From: Altererythrobacter aquiaggeris
Lineage (GTDB): Bacteria; Pseudomonadota; Alphaproteobacteria; Sphingomonadales; Sphingomonadaceae
Direction: 5' to 3'
DNA: 64,000 bases
NCBI RefSeq assembly: GCF_037154015.1
Contig: NZ_JBANRL010000001.1
Span: 868,001 to 932,000 of the forward strand
Shown piece after piece: positions 1-64,000 of this stretch (the first letter of the stretch is position 1; each line of letters begins with the position of its first letter). Under the pieces are notes generated by a model. It was given only the letters and a program-made list of their open reading frames with translations. It did no database searches and was not told where the DNA came from. Made by a program: the position numbers and the translations under genes.

Positions 1-129
1 ACTGCGGAGGAAGCCGAACTTATCCGCAATCTGGGCTGCAGCAAAATCCAGGGTTATTATTTTGGCAGGCCAATGCCATCGGCAGAGGCTCGTCAGCTGT
101 TTATCACCGAGGCGATGAAACGGGCCTGA
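1..129 (+). CDS. EAL-domain protein, C-terminal fragment (cut by window edge)
   Basis: This is the last 42 codons of a gene that begins before the window. The visible end contains IQGYYFGRPM, the characteristic C-terminal strand of EAL phosphodiesterase domains, which hydrolyse cyclic di-GMP (family knowledge). No active-site residues lie in the visible part, so activity cannot be judged, nor whether a GGDEF or sensor domain precedes it. It ends 15 bases from the convergent purQ stop. Confidence 0.75.
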   Translation, partial: TAEEAELIRNLGCSKIQGYYFGRPMPSAEARQLFITEAMKRA

Positions 130-144
130 CCGGTAGTGCCCGCG

Positions 145-822
145 TCAGGCAGAGGCCAGCGCCCGCATTGCACTTTCGAACAACGCCTTACCGCCGGTGC
201 CGCCATGCGCGGTTTCGATCGCGCGTTCGGGATGCGGCATCATTCCCAGCACATTGCCCGCCTTGTTCAGCAGTCCGGCGATCTCGCGTGACGAACCGTT
301 TACGGCATCGGTATACCGAAACGCTACACGGCCTTCACCCTCGATGCGGTCCAGCACGGCATCATCGGCAAAGAAATTGCCATCGTGATGCGCGACCGGA
401 ATGGTGATCCGCTGCCCGGCGTGATACCGCGACGTGAACAGCGACGAGGCGTTTTCGACAATCAGCTGCGCATCGCGGCAAACAAAATTGATGCCTTCAT
501 TCCGCATCAGCGCCCCGGGCAGAAGCCCGCTTTCGGTCAGAATCTGGAAACCGTTGCACACGCCAAGAACGGGCACGCCCCGCTCCGCCGCCTTGATAAC
601 CGAGCGCATGATCGGACTGCGCGATGCCATGGCACCCGAACGCAGGTAATCGCCATATGAAAATCCGCCGGGCAGAGCGATGAAATCAAGGCCGCCGGGC
701 AAATCGGCATCGCCGTGCCAGACACGCACCGGCGCGGTACCGGAAACCTGTTCGATGGCAACCGCCATATCCCGGTCGCAATTGGACCCCGGAAAAGTGA
801 TGACCGCAGTTTTGAAAGCCAT
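145..822 (-). CDS. purQ: Phosphoribosylformylglycinamidine synthase, glutaminase subunit PurQ
   Basis: 225 residues. PurQ releases ammonia from glutamine for the PurL-catalysed amidation of FGAR, in a PurLQS complex (fourth step of purine synthesis). The class I glutaminase signature is visible: nucleophile Cys89 in LGVCNGFQ and the His-Glu pair in MPHPE near the C-terminus. I chose the ATG at 822 ([12 protein letters not shown]) because family homology begins there; a longer in-frame start at 891 lies inside purS. The start overlaps the purS stop by one base (TGATG), which indicates translational coupling. purL does not follow; the next gene is convergent. Confidence 0.95.
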
Positions 823-1064
823 CAGGCGTTCTCCGATACCTTTTCGATCCGGTAATTTTCGATGACAGTGTTTGCCAGCAACTTGCGGCACATATCGTCC
901 AGCTGCGCGTCGCTTGTACTGTCAGCAACATCCAGTTCGATCAGACGGCCGATCCGGACATCTTCGATACCGCCGAAACCAAGACCCTCGAGCGCGTGGT
1001 GCACTGCGCGGCCTTGCGGATCGAGCACCCCGGGTTTCAAGCTGACATGGACACTTATTTTCAT
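822..1064 (-). CDS. purS: Phosphoribosylformylglycinamidine synthase subunit PurS
   Basis: 80 residues, the usual size for PurS, which bridges PurQ and PurL in the three-part FGAM synthetase. It has the typical opening [18 protein letters not shown] and the [15 protein letters not shown] segment ([16 protein letters not shown]). It is coupled to purQ by a one-base overlap. In many alphaproteobacteria purC sits directly upstream; here purC is about 6.9 kb away on the same strand with unrelated genes between. Confidence 0.95.
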
Positions 1065-1220
1065 GGCATCGGCCTCTGCAATTACCCGGGCGCGGAATGG
1101 ATTAAGTTTCTATGCGCGCAGCCTATGCCGCCAGTGCCCGAAAGGTGCAAGCTGTGCGGGGCCTGTTATCATCCGCGACTTGGTGTAACCTTAGCCGGGT
1201 TAAGGGCCCCGGTGCTGGAT

Positions 1221-1244
1221 GCGCATACAGGGCGCGCATACAGG
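1221..1244. repeat. Two direct copies of an 11-bp repeat, 13-bp period
   Basis: GCGCATACAGG occurs at 1221-1231 and again at 1234-1244, just upstream of the hydrolase-OsmC gene and its AGGAG site. The 209-bp divergent gap between purS and that gene holds nothing else I can recognise. The repeat could be an operator or simple slippage. Confidence 0.6.
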
Positions 1245-1273
1245 CCGCCTGGGCCTGCGTAGGAGCTATACGA

Positions 1274-2491
1274 ATGATCGCGACTGAAAAGTTCACCTTT
1301 ACCGGTTCCGGAGGGCACGTTCTGGATGGCCGGCTGGAATTGCCGCGATACGGATCTGCGCGGGCGGCTGCGCTGTTCGCGCATTGCTTCACATGCGGAA
1401 AACAGAGCCGCGCCGCCACGCGCATTGCCGCAGCATTGGCCAAACAGGGCATCGCTGTCTTGCGGTTCGATTTTACCGGGCTTGGCAACAGCGAAGGCGA
1501 TTTTGCCAATGCAGGATTTGTGTCCAACGTCGAGGATTTGACCGCTGCGGCGGCGGCCATGCGCGCGCGCGGTTTGGCGCCTTCGCTGCTCATCGGTCAC
1601 AGTCTGGGCGGGGCCGCGGTCATCGCCGCTGCCAGCCGTATCCCCGAAAGCACGGCCGTGGTCACGCTGGGCGCTCCGTTTGATAGCGCGCATGTGTTTC
1701 ACCACTTCGGAGACGGGGTTGCGCGCATCGAAGCCGAAGGGGAGGCCGATGTTTCGATCGCCGGCCGCAGTTTCAGAGTGGCCAGAGCATTTCTGGAACA
1801 AGGCAGAAACCAGCCGCAGGCGCAGCGGCTGGCGGATCTGGACCGCGCCTTGCTGGTGATGCATTCGCCCACCGATGATGTGGTGGGGATCGATAATGCG
1901 AGCAGCATCTTTCTGGCCGCCAAACATCCCAAAAGCTTCGTTGCGCTGGATGGTGCCGACCATCTGCTGACAACGGCCGGCGCAGCGGAATATGCTGCTT
2001 CCATAATCACGGCATGGGCGGAACGCTATTTACCCGATCAGGCCGACGTGGGCACCGCGCCCGCCGAAGGAATTGTCACCGTCGAGACTGCGGCGGGAAA
2101 ATTCGCGCAAAGTGTGCGGACGGCGCACCATACCTTTATTTCGGACGAACCCGAAAGCTACGGCGGAAATGATGATGGACCTGCGCCCTACGATCTGCTG
2201 CTGGCCGCGCTGGGCACCTGCACATCGATGACAATCAAGATGTATGCGGACCGCAAGAATATCCCGCTCGATGCCGTGACCGTCGAACTGGAACATTCGC
2301 GCAATCACCAGCAGGATTGTCTGGACTGCGATCAGGGCGGCGGACAAATCCAGGCAATTGACCGCACGATAGGCTTGCGCGGAAACCTGACCGCAGACCA
2401 GCGAAGCAGGTTAATCGAAATCGCCGACAAATGTCCGGTCCACCGCACATTGGAAGGGGAATTGCACATTCACACCACATCCGCGGAATAG
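1274..2491 (+). CDS. Bifunctional alpha/beta hydrolase - OsmC family protein
   Basis: 405 residues, two fused domains. Residues about 1-255 are an alpha/beta hydrolase with the nucleophile elbow GHSLGG (Ser110) and an FDFTGLGNS strand-turn. Residues about 270-405 are an OsmC/Ohr-type domain, with Cys in LGTCTSM and Cys in CPVHRTL, the pair that reduces organic hydroperoxides in this superfamily. The substrate of the hydrolase part is unknown; esterase or peptidase activity is possible. The ATG at 1274 is preceded by AGGAG eight bases upstream, so the longer reading frame from 1112 is rejected. It converges on the M16 peptidase with a 5-bp gap. Confidence 0.9.
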   Translation: MIATEKFTFTGSGGHVLDGRLELPRYGSARAAALFAHCFTCGKQSRAATRIAAALAKQGIAVLRFDFTGLGNSEGDFANAGFVSNVEDLTAAAAAMRARGLAPSLLIGHSLGGAAVIAAASRIPESTAVVTLGAPFDSAHVFHHFGDGVARIEAEGEADVSIAGRSFRVARAFLEQGRNQPQAQRLADLDRALLVMHSPTDDVVGIDNASSIFLAAKHPKSFVALDGADHLLTTAGAAEYAASIITAWAERYLPDQADVGTAPAEGIVTVETAAGKFAQSVRTAHHTFISDEPESYGGNDDGPAPYDLLLAALGTCTSMTIKMYADRKNIPLDAVTVELEHSRNHQQDCLDCDQGGGQIQAIDRTIGLRGNLTADQRSRLIEIADKCPVHRTLEGELHIHTTSAE

Positions 2492-2496
2492 AACTG

Positions 2497-5334
2497 TCAT
2501 TTCGCCTCGGGCAGGGTCAGGATTTCCAGCGCCTGTTCGATTGCGATATAACGCGCCGCCATCTGTCTGATATCCTCCGGCGTAATCGTTTCCAGCAGGC
2601 CGCGCTGCAACAGAAACCTGTCCCTTGTGTCGGGCTGGCTCTGGGCCAGATCGACCAGCGACATCCAGCCACTGTTCGACTTGAGCGCATTATCGTAATT
2701 TTCGATCATCGGACGGCGCGCGCGTTCCAGCGTGTCGTCACTTATGGCCTCACGGCGCAATTTTTCCACGACAGCTGCCATTGCCTCGCGCGCGGCAGCG
2801 ACATCCGCGACATCGATCGATGCTGAAACGGCAAAGGTACCATATCCTTCATAGGTGCCGCTCGACCGGTTGCTGGCGCCGGGCGAATAGGCCTGGCCCA
2901 AAACTTCGCGCAAGCTGTCGGTCAGCTGTAAACGCATCACGCGTTCGAGCACTTCCAATTCCAGAACTTCCTTCAGATCGCTATCATCGCGGGTGGGCCA
3001 GGTCAGATAAAGCAGCGCCTGATCAGCCTCGCCGGCATGGCGCAGGATGCGCTGCGAACGGTCCTGCGTGAAACTGCGCTGGCGCCGGTCGTCATAGGGA
3101 CGAAAATCGATCTCGCGCGCGGGCAGCGCGCCGAGCGTTTTGGCGGCCAGTTCGATCATTTCGTCTTCATCGAAATCACCGACAACCGACAATTCCATCG
3201 CGCCGTTGTCCAGCCGCCCTTCGATTGCCGCGCGCAGTCTGGCGAAACTCAAAGCGCGGTAATCATCCAGTGGTTGCAGCGTGAAACGCGGATCGTTGTC
3301 GGACACGATCCCGCCCAGCGCATTGCGCATTGCGGAGCCGGGTGTCGCATTGAGATTGGCAAAGAAATTCGCGATGTTGCGGCGATATTGCACTTCACCC
3401 TGCTCGCGGTAGCCGGGATCGGTTATCGCGGCAGCCAGCAGCCGCATTTGCAGGTCCAGATCGCGTTTCGTCGTGCCGCCGCCGATCAGGAAGGTCTCGC
3501 TGGCTGCGCCGATCGACCAGCCCACGCTGCGTCCTGCAAGAATGCTCTGCAATTCATCTTCGGAATGTTTCCCCAGGCCGCCAACCGCCAGACTGCCAGT
3601 CAGCGCGGTTGCCAGCGGTGCGTCTTTGGTATCGAGCATCGTGCCGCCATCGATATGAAGCCGAAAACTGATCCTGTCGGCCTGCAAGTCGGTGCGCTTC
3701 AGATTGAGCTTCAGTCCGTTGGTAAAGGTCAGCATCCGAATGCCGAGCCTGCTGTCGGTTTCGTCCGTCACCGCGCGCCCCGGGGTCCCGAAGCCGGTGT
3801 AGCCGAATTCCGCAATTGCCGCTTCGGGGGCTGTTACGGCAGGCTTGGCGAGCGCCTCCCGCCAGGCCAGTCGCAGCGCATCCGCACCGCCCTCCGGCGC
3901 GAGCCTGCCATAAAATCGGATCAGCGGATCGTCGAGGGTTACCGCGTGCCGTTTCAACGCCGCAAGCACTGTTTGCGGATTCACATCGGCGGCCGCATTT
4001 TCAAATCTGATCTGGCCGCTTTCGGGGGTGGTGGGAATAATCCCCTCGTCAAGCATTCGCAAAACGGCCTCCGCAAATACGCCGTGCGAGCGTGTCGGCG
4101 CCCCGGACACACCGTTTTCGACCTGCGTCCGGATCGCCGAAAGCTGCTCGGTAACCTCATCCTGCGTGAAGCCGCCCGTCAGCGCGCGGTTCCAGATCTC
4201 GACCGCTTTACGGAATGCCGTATCCCACTCGCCATCACCCGCATCGACGATCAGATTGGTCGTGCGCCCTTCGTCAAAAATATCTCCCGTGCCGAAACCG
4301 GCACCGCGGAAAGGCGCATTGTCCCCCCGCGCTGCGCGCTGGAAACGGCGATTGACGATGGCATATCCGACCCGTTCCAGCAGCCTTTCTTTCCGCGCGG
4401 CGACAGTGTCGGGTTCTTCGATCCACGCACCGATCCGCGATGCGGTAACCCGTTCCGAAAGTGACGGGTCAAGATATATATCGGTTACGCCCGCCCGGGC
4501 GGTGTCGATGGGGCCGGCCAGCGGCGTGGTTGGCAGCGGCGCCGGGGCCCAGCTTGCGAAATGTTTTTCAATCGCAGCCTTTACTTCCGCAGGTTCGAAA
4601 TCCCCCACCACAACAAGCGCCGTATTGGCGGGCACATATTCACGTTCGTAGAACACGCGCAGATTTTCGCCATTGGCCTTGGCCAGCGTATCTGCCGTGC
4701 CGATGGGCAAGCGGTCACTATACCGGGCATCCGGGGTCAGGAACTTCATCCGGTCAACCGTTTCTTTAAGGCCGTAAGTTGTGCGGTCGCGCAATTCGGA
4801 CAAGATAATTCCGCGCTCACGCTCGACCGCCTCATCGGCAATGATGAGCTCGCTCGCCGTTTCGCGCATCAGCATCAGCGCGGTATCCAGCAATGCGGGG
4901 TCATTGCGCGGCAAATCGAGCTTATAAAGCGTTTGTTCAAACCCGGTCGATGCATTGGTATCTGCGCCAAACGCCAGCCCTTCGCGTTCGAGCAGCTTGA
5001 TCATCTCGCCTTCAGGCACCCGGCTCGATCCGTTGAAGGCCATATGTTCGACGAAATGCGCATAGCCGCGTTCGGCATCGGTTTCGGATAGTGAGCCCGA
5101 ATCCACGGCCATACGCACCAGCGCGGTGCCTTCGGGCGTAGAATTCTGGCGGATTGCATAGCGCATTCCATTGGGCAGCGTGCCCAGTACATAAGCCGGA
5201 TCAAGCGGAATATCGGTTTGTTCGATCCCCCAGACGGCGGCTGGCGGCAGTGCGGCAGACTGCATCGTTTCGGGCGCCGAGACCGATGCGCAGCCAGCCA
5301 GCGCGAGTGACGCAAGTCCGATGAAAATCCGCAA
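2497..5334 (-). CDS. M16 (pitrilysin-type) zinc peptidase, predicted lipoprotein
   Basis: 945 residues, the length of a two-lobed M16 peptidase. The N-terminus is a lipoprotein signal with lipobox LAGC (Cys15), so it is probably anchored in the periplasm. The inverted zinc motif HxxEH is His93-Phe-Val-Glu96-His97, and a likely third ligand is Glu173 in an EREG stretch about 76 residues on, the M16 spacing. The second half is a non-catalytic M16 repeat, as in the family. Substrates are unknown; the family degrades peptides. It is divergent from the EptA-like gene across a 173-bp gap. Confidence 0.92.
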   Translation of the reverse strand: MRIFIGLASLALAGCASVSAPETMQSAALPPAAVWGIEQTDIPLDPAYVLGTLPNGMRYAIRQNSTPEGTALVRMAVDSGSLSETDAERGYAHFVEHMAFNGSSRVPEGEMIKLLEREGLAFGADTNASTGFEQTLYKLDLPRNDPALLDTALMLMRETASELIIADEAVERERGIILSELRDRTTYGLKETVDRMKFLTPDARYSDRLPIGTADTLAKANGENLRVFYEREYVPANTALVVVGDFEPAEVKAAIEKHFASWAPAPLPTTPLAGPIDTARAGVTDIYLDPSLSERVTASRIGAWIEEPDTVAARKERLLERVGYAIVNRRFQRAARGDNAPFRGAGFGTGDIFDEGRTTNLIVDAGDGEWDTAFRKAVEIWNRALTGGFTQDEVTEQLSAIRTQVENGVSGAPTRSHGVFAEAVLRMLDEGIIPTTPESGQIRFENAAADVNPQTVLAALKRHAVTLDDPLIRFYGRLAPEGGADALRLAWREALAKPAVTAPEAAIAEFGYTGFGTPGRAVTDETDSRLGIRMLTFTNGLKLNLKRTDLQADRISFRLHIDGGTMLDTKDAPLATALTGSLAVGGLGKHSEDELQSILAGRSVGWSIGAASETFLIGGGTTKRDLDLQMRLLAAAITDPGYREQGEVQYRRNIANFFANLNATPGSAMRNALGGIVSDNDPRFTLQPLDDYRALSFARLRAAIEGRLDNGAMELSVVGDFDEDEMIELAAKTLGALPAREIDFRPYDDRRQRSFTQDRSQRILRHAGEADQALLYLTWPTRDDSDLKEVLELEVLERVMRLQLTDSLREVLGQAYSPGASNRSSGTYEGYGTFAVSASIDVADVAAAREAMAAVVEKLRREAISDDTLERARRPMIENYDNALKSNSGWMSLVDLAQSQPDTRDRFLLQRGLLETITPEDIRQMAARYIAIEQALEILTLPEAK

Positions 5335-5427
5335 CGCTCTCTCCGCAAATCAAGCAAGAAAATATAATATGGTGCAGTCGTCGAATACAGGCACTGACTT
5401 GGGCCTGGATAAAGACGCCTGCACAGA

Positions 5428-5450
5428 CACTGACCCAAACATGGGCAGTG
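5428..5450. promoter_or_regulatory. Short inverted repeat in a divergent promoter gap
   Basis: CACTG-A-CCCA, loop AACA, TGGG-CAGTG forms a 9-bp stem with one bulged base, in the gap between the divergent M16 peptidase and EptA-like genes. There is no T-tract, so it is not an intrinsic terminator. An operator is possible; no regulator is identifiable. Confidence 0.4.
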
Positions 5451-5507
5451 GCAATCGCGCAAGCCGAATTTTGTGTTTTCTCAACCCTGCCGCTTTATAG
5501 CGGCCGG

Positions 5508-7070
5508 ATGGACAACCAGCCATCCACATCATTTGCAGCGGGGCTTGGGGGGGTCTGCCGGATTGTTGCCGGACTGATTGCCTTTGCGGCCTTTTATGCG
5601 GCCGCTAACCGGTTCCAGCTGGTTAATACGGTCTTGTACCGCGCTGCTGCCGATGACTGGGAAAACGCACTGTGGAATTTTGGCGTATTGGCCATCCAGG
5701 CCTTTGCATTACTGGCCGCTATCATGTTTCTGCCGCGCCGCTGGTTCCTTGTCGCGGCGAGCATCGCGCTGGTTTCGATCACGCTGAACATCGGGTTTGG
5801 CCAAGCCGCCGGTGCTCCGCTGGACGCTGCCGAACTGGGCTGGATGCTTGGCGAAATACGGCAAGCGGGGGCAGCCGCAGGCGAATTTGCGGGCGCGTTG
5901 GTGAAGACGGCTGCGCAAGTGGTGGCAGCTGCCGCGCTTCTGGCGATTTCCCGAACATTGCTGGCAAGGCCCGCTACGCGGCGATCGCTACCTGTGCTGG
6001 CGCTTGTGATTTTGCCCAGTCTGCTGATAAATTACCCGCAAGCTGCGGAAAGAAACACATACACATTCCTTGCCCGGCTGGTGCTGGCCGAGCCGCCGCC
6101 GGAGCGCGCCGCGGTAAAACTGGTGCCGGACACGGCAGATGCCCCGCTGCATATCGTCTGGATAATGGATGAAAGCATTGCTGCTGAGCCGTTCAAGCGG
6201 CTGATTTTGCCCGCGCTCTCCGGTATGGGCGTGACCGATTTCGGAACGGCGGCATCAATGGGGTTTTGCAGTGCACCATCCAACGTGGCCCTGCGTTCCG
6301 GGGTCGATGTGCGCGGCGCTGGTCCGCAGATGGACTTGCGAACGACGCCGTCGGTCTGGGGATATGCGCGCCGTTCAGGGTACCGGACGATCATGCTGGA
6401 TGGTCAGGTCAACGGAAGCCCGCAAAATCTGTTGCTGGGCCCCGAACTGGCTCTGATCGACGAATATCGCGGTGTCGCCGGCGATCTGGATACCGATGAT
6501 GTGATTGCCGCCATGCTGAACAAGCAGATGCACAGCGCCGAAAAGACCTTCACTTACGCCTTGCTGCGCGGAGTCCACTTCCAGTACCAGAGCCACTATC
6601 CGGCCGGCGCGATTCCAGCCCAAAGCAGCAAACGCGACCATTACGAGGCTGCGCTCCGATATTCGAAACGGGATTTCTTCGATATCCTGCTCGACGGGGT
6701 CGATCGCAGCAAAGTTGCGGTGGCCTATTTATCCGATCACGGCCAGAACCTGGCTGAAGGGCAACTGGCGCATTGCTCGAGCGATCCGGTGAAAGACGAA
6801 TTCCGGATCCCGCTGATTGCCTTTCTGCCTGATACGCTGCGCGCGAAATACGCCGCATCGCCTGCGGGAGGCCGCAGTTCAAGCCAGCTTTTTCCCGCCA
6901 CTTTGGCATGGATGGGATATGACGCGGGTCTGGTTGCAAAGCGGTATGACAATGACCTCGACCGGCCAACTGCGCGCTATGTCTGGTTTGGACGCAGCGT
7001 GACGCCGCTGAGTACCGGCGACCCGATCGAAGTGACTGCGGGGCAGAGTTTTCCGGGTAAGGGCCGGTGA
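5508..7070 (+). CDS. Sulfatase-superfamily membrane protein, EptA-like (phosphoethanolamine transferase-like)
   Basis: 520 residues. The N-terminal ~180 residues hold several hydrophobic segments (about 13-35, 60-76, 79-95, 130-148, 160-175). An alkaline phosphatase-fold domain follows, with metal-site candidates Asp-Glu (Glu222 in IVWIMDESI), Asp410-His411 in SDHGQNL and His422. This layout matches EptA/OpgE-type enzymes that move phosphoethanolamine from lipid to a glycan. The nucleophile is unclear: EptA has a CGT threonine, while here the region reads GFCSAPSNVALRSG, partly like a sulfatase CxPSR signature. The start at ATG 5508 drops a 20-residue extension. Its stop overlaps the next gene by 4 bp (GTGA). 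Confidence 0.75.
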   Translation: MDNQPSTSFAAGLGGVCRIVAGLIAFAAFYAAANRFQLVNTVLYRAAADDWENALWNFGVLAIQAFALLAAIMFLPRRWFLVAASIALVSITLNIGFGQAAGAPLDAAELGWMLGEIRQAGAAAGEFAGALVKTAAQVVAAAALLAISRTLLARPATRRSLPVLALVILPSLLINYPQAAERNTYTFLARLVLAEPPPERAAVKLVPDTADAPLHIVWIMDESIAAEPFKRLILPALSGMGVTDFGTAASMGFCSAPSNVALRSGVDVRGAGPQMDLRTTPSVWGYARRSGYRTIMLDGQVNGSPQNLLLGPELALIDEYRGVAGDLDTDDVIAAMLNKQMHSAEKTFTYALLRGVHFQYQSHYPAGAIPAQSSKRDHYEAALRYSKRDFFDILLDGVDRSKVAVAYLSDHGQNLAEGQLAHCSSDPVKDEFRIPLIAFLPDTLRAKYAASPAGGRSSSQLFPATLAWMGYDAGLVAKRYDNDLDRPTARYVWFGRSVTPLSTGDPIEVTAGQSFPGKGR

Positions 7071-7945
7071 GGCTGGATCTGGTTTACAACCCGGCCTCGG
7101 GCGGTTTCCGGCAGGAAAATCTCGATCAGCTGATCGCCGCGTTTAAAAACTTTGACTGGACGATCACGCCGATCGCGACGCGACCGGACGGCGTCACCTT
7201 GTCGCACAACTGCCAGTTGGTTTGTGTCCACGGCGGTGACGGTGCGTTGCGGCAGACAGTTCGCGCGCTGGGCCAGCGCGCCGGCAAGGTGCCGCTGTGC
7301 GTATCGCCTGCCGGAACCATCAACCTGGTAGCGCGCGAATTGGGCTATCACGCCGATCCCGACAAATTTGCGGTCCAGATTGCCGCAGCATGGGCGCGCG
7401 GACCGCTTAGCTGGGCAGCGTCACCGCTGTTCGAATTTGCGCAAATGCCGGTGCTGGCCTGCCTCTCCATCGGCCCTGACAGCGTCGCGGTAGCGCGCGT
7501 TTCCGGTGCGCTGAAGGCTAAAATCGGTCGCTACGCCTATGTGGTCTCGGCGCTGAAACTGCTGCTCCGCTGGCCGCAGGACCCCATGCCGGTAAAGGCA
7601 CAGGGCCTCGATGGCCGGATATTCGAAACTTCGGCTGAGGCGGTTTTTGCGGCACGGGGCAAATATTACGCAGGGCCGTTTTGCCTGTCACCCAAGGCGC
7701 GTCTGACGAATCCGACGCTTGAGCTGGTGATTATAGAACGCAGCACCCGGCTGGCTTGCCTCAGGTTCGTGCTGGCGGTGCTTTCAGGCCGTGATCCCGC
7801 AGCGCACGGCATCGCAAAAACCTACACCGTCAAATGGGCGGAAATCGGCGATGGCGATCTGCCTACTCAGGTTGACGGCGACCAGGTGCCGCCGGTGATG
7901 GGCCGGATAGCGCCAAGCGGACTGATTGTCCGGTATTGCGTCTAG
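7067..7945 (+). CDS. Diacylglycerol kinase-catalytic family (lipid kinase)
   Basis: 292 residues. It has the DAGK/YegS/sphingosine kinase fold signature: VYNPASGG at 6-13 and the nucleotide-binding GGDGA at 56-60 (usually GGDGT). PAGTINLVAREL gives the third conserved block. It should phosphorylate a lipid hydroxyl, with diacylglycerol the default guess. The GTG start overlaps the stop of the EptA-like gene (GTGA), so the two are translated together. Phosphoethanolamine transferases release diacylglycerol, so a coupled diacylglycerol kinase would recycle it; that link is inference. Confidence 0.88.
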   Translation: MRLDLVYNPASGGFRQENLDQLIAAFKNFDWTITPIATRPDGVTLSHNCQLVCVHGGDGALRQTVRALGQRAGKVPLCVSPAGTINLVARELGYHADPDKFAVQIAAAWARGPLSWAASPLFEFAQMPVLACLSIGPDSVAVARVSGALKAKIGRYAYVVSALKLLLRWPQDPMPVKAQGLDGRIFETSAEAVFAARGKYYAGPFCLSPKARLTNPTLELVIIERSTRLACLRFVLAVLSGRDPAAHGIAKTYTVKWAEIGDGDLPTQVDGDQVPPVMGRIAPSGLIVRYCV

Positions 7946-7949
7946 GAGT

Positions 7950-8744
7950 CTATTTGCTTTTGCCGCGTAATTTCCCGCGGTGGGCGCTAAGGTCGAACAC
8001 CTCGCCCGGACCGCCATCGTCATTTTGCAGCAAGCCAAGCCTGCGCGCGACTTCCTGATAAGCGTCCTCGACACCGCCCAGATCACGGCGGAAGCGGTCC
8101 TTGTCCAGTTTTTCTCCCGTCGTCATATCCCACAGGCGGCAGCCGTCGGGGCTGATCTCGTCAGCCAGAATCACGCGGCTGTAATCACCGTCAAACACGC
8201 GGCCAAATTCAAGTTTGAAATCAACCAGGCGGATGTTGATGGCCGAGAACATCCCCACCATGAAATCATTGATCCGGATCGCCATGGAGGAAATGTCCTG
8301 CATTTCCTCATTATTGGCCCAGCCGAAACAGGCGATATGTTCTTCCGCAATCAGCGGATCGCCCAGCGCGTCGTCCTTGTAATAATACTCGATCAGCGTG
8401 TGCGGCAGCGCCTCACCCTCCTCGATACCCAGACGTTTGCTGATCGACCCTGCTGCGACATTGCGCACGACGACCTCGATAGGGATAATCTCAGCCTGAC
8501 GGACCAGTTGTTCGCGCATATTCAGACGGCGGATGAAGTGGGTGGGAATGCCAATGTGCGACAGGCGCGTGAAAACATATTCGCTGATGCGGTTGTTGAT
8601 CACGCCCTTGCCGTTGATCGTGCCCTTTTTCTGGGCATTGAAAGCGGTCGCGTCGTCTTTGAAATACTGGATGATCGTGCCCGGTTCGGGGCCTTCATAC
8701 AAAATCTTGGCCTTGCCTTCGTAAATCTGGCGGCGACGGGACAT
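7950..8744 (-). CDS. purC: Phosphoribosylaminoimidazole-succinocarboxamide synthase PurC
   Basis: 264 residues. It joins CAIR and aspartate with ATP to make SAICAR in purine synthesis. It opens with the family signature [18 protein letters not shown] and has the conserved internal block [23 protein letters not shown] chose ATG 8744, preceded by AAGGA; the longer in-frame start at 8792 would run back through the terminator hairpin. It converges on the lipid kinase with a 4-bp gap. It is transcribed from just downstream of a strong intrinsic terminator, so it probably has its own promoter or is attenuated. Confidence 0.96.
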
Positions 8745-8762
8745 CGGGAATTCCTTGCGATG

Positions 8763-8816
8763 AAAAAACCGCGCCCCGGCTGACGAAACCATGGTTTCGC
8801 GGCAGTGCCGGGGCGC
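8763..8816 (-). terminator. Intrinsic terminator with a nested palindrome
   Basis: On the minus strand, GCGCCCCGGC (8807-8816) pairs perfectly with GCCGGGGCGC (8771-8780), followed by GG and six T (8763-8768). The loop itself holds the perfect 16-bp palindrome CGAAACCATGGTTTCG (8784-8799), giving a stacked or branched hairpin. It lies 44 bp after the antiporter stop and about 20 bp before the purC start. It fits a terminator for the antiporter gene; a role as purC leader attenuator is also possible. Confidence 0.85.
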
Positions 8817-8860
8817 TGCGCGCAGCTATATCTCGGGGCATCGATTCTGGCAATCTTGCC

Positions 8861-10162
8861 CTAGTGGACGGATCGCCCGATATCTGCCGCCGCATCAGGC
8901 TGCGAATTTTCGCGCAAGGTGTCGATCAGTTTGCCCAGCGTTGCGCGCTGGACCAGAACCGAAAACAGCACCGCTGCGAATGTTGCGGCCACCAGCAGAT
9001 CGCGTGTTTCATTAGCGGGCAGCGACAGAACCAGCGCGATGGAAATACCGCCGCGCAGACCGCCCCACCATAGGACGCGCCCCGCGCCCTTGGTATCCAG
9101 CCGCGCAGCCGGCACGACCTTGGTCATCGCACCAACCGCGGCAGCCCGCGCTGCCAGCGTGATCACGATAGCCGCCACGGCCAGCACAATGTGCGGGATA
9201 CCGGGCACCAGCACGATGAGTTCCAACCCGATCAGCAGGAACAGAACCGAATTGAGCAATTCGTCGACCAATTCCCAGAATTTGACTACGTAATCCTGCG
9301 TCACGTCGCTCATCGCGGTGTTCATACCGTGATTTCCGATCAGCAACCCCGCAACCGCCATCGCGAGCGGGCCGGATATATGAAGATAGGTACACAGCGC
9401 GTACCCGCCCATCACAATCGCCAGTGTTATCAGCACTTCGAGCGCATATTCATCCATGCTGCCCAGTGCCTTGAAGCCAAGCCAACCGAATATCAGGCCG
9501 ACAAGCACGCCGCCGCCCGCCTCGATGGTGAACAACCGCGCGCCCTCGGAAACGGAAAAGTCGGCACCCGAAATTGCCGCACCCAGCAATATGGTGAAAA
9601 TGACGATACCGACACCGTCGTTAAACAGGCTTTCACCGGCGACCGCAGATTGCAGCGAGAGCGGGACGTTCTCTTCCTTCAGCACGCCCAGAACCGAAAC
9701 CGGATCGGTGGGCGAGATCAGCGCGCCGAACACGAAATACCAGATCGGCAATATCGGCAGGCCAAGCATCAAGCCCACGCCCCACATGGCCAGGCCGACC
9801 AGAACGGTTGAGATAATCACCCCGACCGTGGATAGCAGCAGGACCGGCAGCCAGTCGGCTTTCAACCGGTCCAGATCGACATGCAAAGCGCCCGCAAACA
9901 GCAGGAAGCTGAGCATCCCTTGCAGCAGCGTGTCGGTGAAATTCATCTGTTCGAGCAGCTGCGCGACATCATTGTCGAGCGTAATGCCCGGGATGAAGGC
10001 ATCGGCAACAAGCAGTCCGATTGCCGCCAGTGCGCCCATGACAGTCAGGCCGATCACATGGGGCAATTTGATGAACTGATGGTTGAACCAGCCCAGCACG
10101 GCGGCCGCGACCACCAGCATAGCGGCAATATCGAAGGCATTAAGGCTTTGGGTTTCATGCAT
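8861..10162 (-). CDS. CPA1-type cation/proton antiporter (NhaP-like)
   Basis: 433 residues with about 12 hydrophobic segments. The Na+/H+ exchanger motifs are visible: SPTDPVSVLG in the middle and ESLFNDGVGIVIF, which carries the Asn-Asp pair of CPA1 ion-binding sites. It should exchange cytoplasmic Na+, K+ or Li+ for H+ across the inner membrane; ion choice cannot be read from sequence. ATG 10162 is preferred to the TTG at 10183, and neither has a convincing ribosome site. The gene ends at a terminator and is divergent from the HprK-like gene. Confidence 0.92.
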   Translation of the reverse strand: MHETQSLNAFDIAAMLVVAAAVLGWFNHQFIKLPHVIGLTVMGALAAIGLLVADAFIPGITLDNDVAQLLEQMNFTDTLLQGMLSFLLFAGALHVDLDRLKADWLPVLLLSTVGVIISTVLVGLAMWGVGLMLGLPILPIWYFVFGALISPTDPVSVLGVLKEENVPLSLQSAVAGESLFNDGVGIVIFTILLGAAISGADFSVSEGARLFTIEAGGGVLVGLIFGWLGFKALGSMDEYALEVLITLAIVMGGYALCTYLHISGPLAMAVAGLLIGNHGMNTAMSDVTQDYVVKFWELVDELLNSVLFLLIGLELIVLVPGIPHIVLAVAAIVITLAARAAAVGAMTKVVPAARLDTKGAGRVLWWGGLRGGISIALVLSLPANETRDLLVAATFAAVLFSVLVQRATLGKLIDTLRENSQPDAAADIGRSVH

Positions 10163-10262
10163 CGCATGGGTGTAGCCAGCCAAGCGCGCGGCGTGAAGTG
10201 CCGCGTTTGCCGGAAACGAACCTTGCTTGCAAAATCATGCGGCTGCGCTTTAGTGCGAGGCG

Positions 10263-11165
10263 ATGCCGGAACCGCGCCTATACCATTACGCCCATTCGGG
10301 CCTGAATATTGCGTCGGAACTTGAACTGCCGGAGTGGGACGTCTTCGCTGCCAAGGTGCACGGTGATCCCGATATTTCGTTTCACATAGATCACGGGCTT
10401 TCGCCAACCGGGCTTGCTCCCCACGAACCGGTGATTTCGGGCAGCCGTCTCATATTCGATGATGACGACGCCGGAACATACGCAGCGGATGCCGGGCGCA
10501 AATTGCTGATAGCGCCAAAGCCCGAAGCATCAAGCCGCGAAATCCGCCTGTTTGCGCTTGGGTCCGGCTGGGGCGCGCTGGGCTATCAGCGCGGCCTTCA
10601 AATGCTTCACGCCAGCGCAGTAATGGGCCCGCAAGGCGCCGTTATGTTTGCGGGTGAGGCGGGGGCAGGAAAATCGACCCTTGCGGCGGCAATGGGTGAT
10701 CGGGGACACGCCTGCCTGGCGGACGACCTTAGCCGCGTGGACACCGATGCAGAACGCGCACAGATATGGCCGTCGGCCGCGCGGATGAAATTATGGGACG
10801 GCGCGATCGACGCTTTAGGCTGGTCAGACAAGGCGATGGAACAGGATCATTTCCGCGACCGGAAATTCCATTTCAGGTTTGAGACCGCGCCGCCGCGCGC
10901 ACCGGTATCGCTGCACGCGTGCTATGTTGCAGAATGGGGTCCGCCGGCCATAATCCGCCTGACGGGTGGGCAGGCTGTGCAGGCCCTGTTGCAATCGACA
11001 ATGTACCGCTCACAGTTCCTGAGATCGCTTGGCAGATTAGGGCACTACACCGTTGAAATCGCTAATCTGGCTTCAAAAATCGAGGTCTATCGACTGTCAC
11101 GCCCACGTGATTTTTCCGCGCTTGATGACAGTTGCGTGATGCTCGAAGATCACTGGTCGCCATAG
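10263..11165 (+). CDS. Orphan HprK-like kinase-fold protein
   Basis: 300 residues. The C-terminal half has the HPr kinase fold: P-loop GEAGAGKST at 131-139, a following CLADDLSRV block with the acidic pair of HprK-type enzymes, and a preceding MLHASAV strand. The N-terminal ~100 residues resemble no domain I know. Such proteins often sit in lasso-peptide or asparagine-synthase clusters, but no such genes are near. A true HprK is encoded about 46 kb away, so this is a paralogue with another substrate, unknown here. Confidence 0.75.
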   Translation: MPEPRLYHYAHSGLNIASELELPEWDVFAAKVHGDPDISFHIDHGLSPTGLAPHEPVISGSRLIFDDDDAGTYAADAGRKLLIAPKPEASSREIRLFALGSGWGALGYQRGLQMLHASAVMGPQGAVMFAGEAGAGKSTLAAAMGDRGHACLADDLSRVDTDAERAQIWPSAARMKLWDGAIDALGWSDKAMEQDHFRDRKFHFRFETAPPRAPVSLHACYVAEWGPPAIIRLTGGQAVQALLQSTMYRSQFLRSLGRLGHYTVEIANLASKIEVYRLSRPRDFSALDDSCVMLEDHWSP

Positions 11166-11201
11166 CTCTGGCTCCATCTGCACCGGACAGCGTTGAAGCG
11201 G

Positions 11202-12470
11202 CTACTTTTCCAAAGCCTCGCCAATCGCCTGTTCCACAGCATCATGCAACCCATCAAGGTCCGCCTGCCCCGTGCAATATGGGGGCATCACATAAATGGT
11301 ATTCCCTAGCGGGCGGAGCAGCACGTCCTGCCGAGCCAGAGATGCCTTGAGCCTTGACCCGACCTGCGAGAGATAGCCGGCGTCCACCCCGCTTTCCACA
11401 TCGACGGCGATCACGGTACCGATTTGCCGTGCGCCGGTGACGCCCGGCAGGCTTGCCAGACGTGTTAGCCCTGCGGACTGCCGTGCGGCAAGTGTGTCGA
11501 TTCGCCCTGCAACGGGTTCATCCCGCCAGATCTGCAGATTGGCGTTGGCGGCTGCGCAGGCAATCGGATTGGCGGTGTAACTGGACGAGTGGAAAAACTG
11601 CTTTGCCGGATCTTTCGAGAAATGCGCGTCAAATATTCGCGGCGTGGCCATTGTCACAGCCAGCGGGATCGCGCCGCCGGTCAGCCCTTTTGACAGACAC
11701 ATTATATCAGGCACCACATTCGCTTGCTCGCAGGCGAACAGGGTGCCGGTTCTGCCCCATCCGGTCATCACCTCATCCGCGATCAGCAACACGTCGGCGG
11801 CGCGGCAAATTTCCGCGAGCGAGGCCAGAACCGCGGGCGAGTATATCAGCATTCCGCCCGCGCCCAGCAGCAGTGGTTCGACGATCAGCGCAGCCACATC
11901 TCCGCCGGCGCATTCGGCTTCGAGTGCATCAATTGCCAGCTGCTCCTGACCGGCAGCGGGAAACGGGATGGTGGCGACATCGAACAGCAATTGTTCGTAA
12001 GCGCGGTTGAACACGCCGCGTTCACCGACCGACATCGTGCCGATCGTATCGCCGTGATAGGAATGTTGCATCACTGCGATGCGGCGGCGTTTTTCGCCGC
12101 GATTGACCCAGTGGCCCAGCGCCATTTTCAGTGCCACTTCGACCGCGGTTGATCCGCTATCGGAAAAAAACGCGTAATGGAGCGGGTCGGGTACCAGCGC
12201 GGCGAGGCTCGCCGCCAGCTGTTCGGCTGGTTCGTGCGTCCATCCGGCAAAGATAATCTGGTCGAGTTTTTCCGTCTGTCTGGCGATGGCAGCCATGATC
12301 CGGGGATTGCAGTGCCCGTGCGTTGTCACCCACCAGCTCGAAATTCCGTCGATTATCCGGCGTCCGTCCGCGGTAAAAATTGCGCTGCCTTCGGCGTGGG
12401 TGACCATCGGAATGGGCGCTTCGAGACCGTGCTGCGTGAACGGATGCCAGACAGACGAGAGGTTGCTCAC
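11202..12470 (-). CDS. bioA: Adenosylmethionine-8-amino-7-oxononanoate aminotransferase BioA
   Basis: 422 residues, class III PLP aminotransferase. It transfers an amino group from S-adenosylmethionine to KAPA, giving DAPA, the third step of biotin ring assembly. Visible: WHPFTQH near the N-terminus, typical of Bio[12 protein letters not shown] before the PLP site; and the Schiff-base lysine in CLSKGLTGG. The start is GTG, overlapping the bioD stop by 4 bp (GTGA). It is last in a bioF-bioD-bioA operon. Confidence 0.96.
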
Positions 12471-13075
12471 AAGCGAACGCCTTCGGCAAAGGCCGCGTGG
12501 AGAGCCTCCGGTGTCAGCGGATCAAGCATCGGCAGCCGGCCAAGATTGCGCACTCTGCCGATCCGCGGAATCGTCTGTTCGGCCACCGGTTCGGCATCGC
12601 CGATAAATACGACGCCGTGAACCGGCACCGCGCGCGCCCGCAACGCTTCCAGCGAGAGCAGCGTGTGATTGATCGTGCCCAGTTGGGTGCGCGCGGCAAG
12701 GATTAGCGGTAGCCCCCAGATCGCGAATATATCCGCGTATAACAAGTTATCGGTAAGCGGCACGAGCACGCCGCCCGCGCCTTCCACGACCAGCGGGCTA
12801 TTCCCGGCGGGAAGACCAAGGGCGCTGGCAGAAAGAGTCACACCGTCGATCCGCGCGGCTTCATGCGGCGAGCACGGCGTATTCAGCCGGAATATTTCGG
12901 GCAGAATGCTGACGCCGGGACCTGCCAGACGCTTGACCGCAGCACAATCACCGCCATCGTCCAGGCCGGCCTGCACCGGCTTCCAGTATCGCGCGCCCAG
13001 ATGATGGGCCAACGCCGCCGCAAAAACGGTTTTGCCGATGCCTGTATCGGTGCCGGTTACGACGTAGCGAGACAT
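12467..13075 (-). CDS. bioD: Dethiobiotin synthetase BioD
   Basis: 202 residues. BioD closes the ureido ring of biotin: DAPA + CO2 + ATP to dethiobiotin. The P-loop GTDTGIGKT begins at residue 7, and KPVQAG and [12 protein letters not shown] blocks follow, all family hallmarks. ATG 13075 (MSRYVVTG) fits other BioD proteins; it overlaps the end of bioF by 19 bp, and the start at 13096 would add 7 unconserved residues. It is coupled to bioA. Confidence 0.96.
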
Positions 13076-14232
13076 CGAACGTCCTCTCCATCCCATATTC
13101 CGGCAAGTGCGGCACCCAGCGCCCTGATGTTATCTTCTGATGCATTGAGTGTCAGCGAAATCCTCAAACGCGAGGTTCCGTGCGGCACCGTGGGAGGACG
13201 TATGCCGCGAACATCGAATCCGGCCTGCCGAAGCTGCCGGGCAATATCCATTGTGCGGCGCTCGTCTCCCAGAACAATCGGGATGATCTGAGATCCTGTT
13301 GCGCGTCCCAGAGCAGTCTGCGCCACGGCAATGCGGCTGCGCAGTTGCGCGCGCGGTCCATCATCCTCGATCAATCTCAGCGCCTCCCGCACGCAAGCGG
13401 CCATAAGCGGGGATGGGGCGGTTGAAAAAATGAACCCGCGCGCGCGATTGATCAGGAAATCCGTCATCGCAAGCGGTCCGCAAACCAGTGCACCGTCGCA
13501 GCCGAGAGCTTTGCCGCAAGTGCGCAACGTGACGACATTCGGCGCGCCTTCGAGATGTGCCGCCAGCCCGCGGCCTGCGGGCCCGAACAAGCCCGTTGTA
13601 TGCGCTTCGTCGAGCAGCAATATTGCCTCATATCGATCTGCAATCTCTGCCAGATCGTCCAGCGGGGCCTGATCGCCGTCCATGCTGTAAAGTGTCTCGG
13701 CCGCGATCCACACCTGCCCCGTACCGCCGTTGGCGCGCCAGTTTTTTATGGCATGTTCGAAAGCTGCAGGATCATTGTGCTGCGCGGCGATAAATTCCGC
13801 TCTGCCCAGCTGCATGCCGTCATGCGCGCTGGCATGGATCAGCGCATCATGCACCACCAGATCGCCGCGTTGCGGCAGGGCGGCCAGCAATGCGCCATTG
13901 GCGGAAAATCCATTGGCAAAATACAGCGCGCTTTCGCTGCCGAAATGGGCTGCCGCTTCAGCCTCCAACGCCTCGTGTTCGGGATGATTACCCCGCAGCA
14001 GCCGCGAACCGCCTGACCCGACGGGCACGCCGCGCTCGATTGCCGTTTTCGCCGCTGCCGCCAATTGGCCTGATGAAGCAAGGCCAAGGTAATCGTTCGA
14101 TGCAAAGTCGATCCCGTCGCGCGCTGCAAGTGTGCGGCGGCGGCCAAGTTTGTCCAGTTGCAGCAAATCGGCGGTATGCGCGGCGAACGGCCCGGCGGCA
14201 GGGTCCGCAAACAAGAAGGAATTGGAACTCAC
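13057..14232 (-). CDS. bioF: 8-amino-7-oxononanoate synthase BioF
   Basis: 391 residues, alpha-oxoamine synthase family. It condenses pimeloyl-ACP (or -CoA) with L-alanine to KAPA, the first ring-assembly step of biotin synthesis. Visible: [13 protein letters not shown] near the N-terminus, the [12 protein letters not shown] block, the [10 protein letters not shown] motif that contacts PLP, and the lysine in RTCGKALG. The start is GTG (MSSNSFLF). First gene of bioF-bioD-bioA; bioB and bioC are not in the window. Confidence 0.95.
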
Positions 14233-14319
14233 GGATTCTTCCCTAGCGCGCTGTGCGTTCCGCCGCTAGCTCTCCAGACCACTGACAATCGGCACATCTG
14301 ATTGGCATAGGCCTGGCTG

Positions 14320-14350
14320 GATTGACGCTGGTGTAGAGGGCCCGTCAATC
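14320..14350. promoter_or_regulatory. Perfect 8-bp inverted repeat upstream of beta-galactosidase
   Basis: GATTGACG (14320-14327) and CGTCAATC (14343-14350) are perfect inverted copies with a 15-bp spacer, ending 28 bp before the TTG start. The left arm contains TTGACG, a good -35 hexamer, but no clear -10 follows at 16-18 bp. It may be an operator. The rest of the 145-bp bioF/beta-galactosidase gap shows nothing else. Confidence 0.45.
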
Positions 14351-14377
14351 GCTGGACTACTGACAAAGGATAGCCAT

Positions 14378-16312
14378 TTGCAACTCGGCGTTTGCTATTA
14401 CCCCGAACACTGGCCCGAAGAACGCTGGGCGATCGACGCGGCGCGGATGGCGGCGATCGGCCTCGCGCGTGTGCGGATCGGGGAATTCGCGTGGAGCCGC
14501 ATCGAACCCGAACCGGGCCGTTTTGAATGGGAATGGCTGGACCGGGCCATCAACACGCTTGGTAATGCCGGTCTCGGGATTATCCTGGGTACGCCAACGG
14601 CAACGCCGCCGAAATGGCTGGTAGATTCGATGCCGGACATGGTCGCGGTGGATGCGCAGGGGCGCCCGCGCAAGTTCGGCTCGCGGCGGCATTACTGTTT
14701 TTCGCACCGGCCCTACCGCGATGAATGTGCGCGTATCGTGCAGGCTTTGGCAGCGCGCTATGGCGCAAACCCTGCGGTGGTGGCCTGGCAGACCGACAAT
14801 GAATATGGCTGTCACGATACGACGATCAGTTATTCTGCCGCCGCGCAGATCGGCTTCCGCAGATGGCTTGCTGCAAAATACACTGACATCGGCGCACTCA
14901 ACACCGCGTGGGGCAATGTGTTCTGGAGCATGGAGTATCGCAGCTTCGCCGAGATTGACCTGCCCAATTTGACCGTGACCGAACCCAACCCAGCGCAGGT
15001 GCTTGATTTCCGCCGCTTCGCTTCGGACGAAGTGGTCGGCTTCAATCGTCTGCAGGCGGAGATATTGCGAAAACATTCGCCCGGGCGCGACATCGTGCAT
15101 AATTTCATGGGGTTATACACCGAATTTGATCATCATGCTGTGATGGCTGATCTCGATGTGGCGAGCTGGGACAGCTATCCGCTCGGCTTCCTGGAACGTA
15201 GCTGGATGAGCGAGGCGGACAAGATACGTTACGCTCGGCAAGGCCATCCGGATATTTCGGCATTTCACCACGATCTCTATCGCGGCTGCGGAACCGGGGA
15301 TGGCAAGAATGGCCGCTGGTGGGTGATGGAACAGCAGCCCGGCCCGGTTAACTGGGCACCATACAATCCCGCGCCGCTGCCCGGCATGGTGCGGTTCTGG
15401 ACGCTGGAGGCGATGGCGCACGGGGCGGAACTGGTGAGCTATTTCCGCTGGAGGCAGGCACCTTTCGCGCAAGAGCAGATGCACAGCGGATTACTCCGGC
15501 CTGACGGGTCGGGGGATGCGGCCCTTTACGAAGCCGAACAGGTCGCCCGCGAGATTGCGGTATTGGAGTTTTCGGGCGCCGCGCCGCGCCGCGTGGCATT
15601 GATATACAGCTATGAAGGGCAGTGGCTGCTGGAAACACAGCCGCAAGGCCAAAGCTTTGTCACGCTGGAACTGATGTTCGCCTATTATACTGCTCTGCGG
15701 CGGCTGGGGCTTGATGTCGATATCGTTTCCCCGCACGTGCCGCTCGACGGTTATCCGATGGTGGTGGCGCCCAGCCTGCCGATTGTACGCGCTGATCTGG
15801 CCGCCCGTCTGGCGGCGCTCGATTGCCCATTGCTGCTTGGACCGCGCAGCGGCAGTAAAACAGAACATTTTGCGTTTCCCGAAGACCTGCCGCCAGGACC
15901 GCTTCAGCAGTTGGTCCCGGTCAAAGTGATGCGGGCTGAAAGCCTGCGGCGCGGCCTCGAAGTTCCTTCCGGCGAGGGAGCGATTTCACGGTGGCTGGAG
16001 CAGATCGATTGTGAGGACGAGCCGGAGATTGCACCCGTGTTGTTCCGCCGCGCTAATTGCCGCTATCTTGGCGGCTGGGCTGATCACGCCTTGCTTAGCC
16101 AGATTCTCGGGATGATGGCAGCAGAAGCGGGCCTGCAGGCGTACAATTTGCCGCCTGATATCAGACTGCGCAGCCATGGCGATCTGCGGTATGCTTTTAA
16201 CCACGGTCCAGAGGCGCTTTCGCTGGCAGATGTTCTGCCCGCGGGACGGCGTGATTACGTGCTTGGCGGTGATGACCTGCCGCCGGCGGGTGTCGCAGTC
16301 TGGCGCGAGTAA
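14378..16312 (+). CDS. Beta-galactosidase, glycoside hydrolase family 42
   Basis: 644 residues, normal GH42 length. It cleaves terminal beta-galactosides. It opens with LGVCYYPEHWPEE, typical of GH42. By comparison with the family, the acid/base is Glu142 (WQTDNEYG) and the nucleophile Glu318 (VMEQQPGPVNW). A trimerisation-type domain (about 400-590) and a small C-terminal beta domain follow. No signal peptide, so cytoplasmic. The start is TTG with AAAGGA eight bases upstream. No sugar transporter or regulator lies beside it. Confidence 0.93.
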   Translation: MQLGVCYYPEHWPEERWAIDAARMAAIGLARVRIGEFAWSRIEPEPGRFEWEWLDRAINTLGNAGLGIILGTPTATPPKWLVDSMPDMVAVDAQGRPRKFGSRRHYCFSHRPYRDECARIVQALAARYGANPAVVAWQTDNEYGCHDTTISYSAAAQIGFRRWLAAKYTDIGALNTAWGNVFWSMEYRSFAEIDLPNLTVTEPNPAQVLDFRRFASDEVVGFNRLQAEILRKHSPGRDIVHNFMGLYTEFDHHAVMADLDVASWDSYPLGFLERSWMSEADKIRYARQGHPDISAFHHDLYRGCGTGDGKNGRWWVMEQQPGPVNWAPYNPAPLPGMVRFWTLEAMAHGAELVSYFRWRQAPFAQEQMHSGLLRPDGSGDAALYEAEQVAREIAVLEFSGAAPRRVALIYSYEGQWLLETQPQGQSFVTLELMFAYYTALRRLGLDVDIVSPHVPLDGYPMVVAPSLPIVRADLAARLAALDCPLLLGPRSGSKTEHFAFPEDLPPGPLQQLVPVKVMRAESLRRGLEVPSGEGAISRWLEQIDCEDEPEIAPVLFRRANCRYLGGWADHALLSQILGMMAAEAGLQAYNLPPDIRLRSHGDLRYAFNHGPEALSLADVLPAGRRDYVLGGDDLPPAGVAVWRE

Positions 16313-16405
16313 CGCGGCCGCGCTATACCAATCCAGGAAAATCGCATGTGCCGGTTCAAGGCATCACGCATCTTTCAGGCGGCCGGAGGACGCACCGGAA
16401 AGAAG

Positions 16406-16481
16406 TGGTGCCCGAGGGCGGATTCGAACCACCGACACCACGATTTTCAATCGTGTGCTCTACCAACTGAGCTACTCGGGC
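16406..16481 (-). tRNA. tRNA-Phe (GAA)
   Basis: 76 nt on the minus strand, running from GCCCGAG (16481) to an encoded CCA (16406-16408). The acceptor stem GCCCGAG/CTCGGGC pairs perfectly; the D-arm AGCTCAGTTGGTAGAGC, anticodon stem CACGA/TCGTG with loop TTGAAAA (anticodon GAA), and the T-arm with GGTTCGAATCC are all present. It lies downstream of yacG on the same strand, in the common alphaproteobacterial order. Confidence 0.97.
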
Positions 16482-16569
16482 TAACCGTTATCGCGATGCC
16501 CGATCAGGCGGTCACGAATGGTTGGAATGCGGGCCTATGGCGAAGCCTCGCGCCTATGGCAAGGGTGAA

Positions 16570-16758
16570 TCAGGCGTCGCGGTCCAAATCATCGTCCGGC
16601 ACAATCTCGTGCGGCGCGGCAGGCCGCCCCGGCACGGCATAACCGTCACCAAACCACTTGGCCAGATCACGGTCGCGGCAGCGCTGCGAACAGAACGGGC
16701 TATGTTCCCGGGTCCGGACCTTTTTACAGATCGGACAGGATTTACGGTCGGTGGTCAT
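16570..16758 (-). CDS. yacG: DNA gyrase inhibitor YacG (small zinc protein)
   Basis: 62 residues. YacG binds GyrB and blocks DNA binding in E. coli. The four zinc ligands are visible: CPIC near residue 8, then FCSQRC around 23-27, followed by the DLAKWFGDGYAVPG block that defines the family. The start overlaps the stop of the RNase-like gene by 4 bp. The C-terminus is acidic (EIVPDDDLDRDA). Confidence 0.93.
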   Translation of the reverse strand: MTTDRKSCPICKKVRTREHSPFCSQRCRDRDLAKWFGDGYAVPGRPAAPHEIVPDDDLDRDA

Positions 16759-17729
16759 ACAGGGACGTTTTGCGCGAAGGCTGCATCGACTGCAAGCCCG
16801 GGGTCGGTTTCGAGCCGAATTTCGCGTCCTGTCCGGCGGGCCAGATCATCCAGCCACTCGCTCTGCAATTTTGCGCGCACCGCGGGGTGCATGGTCAGCA
16901 GCAATGCGCCCGGATCGGCAATTTCCTCCGCGCGTCTTAGCAGCAGCCGCACGGTCGCATCCGCGCGGTGATGGCCAATTATGTGCAGCAGCGAAGGGCG
17001 CGTCATTCGGCTGACGATCTGGACAAAGCCGAAGCCGTTCATGGCCGTCCGTTCGTGTTCATGGCGTGCTAGCGCGGCAGCCAGCACATCGTCGATCAGC
17101 TTGCGGTCGCTGCGGCTTTCAATGGTCGGGAAATCGATCCCGATCGAGCCGGACAAATCGAACTTGCCGATGGCTGCGGCGATGGCCGGTACGGCAGCCA
17201 GAGCGAGCGGACCGGCTGCCATCTGGCCATCGACATCTATCAGCGTCATGGCGGGCGTGGCGGAGCAATGGATGGAACCGCCCGGAAAGGCGATTGTCCC
17301 GTCACAGGCTTCGGTCCAGATTTCCTCCCAATCTGAGCCGGAAAACTTGTGCACGACAGTGACCGATTCTGCCGCATCGCGTAATTGTTCGGTAAGGCCC
17401 GGGGCAGGGCGAGTGTCAGCCCCGGTCGGGCGAGCTTGCGCCAGCTTGACGCGGCTGCGTTCTGCAATCGCAGCGCGCGTAATCACCAGTCTGACATGCG
17501 AACCTTCCTGCGCATTGGCAGGCAACCGATCGACAAGCGCTTGCTCGCCGCTGGCAAATTCCGCCCGGCCGCGCGTCGTATCACGGGGTTTGGAGACCAG
17601 CACGGCGTCTTCGATCTGCCCTGCGGTCAGCGATCCGGGCCAGTATATCCGCGCAGCGACCGGAATGCCTTTATCCATCAGCAATGCCCGGTCTTCGGCA
17701 ACACCATGTTCTACCAGCCACTCAGCCAA
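16755..17729 (-). CDS. Ribonuclease E/G-like protein, short form
   Basis: 324 residues, about two thirds of RNase G. The DNase I-like catalytic part is recognisable: LIDVDGQMA and GIDFPTIESRSDRK carry the two aspartates that bind Mg2+ in RNase E/G. There is no intact S1 RNA-binding domain at the N-terminus and no CPxC zinc link. It could trim RNA with partner proteins, or have lost activity; sequence alone does not decide. It lies in the infA-maf-yacG operon, overlapping maf by 8 bp and yacG by 4 bp. Confidence 0.85.
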   Translation of the reverse strand: MAEWLVEHGVAEDRALLMDKGIPVAARIYWPGSLTAGQIEDAVLVSKPRDTTRGRAEFASGEQALVDRLPANAQEGSHVRLVITRAAIAERSRVKLAQARPTGADTRPAPGLTEQLRDAAESVTVVHKFSGSDWEEIWTEACDGTIAFPGGSIHCSATPAMTLIDVDGQMAAGPLALAAVPAIAAAIGKFDLSGSIGIDFPTIESRSDRKLIDDVLAAALARHEHERTAMNGFGFVQIVSRMTRPSLLHIIGHHRADATVRLLLRRAEEIADPGALLLTMHPAVRAKLQSEWLDDLARRTGREIRLETDPGLAVDAAFAQNVPV

Positions 17730-18306
17730 TTTTGAAACCTGCCGAACCCAGCAGCAGCCGCGTTTCGTACAACGGCATCCCCATCACGCCGGAATGGCTA
17801 CCGCGGATCCATTCGATCAGGCTTTCCGCAGATCCCTGAATGGCATAACCGCCAGCTTTTCCGCGCCATTCGCCGCCAGCAAGATAACCGGCAAGCTCTT
17901 CAGCGGAGAAACGCTTGAAACGGACCGCCGTCTCGCTCAGCTTGGCGCGCAATGTGCCGTCGGGATAGCGCAGCACGACAGCTGACAACACCCGGTGGCG
18001 GCGGCCCGAAAGCAGCCGCAGGCATTTGCGCGCTGTGGCCTCGTCTTCGGCTTTGGGCAATATTCTGCGGCCTGCAGCAACCACTGTATCACCGGCCAGC
18101 ACAAAGGCATGATCGTCTGCGGCCGCAGTTGCTTTTTCGCGGGCCATACGGACCGCGTAATTGGCTGGACGTTCGCCGGGCTGCGGCGTTTCGTCTATGT
18201 CGGCCGATGTTACGCGCGCGGGCACGACCCCAAGGCGCGAAAGCAATTCGCGCCGTCTGGGGCTCGCCGACGCAAGGATTAGAGAGGGCAACCTACCCCC
18301 GGCCAT
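17722..18306 (-). CDS. maf: Maf-family nucleoside triphosphate pyrophosphatase
   Basis: 194 residues. Maf proteins hydrolyse non-canonical or methylated nucleotides (dTTP/UTP or m7GTP subclasses) to monophosphates, a house-cleaning role. SASPRR near the N-terminus is the substrate-binding signature; DIDET and LAGDTVV blocks and the late GGYAIQGSAE segment are also family marks. The ATG (18304-18306) directly abuts the infA stop with no gap, so it is in the infA transcript. Confidence 0.94.
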   Translation of the reverse strand: MAGGRLPSLILASASPRRRELLSRLGVVPARVTSADIDETPQPGERPANYAVRMAREKATAAADDHAFVLAGDTVVAAGRRILPKAEDEATARKCLRLLSGRRHRVLSAVVLRYPDGTLRAKLSETAVRFKRFSAEELAGYLAGGEWRGKAGGYAIQGSAESLIEWIRGSHSGVMGMPLYETRLLLGSAGFKIG

Positions 18307-18552
18307 TTATTGCGGGCCCGGGCCGCCCCGGCCAGGCATGAAACGATAGGTAATGCGCGCCTTGGTCAGATCATACGGTGTCAGTTCGCACAACACCTCG
18401 TCACCGACGAGCACACGAATGCGGTTCTTGCGCATCTTGCCGGCAGTATGGCCGAGCACTTCGTGACCGTTTTCCAGTTCGACCCGGAACATGGCATTGG
18501 GAAGTAGTTCCAACACCTTACCGCGCATTTCCAGAAGTTCTTCTTTGGCCAT
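18307..18552 (-). CDS. infA: Translation initiation factor IF-1
   Basis: 81 residues, an S1/OB-fold protein that binds the ribosomal A site at initiation. The core [20 protein letters not shown] and [18 protein letters not shown] is near invariant. A short C-terminal extension ([10 protein letters not shown]) exceeds the usual 72-residue length. ATG 18552 is certain from conservation; a reading frame running to 18903 is spurious. First gene of infA-maf-RNase-yacG. Confidence 0.97.
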
Positions 18553-18758
18553 AAGGCTCAGCGTCCAATTTCGATAATGTTCATTGCCGCGCGCCATAGC
18601 TGCGCGATACGCAAAAGGAAAGCGTTTGCGCAGGAGGCGGCCGCGTCGCCAGCGGAACCGGAGGTGCGACAATTGGTTACATTGCAGTGCTTGTATCGCG
18701 CATCGGCCAAGGCCATCTGTCGCTGCGGGGACAGAATATTTTTTCGCAAGGGATTTCA

Positions 18759-21230
18759 ATGCGCCTTTCAGTTTTACTGACGACGGCGGCTGTTGCCGCT
18801 CTGTTTCCAAATCCCTTGCTGGCCCAGAACGCGCAGGATGATGACAACGAAATCGTCGTCGTGGCGGAACGTTACCGCGGTCAGCTGGATGTTCCGCAGG
18901 CACCCATCGTGCAGCTGGAAGAAGCCGACATTGCCGCCTATGGCGCCAGCTCGATCGAGGAACTGGTCCAGGCGCTGGCGCCCGAGACGGGGTCCGCCCG
19001 CGGACGCGGCGGCGGCGGTCAACCGGTTTTCCTGATCAATGGTATCAGGATCGGCAGTTTCCGCGAATTCAGCTCCTATCCTCCCGAGGCGATCAAGCGG
19101 TTGGAAGTCTTGCCCGAAGAAACCGCCCAGCTATTCGGATTTCCGCCCGACCGAAGGGTGGTGAATTTTATCCTCAAGGACGATTATTCGGCGATCACCG
19201 CTGCCGTAGAACTGGAACAGCCGGATCGCGGCGGTTATTCCTACAACGAACAGGAACTGACGCTTCTAAAAATTGCCGGCGGGGGCCGGCTCAACCTTGA
19301 TATTCAGGCCAACGATACGTCGCTGCTGACCGAACGCGAGCGCGGCGTCATCCAGAACCCTTCCAGCATACCTGATATTGCGGGTGATCCCGACCCGGCT
19401 GGATTCCGCAGCCTGGTTTCCGATAGCCGCGAGCTTGAAGCCACGGCAAACTGGGCTAAGGCCATTATCGATTCCGGATCGTCGATCAGCCTCAACGCGA
19501 CGGCCAATCGAACCGACACGCGCGGCCTGTTCGGGCTTGACACTGTCTTGCTGTCCGATCCAGCGGGCAACAGCGCATTGCGGACATTGAACAAGGATGA
19601 TCCGCTCGAACGCCGAAGCCGAACCGAAACCTATTCCAGTGCGGCCACTTACACGGCGCCGTTGGGAGATTTTCGTCTCACTGCGACTGCCGATGCGTCT
19701 CTTACCGACACGAATTCGGAAATCGATCAGCGTGCCGGCACGGCCGATCTGCTCGCTGCAGCAGCAGCGGGAACGCTGGCAATTGATAGTGCGCTTCCTG
19801 AGCTCACAGATGGCGGATTTGCCATCGCAGATGCCAGAACATACACCGCCGAAACGAAAGTGACCGCGCGCGGTGCGCCCGTCATTTTGCCCGCGGGAGA
19901 GCTTTCGACAACATTCGATCTTGGTTATAAATGGAACCGGATCGAAAGCAGCGACACGCGATCGGCGCTTGATACGCAATTGACCCGCGGAAGGATAAAC
20001 GGCGGTGTCAACGTGGTCGTGCCGATCGCCAGCCGCCGCGAAAACGCCTGGGCCGGAATCGGCGACCTGTCGCTCAATTTGCAGGCCGGGATCGATCGGC
20101 TTTCGGATTTCGGAACGCTCTATGACTGGAGCGCAGGACTGACCTGGAAGCCATTTGAAAATCTCGATTTGCAAGCGACATATGTGAATGCCGAAGCGGC
20201 GCCCAGTCTGACGCAGCTTGGCGCAGCGACGGTGACGACCTTCAATGTGCCCGTGTTCGATTTTATCAACGGGGATACCGTGCTGGCATCGGTCACGAGC
20301 GGCGGCAATCAGGCTTTGGTGGAAGAATCGCAATCCGACTGGAAATTCTCGGCCAATTGGGAATTGCCCTTCATCAAGGATACCCGCTTCCAGGTGGACT
20401 ATATCCGCAACCGCTCCGATGATGTGTCAGTTTCGTTTCCGTTGCTGACACCCGAAATTGAAGCAGCGTTTCCGGGCCGCGTTACGCGCGATGCCGGTGG
20501 AAATCTGGTTGCGATCGATCAGCGGCCGATCACTTTCTCGCAAACGCTGAATGACCGCATTTCGTTTGGCCTTTCAAGCCGCGGCCAATTTGGCAAGACG
20601 CCAGATCGGCAGGCCGGGCGGCAGGCCGGGCGCCCGGGTGGACGTCCGGGTGGACGCGGGGGCGAAGGCGCTGGTGAGGGTGCGCGCGGCGGTGCTGGCC
20701 GTCCAGGCGGCGGCGGTAATCCCATGGCCATGTTTGGCGGCGGCGGCGATTCGCGCGGGCGCTATTTCGTCAGCCTGAACCACCAGATTGAATTGAAGAA
20801 CAAGGTCGTGGTCGCGCCCGGCGGCCCGGTACTGGACCTGCTCGGCGGCGACGCGCTTAGCGGAAACGGCAGTCCGCGGCACAGCACAACGCTGGAAGGC
20901 GGGATGTTCAAAAGCGGATACGGACTGCGCCTGTCCGGTCGCTATTCGGGCAGTAGCCGTGTCGATGGCAGCGGATTGCCTGGCAGCACGGATCTGCAAT
21001 TCGGCGATGTCGCGACTATCGACATTCGGATGTTTGCTGATCTGGGCCGCGCTTTCGACAAGGATAGCGGCCCGCTCAAAGGTCTGCGGCTGGCGGTAAA
21101 GGTCGATAACGTGTTCGATGCCCGGCGCAGGGTAACCGATGAAAACGGCGACGTTCCGCTAAGCTACCAGCCGTTTCTGATCGATCCGGTCGGGCGCTAT
21201 ATCGGGATCGACATCCGCAAGCTGTTCTAA
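18759..21230 (+). CDS. TonB-dependent outer-membrane receptor with Gly/Arg-rich insert
   Basis: 823 residues. A signal peptide ([23 protein letters not shown]) is followed by a plug domain ([29 protein letters not shown]) and a long beta-barrel ending in the outer-membrane signature ...[10 protein letters not shown] with terminal Phe. It should import a ligand using TonB energy; the ligand is not indicated by neighbours. Between about residues 612 and 665 lies a low-complexity stretch of [18 protein letters not shown] and GGGG units, probably an exposed loop. ATG 18759 with AAGGGA upstream gives the signal peptide, so longer frames are rejected. Confidence 0.88.
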
Positions 21231-21234
21231 CCGT

Positions 21235-22035
21235 TCAGTGCAGCAGCGTGCGCGGGAACAGCAGGCTGGACAGGCCGCGCGGTGCAAAAGGTGACCATTT
21301 ACCCTCGGCCTGCGCCAAGCGGTCTGCCACGGCGACCATGACAGACGGGTTTACTCCAAGGCCGCAGTGGCTGGCGTAAACCTGAATGTTTTCCGTATCC
21401 GGATTGTTTTGCGCATCCGGGCGCTGAACCGAGCCGCGCCATCCGACTACGCCGTCGCTTTTCGTCAGGATCGAGGTGGTGGGGACCGGCGGGGCCTGAT
21501 GCAGACCCTCGAATTGGCCGTCGCGCATCGGTTCAGGCTTCTCGCCATTGAGAAATTCGAACAACCTGCGTGCATTGGTGTGGTTCCGGTCGTCTGAAAT
21601 CGGGCTGCCGAGCGAAATAACCTGGCGGACCTTTTCCGGTGCCAGTTTGGCCAGTTCGCGCGCGAATACGCCTCCAAGGCTCCAGCCGACAATCGAGATT
21701 TTCCCTCCGGTGTTGTCGGACAATTCCTCGACGCAGCCCATCATGGCTTCGATTCGCGCATTATCGACGCGCACATTACGGCCGAGTTTCCAGCCGGCAA
21801 CGTCATAGCCAAGATCGGTCAGCAGCGAGCGCATCGGACGGGTCGATCCGTCAGAAGCCATAAAGCCCGGCAGAACCAGCACCCCGTGGCCATCACCCTT
21901 CGGCAGCATACCCATCGCAGGGCGCAGCGCATAAAACGCCGCCATTTCGGTGAGGGCGCGGCCCGGTTCGGCCAGCGCGAGCAGGCGACTGGGCGGCCGC
22001 GCGGGGCGGGCCATGGTAGCGGTTGAAGCGGTCAT
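21235..22035 (-). CDS. Alpha/beta hydrolase (esterase/lipase-like)
   Basis: 266 residues. The nucleophile elbow is GWSLGG, preceded by a VLVLPGFMASDGSTRPM oxyanion-hole region. The His of the triad is probably in ASHCGLGVNP. The start overlaps the stop of the wax ester synthase by 4 bp (ATGA), so the pair is co-translated; a role in turnover of the stored ester or triacylglycerol is plausible inference. No signal peptide. It converges on the TonB receptor with a 4-bp gap. Confidence 0.85.
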   Translation of the reverse strand: MTASTATMARPARPPSRLLALAEPGRALTEMAAFYALRPAMGMLPKGDGHGVLVLPGFMASDGSTRPMRSLLTDLGYDVAGWKLGRNVRVDNARIEAMMGCVEELSDNTGGKISIVGWSLGGVFARELAKLAPEKVRQVISLGSPISDDRNHTNARRLFEFLNGEKPEPMRDGQFEGLHQAPPVPTTSILTKSDGVVGWRGSVQRPDAQNNPDTENIQVYASHCGLGVNPSVMVAVADRLAQAEGKWSPFAPRGLSSLLFPRTLLH

Positions 22036-23645
22036 TTCTTGGGCCCGTTTGTGGTTGTTGTGGTGGTTGATGTTGTCTTGGCCGGCGGCTTGCGCCTTGG
22101 CGTGGCAGTCGTTCGCTTTGTAGCGGGCTTTCTAGCCGCTTTTGCGGAAGGTTTACGCTTGGCCGGCGGTTTTTTTCCGGCGGGCGGTTTGGGCTTTACG
22201 TCACGTGTGGTGGCCCCATGCTGAACGGCTCTTTTTGCCGCATCGCGCAATTCCTCGAAGCTTTCCTCGATGCAATCAGCGTAAAATTCCGGATCGGGCA
22301 GCAATTTGCGGCACGCGGTGAAGGCAATCGTCGCCTCGTCCACATAACTTTGGACGACATGGCCGAGGCCAAGCCCGTCAGTCAGGCACAACAGCCCCAT
22401 CATGCTTTCCAGCCGCGCCCCGGTCGAATAAATCGGAACCGGCGGACCCGGCACATTGGTCACGACCGTTGTGAAGGGCGGACCCATCCGGTTGGCCAGT
22501 CCCAGACTGGTGTACAGCCGCGCGCCCAGCGACATGTAAAGTGCCGGGCTGACCTTGCTCATTTCAGTCATGTTGCGCGCGCCGACAGCTTCGGTCATTG
22601 CCTTGCTGTTCCTGGTCCGCGAGTGGACGTATTCAAGCCGTTCGAGCGGATCGGCAATATGCGTCCCCAATTGCACGACCATTGCGGCAACCTGATTGCC
22701 CATATCGCCCTTCTCTTCTTCGGAGCGGACCGAAATCGGGGCCATCGCGGTGAGTGTCTTATCGGGCAGGTCGTGCTTGGCTGCGAGATATTTCCGCATC
22801 GAGCCGCCGATAATGGCAAGGAACACGTCATTCACTTTGGCACCGGGCACGGCGTGACGGATGGCCTTTATATCGGCGAGCGCGACGCTGCGCCCTTCGA
22901 CAACGCGGGCGGCGGAAATCACCTTGTTGAACCGTGTTCGCGGCGCGATCATTTCGCGGCTGACACTGAATTCCTTGGCTGCCAGACCTTTGATCGCCTT
23001 GGCCAGCCCGGGGGCTGCCTTTGCCGCGACCTCCAGCTGCTTCATCGGATTGGTCACAGCGTTCAAGTAACTTTTGCCAAGCAGTTCGGGGCCGGTCGGA
23101 ATGCGTTCCGGCTTCCAGTTATCGGGTTCGCCGGGCGGCGGGGTGTCGGGATCAAGCGTATGCAGGACCTCCATCAGATCCACGCCGCTTTTTCCGTCGA
23201 TGGCCGAATGGTGGACCTTGGTCACCATCGCATAGCTTCCCGGTGCAACGCCCGGAATATTATCCAACCCTTCGATTGCGGTAAATTCCCACGGCGGGCG
23301 GGTAAGGTCTAGCGGGCGGGCAAAAATCCTTGCAGCCTGAATGCACAACTGCCGCCAGTCGCCAGGTTTGGGCAAGGCCAGATGGCGGACGTGATATTCG
23401 AGATCGAAATCGGGATCTTCGATCCAATAAGGGTAGTCGAGATCGAAAGGCACCTTGACCAGGCGCTGGCGCATGGTCTTGGACATTTGCATCCGGCCTT
23501 CGAAGAAACCCAGAATATCCTTGAAGCGAACAAACCCGCCCGGCGCCGTTTCAGGATTATAAATCAGGATGGACCCGATATGCATCGGCGAGTTGCGCGT
23601 TTCGAGCGCAACAAACGATGCATCCATACCCTGTAATTGACGCAA
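22032..23645 (-). CDS. Wax ester synthase / diacylglycerol acyltransferase (WS/DGAT) with histone-like tail
   Basis: 537 residues. Family enzymes join acyl-CoA to fatty alcohol or diacylglycerol to form storage lipid. The active-site HHxxxDG is visible as KVHHSAIDGKSG, and the family block opens at GMDASFVALETRNSPMHIG. The last ~60 residues form a Lys/Pro/Ala-rich tail (KPPAGKKPPAKRK, then a poly-Thr run) like histone H1 or PhaF-type DNA-binding tails. I chose TTG 23645 because AGGAGA sits seven bases upstream; the ATG at 23717 lacks a site and adds unconserved residues. Confidence 0.9.
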   Translation of the reverse strand: MRQLQGMDASFVALETRNSPMHIGSILIYNPETAPGGFVRFKDILGFFEGRMQMSKTMRQRLVKVPFDLDYPYWIEDPDFDLEYHVRHLALPKPGDWRQLCIQAARIFARPLDLTRPPWEFTAIEGLDNIPGVAPGSYAMVTKVHHSAIDGKSGVDLMEVLHTLDPDTPPPGEPDNWKPERIPTGPELLGKSYLNAVTNPMKQLEVAAKAAPGLAKAIKGLAAKEFSVSREMIAPRTRFNKVISAARVVEGRSVALADIKAIRHAVPGAKVNDVFLAIIGGSMRKYLAAKHDLPDKTLTAMAPISVRSEEEKGDMGNQVAAMVVQLGTHIADPLERLEYVHSRTRNSKAMTEAVGARNMTEMSKVSPALYMSLGARLYTSLGLANRMGPPFTTVVTNVPGPPVPIYSTGARLESMMGLLCLTDGLGLGHVVQSYVDEATIAFTACRKLLPDPEFYADCIEESFEELRDAAKRAVQHGATTRDVKPKPPAGKKPPAKRKPSAKAARKPATKRTTATPRRKPPAKTTSTTTTTTNGPKK

Positions 23646-23663
23646 TATTTCTCTCCTGCGGCT

Positions 23664-23677
23664 CCGGTTATTACCGG
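23664..23677. promoter_or_regulatory. Perfect inverted repeat in the WS/DGAT leader
   Basis: CCGGT-TATT-ACCGG lies 19 bp upstream of the WS/DGAT TTG start, in the 116-bp gap shared with divergent uvrC. A small operator is possible; no regulator is linked. Confidence 0.35.
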
Positions 23678-23761
23678 TAGCGTGATCGAAACCTAACAGA
23701 AGCGGGTTTTGCGTCAACTAAGGGGTGTTCAATCGGCGCATAGAGTGCCTATTTTACCACC

Positions 23762-25705
23762 ATGGCTCGCACTCCCGCAGGAACACCCACCACGCCCGCA
23801 GGGGCGGAGCGTTTTCACGAGGATCGGGCCAGCTATACCGTGCGCGGAAGCGGCCAGCCCGATCTGGAAGCGGGGGTCGCCGCTATCCGCGAGGTTGTCC
23901 AGACGCTGCGGCCCAAGCCGGGCGTTTACCGGATGCTCGATACACGCGGCGATGTGCTGTATGTGGGTAAGGCGCGGGCGCTGAAAAACCGCGTCGCCAA
24001 TTATCTGCAGATCGCCAATCTGACCAACCGGTTGCAGCGGATGGTCAGCCAGACACGCGGCATGGAAATCATCACAACCAATTCGGAGGCCGAGGCGCTG
24101 CTGCTCGAAGCGCAGCTTATCAAGCGTTACCGCCCGCCTTACAATGTCTTGCTGCGCGACGATAAAAGTTTTCCGTTTATCCTGCTGCGCGCCGATCACG
24201 GTTTTCCCCGCATCATGAAGCACCGCGGTGCGCGGCGCGCAAAGGGCAATTATTATGGCCCGTTTGCCAGTGCCGGCAGCGTTAACACGACGATTAACGC
24301 GCTACAAAAGCTGTTTCTTCTAAGGTCTTGTACCGACAGCTTTTTCAGCCGGCGTGACAGACCGTGCCTGTTGTATCAGATCAAGCGCTGTTCGGCGCCG
24401 TGCGTTGGCCGCATCGACGAGGCCGGTTACGGCGAACTGGTGCAGGAGGCGAAGGATTTTCTTGGCGGGAAATCGTCGGCCGTGCAGACCAAAATCGAAG
24501 CGCAAATGGCCAAGGCTGCCGAAGATCTCGACTTCGAAAGCGCAGCGATGCTGCGTGACCGGCTGCGCGCAGCGACTTTCATCCAGGGCTCGCAAGCGAT
24601 CAATGCGGAAGCAATGGGCGATGCGGATGTTTTCGCCATGCATTCCAAAGGCGGGCAGATTGCCATCCAGGCGTTTTTCATTCGCGGCGGGCAGAACTGG
24701 GGCCACCGGGCATTTTTCCCACGCAATGTTGCTGGCATGGAGGAGGGCGATGTGATGAGCGCCTTCCTCGCGCAGTTTTACGAAGAGGTGCCGCCAGCCC
24801 GGCACATTCTGGTCGATCGTAACCTGGCGGAAAGGGCGCTACTGCAAGAAGCGTTCGGCGAAGTCGCGCAGCACAGGGTCGAAATCTCCGTCCCCCAGCG
24901 CGGCGATCGGCGGCGGCTGATGGAACAGGCGCAGCGCAACGCGGTCGAATCGCTGGACCGGCGGCTGGCCGAAACCGGCACCAGGGCCAGAACGCTGCGC
25001 GAAATGGCCGAATTTCTTGATCTGGCGGAAACCCCGCAGCGCATCGAAGTTTATGACAACAGTCACATTCAGGGGGCCAAGGCAGTCGGCGGGATGATCG
25101 TTGCCGGGCCGGAGGGTTTTATCAAAGGCCAATATCGTAAATTCAATATCAAGGAGGCGCAATCGAACGACGATTTCGGGATGATGCGTGAAGTGATGCA
25201 GCGCCGATTCAGCCGGGCGATGCGCGAAGATCCCGACCGCGAAAGCGGCACCTGGCCCGATCTGGTGCTGATCGACGGCGGGAAGGGGCATATGAGCGCA
25301 GTGAAAGACACGCTGGAAGAACTGGGCATAGAGGATGTCCCGTTGATCGCCATTGCCAAGGGTCCGCATCATGGCCGGGAGGGGCGCGAAGTGTTCCATT
25401 TCCCCGATGGCCGTGAAAAAACCCTGCCCACCAATTCGCCCGTGTTGTTCCAGCTGCAGCTGCTGCGTGACGAAGTGCACCGCTATGCAATCGGGGCGCA
25501 CAGGGCAAAACGCAGCCGCGCGATCACTGCTTCGCCGTTGGACGAAATTCCGGGCATCGGTCCGGCCAGAAAGCGCGCCTTGCTGCTGCATTTCGGTACT
25601 GCCGGGAAAGTTCGCGCAGCGTCACTGGAAGATCTGCAACGGGCGCCCGGTGTCAGCGCCGCGGTCGCGCAGACGATTTACGATTACTACCATACTGGCG
25701 GGTAA
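23762..25705 (+). CDS. uvrC: Excinuclease ABC subunit C (UvrC)
   Basis: 647 residues. UvrC makes both incisions around bulky DNA lesions in nucleotide excision repair. Domains in order: GIY-YIG nuclease (PGVYRMLDTRGDVLYVGKA, about 58-80), a Cys cluster region (CLLYQIKRCSAPCVG), a UvrB-binding UVR motif around 245-265, an RNase H-like endonuclease (YDNSHIQG, VLIDGGKGH) and C-terminal helix-hairpin-helix (IPGIGPARKRALL). The N-terminal ~55 residues precede the family core. No LexA box was seen before it. Confidence 0.96.
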   Translation: MARTPAGTPTTPAGAERFHEDRASYTVRGSGQPDLEAGVAAIREVVQTLRPKPGVYRMLDTRGDVLYVGKARALKNRVANYLQIANLTNRLQRMVSQTRGMEIITTNSEAEALLLEAQLIKRYRPPYNVLLRDDKSFPFILLRADHGFPRIMKHRGARRAKGNYYGPFASAGSVNTTINALQKLFLLRSCTDSFFSRRDRPCLLYQIKRCSAPCVGRIDEAGYGELVQEAKDFLGGKSSAVQTKIEAQMAKAAEDLDFESAAMLRDRLRAATFIQGSQAINAEAMGDADVFAMHSKGGQIAIQAFFIRGGQNWGHRAFFPRNVAGMEEGDVMSAFLAQFYEEVPPARHILVDRNLAERALLQEAFGEVAQHRVEISVPQRGDRRRLMEQAQRNAVESLDRRLAETGTRARTLREMAEFLDLAETPQRIEVYDNSHIQGAKAVGGMIVAGPEGFIKGQYRKFNIKEAQSNDDFGMMREVMQRRFSRAMREDPDRESGTWPDLVLIDGGKGHMSAVKDTLEELGIEDVPLIAIAKGPHHGREGREVFHFPDGREKTLPTNSPVLFQLQLLRDEVHRYAIGAHRAKRSRAITASPLDEIPGIGPARKRALLLHFGTAGKVRAASLEDLQRAPGVSAAVAQTIYDYYHTGG

Positions 25706-25727
25706 ATCCGCCAAAAATCGGCAAATT

Positions 25728-25769
25728 TTGATCGACATCAAAGGTTCCGGAGCCCGAACGGGGTATTCT
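25728..25769 (+). promoter_or_regulatory. FNR/FixK box with a downstream -10 element
   Basis: TTGAT-CGAC-ATCAA at 25728-25741 is a perfect match to the FNR/FixK/Anr consensus TTGAT-N4-ATCAA. TATTCT at 25764-25769 is a plausible -10; a start about seven bases on (near 25776) puts the box centre at about -41.5, the class II activator position. The stress gene starts at 25819 with GGAG before it. Low-oxygen activation is the prediction. Confidence 0.75.
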
Positions 25770-25818
25770 CCAGTCTGACCGCCGAGATACCATCGGCATC
25801 CTATCGAGGAGACACCCC

Positions 25819-26634
25819 ATGCGATCAATTCTTGTCAATGCCTACGACGACAGCGGGCTCGATGCCCGGTTGCAGGTTTCCGCCGATCTTGTGCGCGCTT
25901 TTGAAGGCCATCTCACCTGTCTGAATGCAACCCCCTACGAAATGTCGCCGCCAGGCGATCCCTACGGCGCAGCCTTTGCAGTGATGATCCCGGTAATGCG
26001 TGAAGCAGCCGAGCAACTGGAGAAAAGGGTGGTGGCGCATCTCGAAAAGGAAGACATTGCGTGGGATTTTGTCAGTCAGGCGGGGACGGCGGAGGACCGA
26101 TTGCTTGCCCACTCCGCAATCAACGATCTGGTGGTGGCGGGATCGCGGGAGCCGGTTGCCGGCGGTAAGGCGCCTTCAAGGACTGTCAGCGCGCTTGTTG
26201 TCAAAGCGCGCACGCCGGTCCTGATCGTACCCGATGATGCCAGATCGTTCGACACAGCTGCCCCTGCGGTGGTTGCATGGAATGGATCGACCGAAGCGTG
26301 TAACGCGCTGCGGGCCGCATTGCCGCTGCTGAAAAAGGCCGGTTCGGTGTTTTTGATCTGCGCCAATGAACCGGCCAAGAAGCGCGAATATGATTTTCCG
26401 TCACTTGCGGGCGCAAACTACCTCTCTCGCCACGGCATTGCGAGCGAGATTGTGGAACTGCCTAGTGGTAAACCGGAAATCGCCGACCAGATTCTCAAGG
26501 CTGCGAACGCGCGTGATGCCGGACTGATCGTGATGGGGGCCTATGGCCACCGCCGACTGACGGAAACCATCCTTGGCGGCGTGACGAGACGGATGCTGTC
26601 CAACGTCACCGTCCCGCTTTTGCTGGCTCACTAG
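25819..26634 (+). CDS. Universal stress protein, tandem UspA domains
   Basis: 271 residues, two UspA domains in tandem (about 1-140 and 145-271). The second carries a nucleotide-binding-type motif, MGAYGHRRLTETILGGVTRRM, matching the G-2x-G-9x-G pattern. Usp proteins help survival under stress or arrest; the exact activity is unknown. A strong GGAG site precedes the ATG, and a perfect FNR/FixK box stands upstream, so oxygen limitation probably induces it. It abuts the convergent tesB stop with no gap. Confidence 0.9.
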   Translation: MRSILVNAYDDSGLDARLQVSADLVRAFEGHLTCLNATPYEMSPPGDPYGAAFAVMIPVMREAAEQLEKRVVAHLEKEDIAWDFVSQAGTAEDRLLAHSAINDLVVAGSREPVAGGKAPSRTVSALVVKARTPVLIVPDDARSFDTAAPAVVAWNGSTEACNALRAALPLLKKAGSVFLICANEPAKKREYDFPSLAGANYLSRHGIASEIVELPSGKPEIADQILKAANARDAGLIVMGAYGHRRLTETILGGVTRRMLSNVTVPLLLAH

Positions 26635-27531
26635 TCAATCGGCAGATGCGCGCTTGACCCGCCTGACCATGCCTTCCTGCGCGACACTGGCGATCAGCCG
26701 CCCATCGACGCTGTAAATGCTGCCGCGATTGAACCCGCGGCCATGCCCGGTCCATGGGCTATCGCTTTGATAAAGCATCCACTCGTCAGCCCGGAACGGT
26801 TCGTGAAACCAGATCGTGTGATCCAGACTGGCGCCGACGATTTCGTCGCGCGCCCAGCTCAGCCCGTGCGGCAGCATGGATGTGCCGAGCAATTGCATAT
26901 CGCTGGCATAGGCCAGAACCGCGCGGTGGATGCGCGGATCGTCGGGCAAGGCTGCGGCGGCGCGGATCCAGCTATGCGAAACGGGCGGGGCGGGCTGATC
27001 GTTATTCCAGTGGCGCCCTTCGACGGCGAGGGTTTCGATCGGGCGCGGCCGCAGGAACCATGCTGCCTTGTCCTCGGGTAGTTTACTCGCCATTTCGGCG
27101 CGCGTTTCGGCCTCGTCCGGCAGATCACCCGGCATCGGGACGTCGGGCAATTGCCCGGCCTGGTGATGCAAACCGTCTTCAGGGCGTTGGAAACTGGCCG
27201 TTACATTCAGGATTGGCCGCCCTGCCTGGCTGGCGACAACGCGGCGATTGGAAAAGCTGCCGCCATCAAACTGGCGATCGATCTGGTAATCGACTTCGAA
27301 CCCCTCGCTACCGCCGCGCAGGAAATAGGCGTGGAGCGAATGGGCGGCGCGGTCCGGCGCCACGGTTTTTTCTGCGGCCATCAATGCCTGCGCGATAACC
27401 TGGCCGCCGAAAACACGGCCAACCCCGTCCTTCTTCTTGCGACCGCGAAACAGATCCTCACCGGTTTGCTCCACGTCGAGCAAGCGGATAAGCGATGCGA
27501 CAAGTTTTTCTGGTGAAGGTTGGGTTTCCAT
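26635..27531 (-). CDS. tesB: Acyl-CoA thioesterase II (TesB family)
   Basis: 298 residues, double hot-dog fold. TesB hydrolyses medium- and long-chain acyl-CoA to free acid and CoA. Conserved segments are visible: GRVFGGQVIAQALMAA near residue 40, HSLHAYFLRGG near 80, and the C-terminal HTIWFHEPFRADEWMLY with its catalytic-site Asp-Gln-type partners. The true start is ATG 27531 (METQPSP); a TTG two codons upstream is also open. Confidence 0.94.
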   Translation of the reverse strand: METQPSPEKLVASLIRLLDVEQTGEDLFRGRKKKDGVGRVFGGQVIAQALMAAEKTVAPDRAAHSLHAYFLRGGSEGFEVDYQIDRQFDGGSFSNRRVVASQAGRPILNVTASFQRPEDGLHHQAGQLPDVPMPGDLPDEAETRAEMASKLPEDKAAWFLRPRPIETLAVEGRHWNNDQPAPPVSHSWIRAAAALPDDPRIHRAVLAYASDMQLLGTSMLPHGLSWARDEIVGASLDHTIWFHEPFRADEWMLYQSDSPWTGHGRGFNRGSIYSVDGRLIASVAQEGMVRRVKRASAD

Positions 27532-27570
27532 CGGCAATCTTTGCGGGGCAGTTGCAACCGCGTCAATCGG

Positions 27571-28446
27571 TCACAGACGGTATCCCGCACGTCTGAGCGT
27601 TCTTGCGGCGATTGATTTCACCCGGTTTGAAGCTGGCCACCGTCCTGGCGGCCTTGGCGCCAGTCCGAATTTTCGCAAAGCGTGGTTGAAAGCCCGTGAA
27701 TCTGCTTCGGCATAGCTCCATTTGCTGCGCCAGGTGATCGACAGCGAGATCGACGTGGCGGGGCCATTGCGAACGAAATGCGGGGCCATAACGGGCACGT
27801 ATAGCGCATCGCCCGGTCCGAGCGGAAACTCCCGCCCGCCAGCGATGAAATCGTCGCTCCAGGCCAGTTCGCGCGCGCCGCCGGTGTGATAGGTCTCGTG
27901 CGCCGTATCGGCTGCAAATTGAGTATTGCCAGCAGTGAATTGGGTCATGACCTTATGCCCTGCCAGCTGCAGCAGAATGTTATGTTCCGGATCGAAATGA
28001 TAGGGTGTGACCGCGTTTGGCGAAGAAACGAAGATAAAACCCTGGGTCAGCAGCATCGGGCCGGTCTTCGCTTCGATTTCCGGTCGGATTTCGCCGAGCA
28101 GGCTGGTCAGCAGGGCGGAATAAGCCGGGTCCTGTTCGATGTTCTTGAGCACAGCCCAGCTGTTCGTGCCGTCGGCACCGCGGATAGTGTCGCCAATCGA
28201 GAGGCCTGTAGCAGCCGGTTTTTCGCCGACACCGATCGGGCAGTCGCCGCGGTTATATTCGGCACAATGCGCCGGAAGCGTTTCGCCCAATCGCGCAATG
28301 GCATCCAGGGTGAGCAAATCATGGCGTGACAGATCGTGACGCAATGTATGCGGCGTTTCGGGATATCTGGCAGCAAAGACCTGCCGCGCAGATGGCGAGA
28401 ACACGGCGTTGGCAGCATTGCTGGCAAACCTGACGGTAACGTTCAT
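27571..28446 (-). CDS. JmjC/cupin_8-like protein
   Basis: 291 residues. A double-stranded beta-helix of the JmjC type is suggested by YHFDPEHNILLQLAGHK (an HxD iron-ligand pair with a following Glu/His-rich strand) and by GDALYVPVMAPHFVRN, which supplies the distal His. Such proteins are often Fe(II)/2-oxoglutarate hydroxylases. No substrate is known. Its ATG overlaps the stop of the FemAB-like gene by 4 bp, so the two are made together and may act on the same product. Confidence 0.72.
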   Translation of the reverse strand: MNVTVRFASNAANAVFSPSARQVFAARYPETPHTLRHDLSRHDLLTLDAIARLGETLPAHCAEYNRGDCPIGVGEKPAATGLSIGDTIRGADGTNSWAVLKNIEQDPAYSALLTSLLGEIRPEIEAKTGPMLLTQGFIFVSSPNAVTPYHFDPEHNILLQLAGHKVMTQFTAGNTQFAADTAHETYHTGGARELAWSDDFIAGGREFPLGPGDALYVPVMAPHFVRNGPATSISLSITWRSKWSYAEADSRAFNHALRKFGLAPRPPGRWPASNRVKSIAARTLRRAGYRL

Positions 28447-29651
28447 CGGATTGATCCCGGATTGGCGATACCTGCCGCGATGTTGCGGGTTTCACGGCGC
28501 AGCAATTGCCCGAAAACAGAACGTCGCAATTTTCCGCCGATCGCCACATTGATACAGCCAACCCCGCGCCTTTCGCGCCAGATATGGTCGATCATCGGGT
28601 GATCCGCAGCGGCACAACTGTCGCACCATGCCAGCCCTTTGCGATCAAGCAGGTCGAGATTTTCGCATTGCAGCAACACGCCGGGCGAAAACCGCGAATA
28701 TGTCTCGTCGAATGCGGTCTTGTAAGCAAACGAGCCTTCGCGGCAGATGAAGGTGGCCAGCATGGCAATCGGCTTACCGCCGAGTGTTATGGACAGCCGG
28801 TCCAGAATTCCGCGTTCTGCCGCACCGGCAAGCGCCTGTTTGAATAATGTCCGAGTGCCGGCATCGTGAGAAAGCGCAGAACCCGCTGTACCCTTCCAAC
28901 CGGCAGATTCCAGCGCGAGAAAGGCAGCGGTCCATTCGCCGATGCCATCGGACCCTTCCGACCGGACTATGGCCATGTTGCCCAGTTCGCCCAGACGCTT
29001 TTTCTGGCGGCGCAACTCCTTGCGTTTTTTTCCGCTCAGCGCCGCTTCGAGATATTGCGCCGGTGAAAGGCGCGAGCATAATTTTGCCCGCTCCTGATGC
29101 TTGACCACTCCGGCTGTTCGGCCCTGTTTTGTGGTTACGGCGTGCAAGGCATCGTACAGCGGGCCATCCAGCGGTAGGCTGGCAAAATGCAAAAACAGGC
29201 TGGTGCCGCAATTACGGTCGGCCCAATCGAACAGGCTCTCGTAAAACTGCTGTTCCGATCCGGCGAGAACCAGCGGCGCACCGAGAAAACTGTTGGGATG
29301 TACCCAGCCGGCCATATTGGGGATCGGATGACCGTAATAGCGCGGAGCGCGCATGACGGGCAATATTCCGGCCAGCCGCCCGGCGGCATAGACCGCGAAA
29401 ATACTGATTTCTTTACCATCGGCCAGTTCCGCCATCGAAGGCAGCAGATACCAGCTTTCGTAAAACGGATTTGGTTCGCTGGCACGCCGGGCAAGCGCGT
29501 CCCACTGGGCCACGAATTGCGGCCTGGCGGCGCTTGCATACGAAACCAGCCGGGCCCCGTCAGCGCAGGCAGGTGCATCCGCCACTCCGGGCAGTGCTGC
29601 GCCTTGCCTGAGGTTAAGCGATAAACCCACCGCACCATTAACCTTTATCAT
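28443..29651 (-). CDS. FemAB-like GNAT-fold acyltransferase
   Basis: 402 residues. The C-terminal half looks like a FemAB/BioF2-type GNAT domain: LGELGNMAIVRSEG, then GGKPIAMLATFICREGSFAYKTAFDETYSRFSPGVLL, the acceptor-fold strand and helix of this superfamily. Relatives transfer aminoacyl or acyl groups in cell-envelope or exopolysaccharide synthesis. Cys residues in CDSCAAADHP are notable. The start is uncertain: ATG 29651 (MIKVNGAVG) is preferred to the ATG at 29753; neither has a strong ribosome site. Coupled to the JmjC-cupin gene. Confidence 0.7.
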   Translation of the reverse strand: MIKVNGAVGLSLNLRQGAALPGVADAPACADGARLVSYASAARPQFVAQWDALARRASEPNPFYESWYLLPSMAELADGKEISIFAVYAAGRLAGILPVMRAPRYYGHPIPNMAGWVHPNSFLGAPLVLAGSEQQFYESLFDWADRNCGTSLFLHFASLPLDGPLYDALHAVTTKQGRTAGVVKHQERAKLCSRLSPAQYLEAALSGKKRKELRRQKKRLGELGNMAIVRSEGSDGIGEWTAAFLALESAGWKGTAGSALSHDAGTRTLFKQALAGAAERGILDRLSITLGGKPIAMLATFICREGSFAYKTAFDETYSRFSPGVLLQCENLDLLDRKGLAWCDSCAAADHPMIDHIWRERRGVGCINVAIGGKLRRSVFGQLLRRETRNIAAGIANPGSIR

Positions 29652-29763
29652 CTGCGGCAATCTGCGCCGCGTATCGGCTCTAGCGTGAATAGGCGAAGGA
29701 AGATTTAACGCCGATAATGGTGCGAAATATATTCCGGTAAGGCCATGCAGCAATCAGACAAAG

Positions 29764-29797
29764 AAAAACCCCGCCCGGATCGCTCCGGACGGGGTTT
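29764..29797 (-). terminator. Intrinsic terminator of the H+-pyrophosphatase gene
   Basis: On the minus strand, AAACCCCGTCCGGA (29784-29797), loop GCGA, then TCCGGGCGGGGTTT (29766-29779) form a 14-bp stem with one G-U pair, followed by a T-run (TTTTT including the stem end). It lies 22 bp after the hppA stop. Confidence 0.9.
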
Positions 29798-29818
29798 CCT
29801 GATTGGTTGGTCGGGAAA

Positions 29819-31927
29819 TCAGCCGGCGGCCAGCGCCGCCAACAACAAGAGAGCCACGATGTTCGTGATTTTGATCATCGGGTTTACCGCTGGTCCGGCC
29901 GTGTCCTTGTAAGGATCGCCAACCGTATCGCCGGTTACCGCAGCCTTGTGCGCTTCCGAACCCTTGCCGCCGTGATTGCCGTCTTCGATGTATTTCTTGG
30001 CGTTGTCCCAGGCGCCGCCGCCGGCGGTCATGGAAAGTGCCACGAAGATACCCGAAACGATCACGCCGAGCAGCAACGCGCCAAGCGCTGCAAACCCGTT
30101 TGCCTGGCCCGCAACCGCAGTAATCGCAAAGTAAACGACGATCGGGGCCAGAACCGGCAACATCGACGGAACGATCATTTCCTTGATCGCCGCTTTGGTC
30201 ACCAGATCGACGGTGCGGGCATAGTTGGGACGGCTGGTGCCGGCCATGATACCCGGATCAGCCGCGAACTGTGCGCGAACGTCTTTCACCACATCGCCCG
30301 CAGCGCGGCCGACAGCGGTCATGCCCATCGCACCAAACAGATACGGGAGCAGCGCGCCAAGCAGCAGGCCGACGATCACGTAGGGGTTTTCAAGGCTGAA
30401 GCTGACTTCAAGGTTGGGGAAGAATTCCTTGAGGTCGGCGGTGTAGGCCGAGAACAGCACCAGAGCGGCAAGACCTGCCGAACCGATGGCATAACCCTTG
30501 GTAACGGCTTTGGTGGTGTTGCCGACCGCGTCGAGCGCATCGGTTTTCTCGCGGACGCTTTCGTCCAGATCGGCCATTTCGGCGATGCCGCCAGCGTTAT
30601 CGGTCACAGGACCGTATGCGTCGAGCGCCACGACCATACCCGCCAGGGCCAGCATCGATGTTGCCGCAAAAGCGATGCCCATCAGGCCTGCAAGCTGATA
30701 CGTCACGATGATGCCGACAACGATAACCAGCGTTGGCAAGGCAGTCGATTCAAGGCTGATCGCCAGACCCTGAATGACGTTGGTGCCGTGGCCCGTTTCC
30801 GAAGATTTCGCGATCGAGCGGACCGGGCGATATTGTGTTCCGGTATAATATTCGGTGATCCAGATGATCAGGCCGGTAACAACCAGACCCACCATCATCG
30901 CCCAGAACAGGCTCATGCCGGTGAATGTCTGATCGCCGACCGTATAGGACTGACCCATGCCGATCGCATAATCGGTTGCCCAGTAAATCGCCGGGATCGA
31001 CAGAACGGCAGTGGTGATAAACCCCTTGTACAAGGCGCCCATTATGTTGTTCGATTTGCCGAGGCGAACCATGTACGTCCCGATGATCGAGGTGACGATG
31101 CAAACACCGCCAACCAGCAGCGGCAGGCTCATCAATGCGGTCAGTTCCGCACTGGCGAGACCGGTAAAGAGCAGCGCGGTCAGAACCATGGTCGCACCGA
31201 CCGTGACGACATAGGTTTCGAAAAGATCGGCAGCCATGCCGGCACAGTCACCGACGTTGTCACCAACATTATCGGCGATGGTCGCCGGATTGCGTGGATC
31301 GTCTTCGGGGATTCCCGCTTCGACCTTGCCCACCAGATCGGCGCCAACGTCGGCAGCCTTGGTAAAGATACCGCCGCCAAGTCGGGCAAAGATCGAAATC
31401 AGCGAAGCACCAAATGCAAGGCCGACCAGAGCATCGATCACTTCACGCTTGTCGCCAAGCACCGTGAGGTCGAGGCCCATCGGGCCGGTCAGCACATAGA
31501 AGAATACGGAGATCGCGAGCAGCGCAAGGCCGGCGACCAGCATTCCGGTAACCGCACCTGCGCGGAACGCCACGGTGAGGCCTTCCTGCAAGCTGGTCTG
31601 GGCGGCGGCTGCCGTGCGGACGTTGGCCCGCACCGAAATGTTCATCCCGATAAATCCGGCAATTCCCGAAAGCACCGCGCCAATTACAAAGCCGATGGCT
31701 GAAATCGGGCCGAGCGCGAGAAACACGATGATCGCGACAACTACGCCGACGATTGAAATCGCGGTATATTGACGTTTCAGATAGGCTTGCGCGCCTTCCT
31801 GGATAGCGCCAGCGATAGACTGCATTTTTTCATTGCCGGCAGATGCGCCGAGCACTTGGCGGCTGGTGATGAAACCGTACAATACGGCAACAAGACCAAG
31901 CACAATTGCGATGATTACGAGGTTCAC
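29819..31927 (-). CDS. hppA: Membrane-bound H+-translocating pyrophosphatase
   Basis: 702 residues with about 16 membrane segments. It couples pyrophosphate hydrolysis to proton pumping across the inner membrane. The pyrophosphate site motif [21 protein letters not shown] is intact. At the position that decides potassium need, GNTTK has Lys rather than Ala, so this is the K+-independent type (family rule). The start is GTG 31927, after a strong GGGAGGGGG site; the upstream MYPGRGLL extension is rejected. It lies near nusB-thiL, as in other alphaproteobacteria, but with two genes between. It ends at an intrinsic terminator. Confidence 0.96.
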
Positions 31928-32121
31928 AAGAAGCCCCCTCCCTGGGTACAAATAGCGAAAAGGCCCTCGAACTGGGGCCAGACAACCGCGTGGCTATAAG
32001 GCAGGACAGGGCGCGCGCAAGCCCCCACGGGGCCAGTTTTGCCCAATGTTGATGCCTCGCGCCGTTCGCAGAGGCGATATCCGGCATTGCGATGAAACAT
32101 GGTATATATTAGGTTAACCCC

Positions 32122-32316
32122 ATGGAAAACGCTGTAAGGAAGCTTTTCGCGATAATGCCCTTCCTGTTCGGGATCGGGTTTATCGCGCCTTTGACTGCCC
32201 GGATTCTGGTAACATTTGACGCAGCGGCGCCCTTTGGCATCAGCCCGATCATGTTCGGGCTGGTATTTGGCGGCACATGGGGTTTGATCGCCAATATTCG
32301 CGGACGGTGGCTGTAA
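32122..32316 (+). CDS. Small membrane protein of unknown function
   Basis: 64 residues, with two predicted membrane helices (about 8-28 and 40-57). It ends directly before the ATG of the desaturase with no gap, so they form an operon. No family is recognised. The 194-bp gap upstream, divergent from hppA, holds the shared promoter region but nothing clear. Confidence 0.65.
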   Translation: MENAVRKLFAIMPFLFGIGFIAPLTARILVTFDAAAPFGISPIMFGLVFGGTWGLIANIRGRWL

Positions 32317-33291
32317 ATGGACGCTGATCCCGCGCTTCGCCGTCATCCGGGCGAATCCGACGATGCATTCGTCATGCCGCTGGAAAATGAGCCGGCAATC
32401 GCACTGACCGGATCCGGCACGCTGGACCGGCATACCCGGGTGGATCTGCTGAAGCAGGAACGCGCCATCGCCAGGACTTTCCACGGCGGGCCGATGTGGA
32501 TGTATCCTGCCGCAGCATTCGCGGGCTATTTCGCGTGGCTCGCGCTGTTTCCGCTGACGATGTTTTACGATTTCAACCTGTTTGCGGCGCTGGTTATCGC
32601 CAGCGTGCTGGCGACGGGCGGATATGTTACCAGCCACGAAGCGATGCATTCAAACATTGCCCGCAAGGGCGACAAATTGCGCTGGCTGAACGAATGGACG
32701 GGGAAGGTTTCGACCATTCCGATCGTATTCCCGTTTTCGATGGCCCGATTGATGCATCTGGAGCATCATTATCACACCAATGATCCGATGAAAGATCCGG
32801 ATTATACCGACGAAGCGCCGAACGCGGTGATGGCCTGGTACAAAACCTGGTACAACCGTCAGCCGGGCGTCGATGGTTCGATCCATCACTACAAGCGTAT
32901 TCTGGCCGACATGGGCACGCCCGAAGCTGCCGAAGCGCTCAAAGACACGATGAAGCTGCAACTGGTTTTCATGGCCGTGCTGTTTGCAATGGCGTGGAGC
33001 GGTTATGCACTTGAGGCCGCGATGGTCTGGTGGTTGCCGCGTCATATCGGGCTCAGCTACATCCGGTTCTATCTCAGCTGGGCGCCGCATCATCCGCGCG
33101 AGGGCAAGACGGGGCGGTATGAGCAGTCGCATATTTTCAAAAGCCGGCTGGGTCATGTGATGTCGATGGGAATGCAGACGCATTTCGTGCATCATCTATA
33201 TCCGGGCATTCCGAACCACAAAACGCTGGACGCGTACCATGCGCTGAAACCGGTGCTTAAACAGCGCGGCGTGGATTGTTCGGCGCTTTAG
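32317..33291 (+). CDS. Fatty acid desaturase-superfamily membrane enzyme (possible CrtR-type carotenoid hydroxylase)
   Basis: 324 residues. Three di-iron histidine boxes are visible: HEAMH at 107-111, HLEHH at 147-151 (followed by YHTNDPMKDPD) and HFVHH near 290. About four membrane segments. This box pattern fits either a fatty acid desaturase or the CrtR-like beta-carotene 3-hydroxylase branch, where HxxHHxxTNDPxxDPD is common; I cannot separate them by eye. No other carotenoid gene is in the window. Its end overlaps the convergent thiL stop by 4 bp. Confidence 0.78.
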   Translation: MDADPALRRHPGESDDAFVMPLENEPAIALTGSGTLDRHTRVDLLKQERAIARTFHGGPMWMYPAAAFAGYFAWLALFPLTMFYDFNLFAALVIASVLATGGYVTSHEAMHSNIARKGDKLRWLNEWTGKVSTIPIVFPFSMARLMHLEHHYHTNDPMKDPDYTDEAPNAVMAWYKTWYNRQPGVDGSIHHYKRILADMGTPEAAEALKDTMKLQLVFMAVLFAMAWSGYALEAAMVWWLPRHIGLSYIRFYLSWAPHHPREGKTGRYEQSHIFKSRLGHVMSMGMQTHFVHHLYPGIPNHKTLDAYHALKPVLKQRGVDCSAL

Positions 33292-34163
33292 AAGTGCCGG
33301 TAACCCAGATTATCGGTTTCGGTAAGCGGCTGACCATCCAGCGTAATCGGCGCACCCGAAGGTTCAACAACATAGCCGATTTTGCGCGCACCGACAGCAG
33401 GCAGGTCCGCGCCGTCCGCAGTGAATAGCAGCGCATAATCATCGCCCCACCGCAGCGCTTCCTTTCGGCGGTTGACGGGGCAGCCGAGCAACACGCGTTC
33501 GCTGTTGATTTCCAGCGTCACCTCGCTTGCCGCCGCCATCCGCGCTGCATCGAGCAAAAGCCCGTCCGACACATCCATCATTGCACTGACATGGGGGGCA
33601 AGTGCTTGCCCTTCACCCAGCAAGGCCCGGGGGCGGCGGTAAGCCAGACTGCCCTCCGCAGACCCCGCGCGCAAAGCTTCCAGCCCGATCATCGCCGCGC
33701 CGACAGTGCCCACCATATAAAGTCCTTGCCCGGGCTTCGCGCCGCCGCGCGATGGTACGGGGCAGTGCACAGCGCGTCCGATAGCGGTCATTCCGAAGCT
33801 GCGCTGGGCGATGCCCGAAACCGTATCGCCGCCCAGCAGCGCGCAGCCGTAATGTTCCAGTGCTTCGGAAAGTCCGGCAACAAACCTGTCATCATCGCGG
33901 CCAAGCATATGGCCCAGCATGGCGCCCATCGGCACCGCGCCCTTGGCGGCAAGGTCGCTCATGTTCGTGGCGACAAGTTTCCATGCGACATCGCCCATGT
34001 CCGCTTCGGGCAGAAAATGAACGCCTTCGACCAGCACATCGTGCGTTATGACCAGCGTTTCCCCGCCTGTTTCGAGGACTGCAGCATCATCATCGAGCCC
34101 GCGTGCCGCGGGATGCACAGCGAGGCTGCGCAGCGCCTCGATAAAGGCGGTTTCCGCGCTCAG
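33288..34163 (-). CDS. thiL: Thiamine-monophosphate kinase ThiL (probable CTG start)
   Basis: 291 residues if begun at the CTG at 34163. ThiL phosphorylates thiamine monophosphate to the cofactor diphosphate. LDDDAAVLETGGETLVITHDVLVEGVHF and NMSDLAAKGA blocks are typical AIR-synthase-like ATP/Mg sites. The first canonical start is GTG 34118, but in-frame residues before it (LSAETAFIEALRSLAVHP) match the helix that opens other ThiL proteins. No ATG, GTG or TTG lies in that stretch; CTG 34163 overlaps the nusB stop as CTGA, with AAGG upstream. The CTG start is inference. Part of hisG-hisD-nusB-thiL. Confidence 0.9.
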   Translation of the reverse strand: MSAETAFIEALRSLAVHPAARGLDDDAAVLETGGETLVITHDVLVEGVHFLPEADMGDVAWKLVATNMSDLAAKGAVPMGAMLGHMLGRDDDRFVAGLSEALEHYGCALLGGDTVSGIAQRSFGMTAIGRAVHCPVPSRGGAKPGQGLYMVGTVGAAMIGLEALRAGSAEGSLAYRRPRALLGEGQALAPHVSAMMDVSDGLLLDAARMAAASEVTLEINSERVLLGCPVNRRKEALRWGDDYALLFTADGADLPAVGARKIGYVVEPSGAPITLDGQPLTETDNLGYRHF

Positions 34164-34612
34164 CGCACCGCCTTGCCGATAGCGTCGAGAATTCCGTTCA
34201 CGAATTTTGCTTCCCGTTCATCGAAAAACGCGTGTGCGACATCGACATATTCGCTGATGACGGAGCGTTTGGGCACATCAGGCCGGGCTATCAGCTCATA
34301 AGTTCCCGTCCGCAAAATTTGCAGCATGGTCTTGTCGAGCCGCTTGATCGTCCAGCCATCCGCCAGCCGTTCGGCAAGCAGCGTATCAATCTCGTCCTGA
34401 CGGCGCACAGTTCCCTGAACCAGATCATCGAAAAATTCGGTTTCCGCCTCGGCATATTGATCGTCTTCGATCTCCGCGCCGAGCCTGTGCATATGGAATT
34501 CGTCCAGCAGTTTGGCGAGGGCGGTGCCTTCCATATGCCACTGGTATAATGCCTGGACTGCAGCAAGCCGCGCTGCAGAGCGGGCCTGTGATCTGGGGGG
34601 TGTCTGGTTCAT
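34160..34612 (-). CDS. nusB: Transcription antitermination factor NusB
   Basis: 150 residues. NusB joins NusE (S10) on boxA RNA for rRNA antitermination. The all-helical family pattern is visible: RSAARLAAVQALYQW near the N-terminus and the C-terminal VISEYVDVAHAFFDEREAKFVNGILDAI. The start overlaps the hisD stop by 4 bp (ATGA). Confidence 0.96.
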   Translation of the reverse strand: MNQTPPRSQARSAARLAAVQALYQWHMEGTALAKLLDEFHMHRLGAEIEDDQYAEAETEFFDDLVQGTVRRQDEIDTLLAERLADGWTIKRLDKTMLQILRTGTYELIARPDVPKRSVISEYVDVAHAFFDEREAKFVNGILDAIGKAVR

Positions 34613-35901
34613 TTAAGCCGCAATTCTATGGATTTGGCGTGGGCAGGAAGGCCTTCGGCATGAGCAAGTCGCGCCGCGGCGGGGCCAATTCGCGCAAGGC
34701 TGGCGGCGTCACATTTGATAAAGCTGGTGCGTTTCATGAAGTCCAGAACCGACAGGCCCGAGGCAAAACGCGCACGGCGTCCCGTCGGCAAGACATGATT
34801 GGGGCCGGCAACATAATCGCCAACCGCTTCGGGGGTCATACGGCCAAGAAATATGCTGCCCGCATGGCGTATTTGTTCTGCCAGCGCTTCGGGTTCGTCG
34901 GTCGCGATCTCGACGTGTTCCGCAGCGAGCATATTGGCGAGGCGCGGTGCCTCCGCCGCCAGATCGCCGACCACGATCAGCACGCCATGATCATCCCAGC
35001 TGTTCCGAGCGACCTTGCGGGTGGCAAGCATGGAGCATTGCACATCGATCCGGTCTTCGACCTGGAGGGCGAAATCCAGATCATCCGTAATCAGGATAGA
35101 TTGCGCAACCGGATCGTGCTCCGCCTGGCTGAGTAAATCGGCGGCAGTCCATTCAGGATCGTTCTTGCCGTCCGCCAGCACCAGAATCTCGCTGGGACCG
35201 GCAACCATATCGATGCCCACAACGCCAAATAGCTGGCGCTTGGCCTCCGCCACCCAGGCATTTCCGGGGCCGGTGATGACATCGACAGGATTGATTGTTG
35301 CGGTGCCGTAGGCCAGCGCGCCGACGGCCTGCGCCCCGCCGATCCGCCAGATTTCATCGACCTGGGCCAGATGCGCGGCTGCCAGTACCAGCGCGTTCAC
35401 TTCGCCCTTGGGTGTCGGCGTGACGACCACCAATCGCTCGACCCCCGCAACACGCGCGGGGATCGCATTCATAAGCAGCGACGACGGATAGCTGGCGCGG
35501 CCGCCCGGAACATATAGTCCGGCGGCATCGACCGGCCGCCATTTTGCACCCAGCCGGAGCCCGGTATCGTCCGTCCAGTCACGGTCCTGCGGCAATTGGT
35601 CGGCGTGATAGGCGCGGATACGCGTCGCGGCGAGCGTCAGAGCATCACGCAAATCGCCGTCCAGCGCTTCGTACGCTTCACGGCATTCATCCGCGGTGAT
35701 CCGCCAGTCAGCTTGATTTACGAGCCGATGTCCGTCGAACCGCTGCGTATATTCAACCAGCGCAGCATCGCCGCGGCTGCGGACTTCGTTCAGGATCGCG
35801 GTAACGTCCGCCGACACATCGCCGCTGCTTTCGCGCCGGTCATTCACGATACGCGCAAATGCCTTCTCGAAACCGGGATCGGAAGATTTAAGCAGACGCA
35901 T
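34609..35901 (-). CDS. hisD: Histidinol dehydrogenase HisD
   Basis: 430 residues, full length. It oxidises histidinol to histidine in two NAD+-dependent steps. Visible: the VPGGRASYPSSLLMNAIPA block, GPGNAWVAEAKRQLFG (NAD site), and zinc-site residues in AGPSEILVLAD and the late His-Glu segment. One-base overlap with hisG upstream and 4-bp overlap with nusB downstream. Second gene of the operon. Confidence 0.97.
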   Translation of the reverse strand: MRLLKSSDPGFEKAFARIVNDRRESSGDVSADVTAILNEVRSRGDAALVEYTQRFDGHRLVNQADWRITADECREAYEALDGDLRDALTLAATRIRAYHADQLPQDRDWTDDTGLRLGAKWRPVDAAGLYVPGGRASYPSSLLMNAIPARVAGVERLVVVTPTPKGEVNALVLAAAHLAQVDEIWRIGGAQAVGALAYGTATINPVDVITGPGNAWVAEAKRQLFGVVGIDMVAGPSEILVLADGKNDPEWTAADLLSQAEHDPVAQSILITDDLDFALQVEDRIDVQCSMLATRKVARNSWDDHGVLIVVGDLAAEAPRLANMLAAEHVEIATDEPEALAEQIRHAGSIFLGRMTPEAVGDYVAGPNHVLPTGRRARFASGLSVLDFMKRTSFIKCDAASLARIGPAAARLAHAEGLPAHAKSIELRLK

Positions 35902-36569
35902 CAGGCGGCATCCCTGCTTTCGGCACCGGCACGGAAGGCTTCGACCAACGCACTGACGCGCGGGTCGGTCTTGAGCGCGGCGCGGTTTACGATCAGCCGC
36001 GCGCTGATGTTTATGATGGTCGCGCTTTCAGCCAATCCGTTGTCACGCATGGTCTTGCCGGTGGACACCAGATCGACAATCCGGCTGGCGAGGCCAAGAC
36101 CCGGCGCCAGTTCCATCGCGCCGTTCAGCTTCACGCATTCAGCCTGAATGCCTTGCTGTTCGAAATAGCGGCGCGTCAGGTTGGGATATTTTGTCGCGAC
36201 CCGCAGGTGGCTGCCATTACCGCGGTCCGCCGCACCATCAACCGGTTCTGCCACGCACAGGCGGCAATGGCCGATATCCAGATCAACCGGGCTATAAAGC
36301 TCCGAATAGTCGAATTCTTCGATCACGTCTGATCCGACAATACCGATCTGTGCAGCCCCGTGCGCCACGAATGTAGCCACATCGAACGCGCGCACGCGGA
36401 TAAGCCGCAAGTCTGCGCGCGTGGTGCCGAACGACAGCGAGCGGTTGGACTTGTCGTGAAAGGCTTCCTCGGGCACGACACCGGCACGCGCCATCACGGG
36501 CAAGGCTTCGTCAAGGATGCGGCCTTTGGGAATGGCGAAGGTTAGCTGGGCAGGCTTGATACTGGACAT
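35901..36569 (-). CDS. hisG: ATP phosphoribosyltransferase HisG, short form
   Basis: 222 residues, so the short form that lacks the C-terminal regulatory domain and needs HisZ for activity (family knowledge). It condenses ATP with PRPP in the first histidine step. [16 protein letters not shown] at the N-terminus, [10 protein letters not shown], and the late [31 protein letters not shown] loop region are visible. ATG 36569 is favoured; an in-frame start at 36611 would overlap the divergent DUF2332 gene. hisZ is not in the window. Confidence 0.96.
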
Positions 36570-36610
36570 TGCGCGCAGATAGGGTTTGCAGCGGTAAAGG
36601 GCAACGCACA

Positions 36611-37672
36611 ATGGCGCAGGATTTGATGCAAGTGAACGATGTCGCCGCCGGAATCATCTGGCAGGCCGAACATGCGGCGAAAGCTGGCGCGCAGGGCACA
36701 GCCCGCATCGTACTGGCCCAATTACCGCTGATCCGCGGAAGTACGGCAACCGGAGCGCGAATGCGCGATTGGCCGGGTAATGTGGTCGAGGACGCGCTAC
36801 CCTTGCGGCTCACCGGCGGATTGCACAATTTGCTGCTGACCGAAACGGATGATGCGTTGCAGCCGGTGTATAGCGGACAGATCACCGATCAGGCGGAAAT
36901 TGACCGGATCGTGGCTGATATGGTGCAGCGCCATGATGCGCGATTAATGCCGTGGCTTGATGGCCCGCCGCAAACCAATGAAGCGGGCCGGTCTGCCAGC
37001 ATCATGGCCGGGCTGATGTGGCTGTCAGGCAAGGTGGGACCGCGGTTTGAAATGAACGAATTGGGATCGAGCGCCGGGGTGAACACCATGATGGAACGCT
37101 TTGCCTTCGATCTGGGCGGCGTGAAGGCCGGCGTTTGCGGCTCGGCCATGAACATCACGCCCGATTGGCGCGGCGCGCCGCCGCCGGACAATCCGGTGGA
37201 TATCGTCTCGATACAAGGCTGCGATCTGATGCCGATCGACTTGTCGCAACCTGAAATGGGCTTGCGGCTGAAAAGTTACGTTTGGCCCGAAGTCACCGGG
37301 CGGATCGCGCGGATCGACGCCGCGATAGGGTTAGCCAGCGAAAAGCGCCCGGACGTAGTGAAAATGGACGCAGGAGAATGGACCGCGCAGCGATTGGCCG
37401 CACCGCAGACGCGCGGCGTCAGCCGTGTCCTGTTCCATTCGATCGTATGGCAATATATTCCGGCCAATATCCGTGCCGGGATCGAAACTGCGATGGCGCA
37501 GGCCGGAAGCAGGGCGACGATGGCGTCTCCGCTGGCGTGGGTGGCACTTGAAACCAACCGCGAAACATTTCGCCATGAATTGACGGTGCGATACTGGCCC
37601 GGCGGCGAGCAACCGGCGCTGCTCGGCTGCGCGCATCCGCACGGCGCATGGGTAGAATGGTTCGGTGATTAG
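36611..37672 (+). CDS. DUF2332-family protein
   Basis: 353 residues. The segment [21 protein letters not shown] and the following block matching DUF2332 proteins are present; function is unknown. The conserved Ser-Ala-Gly loop suggests a nucleotide- or SAM-fold, but that is only a guess. ATG 36611 is the first start clear of hisG; an ATG five codons on (36626) is possible. It is divergent from hisG by 41 bp and its end overlaps the convergent hydrolase by 4 bp. Confidence 0.75.
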
Positions 37673-38586
37673 CCCCTATGGCGATCCAGAAACGCCTCCA
37701 TCGCAGTGTTCACCTGATCGGGGGCTGCCCAGGGGACGAAGTGTCCGCAATCGGGCACCTTTACCAAGGTCAGGTCAGCGACAAATTCGTCCAGACCTTC
37801 GATATTGGCGGCAGGTAGGGCAAGGTCCTCCATCGCCCAGATAACCAGGGTCGGAATTTCCAGCCTGGGCAAGGCAGGCGCGGTGTAGTCAGACGGTAAC
37901 TCGAACGGTGCATCCATCGGCGGCACGACCAGCGGCGTCGCGCGGTACCAGTTCAGCATCCCGAACGCTGCATCGCGGTCCTGCCAGTCTTCCAGCAAGG
38001 CTTCGCGTTCCGCAGGCTCCATCGCGGTGGGCCGGTCCCATTTCACTACCTTCAGTAAAAGTGCCGTCAGTCCGTGTTCGCGGATAAGCTCGTCATTCGC
38101 GGAATCGCGAAATGCGCGCATATACTGGCTCGATTCGCGCTGTCCCTTGTCGGTGTAGAGCAATTTCGAAAAGATAACCGGGTGCGGCGCGTTGGCGATG
38201 ACAGCGCCCGTAACGCGGCCGGTCATTTGCCCCGCCAATGCGGTTCCCCACGCGATTGCGCCGCCCCAGTCATGGCCCACGATCGTGAACTTGTCGGCGC
38301 CGAGCGCATCGGCCAGCTGGAAGATATCACCGATCAGTTTGTCAGGCGTGTAACTTTCGGCGTCCTGCGGCCTGGACGACCCGCGATATCCGCGCTGGTC
38401 AGGGGCGATACACCGGTAACGGTCTGAAAAATACCTGATCTGGTGGCGCCATGTGCGGTGGCTTTCGGGAAATCCGTGCAGAAAAATCAATACCGGACCG
38501 TCTTTCGGTCCCACATCCAGCACATCCAGTTCGATACCGCTGGCCAGCGTAACCCGGGTTTGCGGCGCCTTCATCACATCAGCCAT
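37669..38586 (-). CDS. Alpha/beta hydrolase, epoxide hydrolase-like
   Basis: 305 residues. HGFPESHRTWRHQ (oxyanion-hole HGxP) and the nucleophile elbow GHDWGG with Asp in place of Ser are the hallmarks of epoxide hydrolases and haloalkane dehalogenases; the catalytic His is in VPDCGHFVPW. The true substrate is unknown. Last gene of the run bolA-pirin-SDR-hydrolase, with a one-base overlap with the SDR gene. Confidence 0.88.
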   Translation of the reverse strand: MADVMKAPQTRVTLASGIELDVLDVGPKDGPVLIFLHGFPESHRTWRHQIRYFSDRYRCIAPDQRGYRGSSRPQDAESYTPDKLIGDIFQLADALGADKFTIVGHDWGGAIAWGTALAGQMTGRVTGAVIANAPHPVIFSKLLYTDKGQRESSQYMRAFRDSANDELIREHGLTALLLKVVKWDRPTAMEPAEREALLEDWQDRDAAFGMLNWYRATPLVVPPMDAPFELPSDYTAPALPRLEIPTLVIWAMEDLALPAANIEGLDEFVADLTLVKVPDCGHFVPWAAPDQVNTAMEAFLDRHRG

Positions 38587-39401
38587 CAGTCCTGCGCCTC
38601 CATTTTCTCGATATATCCGTCGGCAACCATTGCGGCAATCTGGTCAAACATCTGGTCGGGCGTGCGCCGCGCCTCGCCCATTGCCAGCTCAAATCCGCGC
38701 GCGACGATGATTTCGCGCTGCCCGGCTTCGATCCCGCTGATTATTTCTGCCGCGGCTTCATCCGCCGGGATACCGTTATCAATCGCGCGGTCGCTCATGC
38801 CGCGCCGCTCACCTTTGGCGTTGAGCGCGTTGCGCGAAACATTGGTGGCCACCGAACCCGGCGCGACAACGTGAACATCGACGCCCTTGACCGAAAGTTC
38901 GCCGCGCAAGGCATCGGCATATCCGATCAGCCCGTGTTTGGCGGCGCAATAGGCAGTCCGCAGCGGCACGCCGACCTTGCCCGCGATCGATGACATGAAT
39001 ACCAGCCTGCCGCTGCCGCGCTGTGCCATATGCGGCAGCAATGCCTGTGTCAGCGCGATGGGCGCGAGCAAATCGATATCCACGATGTCCTGATAGACTT
39101 GCATTGGCGTTTGGATGGCCTGCGAGCGCTGCGAAATACCCGCATTGTTGACGAACATATCGACATTTCCGGTCCATGCGATCGCCTGATCCGCAGCGGC
39201 TGACCGTGCATCCTGGTCTCGCACTTCAAATGGCAGCACCAGCGACGCAGTGTCAATTTCATCGGCCACGTGTCGCAATCGCGCCTCGTCCCGGCCCGAC
39301 AGGACCAGTTTTGCGCCTTTGCCGCTCAGTTCTATTGCCAGCGCATGGCCAATGCCGCTGCTTGCGCCCGTGATCCAGATCGTTTGACCTTCAAAGCTCA
39401 T
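38586..39401 (-). CDS. Short-chain dehydrogenase/reductase
   Basis: 271 residues, Rossmann fold. The cofactor loop TGASSGIG is at residues 11-18, and the catalytic Ser plus Tyr-x-x-x-Lys are in SSIAGKVGVPLRTAYCAAKHG. The Arg following the first strand favours NADP(H). The substrate is unknown. It overlaps pirin by 4 bp and the hydrolase by one base, so it is co-transcribed with both. Confidence 0.92.
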   Translation of the reverse strand: MSFEGQTIWITGASSGIGHALAIELSGKGAKLVLSGRDEARLRHVADEIDTASLVLPFEVRDQDARSAAADQAIAWTGNVDMFVNNAGISQRSQAIQTPMQVYQDIVDIDLLAPIALTQALLPHMAQRGSGRLVFMSSIAGKVGVPLRTAYCAAKHGLIGYADALRGELSVKGVDVHVVAPGSVATNVSRNALNAKGERRGMSDRAIDNGIPADEAAAEIISGIEAGQREIIVARGFELAMGEARRTPDQMFDQIAAMVADGYIEKMEAQD

Positions 39402-40282
39402 GGATAACTCACTGTTTTGGGTTGGCCCGGAATCGGGATGAATTCTTCGCTATCGCCCGGTACCGTGGGAAAACGAGCCGCTTGCCAGTCTTGTTTTGCC
39501 TGATCGATCCGCTCGCGGCTGGAACTGACAAAATTCCACCATGCGTGGCGTTTGGTGGCAAATGCTTCGCCGCCCAGCAGCATCACACGGCCGCCCTCGC
39601 GCGAAGTCAGCTGCATCGGCACGCCCGGAGCAAGCACTGTGAGCGTGTAAAGTTCAAGATCGATACCATCCAGCGTTGCCGCGCCGCCAACCAGCATCAC
39701 CGCGCGTTCGTCGGCCCCGGCATCGATCGGTATCGCGCCGCTACCCGCCAGGACAATCTCGGCGTAAACTGTTTCGGCATGGGTCGTGGTTGGCGCGGTC
39801 TTGCCCCACAAGGTTCCCATGATGACGTGGGCTTTGGCACAGCGGTCCTCCACCAGAGGGATATCGGTCACAGCTTCGAAGGCAGGGTCGATCTCCTCCT
39901 GTCCATCAGGTAGCGCCAGCCACGTCTGCATCCCGTAAAGCCGCGGTCCGGATGCACGTTCGGCCGCGGGGCTGCGTTCTGAATGGACAATTCCGCGCCC
40001 CGCGGTCATCAAATTGACCTGACCGGGGCGAATGGTCGAAAACGTGCCAAGACTGTCGCGGTGGTCAATTGCCCCCTCGAACAGCCACGTTACCGTCGAT
40101 AAATTGATATGCGGGTGAGGGCGGACATCCATACCATTGCCGATATCAAGCCGGGCAGGACCAAATTCGTCCACAAAGATAAATGGGCCGACCATGGTTC
40201 GTTCGCGCTTGGGCAACACGCGGCGGACTTTGAAATCACCAAGGTCGTGCGTTGTCGGGGCGATGGTCTGGATTATGCTCAT
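39398..40282 (-). CDS. Pirin family protein
   Basis: 294 residues, two cupin domains. Conserved pirin blocks are visible: RVLPKRERTMVGPFIFVDEFGP, then DVRPHPHINLSTVTWLFEGAIDHRDSLG, with His and Glu metal ligands. Some pirins act as quercetin dioxygenases or redox sensors; function here is open. It overlaps bolA by 4 bp at its start. Confidence 0.92.
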   Translation of the reverse strand: MSIIQTIAPTTHDLGDFKVRRVLPKRERTMVGPFIFVDEFGPARLDIGNGMDVRPHPHINLSTVTWLFEGAIDHRDSLGTFSTIRPGQVNLMTAGRGIVHSERSPAAERASGPRLYGMQTWLALPDGQEEIDPAFEAVTDIPLVEDRCAKAHVIMGTLWGKTAPTTTHAETVYAEIVLAGSGAIPIDAGADERAVMLVGGAATLDGIDLELYTLTVLAPGVPMQLTSREGGRVMLLGGEAFATKRHAWWNFVSSSRERIDQAKQDWQAARFPTVPGDSEEFIPIPGQPKTVSYP

Positions 40283-40554
40283 GCTGCGTCTTCGGGCGCG
40301 CTCGCTTTGATTGCAAGGGCATGGACCCGGTCGCCGGGAATATCGCCAAGCGCCGCATTGATCATCCGCTGTCGCTGCAGCCTGCTTTGCCCCGTGAAGG
40401 CTGCGGATTCGATGACAATCGTGAAATGCGATGAACCGCTGCCATCATCGCCCGCATGGCCGTGATGGGCAGCGCTGTCGTTTATAACGTCCAGCCGCGC
40501 GGGCGAAAATGTCTCGCGCAGCAGGGATTCCATTTCTTCGGCAATTCCGGTCAC
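40279..40554 (-). CDS. bolA: BolA family protein
   Basis: 91 residues. BolA-type proteins partner monothiol glutaredoxins in iron-sulfur and redox control. The conserved HHGHAGDDGSGSSHFTIVIESAAFTGQSRLQRQRMINAAL block carries the His cluster and the FxGxxRVxRHR-like helix. I chose GTG 40554 because GGAG stands seven bases upstream; the GTG at 40587 lacks a site. Paired divergently with the J-domain gene, a common alphaproteobacterial arrangement. Confidence 0.9.
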   Translation of the reverse strand: MTGIAEEMESLLRETFSPARLDVINDSAAHHGHAGDDGSGSSHFTIVIESAAFTGQSRLQRQRMINAALGDIPGDRVHALAIKASAPEDAA

Positions 40555-40612
40555 AAGTTTACTCCGCTTCGGGGGTTCCCTTATCACGTGGGCATCCCCA
40601 TTCTAAAGAACA

Positions 40613-41206
40613 ATGAAACAATCCAGATTTCACGGGCGCCATGATCCCGAAGGCAGGCTTTGCGAGCGGCCGGGCTGCCGCGAGGGCGGTGAATTTCGCG
40701 CACCCGGCGGGCGCGGGCCGGGCTTTGACGGTCCGGGAAACTGGCGCTGGTACTGCCTCGATCATGTGCGCGAATTCAACGCCGGCTACGACTGGTTCGA
40801 AGGGATGGAGGCGGACGAGATTATCGCAGCCCAGTCACCCACTGCCGGCTGGGAAACCGAAACGCGCGCATTCAAACCCGATGCCGGGATCGACGGTATG
40901 CCGAACTGGGCCAATTTCAAGGATCCGCTTGACGCGATCGGAGCGCGTTCCGCGAACATCAGGCGCCAGGCGTCAAACGGCGCCACGCGCGCCACCAGGG
41001 GCCGCTTTGCGCCAGAAGAAATCAAGGCGCTCGACGTATTGGGGCTTGGCAATCAAATCGATCGCACCGAGCTGCGTAAGCGATACGCGGAACTGGTCCG
41101 GCGCTATCACCCGGATCGCAATGGCGGCGACCGCAGCTACGAAGCGCGGCTGGGCCGCGTTGTCGAAGCCTATAGTTTACTCAAGGTAAGCCGGGCTCTG
41201 GCTTAG
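40613..41206 (+). CDS. J-domain (DnaJ-like) protein
   Basis: 197 residues. A C-terminal J domain with YHPDRNGG holds the HPD tripeptide that stimulates DnaK; helix residues LRKRYAELVRRYHP are typical. The N-terminus has spaced Cys/His (CERPGC, then WYCLDH), perhaps a small metal site. In many alphaproteobacteria it sits between bolA and cobS; here cobS follows only after a 3.7-kb block. Confidence 0.9.
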   Translation: MKQSRFHGRHDPEGRLCERPGCREGGEFRAPGGRGPGFDGPGNWRWYCLDHVREFNAGYDWFEGMEADEIIAAQSPTAGWETETRAFKPDAGIDGMPNWANFKDPLDAIGARSANIRRQASNGATRATRGRFAPEEIKALDVLGLGNQIDRTELRKRYAELVRRYHPDRNGGDRSYEARLGRVVEAYSLLKVSRALA

Positions 41207-41400
41207 CCGCCTTTGCGAGCGGCTTCGGTCTTCGCAATGTCGATTTTGGTCATTTCCATCATCGCCGCCATCACGCGGTTTTGAACTTCCGGTTGGGGAT
41301 CGCGTATCCCTTCCATCAGTGCCCGCGGGACGATTTGCCAGTGTAAACCGAACTTGTCGCGGCACCGGCTGCACACATCGGGCTCTGCGCCATCAGCTAT
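41203..41400 (-). pseudogene. PhnB-like (VOC superfamily) C-terminal remnant
   Basis: Minus-strand translation ends with DVCSRCRDKFGLHWQIVP and a helix RVMAAMMEMTKIDIAK before a TAA at 41203. This matches the C-terminus of PhnB/3-dmu-9_3-mt-type VOC proteins (usual pattern CGWLKDRFGxSWQIVP). Only about 65 codons survive; the N-terminal ~100 residues are missing and the GST gene occupies the place. No start codon with a ribosome site is evident, so it is called a truncated pseudogene. Confidence 0.75.
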
Positions 41401-42025
41401 CTGTTTGCGCGTCCTCGATCAGTTTCATGTCGATGGATTTCGCCGCCTTATAGGCTTCCCTGCCGCGCAGGCGCTCGGCATATGCAGTGAATTCCGGGCG
41501 CGTCGGGAGGCTGCTGAATTGTAGCCCCCAGTCGACCTGACTGCCGACATAGACATCCGCCATGGTGAAGCGGTCTCCGCAGACATAATCTGCCTGCGAA
41601 ACCAGCATCGCGAGCATTTCGACAGTGCGATCATAATTACCGAAACCCGCCATCATCTCGCGATTTGCAGGAACCTCCCATGCCATGCTTTTTGCCACAA
41701 CAGCCTGCTCGACAGGACCTGAAGCAAAGAACATCGCACGGTAATAGTCGGCCCGCTCGTGATCGCGGGGTGCCAGCGCTCCGCCGCGTTCGGTATCACC
41801 CAGATATGCACAGATCGCCGCCGCTTCGGATATAACGTGCACATGGTCGCCGTGATGGTGAACCAGCGTCGGGACTTTACCCATCGGATTGGCGTCGAAT
41901 AGCGACTGCGGCTTTGCCTCCCAGTCAACAAGTTGTGTGTCATAGTCGGCCCCGGCCTCATGCAGCGCCCATCGCGCTATCTGTCCGCGGCTCATCGGAT
42001 GGGTGAAGAATGTATAGTCGGACAA
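41393..42025 (-). CDS. Glutathione S-transferase
   Basis: 210 residues. N-terminal thioredoxin-like domain with FFTHPMSRGQIARWALHEAG and the cis-Pro segment MGKVPTLVHH followed by SEAAAIC; C-terminal helical domain with DRFTMADVYVGSQVDWG, the N-capping Asp motif. It conjugates or reduces electrophiles with glutathione. It ends over the PhnB remnant by 8 bp. Same strand and near-contiguous with the VOC gene, so co-transcribed. Confidence 0.93.
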   Translation of the reverse strand: MSDYTFFTHPMSRGQIARWALHEAGADYDTQLVDWEAKPQSLFDANPMGKVPTLVHHHGDHVHVISEAAAICAYLGDTERGGALAPRDHERADYYRAMFFASGPVEQAVVAKSMAWEVPANREMMAGFGNYDRTVEMLAMLVSQADYVCGDRFTMADVYVGSQVDWGLQFSSLPTRPEFTAYAERLRGREAYKAAKSIDMKLIEDAQTDS

Positions 42026-42035
42026 AGTCGCTCTC

Positions 42036-42809
42036 CTAGGTTTTCGGACCGACCAGTGCGAATCCCGCGCCTTGAGGATCCGTAGCGTTTAACTGGAATT
42101 CACCGCCCGGAATTTCGGTTGGCTCCAAGGTTATGTGTCCACCATTCGCCTTGATGGTTGCCAACGCCTTATCGATATTGCGCACGCGGAAGTAATAGGT
42201 CCAAGCGCTTACCGGCATTTCGTCGGGTTTGGCCATCACAGCGCCGATCATTCCTGGGCCATGGTGGAAGAACTGGTACGCGCCCATCGGGCCCATATCC
42301 ATTTCGCCTTCCTGCTTCCAGCCAAACTGTTTGGTGTAGAATTCGACAGCGCCGGGCTGATCGCTGGTCGCAAGCTCGTTCCACGCGCAATGACCCAACT
42401 TGGGTTCAGTAGAGGCGAATGCGGTGCTGGGCGCCTCGCTGGTGCCGTGCATGATGTAGATCATTGCTCCTTGAGCATCGGCAACAAAGGCCATTCGCCC
42501 TACGCCCGTAATTTCCCACGGTTCGCGGTGAACTTTGCCGCCTGCCTTAGCTATAGAAGCGGCGGCGCCGTCGACATCGTCGACGTTGAGATAGCCGAGC
42601 CACGCGGGACGCGCGCCGTTTGCAGTCATCTCACCGGATAACGGCATGATTCCGCCAACACCACCATCGCTACCCGTAATCATCCGATAATCCATGTCGT
42701 CGCGCTGCTCGAACGACCAGTCGAGCACTTTACCGTAGAAATCTTGCGCCGCATCGGCATCAGAAGTCAGTAGTTCATACCAAACGAAATTTCCGTGTTG
42801 GTCGGACAT
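42036..42809 (-). CDS. VOC-family protein, two glyoxalase-like domains
   Basis: 257 residues. Two paired VOC halves: FVWYELLTSDADAAQDFYGKVLDW and HCAWNELATSDQPGAVEFYTKQFGW mark each half, and both carry the beta-alpha-beta-beta-beta start. Such proteins bind metals and act on small electrophiles; the substrate is unknown. ATG 42809 has AGGAG upstream; the 7-residue extension to 42830 is not conserved. It lies between GST and DUF1428. Confidence 0.88.
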   Translation of the reverse strand: MSDQHGNFVWYELLTSDADAAQDFYGKVLDWSFEQRDDMDYRMITGSDGGVGGIMPLSGEMTANGARPAWLGYLNVDDVDGAAASIAKAGGKVHREPWEITGVGRMAFVADAQGAMIYIMHGTSEAPSTAFASTEPKLGHCAWNELATSDQPGAVEFYTKQFGWKQEGEMDMGPMGAYQFFHHGPGMIGAVMAKPDEMPVSAWTYYFRVRNIDKALATIKANGGHITLEPTEIPGGEFQLNATDPQGAGFALVGPKT

Positions 42810-42832
42810 GAGTGTGCTCCTGTTTTCCAAGT

Positions 42833-43198
42833 TTAAGCGAGCTCGCCAGCGGTATCGAAGATCGGCGCGAAGCCCGAGAAGATCATCCGCTTTCCATCCA
42901 TCGGCATTTCGCCCATTTCTTCAAATCGCGGGTCGTTCTCCATTTTAACATAGGCCTCGTCGCGCGTTTCCCTGTCGGGATATTCCATCCAGCTGAACAC
43001 GACCGTTTCGCCGTCTTTGGCATCAACTGCGCGATAGAAATCGGTTTGCTTACCTCGCATCAGATCGTCGCCCCAGCACTCAACCATGCGGGTCACGCCG
43101 ATATCTTTAAAGAGTGGCGCCGCTTTTTTCGTGAATGCCAGATACTCGTCCTTTTTGTCAGACGGCACGGGTGCCAAAAATCCTTCAATGTAAGGCAT
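42833..43198 (-). CDS. DUF1428-family protein (YbaA-like)
   Basis: 121 residues. MPYIEGFLAPVPSDKKDEYL and the WMEYPDRETRDEAYVKM block identify DUF1428, a ferredoxin-like alpha/beta barrel family of unknown role, often beside redox or detoxification genes. The start at ATG 43198 follows conservation; the 156-codon frame reaching 43303 runs into the divergent HxlR gene. Third gene of the GST-VOC-DUF1428 run, probably controlled by HxlR. Confidence 0.88.
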   Translation of the reverse strand: MPYIEGFLAPVPSDKKDEYLAFTKKAAPLFKDIGVTRMVECWGDDLMRGKQTDFYRAVDAKDGETVVFSWMEYPDRETRDEAYVKMENDPRFEEMGEMPMDGKRMIFSGFAPIFDTAGELA

Positions 43199-43255
43199 GA
43201 TTTCCCCTATCATCGTTATCCGAATCGAGATTGCTTGGACAAGAATGAAACAATG

Positions 43256-43288
43256 AGTTACAAAAAGCAACTGTGAAGTTACTAAAAG
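43256..43288. promoter_or_regulatory. Candidate HxlR operator: palindrome and direct repeat
   Basis: AGTTAC-AAAAA-GCAACT (43256-43272) is a 17-bp near-palindrome, and AGTTACAAAAAG (43256-43267) is repeated as AGTTACTAAAAG (43277-43288), a 21-bp shift, two helical turns. It covers the start region of the HxlR-type regulator and the 74-bp divergent gap with DUF1428. Autoregulation and control of the detoxification genes are the natural reading. Confidence 0.55.
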
Positions 43289-43971
43289 AAACCAATCAAG
43301 CAACTCAGCTTCACGGACGCTGGTATGATGACGCCTGCGGAACAGCTTTTGCCTTGGAAGTGATCGGCGAGCGTTGGTCGTTACTGATCGTTCGCGAATT
43401 GATGCTCGGTGGGCGGCGCTTTTCCGATTTGCGCCGAAGTCTGCCTGGTATCAGTGCGAAAGTACTGACCGAGAGGCTGGAGAATCTCGAACGGTCCGCT
43501 GTACTCATCCGGCGCATCGAGCCACCCCCAGCGTCGGTCCGGCTCTACGAGTTGACCGAATGGGGTTATGAGGCTGAAGGTATGTTGCAGGAGATGGGCC
43601 GGTGGGCCGCACGCTCGCCGCTACACGATCCAACCATGCCGTTGTCTTCGGTCTCGCTGATGCTGTCGATGCGGACGATGTTTGACCGCGAGGCCGCGAC
43701 AGAATTCTCAGGAATTATTGGTTTCATTGTCGGGGAAGACCATTTCTTGGCCGAAGTCGGACATGGCGAGCTGAATATTCGGCGGAGTAATTCTGTAGAG
43801 GATGCGAAAGCCGTATTCGCTACACCGTCTGCGCCAGTGATCGCCGCCGCATTTTTTAGCGGGCAGCCTCTCTCCGAGTTTGAGGGCTCGGCGGGTTTGC
43901 AAATTATCGGCGACCGCACATTGGCGCAGCGCTATTCCGATATGCTGGAGCTGCCTGCCAAGATCGCTTGA
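43273..43971 (+). CDS. HxlR-family transcriptional regulator with C-terminal SCP2-like domain
   Basis: 232 residues. The N-terminal ~110 residues are a winged helix of the HxlR type: CGTAFALEVIGERWSLLIVRELMLGGRRFSDLRRSLPGISAKVLTERLENLE. The C-terminal ~110 residues are an SCP2/sterol-carrier-like domain, a combination found in some regulators of this family. The GTG start at 43273 has no good ribosome site, so the exact start is unsure. Divergent from DUF1428; operator-like repeats straddle the start. Confidence 0.85.
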   Translation: MKLLKETNQATQLHGRWYDDACGTAFALEVIGERWSLLIVRELMLGGRRFSDLRRSLPGISAKVLTERLENLERSAVLIRRIEPPPASVRLYELTEWGYEAEGMLQEMGRWAARSPLHDPTMPLSSVSLMLSMRTMFDREAATEFSGIIGFIVGEDHFLAEVGHGELNIRRSNSVEDAKAVFATPSAPVIAAAFFSGQPLSEFEGSAGLQIIGDRTLAQRYSDMLELPAKIA

Positions 43972-44817
43972 TCAATTTTGCCGAAAGGCCCAGCGCAGGG
44001 TTCCGGCCATCACGCCGGTGGCAAGCCGTGCAGGCGCGGCGCGAATGACCGATTGGTCCAGGCCGAGCTTGTTTTTTGCAAACCGGGGCAGCAGGTCAAC
44101 CGCCGCTGTGCCCAGCATCCTTTGCACCGCCAGCGGGGTTCCGGGCGTGCGTTCGGAAAGCACCAGATCGGCAATTTCGCGTGTTGCATCCGTCACGCTC
44201 AGCTTGGGGCGCATATCCTGAATGAACTGCTGCGCCCCGCGCCTTGTCTCAGGCACGGGGTGTGCGCCCAATGCGTGGGCAATCTCGGCAAATTGGCGGA
44301 AATATTCATCCTGGTGGCTGCGCGGCATGGCTGGTTTGGCGTAGCGGATATAAGCATCGAGAAAGCTCGTCGCCTCGCACGCATGGACCCATGCGAGTAT
44401 TTCCGGATCTGTGGCAGCATAGCGCGATCCATCTGGCAGGGTTCCGCCGACCGCAGCATGGATTCGGTTCACGCGCTCGATCGCCTTGGCAGCATCGTTA
44501 CGGTCGCCAAAGGTCGTAACCGCAATAAACCGTGCAGTGCGCCGCAGCCGGCCAAGCATATCATGGCGGAAATCGGAATGATCGAGCACGCCCTGCAATG
44601 CGCCGGGATGCAACATCTGGAGGAGCAATGCCGACATCCCGCCGGCCATCATCCCGACGACATCGGCATGGACCATTCTGATCGGCGTGTCCTTGGCAAA
44701 CAGCGCATTGTCCGACAGGCCGACAGGCTGCTGACCGTTCTTCTGATCGTTGAACACGGCCCTTACCGACTGGATCAACTGTTTACGGATGAATTCGGAT
44801 GGGGAGGGTGCGGCCAT
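43972..44817 (-). CDS. DUF2236 / MpaB-like oxygenase-family protein
   Basis: 281 residues. Family marks are [34 protein letters not shown] and [18 protein letters not shown], with conserved His residues that may bind haem or metal; the family includes the rubber oxygenase Lcp-like fold (inference). The ATG at 44817 matches the expected family start; longer frames back to 44895 would share a CATG with the cobS start. Divergent from cobS. Confidence 0.82.
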
Positions 44818-44884
44818 GTTACGGTGGACATACACACGATCAGTGGCTTGCAGCAACGCGTTTGCCAAGCTAACCGCTCCTGTG

Positions 44885-45871
44885 ATGAACGACATGACCA
44901 ATAGCAGCCACGGCGAAAAGACCGTATTACCAGCACCGGACACCGAAATTTCGGTACGCGAAACCTTTGGTATAGATATCGATATGAAGGTTCCGGCCTT
45001 CTCGAAAGCCGACAGCCGGGTGCCTGATCTGGACGAAGGATATGTCTTCGATCCCGACACGACATTGGCGATTCTGGCCGGTTTTGCCTTCAATCGGCGG
45101 GTGATGGTCCAGGGTTATCACGGAACGGGTAAATCGACGCATATCGAACAGGTCGCAGCGCGGTTGAACTGGCCGACAGTGCGGATCAATCTGGATGCGC
45201 ATATCAGCCGGATCGATCTGGTCGGGCGCGATGCCATCGTGCTGCGTGACGGGTTGCAGGTTACCGAATTTCGGGAAGGTCTGCTGCCATGGGCGTTGCA
45301 GACGCCGACCGCGCTGGTGTTCGATGAATATGATGCGGGGCGTCCCGATGTGATGTTCGTCATCCAGCGTGTACTGGAAACCGAAGGCAAGCTGACGCTG
45401 CTCGATCAGAACCGCGTAATCCGGCCCGATCCGCATTTCCGCCTGTTCGCCACGGCCAACACGGTCGGCCTTGGCGACACCAGCGGACTTTATCACGGGA
45501 CGCAGGCGATCAACCAGGGGCAGATGGACCGCTGGAATATCGTGGTCGGGCTGAACTATCTGGCGGAGGAAACCGAGCAGAAAATCGTCGCGGCCAAATC
45601 TCCCGACACATCGAATGACGATATTACGAAGATGGTGCGGGTGGCGGAACTGACCCGCCAGGGCTTTATCAGTGGCGATATCTCGACTGTGATGAGCCCG
45701 CGCACCGTTATCACCTGGGCGCAGAATGCGGGCATCTTCAAAGACATCGGCTTCGCATTCCGGCTCAGCTTCCTGAACAAATGCGACGAAGCCGAGCGGA
45801 TGCTGGTGGCAGAATATTATCAGCGCGTGTTCGGCGTTGATTTGCCTGAAAGCGTTGTCGGCAAGGCGTAA
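44885..45871 (+). CDS. cobS: Cobaltochelatase-type AAA+ ATPase CobS
   Basis: 328 residues, MoxR-type AAA+. With CobT and CobN it inserts cobalt into hydrogenobyrinate a,c-diamide in the aerobic B12 pathway. The sequence follows CobS closely: [25 protein letters not shown], Walker [10 protein letters not shown] at 77-85, Walker [14 protein letters not shown] and sensor region [16 protein letters not shown] 44885 or 44894 (both in frame) are possible starts. No cobT follows, so either cobT is elsewhere or CobS serves another ATPase role. Confidence 0.93.
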
Positions 45872-45878
45872 CGCCTTG
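45862..45878 (+). terminator. Hairpin enclosing the cobS stop codon (weak terminator candidate)
   Basis: CAAGGCG-TAA-CGCCTTG is a perfect 7-bp stem whose three-base loop is the cobS stop codon. No T-tract follows, so it is not a classical intrinsic terminator; it may be a mRNA 3-prime stabiliser or chance. Confidence 0.4.
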
Positions 45879-46183
45879 TAGCCGGGTTTCCGGTTACGTC
45901 CGCAATGCCGAGCATTTGCCGGAAACGATCACAAGCAGGGAAGGAAAGGCCAAGGTATGGTGCGCGCGGTAATTCGCAAACCGTTCACAAATGTGGTCCT
46001 CGCCCCCATGCTGGGTAAGATCGAGCGGCGGGAACCCCCGACCCGCCCGTTTGCCCGTATATCTCCAAGCAACCCCGTAAGTCCCCCGGAATGCCGGGCA
46101 ACCTGCGATAGGAGACCGGCATTCCGCAGCGAATTAATGCGACGGGCGTTAGATATTCACTTCATGAGCTGATATTGCGGATA
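45872..46183. other. 312-bp convergent intergenic gap with hairpins, no gene recognised
   Basis: Between the convergent cobS and dehydrogenase genes lies the longest non-coding stretch of the window. It holds GGCGGG-N9-CCCGCC (46027-46047) and a perfect 10-bp inverted repeat GGAATGCCGG-N18-CCGGCATTCC (46088-46125), neither followed by a T-run. A 71-codon frame at 45957-46172 has no homology feel or ribosome site. A small structured RNA is possible; nothing identifies it. Confidence 0.5.
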
Positions 46184-47284
46184 TCAGGGAACGACAAGAT
46201 ATTTTTCGCCGGTCGCCTTGGCGTCATAATCCTGCGCCGCCTGTTTAGTCAGCATCTCGTCAAGATTTACGCGCGCCTTATAGCTGCTTGCGAAAGTCGT
46301 GGTGATATTGTTCAGCACGCGTTCCTGCATTTGCCGGATTTTTTCCTGACCGGCGCTGGCGAGGAACGGTGTGAGCAGCCAGCCTGAAAGATCCCACGCG
46401 AAACCGTATCCCGGCATCAGCGTCATCGGCGCGACGTTAAGCACCCCGTAAACATACATCCGTTTTTGCTGGGTCGAACCGTAACGGCTATATTCCTGCG
46501 TAGCCGAGGCGACCGCTTCCATCGCGGTAAAGACATCATTGACCATCGTTCCGCCATAGATCGGATCGAACCCGATATAAGCGCCGGTTTCTTCGATCGC
46601 GCTCATCAGCTGTTTCATGAAATCATCATCCGACGAATTGACCACGTGCTTCGCGCCGATACCCTTCAGCAAATCAACCTGTTCCTGCTTGCGGACGATA
46701 TTGACGATTTCAAAGCCGTCTTCCTGACAGATCTTGTTGAGCATTTGCCCAAGGTTTGATGCTGCCGCCGAATGGATAATTGCCTTGTGCCCCTCGCGGC
46801 GCGCAGTCTCGACAAAGCCCAGTGCGGTCATCGGATTTACAAAAGCAGATGCCCCCTGTTCAGGCGTGACATCATCGCCCAGCGGCATACACATCCGCGC
46901 ATCGGCGATGACGTGGGTGGCAAACATTTCGCCCGTGACGCAGGCGACCTTCTTGCCCAGCATCGCCTGCGCTTCTTCGCCCGCTGCGATAATTATGCCC
47001 GCGCCCTCATTGCCCGCAGGCAAGGCATCGCCAACCCGGTTGGCCATCCGCTTGACCGAGCCCGGCGGCATTTCGGCGACAATCTTGCCCGGCGAATATC
47101 GGGCATTTTCAAGGTCTGCGCCTGGCATCAGCAGGCCAAGGTCCGACGGATTTATCGGCGCAGCTTCGACGCGAACTACTACCTGATGGCCTGTCGGATC
47201 TGGCAGTTCATGTCCCGCAACTTCAACGGTGATCGTGTTGTCTGATCCCAGAGTGGTTAGAATACGGCGTGTCGAAGTCGGCAT
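46184..47284 (-). CDS. MDR-superfamily zinc-binding dehydrogenase/quinone oxidoreductase
   Basis: 366 residues. GroES-like N-terminal half (APINPSDLGLLMPGAD) and Rossmann half with SAAASNLGQMLNKICQEDGFEIVNIVRK, where an NADP loop would sit. It resembles enoyl or quinone reductases that use NADPH; the zinc-ligand Cys residues are not clear, so it may be zinc-free. GGAG precedes the ATG well. It converges on cobS. Confidence 0.85.
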   Translation of the reverse strand: MPTSTRRILTTLGSDNTITVEVAGHELPDPTGHQVVVRVEAAPINPSDLGLLMPGADLENARYSPGKIVAEMPPGSVKRMANRVGDALPAGNEGAGIIIAAGEEAQAMLGKKVACVTGEMFATHVIADARMCMPLGDDVTPEQGASAFVNPMTALGFVETARREGHKAIIHSAAASNLGQMLNKICQEDGFEIVNIVRKQEQVDLLKGIGAKHVVNSSDDDFMKQLMSAIEETGAYIGFDPIYGGTMVNDVFTAMEAVASATQEYSRYGSTQQKRMYVYGVLNVAPMTLMPGYGFAWDLSGWLLTPFLASAGQEKIRQMQERVLNNITTTFASSYKARVNLDEMLTKQAAQDYDAKATGEKYLVVP

Positions 47285-47342
47285 GAAATTCTCCAGAAAT
47301 GGACCGGAACCGGATATGCGGTCTTTTGCTTACCTTAAGTAA

Positions 47343-47427
47343 GGCCCCTAAGTGCGGCCCCTAAGTGCTACTTTGCAACTCATCTGACAAGGCCCGTGAA
47401 TGACAATGGCCGCGAATGACAAGGGCC
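47343..47427. repeat. Two short tandem repeats in the M28 peptidase upstream gap
   Basis: GGCCCCTAAGTGC is present twice head-to-tail at 47343-47368 (13-bp unit, exact), with a partial copy before it. A second pair, GTGAATGACAATGGCC / GCGAATGACAAGGGCC (47396-47427, 16-bp unit), follows. Together they fill much of the 245-bp gap between the dehydrogenase and the M28 gene. They may be operators or replication slippage products. Confidence 0.6.
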
Positions 47428-47529
47428 GCGCAATTTCGCTGCTTCCGACCAACCGCCAGACTTTACCGACAGACGTGCTGGATTGGGCGGACCCGATCTG
47501 CCAAAAGCCGGAAAGTTTAGGGGACTTTT

Positions 47530-49284
47530 ATGCGTTACAGAAATCTTACCAGCGCAATCGCGCTTGCTGCACTTGCCACACTCCCGGCAGCGGTGCTGGC
47601 AAATGACGGACACGGCCCGATGGCCGGCCATGATGCGGCCCATTCTTCTGGCCATTCTTCTGACCATGCTCCTGGCCATTCGCCGGATCAGGTTGCCGCC
47701 CAGATCAACGGTGCGGATCGGGCGCGGCTGGAGGCCAATGTCCGTTTTCTGGCCGACGACTCACTCGAAGGGCGCGAAACCGGGACGACCGGTTATGAAC
47801 TCGCTGCAGGCTATGTGGCGGGACAGCTTGCCGCGATGGGAGTGGCGCCCGGCGGCGAAAACGGCACCTATTTCCAAACAGTGCCGCTGATTGTCGGCAA
47901 ATCTACTGGCGCGCAGGGATCTGTTCTTGAACTCGGCGGCAAAGATTTGCCCACCGGCCTGACCTTTGGTGACGACTTCGTCACGTACGGCAAGGTTGGC
48001 AGCGGCGCCGGCGAAGTTGAAGGCGATCTGGTATTCGTAAGTTACGGCTTTGCGGCTGACGGTTACGAGCGCGATGATTTTGCCGGGGTTGATCTGAACG
48101 GCAAGATTGCCGTCGTCTTGCGCGGTTCACATTCTGACATGAATTCGGAAGAGCAGGCGCATTTCCGCTCGACGATGAATGAACGTTTGTCCGAACGCGG
48201 CGCTATCGCGACAATCATGCTGTTTACACCAAAATCCTCCGCACAGTTTCCGTTTTCAGCCGTAAAACGGTTTGTCTCCGGTTCCACTTCGATGGATTGG
48301 CGCACTGCGGATGGCAAGGTATTCTCAAGCTCTCCCAATATCATGGCTTCGGCAATCGTCAGCCCTGAACTGTCCGAGAAGCTGTTTGCCGGTCAACCGG
48401 TGACCTGGGATCAGCTTGTCGAATTCGAAAGCGGCGAAAGTGACACGATACAAAGCTTCGACATGGGGATTTCCGCGAAAATCGCCTGGGATAATACCAG
48501 CGAACTTAGCGAGAGCCGCAATGTGCTGGGCTTCATCCCGGGGACGGACCCCGCCTTGAAGGATGAAATCGTGATCGTGACTGCGCATCTCGATCATACC
48601 GGCAAAGATGATGATCACGGCACGGCTGCCGAAGACGGCGCGGAAGGCGAAGTGAAAGACGGTATCAACAACGGCGCGATGGACAACGCCACCGGCACCG
48701 CATCGATGCTGGAGGTTGCCCGTCTTTTGGCGGCCAAACCTGCCCGCCGTCCGGTGCTGGTTGTGGCGCTTACTGCGGAGGAAAAAGGCCTCGTCGGGTC
48801 TGATTACATGGCGCGCAATCCGCTACCCATGGGGGGCAAGCCGGTTGCAAATATCAATCTGGACATGCCCATCGTGACATACGAGCTTATGGATGTGGTT
48901 GCGTTTGGCGCGGAACGCACCACGATGATCGGCCCGATCACGCAGGCGGTCGAGAAAGCCGGAATGAAACTCAGCCCCGATCCGATTCCCGAACAGGGCC
49001 TGTTTACCCGCAGTGATCAATACAGTTTCGTCCAGCAGGGCGTACCCTCGCTGTTTCTGGTTACCGGCCACGCCAACGGAGGTCGGGAAGCGCAATCAGA
49101 ATTTCTCGGCAAACATTATCACAAACCGTCCGATGAAGTCGGATTGGTCGATTTCCAGCAACTGAAACGGTTCGCCGATGTCAACCACGACATCACCCGA
49201 TCGGTCGCCGATATGGAGCAGCGCCCGGTCTGGTTGAAAGGCGATTTCTTCGGCAGGGCTTTTGGCGGCGAAATGCAGGAATAA
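47530..49284 (+). CDS. M28-family metallopeptidase, secreted, with a His-rich N-terminus
   Basis: 584 residues. A signal peptide (to about ...AVLA) precedes a His/Ser-rich segment HSSG-HSSD-HAPG-HSPD, encoded by four 12-bp tandem repeats (47641-47688), that could bind metal. A PA-like insert follows, then the M28 di-zinc core: AHLDHTG, NNGAMDNATG, LTAEEKG, NINLDMP and a late YHKPSDE His. It should be a periplasmic or exported aminopeptidase-type exopeptidase. AGGGGA stands upstream of the ATG. Confidence 0.9.
   Translation: MRYRNLTSAIALAALATLPAAVLANDGHGPMAGHDAAHSSGHSSDHAPGHSPDQVAAQINGADRARLEANVRFLADDSLEGRETGTTGYELAAGYVAGQLAAMGVAPGGENGTYFQTVPLIVGKSTGAQGSVLELGGKDLPTGLTFGDDFVTYGKVGSGAGEVEGDLVFVSYGFAADGYERDDFAGVDLNGKIAVVLRGSHSDMNSEEQAHFRSTMNERLSERGAIATIMLFTPKSSAQFPFSAVKRFVSGSTSMDWRTADGKVFSSSPNIMASAIVSPELSEKLFAGQPVTWDQLVEFESGESDTIQSFDMGISAKIAWDNTSELSESRNVLGFIPGTDPALKDEIVIVTAHLDHTGKDDDHGTAAEDGAEGEVKDGINNGAMDNATGTASMLEVARLLAAKPARRPVLVVALTAEEKGLVGSDYMARNPLPMGGKPVANINLDMPIVTYELMDVVAFGAERTTMIGPITQAVEKAGMKLSPDPIPEQGLFTRSDQYSFVQQGVPSLFLVTGHANGGREAQSEFLGKHYHKPSDEVGLVDFQQLKRFADVNHDITRSVADMEQRPVWLKGDFFGRAFGGEMQE
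47641..47688 (+). repeat. Four 12-bp tandem repeats encoding HSSG-type units
   Basis: Units CATTCTTCTGGC, CATTCTTCTGAC, CATGCTCCTGGC, CATTCGCCGGAT stand head-to-tail, encoding HSSG, HSSD, HAPG and HSPD in the mature N-terminus of the M28 peptidase. In-frame unit length means copy number could vary without breaking the gene. Confidence 0.85.
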
Positions 49285-49296
49285 TCTGCAAGTGCG

Positions 49297-50043
49297 TCAG
49301 CTTTCGGGATAATGCGCCGCGACGAAATAAAGCCCTTGCGGCGGGGCATTGAGGCCAAGTTCGTGCCGGTCTTTTGCGGCAAGGGCTTGGCCCATTCGTT
49401 TGCTGTCCCAGGTCCCTTGACCCACCAGCGAGAGACAGCCCACCATCGAGCGTACCTGATGATGGAGGAAACTGCGCGCATCGGCTTCGATAGTTATCAG
49501 TTCGCCCTCACGCCGGACATCCAGCCGGTCAAGGGTCTTGACCGGATCTGCCGATTGGCAATGGGCGGAACGGAAGGTTGTGAAATCATGCCGGCCCACA
49601 AGTAACTGCGCCGCGTCGTGCATGGCGAAATGGTCCAGAGGTTTGGCTATTTGCCAGGCCCGGCCCGCTTCGATTGCCAGCGGCGCCCGCCGGTTGACTA
49701 TTCGGTAAATATAACTGCGGCCGATGCATGAAAAACGTGCGTGCCAATCATCGGCAACTTCGGCGCACTGCGTCACCGCCACAGGATGTGGACGCATTTT
49801 GGCATTGAGCGCTGCCATCAGCCGGAAAGGTTCGAAAGACTTGGCGATGTCGATATGCGCGCGCATCGCAATCGCGTGGACACCCGAATCCGTACGGCCC
49901 GCGGCGTGCATTCGCACATCTTCGCCGGTGACGGCCTTGGCGGCATCTTCGACCGTTTGTTGCACGGTCAGCCCGTGGTCCTGCCGCTGAAGGCCCACGA
50001 ACGGCGTGCCGTCAAATTCCAGAGTGAGCGCGAAGCGTGTCAC
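49297..50043 (-). CDS. truA: tRNA pseudouridine(38-40) synthase TruA
   Basis: 248 residues. TruA isomerises uridines 38-40 in tRNA anticodon arms. The catalytic Asp is in [10 protein letters not shown], and the conserved [13 protein letters not shown] follows. The GTG start at 50043 overlaps the fmt stop by 4 bp (GTGA); the longer frame to 50256 is inside fmt and has no family match. Coupled with fmt. Confidence 0.96.
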
Positions 50044-50945
50044 TGTACAGGCGTGCCCGGCGCCACCGGTTTGCCGCGCAGGAATTCTGCTGCATCCATA
50101 ACCGGCTTGCCTGCGCGTTGAATGCGGGTTGGCCTGATTGCAGCGGCTCCGCAGGCGATTGTCAGCCGGTCGTCCAGGGTCGTGCCTGCGTACCCTGCAG
50201 CTTCGACGATGTCTGCTGCCAACACTTTCATCCGTTCGCCGTCCAGACTGAACCATGCACCGGGGAAGGGGGCAAAAGCCCTGACCTGCCGTTCGACCAG
50301 TTGCGCGTCCTGCGTAAAGTCGATTTTCGCCTCGGCCTTATCGATCTTGGGCGCGTGGCTGGCATCCTTGCCATCTTGCGCGACTTTGGTGAGCATCGGC
50401 AGATCGATCAGCGTTCCCACCATCAACTGCGCGCCTATCTCGGCCAGTTCTTCGGTCAGTTCGCCGGCGGTCTTGTCGTCGATCGGGGTGCGCGCCGTGG
50501 CCAGCATGGGGCCGGTATCAAGCCCCGCTTCCATCTGCATGATCGTGATTCCGGTCACCGGATCCCCCGCCAGGATCGATCGCTGTATCGGTGCCGCCCC
50601 GCGCCAAGCCGGGAGCAGCGAGGCGTGAACGTTCAGGCAGCCGTGCCGGGGTATATCCAGCACGGCTTGCGGCAGGATCATTCCATAGGCGGCCACAACG
50701 GCAATATCGGGCTCAAACGCTGCAAATTCGGCCTGCACTTCCGCGCTTTTAAGACTGGTCGGTGATCTGACTTCTATCCCGCGAATTTCCGCTTCGATCT
50801 GCACCGCTGACGGCTGCACTTTTTTGCCCCTGCCGGCACGGCGCGGCGGCTGGGTATAGGCGGCCACCACCGTATGACCTGCCTCGTGCAAGGCGGCGAG
50901 GGTGGGGACTGCAAAATCGGGCGTCCCCATGAAGATGATACGCAT
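50040..50945 (-). CDS. fmt: Methionyl-tRNA formyltransferase
   Basis: 301 residues. It formylates initiator Met-tRNA using 10-formyl-THF. The start [14 protein letters not shown] is strongly conserved, and [24 protein letters not shown] carries the catalytic Asn-His-Asp area. ATG 50945 is certain from homology; the 417-codon frame is spurious. It overlaps truA and is divergent from recR by 49 bp. Def, its partner in N-terminal processing, is nearby but on the other strand. Confidence 0.97.
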
Positions 50946-50994
50946 GTCGTTCGCGGCCTTCCTAAATCGGGTTGCAACCCCTATCTGCGGGGGC

Positions 50995-51588
50995 ATGGCA
51001 TCGCAAGAGATCGAAACACTCGCCGCTGCATTGGCACGGCTGCCCGGTTTGGGACCGCGCTCTGCCCGGCGCGCGGTTCTGTGGCTGGTGAAAAAGCGGG
51101 AAACCGCGCTGCCCGCCATGATCGAGGCGTTGGGCGCGGTGCGTGATAATCTGGTGGAATGCACCACCTGCGGCAATGTGGACACGCGCGATCCGTGCGG
51201 CATTTGCAGCGACCACCGGCGCGATGCCAAATCGCTTTGCGTGGTGGAAGATGTCGCTGATCTGTGGGCGCTTGACCGGGCCAAACTGTTCACCGGGAAA
51301 TATCATGTGCTGGGCGGCAGATTATCTGCGCTGGACGGTGTTCGCCCCGAAGATCTCTCGATTGACCTGCTGATCGGCAGAGTGGCGGCGGGCGGCTTCG
51401 ACGAAGTGGTCCTCGCCATGAATGCGACGCTCGAAGGCCAGACCACCGCGCACTATATTGCCGAACGCCTGGAAGACCGCCCTGTGCGGATTACCCAGCT
51501 GGCGCATGGATTGCCCGTCGGCGGCGAGCTTGATTATCTTGATGAAGGCACACTGGCACAGGCGCTGAGAGCGCGGCGACCGGTTTAG
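50995..51588 (+). CDS. recR: Recombination protein RecR
   Basis: 197 residues. RecR, with RecO or RecF, loads RecA on gaps. Domains in order: helix-hairpin-helix ([19 protein letters not shown]), C4 zinc finger ([16 protein letters not shown]), Toprim ([13 protein letters not shown]) and a Walker B-like tail. ATG 50995 (MASQEIETL) fits the family; the in-frame start at 50902 overlaps fmt. Followed by def on the same strand. Confidence 0.97.
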
Positions 51589-51635
51589 CGATACAGCGTT
51601 GCGAAATCGCCAAACGCACACTATCTGACCCCATT

Positions 51636-52214
51636 ATGGCTATCCGCGAAATTCTCGAAGTTCCCGATCCACGGCTCAAAACCGTTTCCGCACCCGTCGA
51701 TACGTTCGACGGCGAGCTCAGGACGCTCGTCGATGACATGTTTGAAACGATGTATGATGCACCCGGCATCGGCCTCGCCGCCATTCAGGTCGGTGTACCG
51801 CAACGTGTGCTGGTTATCGATTTGCAGGAACCTGACACGGATGCGGAGCCGGAGGAATGCGGCCATGATCACGGAGACGGGGAAGGTTCGCACAAACATT
51901 ATCCGGTGAAAAACGACCCGCGGGTTTTCATCAATCCCGAAATTCTTGACCCGGCGGAAGAGCTGGCGACATACCAGGAAGGCTGCCTGTCAGTCCCCGA
52001 AATCTATGCCGATGTTGACCGCCCGGCAAGGTGCCGCGTCCGCTATCAGGATCTGGACGGCAAGGTTCACGAGGAAGATCTGGATGGTCTGATGGCAACC
52101 TGCATCCAGCACGAAATGGATCACCTCGAAGGTGTCTTGTTCATCGACCATTTGAGCCGTCTGAAGAAACAGATGGCGCTCAAAAAGCTCGACAAGCTGC
52201 GCAAGGCAGCCTGA
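51636..52214 (+). CDS. def: Peptide deformylase with an acidic/His-rich insert
   Basis: 192 residues. It removes formyl from nascent peptides. The three motifs are intact: GIGLAAIQ (44-51), EGCLS with Cys117 and HExxH at 159-163 (QHEMDH). Between the first two motifs, about residues 66-92 (acidic, with GHDHGDGEG and SHKHY) exceed the usual loop, and could bind metal; that is inference. It follows recR by 47 bp. Confidence 0.95.
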
Positions 52215-52233
52215 CGAGCCCGGAGATCGGGGC

Positions 52234-52635
52234 CTAGCCTTCGTTTTCCATCAATTCGAGCGCCTTGCGGCAATCATCGGCACACTCGCGGCACATTTTG
52301 GCGCAGCGTCTGCAATGCGGATTGTCATGTTTGCCGCATTCCTGCTCGCACGTTTCACACGCTTCGATACAGGCTGCCAGCATCGTTTTGATAACCGCGA
52401 CATTGCCGCCGGTCCGGCGTGTTGCCACGCGGTAAGTGGCGGTGCAGATGTCGCTGCAATCGCTGCAGGTGCGGATACATTGCGACATATCCCCGTCTTC
52501 GCCGCTGCACGCATCGGCGCAGCTATTGCAGATCGCCGCGCAATACATCGCATATTTCACTGCTTGCGAAAGTTGCTCGTCATAGCCTTCCTTACTGACA
52601 TGGGGGTGCTCGGAAATCATTTTCTTGATAGACAT
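52234..52635 (-). CDS. Copper-storage-type Cys-rich four-helix protein
   Basis: 133 residues. 17 cysteines, spaced as CxxxCxxCxxxC along helices (32/36/39/43, 53/57/60/64, 89/93/96/100, then 108-122), as in Csp (DUF326) proteins whose bundled Cys bind many Cu(I) ions. No signal peptide, so a cytosolic Csp3-like form is likely. ATG 52635 with AAGGA upstream is chosen. It is divergent from rmuC over a 110-bp gap that holds inverted repeats and LexA-like boxes. Confidence 0.9.
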   Translation of the reverse strand: MSIKKMISEHPHVSKEGYDEQLSQAVKYAMYCAAICNSCADACSGEDGDMSQCIRTCSDCSDICTATYRVATRRTGGNVAVIKTMLAACIEACETCEQECGKHDNPHCRRCAKMCRECADDCRKALELMENEG

Positions 52636-52696
52636 CGGGGTTCCTTTCGCCTGATTACCAAATAAGCGATCGAGAGCGGGGGATTGTTCCGGAATG

Positions 52697-52733
52697 GTCG
52701 GAAACAGGGCTTCCCCGCGCCCCCTGTTCCGAC
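52697..52733. promoter_or_regulatory. Long inverted repeat between csp-like and rmuC genes
   Basis: GTCGGAAACAGGG (52697-52709) pairs with CCCTGTTCCGAC (52722-52733), one base bulged, around a C-rich 12-bp loop. It overlaps the LexA-like box, and could be a site for a second regulator or a leader hairpin. Confidence 0.5.
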
Positions 52734-52740
52734 TATGTTC
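52726..52740 (+). promoter_or_regulatory. LexA (SOS) box of rmuC
   Basis: GTTC-CGACTAT-GTTC fits the alphaproteobacterial LexA consensus GTTC-N7-GTTC exactly. It ends 5 bp before the rmuC ATG (52746). A degenerate second copy, GTTC-N7-GTCG, lies at 52686-52700. SOS control of a recombination gene is the expected meaning; binding is inferred. Confidence 0.7.
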
Positions 52741-52745
52741 CAAAA

Positions 52746-54152
52746 ATGGAATTGACTGGAATACTCGTCGCATTGGGGGCTCTGATCTTAGGGGCGGCCG
52801 CTGGCTATTTCTTCGGCACCCGCCCTCTCGCTGATCTGAAGGCGCGGCATGGGGAGCGCGACTCCGAAGCGCGCAAGCTTGCCGAAGTTGTCGCGCGAAT
52901 GGCCCCCGAATTGGCCACGATGAGCGAGCGTGCTGCGCGGGCCGATAGCCTGGCGGAAAATCTCGACCGGACGCGCGAAGAACTGACCACACTCAAGACT
53001 CAGGCCGCTGGTTTCGAGGAGCAGAAGCGGGCGCTGATTGAAACGCGCGAGCAATTGTTGAAGGAATTCCAGAACACCGGCGCGGCTGTATTGGGCAAGG
53101 CGCAGGAAGCATTTCTGGCGCGGGCGAGCGAGAAATTCGGCGACAGCGAAAAGACCAATAAAGCCGCGGTTGCTGCGCTGCTCGAACCCGTCAACCAGCG
53201 GCTCAAGAGCTATGAAGACCAGGTGACAAGCCTTGAAAAGCAACGGGTTGATTCGTTCGGCCAGCTGACCGGTCTGATCGAGAATATGCGGCTGGGACAG
53301 GAGGAAGTCCGCCGCGAAGCGCAGCGGCTTGGGAATTCGCTCACGAACGCTCCCAAGGCCCGTGGGCGGTGGGGAGAACGGGCACTGCAAAATGTTCTGG
53401 AGCAATGCGGGCTGTCGCAGCACACGGACTTCAATCTTGAACAATCCATCGACACCGAAGATGGCCGGCTGCGGCCTGATGCCATCGTCAATGTGCCCGG
53501 ACAGAAGAAACTGATTATCGACGCGAAAGTATCGCTCAACGCGTATCAGGAAGCGTTTGAAGCTGACGACGATGATGTGCGAAAACTGGCACTTGCGGCC
53601 CATGCAAAATCGATGCGCAACCATGTCCAGCAACTCGGCGCCAAAAGTTACCAGAGCCAGTTTGAAGAAGCGCCCGACTACGTCGTGATGTTTGTTCCGG
53701 GCGAACATTTCGTATCGGCTGCGCTGGAGTCTGATCCGGAACTGTGGGATTTCGCATTCCAGAACGGCGTGTTGTTGGCCAGTCCGACAAATCTGGTGGC
53801 GATTGCCCGCACAATCGCGCAGGTTTGGCGGCAGGACCAACTGGCCGATGAAGCCCGCGAAATCGGCCGGGCCGGGGCTGAACTGTACAGCCGGCTCGAA
53901 ACCGCTTCGCAGCATCTGAAACGGGTTGGTTCGGGCCTTGAAACCGCGGTGGGCAATTATAACAAGTTTGTCGGCAGTTTCGAACGCAATGTCCTGTCAT
54001 CGGGCAGGCGCCTGGCTGACAAGGGGATCGAGATCGGCAAGCGCGAAATTGAAGACGTTCCGCTGGTCGAAAGCACCCCGCGCTACACTGCAAAAGACGC
54101 GGAAGACACGCCTCAGCTCGAAGACGGCTCCAGCATAGCCAAAGCTTCGTAA
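52746..54152 (+). CDS. rmuC: DNA recombination protein RmuC
   Basis: 468 residues. An N-terminal membrane anchor (about 5-25) precedes a long coiled coil (about 35-180) and a PD-(D/E)xK-type nuclease core: RGRWGERALQNVLEQCGL, RPDAIVNVPGQKKLIIDAKVSL. RmuC limits inversions at short repeats in E. coli. A LexA box stands directly before the ATG, so DNA damage may induce it. Its end overlaps the convergent methyltransferase by 40 bp. Confidence 0.95.
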   Translation: MELTGILVALGALILGAAAGYFFGTRPLADLKARHGERDSEARKLAEVVARMAPELATMSERAARADSLAENLDRTREELTTLKTQAAGFEEQKRALIETREQLLKEFQNTGAAVLGKAQEAFLARASEKFGDSEKTNKAAVAALLEPVNQRLKSYEDQVTSLEKQRVDSFGQLTGLIENMRLGQEEVRREAQRLGNSLTNAPKARGRWGERALQNVLEQCGLSQHTDFNLEQSIDTEDGRLRPDAIVNVPGQKKLIIDAKVSLNAYQEAFEADDDDVRKLALAAHAKSMRNHVQQLGAKSYQSQFEEAPDYVVMFVPGEHFVSAALESDPELWDFAFQNGVLLASPTNLVAIARTIAQVWRQDQLADEAREIGRAGAELYSRLETASQHLKRVGSGLETAVGNYNKFVGSFERNVLSSGRRLADKGIEIGKREIEDVPLVESTPRYTAKDAEDTPQLEDGSSIAKAS

Positions 54153-54922
54153 GCCAATACTGCGGCGGCCATTGCAGCGTTCAGGCTGTCTGCCCGTCCC
54201 AGCATCGGCATGGTAACGCGCAGGTCGCATTCGCTCTCGTAATTTTCAGGCAGGCCGCGCGATTCGTTGCCCACCATCAGGAAACACGGCGCCGCATACG
54301 CCGCGCCGCGATAGGGGACAGCATCGCGCAGGGATGCGGCGACCAGCTGGCCATTTGCGTTTCGCAACCATGGCAGGAAATCGTTCCAGCTGGCTTGCGC
54401 GATTTTTTGCGTGAAGACCGCGCCCATGCTGGCCCGCACTGCTTCCGAACTGAACGGGTCGGCGCAATCATCGATCAGGATCAATCCGCCCGCGCCAACC
54501 GCATCGCCGGTTCGCAGCATGGTGCCCAGATTGCCAGGATCGCGCAATGCCTGCGCCACCAGCCAGATGTCAGCTGCACCGCGATCTACCGAGCCAAGTG
54601 AGGTATCGAATTCTTCAAACACCCCGAGGACGGCCTGCGGGTTATCTTTGCCGGTAATCTTGCCGAGAATATCTGGCCCGGTTTCGATAATCTCGCCGCC
54701 CGCATCAGTGACCGCGTTTTCAAGTGCGGTCAGCAGCGGGTGGGGATCGCGCTTGTCCGCCATCACCAGCATTTCTGGCAGCCGGCCGCTTTCCCGCGCA
54801 TCGGTTAGCAATCGCAGTCCCTCGGCCAGAAATTGGCCCTCGCGCTTGCGGTGTTTCTTGTCGCGCAGGCTGCGGAGATATTTTACCGTCGGATTGGAAA
54901 AGCCGGTAATTATGCGGCGCAT
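54113..54922 (-). CDS. SpoU/TrmH-family RNA 2-O-methyltransferase
   Basis: 269 residues. The three SPOUT motifs are visible: DPGNLGTMLRTGDAVG, LMVGNESRGLP and SLNAAMAAAVLAYE. An N-terminal SpoU substrate-binding segment (RDKKHRKREGQFLAEGLRLL) precedes. It methylates ribose in rRNA or tRNA; the target cannot be told. Tail-to-tail 40-bp overlap with rmuC. Confidence 0.93.
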   Translation of the reverse strand: MRRIITGFSNPTVKYLRSLRDKKHRKREGQFLAEGLRLLTDARESGRLPEMLVMADKRDPHPLLTALENAVTDAGGEIIETGPDILGKITGKDNPQAVLGVFEEFDTSLGSVDRGAADIWLVAQALRDPGNLGTMLRTGDAVGAGGLILIDDCADPFSSEAVRASMGAVFTQKIAQASWNDFLPWLRNANGQLVAASLRDAVPYRGAAYAAPCFLMVGNESRGLPENYESECDLRVTMPMLGRADSLNAAMAAAVLAYEALAMLEPSSS

Positions 54923-54934
54923 CGCCGGGTCACC

Positions 54935-55213
54935 CTAATCTTCGCCAAACCGGTCGATTATAAGGCCGCTCAGCTTGGTCAGGACCGCTTCGCTATCGGG
55001 GCCTTCGACAATCAGCTCGACACTGTCGCCCTTGGCCGCACCCAGCATCATCAGCCCCAATATCGAGCCCCCGGCCGCTTCGTTACCGTCTTTTGCGACG
55101 CGGACGTCATGACCATCGGGCAGTTGGCTGACAATGTTGACGAACTTGGCGCTTGCCCGCGCGTGCAGCCCGCGTTGGTTGGTGATTTCCACCATTTTCC
55201 GCGCTTCGGTCAT
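54935..55213 (-). CDS. Phosphocarrier protein HPr
   Basis: 92 residues. HPr passes phosphate from EI to EIIA. The phospho-His is His17 in GLHARASAK, and the regulatory Ser is Ser50 in GGSILGLMMLGA, the HprK target. ATG 55213 overlaps the EIIA stop by 4 bp (ATGA). It is last in the chvI-chvG-hprK-rapZ-EIIA-HPr order. EI is not in the window. Confidence 0.95.
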   Translation of the reverse strand: MTEARKMVEITNQRGLHARASAKFVNIVSQLPDGHDVRVAKDGNEAAGGSILGLMMLGAAKGDSVELIVEGPDSEAVLTKLSGLIIDRFGED

Positions 55214-55623
55214 GTTGCCTTGCAGTCTTCGGCCAGAAATTGCGATGCGACAGTGATATAATTGCGGCCCGCATCGCGCGCGGCGCAAACCGTGTCTTTG
55301 ACCGACATCGTTTTTCGCGCCGACGCGAGCCGGATCAACATCGGTAGATTGATCCCTGCAATGACTTCGATCCTGCCTGCATCGAGCAGCGATATTGCCA
55401 GATTGCTGGGAGTGCCGCCAAACAGGTCGGTCAGGATGATCGCACCGTCGCCGCTATCCACCTCGGCAATCGCGTTCGCGATTTCTTCCCGTCGCTGTTC
55501 CATATCGTCCTTGGGACCGATGCAAACTGTCGCGATCGCCTTCTGCTTGCCCACGACGTGTTCCATCGCACCGACGAATTCTTCAGCCAACCGGCCATGC
55601 GTAACGAGAATAATACCGATCAT
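55210..55623 (-). CDS. PTS EIIA component, mannose family
   Basis: 137 residues. MIGIILVTHGRLAEEFV has the phospho-His9 of the EIIA-Man fold, and LTDLFGGTPSNLA follows. No EIIB or EIIC is present, so this is a regulatory PTS, as in other alphaproteobacteria. The ATG 55623 start is favoured; TTG 55635 is possible. Overlaps HPr by 4 bp. Confidence 0.93.
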   Translation of the reverse strand: MIGIILVTHGRLAEEFVGAMEHVVGKQKAIATVCIGPKDDMEQRREEIANAIAEVDSGDGAIILTDLFGGTPSNLAISLLDAGRIEVIAGINLPMLIRLASARKTMSVKDTVCAARDAGRNYITVASQFLAEDCKAT

Positions 55624-55681
55624 GCTGTGAGCCAATGGCTGAGACGAGAGATGGTTTCCATAAGCAAGTGCGGCATTGTCA

Positions 55682-56626
55682 TCATGATTGTTGCGAACCT
55701 TCGATCTGGTCTTCTGCGCGCGATGCCAGATTGCGGTGGAGTACGGTGGGCGAAAAGCCTGCCTCGCGCAAGCCGAGCGCTATTTCTTCAGCAGTGAAAA
55801 CCGAACGGTGGCGCCCGCCGGTGCAGCCAAAAGCGATATGGACATAGCTTTTGCCCTGAGCTTCGTAACGCGGCAATAGCAACAACAGCAGATCGGAAAT
55901 CTGGTTCAGGGCAGGGGCAAAGGCGATGTCTTTGCGAATGTGGTCCGCGACTGCAGGATCCTTGCCCGTCTGTTCCCGCAAACCGTCGATCCAATGCGGG
56001 TTGTCGAGGAAGCGCATATCGAAAACCAGATCTGAAACCGGCGGCATACCCCGAGCAAAACCGAAACTCGAAACCGTCACGACCATTTCGGCAGGCGCGC
56101 TGTCAGCGAACCGTTCGCGTATTTCCTGCTGTAAATCGTTGGCTGCAAATCCGCTCGTATCGATCACCGCATCTGCCCACCGGCGGAGCGGTTCAAGCAG
56201 TTCCCGTTCGGCCGCAATACCCGCCATCAGCGGCCGGCCTTGCGCCAGCGGATGTCTGCGGCGCGTCTCGTTGTAACGCCGCTCCAGTTCGGCTGAATTG
56301 CAATCCAGAAACAGGGTGGCGATTGAAATGTCGCTGCGGCCCGCCAGTCTTTTGACCCGCCGGATTATGTTATCCGGGGCAAAGCCGCGCGTGCGCGTGT
56401 CGAAACCGATGGCTAGCGGCGGACGGATCCCATCATCAGGCGCATCTGTCCCCAGCATCCGGTCGAGCAGGCGTATCGGGAAATTGTCGATGGCTTCCCA
56501 GCCCAGATCTTCCAACACCCGCAACGCGGTGGTTTTCCCCGCGCCAGAAGTGCCGGTAACCAGCAGGATGCGTTGTTTTCCATCTGCCGGAACAGCAGAA
56601 TCCTTATCGGGCGAATCGTCTGACAT
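55682..56626 (-). CDS. rapZ: RNase adapter / nucleotide-binding protein RapZ
   Basis: 314 residues. P-loop GTSGAGKT at 25-32 and the C-terminal CTGGRHRSV block define RapZ (YvcJ family). In E. coli RapZ guides RNase E to GlmZ; the target in this lineage is unknown. ATG 56626 (MSDDSPDK) leaves a 19-bp gap to hprK; the frame to 56692 would overlap hprK. Set between hprK and the EIIA gene. Confidence 0.93.
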   Translation of the reverse strand: MSDDSPDKDSAVPADGKQRILLVTGTSGAGKTTALRVLEDLGWEAIDNFPIRLLDRMLGTDAPDDGIRPPLAIGFDTRTRGFAPDNIIRRVKRLAGRSDISIATLFLDCNSAELERRYNETRRRHPLAQGRPLMAGIAAERELLEPLRRWADAVIDTSGFAANDLQQEIRERFADSAPAEMVVTVSSFGFARGMPPVSDLVFDMRFLDNPHWIDGLREQTGKDPAVADHIRKDIAFAPALNQISDLLLLLLPRYEAQGKSYVHIAFGCTGGRHRSVFTAEEIALGLREAGFSPTVLHRNLASRAEDQIEGSQQS

Positions 56627-56645
56627 TGGCCGCGCGTTGTGCGCC

Positions 56646-57101
56646 CTAGACTTCAGGATGTGAAGGGTTGGCAGTCCGTTCACCCAGACCATACCGGGTT
56701 AGTGCCCATTCGGCACGGATCGGGGCGGCTGCATCGCCCGGCCAAAATTTGATCGAGGGAATTGAAATACCGCAAAGTTTCCGGAAATCCGCTGCATCGA
56801 TAAATCGCGGCGCATCTTCGGCGAGTTCCAGAAGCAGCGCAATCGGCGCTTCACCGGCTGCCATTTTCACCAGACCGACATTCCGAATTTCGAACAAGTT
56901 TTCAGTATTGGGATGCGGCGCTGCCACCAGAGATCCCCCGATGTTCGACAGTATTACTGCATCGTCGCCAACCAGCGTCGCACCGCGATCGATCAATGAC
57001 AGCGCGAGGCTGGATTTCCCGCTGCCGGGCTGCCCTGTAATCAATATGCCGCGCCCGTTTACCGACACGCAGGATGCCTGGAAAGTCTCCGTTCCGGCCA
57101 T
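56646..57101 (-). CDS. hprK: HPr kinase/phosphorylase, short alphaproteobacterial form
   Basis: 151 residues: the kinase domain only, without the N-terminal domain of the Gram-positive enzyme. P-loop GQPGSGKSS at 23-31 and the acidic pair Asp46-Asp47 in LVGDDAVIL are present. It phosphorylates the Ser of HPr. ATG 57101 overlaps the chvG stop by one base (TGATG). It sits between chvG and rapZ. Confidence 0.94.
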   Translation of the reverse strand: MAGTETFQASCVSVNGRGILITGQPGSGKSSLALSLIDRGATLVGDDAVILSNIGGSLVAAPHPNTENLFEIRNVGLVKMAAGEAPIALLLELAEDAPRFIDAADFRKLCGISIPSIKFWPGDAAAPIRAEWALTRYGLGERTANPSHPEV

Positions 57102-58666
57102 CAAGCGTCTGCGGCGGGCAAGATCAGCGTCAAACAGGCACCGCATTGCCGGTCGGATCTTTCATTCGCAATCAGCGATCCGTCATGCGCTTCGGCAATT
57201 GTCCTGCCGATAGCGAGGCCAAGGCCACTGTGGTTTCCGAAATCTTCCTCATCGGGCCGTACCGAGTGGAATCGCTGAAAAATCTTTTCGCGCTCGGTTT
57301 CGGGTATGCCTGGACCTTCATCGCAAACAGTCAGTTCGACAGCATCGCCCTCATGCGCCAGATCAATCCGGATCCTGCCGTCTCTGGGCGAAAACGAGAC
57401 TGCATTATCAAGCAGGTTTTCGATTACCCGTTCCAACCGCGCGGCCACCCCCATCACGGTGAGCGAGCCGTTTGGATCGATTTGGAGATCTATCCTGCGG
57501 CCGTCATTTTCGCGCCGGTCTGCGCGCGTGCCCAGAATGTTGACGATCAAATCATGCATATCGATTCGCTCGAACGTCGTCCGGCTGATTTCAGCGTCGA
57601 TTCTGCTGGCTTCGGCTATATCGGTGACGAGGCGGTCGATACGCCGCACATCGTGCGAAGCTATTTCGGTCAGCTGTTTGCGCAGTTCGGGATCTTCCAC
57701 TTTTCCCAGCGATTCGACAGCACTACGCAGCGAAGCGAGCGGGTTCTTGATTTCGTGCGCGACATCCGCGGCAAAACTTTCCACCGCATCGATCCGTTGT
57801 CTCAGCGCGGTGGTCATATCCGAAATCGTGCGTGCCAGCGATCCGATCTCGTCACCGCGCTCGGGCAATCGGGGCACGACAACTTCGCGGTCACGGCCAA
57901 GGCGAACCCGCACAGCAGCCTTGGCCAACATTCTGAGCGGGCTGATAATCGTGCGAGCAAGAAACAGCGATGCAAGAACGGACAGGAGCAAGGCCCCCAG
58001 AAAAGCAATCCCCAGCGTGGTTCTGGCGCTGCGCACGGCTTCGGTAATGTCTTTGGCGTTGCGTGTGGTCAGCAAGGTCGAACCTTGAAGCCCGACAGGT
58101 GCGGCCGCGGTGATGACGGGCGTGCGATCGGGTGCCTTGCGCAGTTCGATCTGGCTGACACCGGTCCCTCTGGCTCGCGCCAGTTCGGGCCAGATGTCGG
58201 CTTGCATGCTTTCCGTCTCGATATAGTTGGGGACGGGCGCTGCGCCCGTTATCCGGTCAACCATCCGGTCGAGCCAGCGGGCCAGATCCTTGTCCCAGTC
58301 TTCGCTTTCGGGATCGGCAAATTCGAAACTGGGGCCGTCCAGCGCGAAACTGTCGGCCCACAGGCGCCCCTCGGCATCATACATCCGCAGGCGCATCTGC
58401 TGTTCCTTGCCGATCTGTATGAGCAACGCCTCCTGTCGTTCACGGGTTGCCCCGGCCAGGGCTTCGGCCGTGATCTGCGCCTCGATCCGGGCAAGCTTGT
58501 AGCGTTCACCCAGCAACTGGCTGCTATAGTTGTCGAGGTAAAACACCCCGCCGCCAAGCAAGGCAAGCGGCAGTATGTTGACGACCAGAATTCGCGAGGT
58601 CAGTGACAGGTGCCGCGTCCAGCCCAGGCGCGTGACATCCCTGTCTGCCGCCCGGTTGTTACTCAT
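57101..58666 (-). CDS. chvG: Sensor histidine kinase, ChvG-like
   Basis: 521 residues. Two membrane helices (about 25-45 and 255-275) flank a periplasmic sensor domain, then HAMP, H-box ([16 protein letters not shown]) and an ATPase domain with [12 protein letters not shown] and [10 protein letters not shown]. With ChvI it senses acid and envelope changes in relatives. ATG 58666 overlaps the chvI end by 8 bp. Membership is supported by gene order with hprK. Confidence 0.9.
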
Positions 58667-59414
58667 CGGAATAACTGTATCCTGCACCATAAAGTGTTGA
58701 AATTGCGGAGAACTGGCGATCAATTACGCGAAACTTCCGGCGCATCCGTTTGATGTGGCTGTCAACCGTCCGGTCATCGACAAACACATCGTCGGGATAT
58801 GCAGCGTCCATCAGTTGATTGCGTGATTTGATCACTCCCGGGCGCTGCGCCAGCGCCTCGAGGATGAGAAATTCGGTCACAGTCAGCGATACGGATTTGC
58901 CATCCCATTCGACATGGTGCCGCGCGGGATCCATGGCCAGGCGTCCGCGGACCCACAACCTGTCACTTTCGGGCAGCGTTGCATCAAGGCCGAGAGACGG
59001 TGGGTTGAGACGTGCATCGGTGCGCCGCAAAATCGCCCTGATGCGCGCAATCAGCAAACGCTGGCTGAAAGGTTTCGCGATATAATCGTCGGCCCCGATT
59101 GCCAGCCCCAGTTCCTCGTCCTCTTCATGATCCTTGCTGGTCAGGAAGATAACCGGAAGCGGGGTATGCTCGCGCACTTTGCGAAGCAGTTCCATTCCGT
59201 CCATTTTGGGCATCTTGATGTCGAACACACCCAGATCGGGCGGATTATCGAGCAAGGCGCGCAAGGCCGCCTCGCTGTCGGAATAGACCCGCGTGGCAAA
59301 TCCTTCTGCCTGCAGCGCGATCGACACCGAGGTGAGGATATTGCGATCATCATCGACGAGCGCAATCGAATTTCCGCCGGCGGTTGTTTCAGTGGGTGGG
59401 CTGGCTTGAGCCAT
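58659..59414 (-). CDS. chvI: Response regulator, ChvI-like (OmpR family)
   Basis: 251 residues. Receiver domain with phospho-Asp65 ([10 protein letters not shown]), acidic pocket in LVDDDRN, and Lys114 in AKPF; then a winged helix with [32 protein letters not shown]. The ChvG partner follows. Divergent from pckA by 219 bp, which holds repeated ATTCGT sites. Confidence 0.93.
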
Positions 59415-59560
59415 GCGTGGATCGATCCTGTTCAGCTTGAAAATGATCTAGCCCGTTTGAAAAGGGGATACAACGCAAGGCTGGCCGGCCCGCCGCAAAC
59501 CCGGCAAATATGATTAGATCGGTCTGCAAATTGACGCTCGGCGTCCACCTCTTTAAAGAA

Positions 59561-59605
59561 CATTCGTAACGGCTTCGCATTCGTATGCAGAACGCAACGA
59601 TTCGT
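59561..59605. promoter_or_regulatory. Repeated ATTCGT sites before pckA
   Basis: CATTCGTA occurs at 59561-59568 and 59578-59585 (17-bp shift), and ATTCGT again at 59600-59605. They lie in the chvI/pckA divergent gap, 29-73 bp before the pckA TTG. Possible regulator half-sites; ChvI binding is a guess. Confidence 0.4.
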
Positions 59606-59633
59606 CAGCCTCATCAATTTCCAGGAGAACGAA

Positions 59634-61226
59634 TTGACCCCCGCGCTTTCCACTTCGCTTGATAAACAGGGCATCACCACTGGTGCGACAATCCATGCCA
59701 ATCTCGGCACTGACGCGCTGATTGCGGCCGCTGTCGCCAATGGCGAAGGCAAACTCGCTGCAGAAGGTCCGCTGGTGGTCGAAACAGGGCCGCATACCGG
59801 CCGCTCTGCGAAAGATAAATTCATTGTCCGTGATGCGGTGACCGAAGACACGGTCTGGTGGGGCAAGACCAATGCGAGCATGACGCCGGAACATTTCGCC
59901 GCATTGAAAGACGATTTCCTCGCTGCGGTTAAAGACAGGCAAACGCTGTATGTCGCGGATTTGTTTGGCGGCTCGCAGCCGGAACACCGGGTAAATGTTC
60001 GTGTGATCAACGAACTTGCATGGCACAACCAGTTCATCCGGACATTGCTGGTTCGGCCGACCACTGCGGAACTGGACGGATTCGTACCGGAATATACAAT
60101 TATCGATTTGCCCAGCTTTCGTGCCGATCCCCAACGCCATGGTACGCGCAGCGAAACCGTAGTTGCCGTCAATCTGACCGAAAAACTGATTTTGATCGGC
60201 GGGACCAAATACGCCGGCGAGATGAAGAAAAGCGTGTTCGGCATTCTCAACTATCTGCTTCCTGCCAAGGGCGTAATGCCGATGCATTGCAGTGCCAACA
60301 TCGGTCCCGATGGAAAAACCGCAGTGTTTTTCGGCCTTTCGGGCACGGGCAAAACAACCCTGAGCGCGGATGCAAGCCGCACGTTGATCGGCGATGACGA
60401 ACATGGCTGGTCGGACACGGCGGTTTTCAATTTCGAAGGCGGCTGTTACGCCAAGATGATCAGGCTTTCCGAAGAAGCCGAGCCCGAGATTTTCGCGACG
60501 ACCAGGATGCACGGCACGGTCCTGGAAAACGTGGTGATGGACGCAAACGGAAAGCTCGATCTCGACGATAACTCGCTGGCGGAAAACACCCGCGGTGCCT
60601 ATCCGCTCGAGTTTATTCCCAACACGTCCAAAGACAATCTGGGTCCGGTTCCATCGAACGTGATCATGTTGACGGCAGACGCATTTGGCGTGTTACCCCC
60701 GATTGCCCGTTTGACACCGGATCAGGCCATGTATCACTTCTTGTCCGGTTATACCGCGAAGGTAGCCGGCACCGAAATCGGGGTGACCGAACCCGAGGCG
60801 ACCTTCAGCACGTGTTTTGGCGCACCATTCATGCCGCGCCACCCCAGTGTGTACGGCAATCTGCTGAAAGAACGCATCGCTTCGGGCGGCGCGCAATGCT
60901 GGTTGGTCAATACCGGCTGGACGGGCGGCAAATACGGGACCGGCCACCGGATGCCGATCAAGGCCACCAGAGCATTGCTCAACGCAGCGCTCGATGGTTC
61001 GCTGAACGACGCACAGTTCCGCAAGGACGAAAACTTCGGGTTCGATGTTCCGGTCGCCGTCGATGGCGTGGATAGCGCGATCCTCGACCCGCGTTCGACC
61101 TGGTCGGACAAGGCGGAATATGACCGGACAGCGCAGAAACTGGTCAAACTGTTTGTCGATAACTTTACCGAATTCGAAGCGCACGTGGATGAAGGCGTAA
61201 GACAAGCCGCACCCGCCGCAGCCTGA
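59634..61226 (+). CDS. pckA: Phosphoenolpyruvate carboxykinase (ATP)
   Basis: 530 residues. It makes PEP from oxaloacetate with ATP, the entry to gluconeogenesis. Visible: [12 protein letters not shown] substrate loop, [15 protein letters not shown]-loop [13 protein letters not shown] (about 237) and [14 protein letters not shown]. The start is TTG with AGGAGA six bases before it. Divergent from chvI-chvG-hprK, the classical order. An intrinsic terminator follows. Confidence 0.97.
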
Positions 61227-61252
61227 TCGAGACGACCGCTTTGGAGAGGAGA

Positions 61253-61290
61253 GCCCTCTTCCCCTCGCAGAAGGGGAAGGGGGCTTTTTC
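61253..61290 (+). terminator. Intrinsic terminator of pckA
   Basis: AGCCCTCTTCCCCT (61253-61266), loop CGCAGA, AGGGGAAGGGGGCT (61273-61286) form a 14-bp stem with one G-T wobble, followed by TTTTTC. It lies 27 bp after the pckA stop. Confidence 0.92.
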
Positions 61291-61405
61291 TTTGCATTCG
61301 GGCGCGGCGCAACTGCGGGGGTTAATGTACGAATTGACCGTAAAATGGGACTTTTCGCCCTCTGATGCGTTGAAAAGACAGAGACCCCAACAAAAGGATG
61401 AAGCG

Positions 61406-61882
61406 ATGAACCTTGGACAATTGCTGCAACAAAGCGGCGCAATCGAAAGCATGGCAGGTGAACTGGGAATTGATCCCAAAACTGCCCAGACAGGCGCCTC
61501 GGTATTGCTGCCGGCGATCATGGCCGGAATGGGCCGGCAGAGCGCGGGCTCGTCAGGCATGGGCGGGCTTGGCAGTCTGATCGGCGGCATGGGCGGCGGC
61601 GGTCTGCTGGACGCCGTGCTGGGCGGCAGCCCGACGCCGGTTAACCAGGGTAACGAAATACTTGGCCAGATTTTCGGAAACAAGGATGTCAGTCGCGGCG
61701 TCGCAGCCGAAGCTGCGGGCGCCACGGGCATCGATCCGTCGATCCTGAAAAAGATGCTCCCGATCCTTGCGATGGCAGCGGCGGGCTATATGGCCAAGCA
61801 GAAATCCGGCGGCGCAGCGGGTGCGGGTGGCGGCGCGCTGGGCGGTCTGCTGGGTACGCTGATCGGCGGATTGGCACGTTAG
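61406..61882 (+). CDS. DUF937-family protein
   Basis: 158 residues, Gly/Met/Ala-rich. MNLGQLLQQSGAIESMAGELGIDPKTAQTGASVLLPAIMAGM begins the DUF937 unit, and a similar helix set recurs. Function is unknown. ATG 61406 has AAAAGGA upstream; a longer frame from 61241 runs through the pckA terminator. It is two bases from the next gene. Confidence 0.88.
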   Translation: MNLGQLLQQSGAIESMAGELGIDPKTAQTGASVLLPAIMAGMGRQSAGSSGMGGLGSLIGGMGGGGLLDAVLGGSPTPVNQGNEILGQIFGNKDVSRGVAAEAAGATGIDPSILKKMLPILAMAAAGYMAKQKSGGAAGAGGGALGGLLGTLIGGLAR

Positions 61883-61884
61883 TC

Positions 61885-62274
61885 ATGCGCCGCGCACTGG
61901 TAGTCCTGACAATCATGTTCGGGGCCACCTGCGCGGCAATCGCTCTGGTCCACATAGCGTTTGGTCCATCGTCGATACCCGGCTCGGTTCCGGTGAACGC
62001 GACGATGGACAGTCAGGACAGATTTTATGCAAGTCTGTTTCTGGGATTCGGAGCTGCGCTGATCTGGTGTGCGCGTAATTTACGGCGGCGCCGGACAATA
62101 TACTTTGCGCTTCTTGCGGTCTTTTTTGTCGGCGGTCTGGCACGCGGTGTGTCCGCGTTGCAGGCTGGATTACCAGACCCTTTATTTCAGGTGCTCTGGG
62201 CACTGGAACTTGTGTTGCCGCCGGTATTCTGGCTGTGGCACCGGGCCGTGTTCGGCAACAATCGCCTCAGGTAA
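61885..62274 (+). CDS. DUF4345-family membrane protein
   Basis: 129 residues with four predicted membrane helices (about 5-25, 47-63, 72-90, 102-120). It matches DUF4345, a family of small integral proteins of unknown role. It starts two bases after the DUF937 stop, so is in its operon, and overlaps the convergent DUF421 gene by 8 bp. Confidence 0.82.
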   Translation: MRRALVVLTIMFGATCAAIALVHIAFGPSSIPGSVPVNATMDSQDRFYASLFLGFGAALIWCARNLRRRRTIYFALLAVFFVGGLARGVSALQAGLPDPLFQVLWALELVLPPVFWLWHRAVFGNNRLR

Positions 62275-62791
62275 TCACGCGGATGTTCTTAGTCAGCACG
62301 GCGTCGGGATCATCATCGCCGTGAAGCACTGAAATATCGCCGGTCGTCTCCAGCACCACCGCTTTGACTTTGTTGATTTCGAGCGCATTGGCCTCGCGCA
62401 ATTTGGCATACAGATCGGACAGCGTCACACGCTCCGCCGCCATGGCTGCTTCGCAAATCTTTCCGTTTTTCATCAGGTACACAGCATTGTTCTGCAGCGC
62501 ATGTTCAGCGGCCTGTGACGAACGTCTGAGCCGCGCGACGATATTCTGAAACACGAACAGAACCAGCATCGCTGCGCCAATTTGCAAAGTCTGGTTCCAT
62601 TCACTGGCCTGCGCACCGCCAGCGACCAGCGATCCCATCGCAATGGTCATCACGAAGTCGAAATTGGTCATTTTGGAAAGCGACCGAAGGCCGTTGACGC
62701 GAATGAGCGCAACCACCCAGATCATCGCAAGAGTGCCGAGGACAAAACCCCTGACCAGCGCATCGGATGTTGGATAGTCAGGTAAAAACAT
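62267..62791 (-). CDS. DUF421-family membrane protein (YetF-like)
   Basis: 174 residues. Three N-terminal membrane helices precede a cytoplasmic DUF421 segment with AVYLMKNGKICEAAMAAERVTLSDLYAKLRE, typical of YetF/YcaP-type proteins. The role is unknown. It is shorter than the full YetF (about 220-290 residues) but has the standard core. Confidence 0.85.
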   Translation of the reverse strand: MFLPDYPTSDALVRGFVLGTLAMIWVVALIRVNGLRSLSKMTNFDFVMTIAMGSLVAGGAQASEWNQTLQIGAAMLVLFVFQNIVARLRRSSQAAEHALQNNAVYLMKNGKICEAAMAAERVTLSDLYAKLREANALEINKVKAVVLETTGDISVLHGDDDPDAVLTKNIRVIT

Positions 62792-62852
62792 AAAATAATC
62801 AGCCCTTTCCGCCGGTTATTCCACGTATCACAAAAATAGCTAATCGCGCAAT

Positions 62853-64000
62853 TCAGGTCCCGCCAGCGATGTAGCGGCCAACATTGTTTGCCATCACGGT
62901 GAGCGGTGCGTTTCCGCCCAGCACGACCGCATCGTTGAACGCCTTGAAATCATAGGCTGCGCCCATTTCCTGCCGGGCCCGATTTCTCTGGCGAATGATC
63001 TCGCTATGTCCGACCTTGTATCCGCAGGCCTGACCGGGCCAGCTGCAGTAGCGATCGACTTCGCTTTCGACTTCTTCGCGCTTGCTTCCGTTACGTTCGA
63101 CAAAAAAGTTGACCGCTTTGTCGCGGCTCCAGCGCTTGTTATGCAGCCCGGTATCGACGACCATTCGGCAAGCCCGAAATGCCAGCGACTGGAGATAACC
63201 CAGCCGTCCGACCTTGTAATCTTCATAAGCGCCCAGTTCATCGGCCAACTGCTCACCGTACAGCGCCCAGCCTTCGCTGAACGCGTTAAAGGCCAGAATC
63301 GAACGGATAAGCGGCAGCGTGTTGGAATATTCGCCCTCCCACACATGACCCGGGATCGTTTCATGATAGGTCAAATCGGCAAGGTCATATTTGCGGTGCA
63401 GATCGGTGGTCCGCAGGTTGATCCACATACGGCCCGGGATGCTGCCGTCCTTCGAACCCGCGCCGCCATAAGCGCCCGGTGCGCCAACCTCTTCGGCCAC
63501 GGGGATGCGGCGAACCTCCAGATTGGGATCGACTAGGGTGTTGAACGCGCGCGGCATCTGCGATCTGATCCAGCCGATCCGGTCCTGGATGAAGGCGATA
63601 ATCTCGGCGCGTCCGGTGTCCCCTTCGGCGAATTTATACCGCGGATCTGCCCCAAGCGCCTGCATCCGTTCGCCAACGCTGCCCGATGTATAACCGATTT
63701 CGCGGAGGATCGGATCCATCTGGCCATGCAGATCGGCCAATTCCTCAAGCCCGCGTTGATGGATTTCGTCAGGCGTCATCGTGGTTGTCGTGCTGGCTCG
63801 CAGAGCCCAGGCATACCATTCGTCGCCTTTGGGACGGGCAGAAATGCCGGGCGCCGAACCGGCGAGCTTTTGTTGGCGGAAAAGTTCCGCAAGCTGCGCC
63901 TCCAGCGCGGGGGCGACGGTGCGGGTCACGATTTCGGTGGCTTCGCCCGTCCAGTTGCGACCATTGCCAAGTTCGCCGGCCTTGGCCGACAAAGGCGCCA
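62853..64000 (-). CDS. DUF885-family hydrolase, N-terminus beyond the window
   Basis: The C-terminal ~380 residues are visible; the frame runs off the right edge. DUF885 proteins are putative zinc peptidase-like enzymes; LTYHETIPGH carries the HExxxH-type motif and EGWALYGEQLADELG the later Glu. Signal peptide status cannot be judged. An in-frame TTG at 63992 is not the true start. Confidence 0.88.
   Translation of the reverse strand, partial: APLSAKAGELGNGRNWTGEATEIVTRTVAPALEAQLAELFRQQKLAGSAPGISARPKGDEWYAWALRASTTTTMTPDEIHQRGLEELADLHGQMDPILREIGYTSGSVGERMQALGADPRYKFAEGDTGRAEIIAFIQDRIGWIRSQMPRAFNTLVDPNLEVRRIPVAEEVGAPGAYGGAGSKDGSIPGRMWINLRTTDLHRKYDLADLTYHETIPGHVWEGEYSNTLPLIRSILAFNAFSEGWALYGEQLADELGAYEDYKVGRLGYLQSLAFRACRMVVDTGLHNKRWSRDKAVNFFVERNGSKREEVESEVDRYCSWPGQACGYKVGHSEIIRQRNRARQEMGAAYDFKAFNDAVVLGGNAPLTVMANNVGRYIAGGT

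Follow-up and report, generated by a model that had tools for sequence, protein, structure and literature searches.

The window, by which we mean the whole analysed stretch of 64,000 nucleotides from Altererythrobacter aquiaggeris, carries the rmuC gene on its forward strand at 52746–54152. Its 468-amino-acid product, read from an ATG at 52746, passes the Pfam cut-off for the RmuC family (PF02646, E 7.8e-94, 314.5 bits against a cut-off of 26), and this open reading frame is the only one in the whole genome with a Pfam RmuC match. On the same strand, def, encoding peptide deformylase (PF01327), occupies 51636–52214 and is the upstream neighbour of rmuC in most relatives that have no csp3. The latter, a divergent cysteine-rich gene on the reverse strand (52234–52635), encodes a protein of 133 amino acids with a DUF326 match of 58 bits, and a phmmer comparison aligned query residues 1–128 with the solved structure of Csp3 (PDB 5arm_A, E 9.8e-25), identifying the product as a Csp3-like cytosolic copper storage protein. 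Some genomes have csp3 with its predicted EcfG-like promoter (52234–52690 in the window) between def and rmuC, whereas others lack it at that place.

The first-pass annotation had reported a LexA-type GTTC-N7-GTTC sequence directly before rmuC, and this holds: the forward strand reads GTTCCGACTATGTTC at 52726–52740, an exact match whose end lies 5 bp before the ATG, so that the predicted LexA operator spans positions −20 to −6 of rmuC. Motif counts were uninformative taken alone and were set aside as evidence, both in the window (3 exact sites against 1.64 expected, a number reached by 25 of 100 shuffles) and in the 2.64-Mb genome (74 sites against 55 for a reversed-letter control). The rmuC box is therefore not beyond chance by count, but it is far beyond chance by position and conservation.

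Conservation of the operator sequence

A search of named genomes yielded 553 relatives of rmuC, the best 80 of which were analysed. At a distance of up to 350 bp from the aligned start, an exact box on the same strand as rmuC was present in 76 of these best 80 loci and absent in the other 4, and an exact box on the opposite strand was found in none of the 80. The reversed-letter control returned 1 of 80 on each strand, and altered spacings were similarly rare (N6, 1 of 80; N8, 3 of 80). Within the N7 spacer, the fifth letter was T in 75 of the 76 boxes and the seventh was C or T in all 76.

A second set of loci came from a protein search of 59 genomes, including the genome of the window; rmuC was found in 52 of them and the upstream region was inspected in 46. 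Some loci are shared between the two sets (L013 and L130, for instance, sit at almost identical positions of equally long contigs), and their counts are kept separate. Loci L010–L039 of the second set carried an exact same-strand box in 25 of 30 cases, or 24 of 29 when the locus of the window itself is left out, and one of the five loci without an exact box (L016) had a box with a single mismatch. Among rmuC homologues at 33–42% identity, 6 of 7 had the box, one of them on the opposite strand. More distant RmuC homologues from other families of the order (23–27% identity) had no exact box in any of 9 loci, and one of these had a one-mismatch site. In the wider class the box was sporadic, occurring in 4 of 29 inspected loci, for which 30 of the 111 matched genomes were covered; one of the positive loci belongs to the same family and one has the box on the opposite strand, and outside the family the box stood in 3 of 28 inspected loci. 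Class-wide conservation of the rmuC box was accordingly rejected as weak.

Two individual loci deserve mention. In another genome of the genus to which the window belongs (G001, locus L014), rmuC has no box and its ATG is preceded by the Shine–Dalgarno (SD)-like word GGAGGGG; from its sequence, this looks like an apparent loss of SOS control of rmuC within the genus. In addition, a record titled Nostoc sp. CHAB 5836 (L164) contains a boxed rmuC locus that nests among Porphyrobacter and Erythrobacter on the tree, and probably reflects contamination of a cyanobacterial assembly with alphaproteobacterial DNA.

LexA boxes elsewhere in the genome

The genome encodes both LexA (173.5 bits) and RecA (574.5 bits). 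With gene starts taken from an ad hoc caller, lexA carries an exact box of its own 64 bp upstream and recA has one 70 bp upstream, and uvrA, uvrD and a dinB-like gene have exact boxes 9–12 bp from their called starts. Further boxes lie near mmcB-like, ribonucleotide reductase, cytosine methylase and radical-SAM-like genes; the genes beside the boxes were named from Pfam, with the radical-SAM, HTH_31 and TrbC matches falling below the Pfam cut-offs. Taken together with the recurrence of the box in 76 of the 80 relatives, the boxed lexA and recA strongly support the claim of the first-pass annotation that LexA governs rmuC, and on this sequence evidence rmuC is very probably under SOS control and switched on by DNA damage.

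A letter rule derived from the rmuC boxes of the relatives (T at position 8, a pyrimidine at positions 10 and 15) holds at 15 of the 74 genomic sites. It was rejected as a general LexA rule, as the boxes of recA, uvrA, uvrD and lexA do not follow it.

Two exact boxes occur within a single stretch of the chromosome (G000:C1:1753200-1753454, L086), between HTH-like and TrbC/VirB2-like genes whose matches are both under the Pfam cut-offs, and more boxes stand at 1772537 (L087), before an S24 peptidase gene, and at 1822875 (L089), before a lytic transglycosylase gene. These sites perhaps mark a conjugative element with a link to the SOS response.

Geometry of the predicted rmuC promoter

We classed the 80 named loci by the distance from the end of the box to the rmuC start, as 5–6 bp (class A, 20 loci), 15–17 bp (class B, 46), 18–37 bp (class C, 10) or no box (class N, 4). 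These labels depend on starts chosen by a script from alignment and codon, and one locus (L195), scored at 15 bp by the script, was reassigned manually to class A on account of an in-frame ATG 6 bp after its box. The window, with its distance of 5 bp, is of class A.

Alignment on the start codon pointed to a core promoter at a fixed place. A TAnnnT sequence at −12 to −7 was present in 46 of the 67 class A and B loci, the window included, and in none of the 14 loci of classes C and N. In the window it corresponds to a predicted −10 element, TATGTT, at 52734–52739 of the forward strand, inside the operator. A weak predicted −35 element, CTTCCC (52710–52715, forward strand), falls in a conserved block at −36 to −31: among the loci profiled, C occupied −36 in 14 of 19 class A and 40 of 42 class B loci, and −35 was T in 17 and 41 of these, respectively. 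The class A box thus overlaps a conserved TAnnnT at which a sigma-70 consensus scan, covering 52600–52800, finds no promoter, so the core promoter of rmuC is predicted from conservation.

At the usual spacing, a −10 element at −12 to −7 places the transcript start on the ATG. An SD-like word at −18 to −4 was seen in none of the 21 loci of class A (window included), 7 of 46 in class B, 7 of 10 in class C and 2 of 4 in class N, over a background of about 10%; the csp3 genes, used as a control, had such words in 26 of 27 entries. The position of TAnnnT and the scarcity of SD-like words make classes A and B look leaderless and suggest that most of class C has an ordinary mRNA with a leader. The start codon of rmuC in the window accordingly looks, from its sequence context, to be the predicted transcription start as well. 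The layout is not a general trait of SOS genes here, an idea that we discarded: among 12 SOS-type genes inspected in this genome, an SD-like word precedes 7, and TAnnnT at −12 is confined to the dinB-like gene.

Two operator registers and their neighbours

Relative to this fixed promoter, the class A box lies at −20 to −6, over the −10 element, and the class B box at −31 to −17, in the spacer between −35 and −10. The two registers differ by one direct-repeat period, 11 bp, and have the half-site at −20 to −17 in common. Register goes with gene neighbourhood: a divergent csp3-like gene is present in 19 of 20 class A loci and 1 of 46 class B loci, and in 44 of the 46 class B loci def lies 56–438 bp upstream with no csp3. 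Locus L194 lacks csp3 and yet has a class A box, which shows that the register can exist in the absence of the gene.

On the RmuC tree, the A/B register needs 10 changes, as counted on a quick-search tree in which 22 of 81 branches are open. Even the genus of the window holds class A (the window), class B (G002) and a locus without a box (G001). Comparison of independent pairs on supported branches gave 7 pairs, of which 6.4 on average linked register and csp3 in the same way and 0 in the opposite way (median p 0.03, range 0.016–0.063).

A direct-repeat operator, unlike a palindromic one, could slide along the DNA if one of its half-sites were passed on from the old site to the new. Relics of a third GTTC with at least three of four letters, which might mark sliding intermediates, were found on the left in 2 of 76 loci and on the right in 3 of 76, no excess over a background of 5.4% per place, and were rejected as such; with relics at the background level, sliding by half-site hand-over is no more than a possibility, and the link between register and csp3 is explained at least as well if the intergenic piece that contains csp3 was exchanged. 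The broader picture, in which a leaderless rmuC promoter is fixed to the ATG while the LexA operator sits in either of two registers separated by 11 bp, switching repeatedly with gain and loss of csp3, is tentative, and we would sooner doubt it than rely on it.

The upstream GTTC probably belongs to the csp3 side

The first-pass annotation had also described a degenerate second LexA copy upstream, which corresponds to the GTTC at 52686, and had suggested that the box may repress the divergent cysteine-rich gene. Neither proposal was supported. Eleven base pairs on from this GTTC the sequence is GTCG, which has two of the four letters of a LexA half-site, and in 18 of the 19 named class A loci that have this GTTC no partner half with at least three letters was found on either side. 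The exception, L145, has a partner half with three letters; the twentieth class A locus, L194, has no GTTC in that stretch. We therefore rejected a second LexA copy at 52686.

The same GTTC is part of GTTCC, which on the csp3 strand reads GGAAC (52686–52690, reverse strand) and is conserved before csp3. Among 27 csp3 entries, which include one (L024) without a csp3 match, GGAAC occurs 47–63 bp before the ATG in 26, and in 23 CGCT or CGTC follows it after N16 or N17, a spacing picked after the sequences had been viewed. CGCT serves as the putative −10 in 21 of the 26 promoters with GGAAC, and in the window it stands at 52665–52668 of the reverse strand, 17 bp from GGAAC. Several csp3 loci also have CGTT 13 bp from GGAAC. 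The genome contains nepR, with GGAAC-N16-CGTT 175 bp before its match; speaking against an EcfG-type promoter, exact GGAAC-N16/17-CGTT sites in the genome as a whole were not enriched (39 sites against 74 in the reversed control). With GGAAC conserved and a LexA partner half lacking, 52686–52690 reads better as the putative −35 element of a separate, EcfG-like stress promoter of csp3. The LexA box stands 35 bp past GGAAC in the window, and most class A relatives have about 25 bp between the two; at such distances simple occlusion is unlikely, and the geometry does not support repression of csp3 by the box.

Proposed mechanism and alternatives

These observations allow us to propose how the locus would work. 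In an undamaged cell, LexA bound at 52726–52740 would cover the TATGTT element and block rmuC, whose mRNA would be leaderless, starting at or beside the ATG. Upon DNA damage, RecA-stimulated cleavage of LexA would free the promoter and RmuC would be made. The GTTC at 52686 would, going by its conservation, be part of the stress promoter of the divergent csp3. Binding and repression by LexA, transcription from a leaderless start and induction of rmuC are inferred from sequence comparison, by which we hold it highly likely that the box is a genuine operator of the SOS regulon lying over a leaderless rmuC promoter and that the upstream GTTC belongs to the promoter of csp3.

Three other explanations were weighed. 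GTTC-N7-GTTC is short and a copy might stand before rmuC without function, as the modest number of exact sites in the window (3 against 1.64 expected) would allow, and of the 74 genomic sites only 35 precede a called start by 300 bp or less, some of these falling within another called gene. Chance would nevertheless have to account for a box before rmuC in 76 of 80 relatives that always points the same way and favours two distances from the start, where the control gives 1 of 80 per strand, and we find this scarcely credible. A different regulator that reads the same direct repeat, such as a phage repressor of the S24 type, might occupy the box instead, and the genome does encode further S24-domain proteins (L087 and L091), one of them with a box 63 bp upstream; the host lexA and recA bear the same kind of box, however, and the rmuC box extends across many genera as expected of a chromosomal regulon, so this explanation is very unlikely.

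Somewhat less remote, though still improbable, is a double LexA operator at 52686–52740 that co-represses rmuC and csp3. The partial GTCG match and the three-letter partner half of L145 speak for it, and against it are the lack of a partner half with three letters in the 18 other named class A loci that share the GTTC and the conservation of GGAAC with its downstream element on the csp3 strand. A single LexA operator for rmuC beside an independent csp3 promoter is the reading that we retain, and it sets right how the neighbouring stress promoter had been read.

Comparison with known systems

Control by LexA is known for rmuC (yigN) in the gamma-proteobacteria E. coli, Vibrio and Salmonella, and is what we propose here. 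The gamma-proteobacterial operator is a gamma-type LexA box, unlike the alpha-type direct repeat of the present locus, and, as a further difference, rmuC mRNA here appears leaderless. Titles and abstracts in the open literature yielded nothing on this promoter (rmuC in Caulobacter, LexA in Sphingomonadales, or leaderless transcripts with LexA in alphaproteobacteria), and nothing linking rmuC with Sphingomonad* was found in the open literature. The main text of two alphaproteobacterial LexA papers does not mention rmuC (PMC12700426, PMC1839093), nor does the main text of two papers on sphingomonad EcfG promoters mention DUF326, four-helix or cysteine-rich proteins (PMC7083833, PMC6599016).

As a comparison for csp3, the EcfG promoters reported in sphingomonads are GGAAC-N16-CGTT in Sphingopyxis granuli (PMC7083833) and GGAAC-N17-20-GTT in Sphingomonas melonis (PMC6599016). 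The predicted csp3 promoter shares with them the GGAAC −35 and a flexible −10, which in csp3 is mostly CGCT as opposed to CGTT.

For rmuC, the text of PMC3323433 counts the gene among the canonical SOS genes in both E. coli and Vibrionaceae. In Vibrio cholerae it is a known SOS gene with a ratio of 19.7 with mitomycin C, and its gamma-proteobacterial neighbours are tatABC (PMC5963079), in contrast to def or csp3 here; Salmonella rmuC rises 19.46-fold with nalidixic acid and carries a single box, 44 bp upstream of its ATG (PMC8072944). In alphaproteobacteria, GTTCN7GTTC is known as the LexA box (PMC3323433, PMC12700426), and the rmuC box fits this consensus as given for Caulobacter crescentus, in which about 97% of SOS promoters are single-boxed (PMC12700426). 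What was already known is thus the membership of rmuC in the gamma-proteobacterial SOS regulon; what is new, and in our judgement well supported, is its place in an alpha-type LexA regulon with an unusual promoter layout. As far as the open literature goes, where we found nothing in print, rmuC joins the probable SOS regulon of Erythrobacteraceae and close kin. An operator in two registers within a fixed, apparently leaderless promoter would offer a natural series relating repression and the timing of induction to the position of LexA, and the same repair gene would be under LexA in two proteobacterial classes through different operators.
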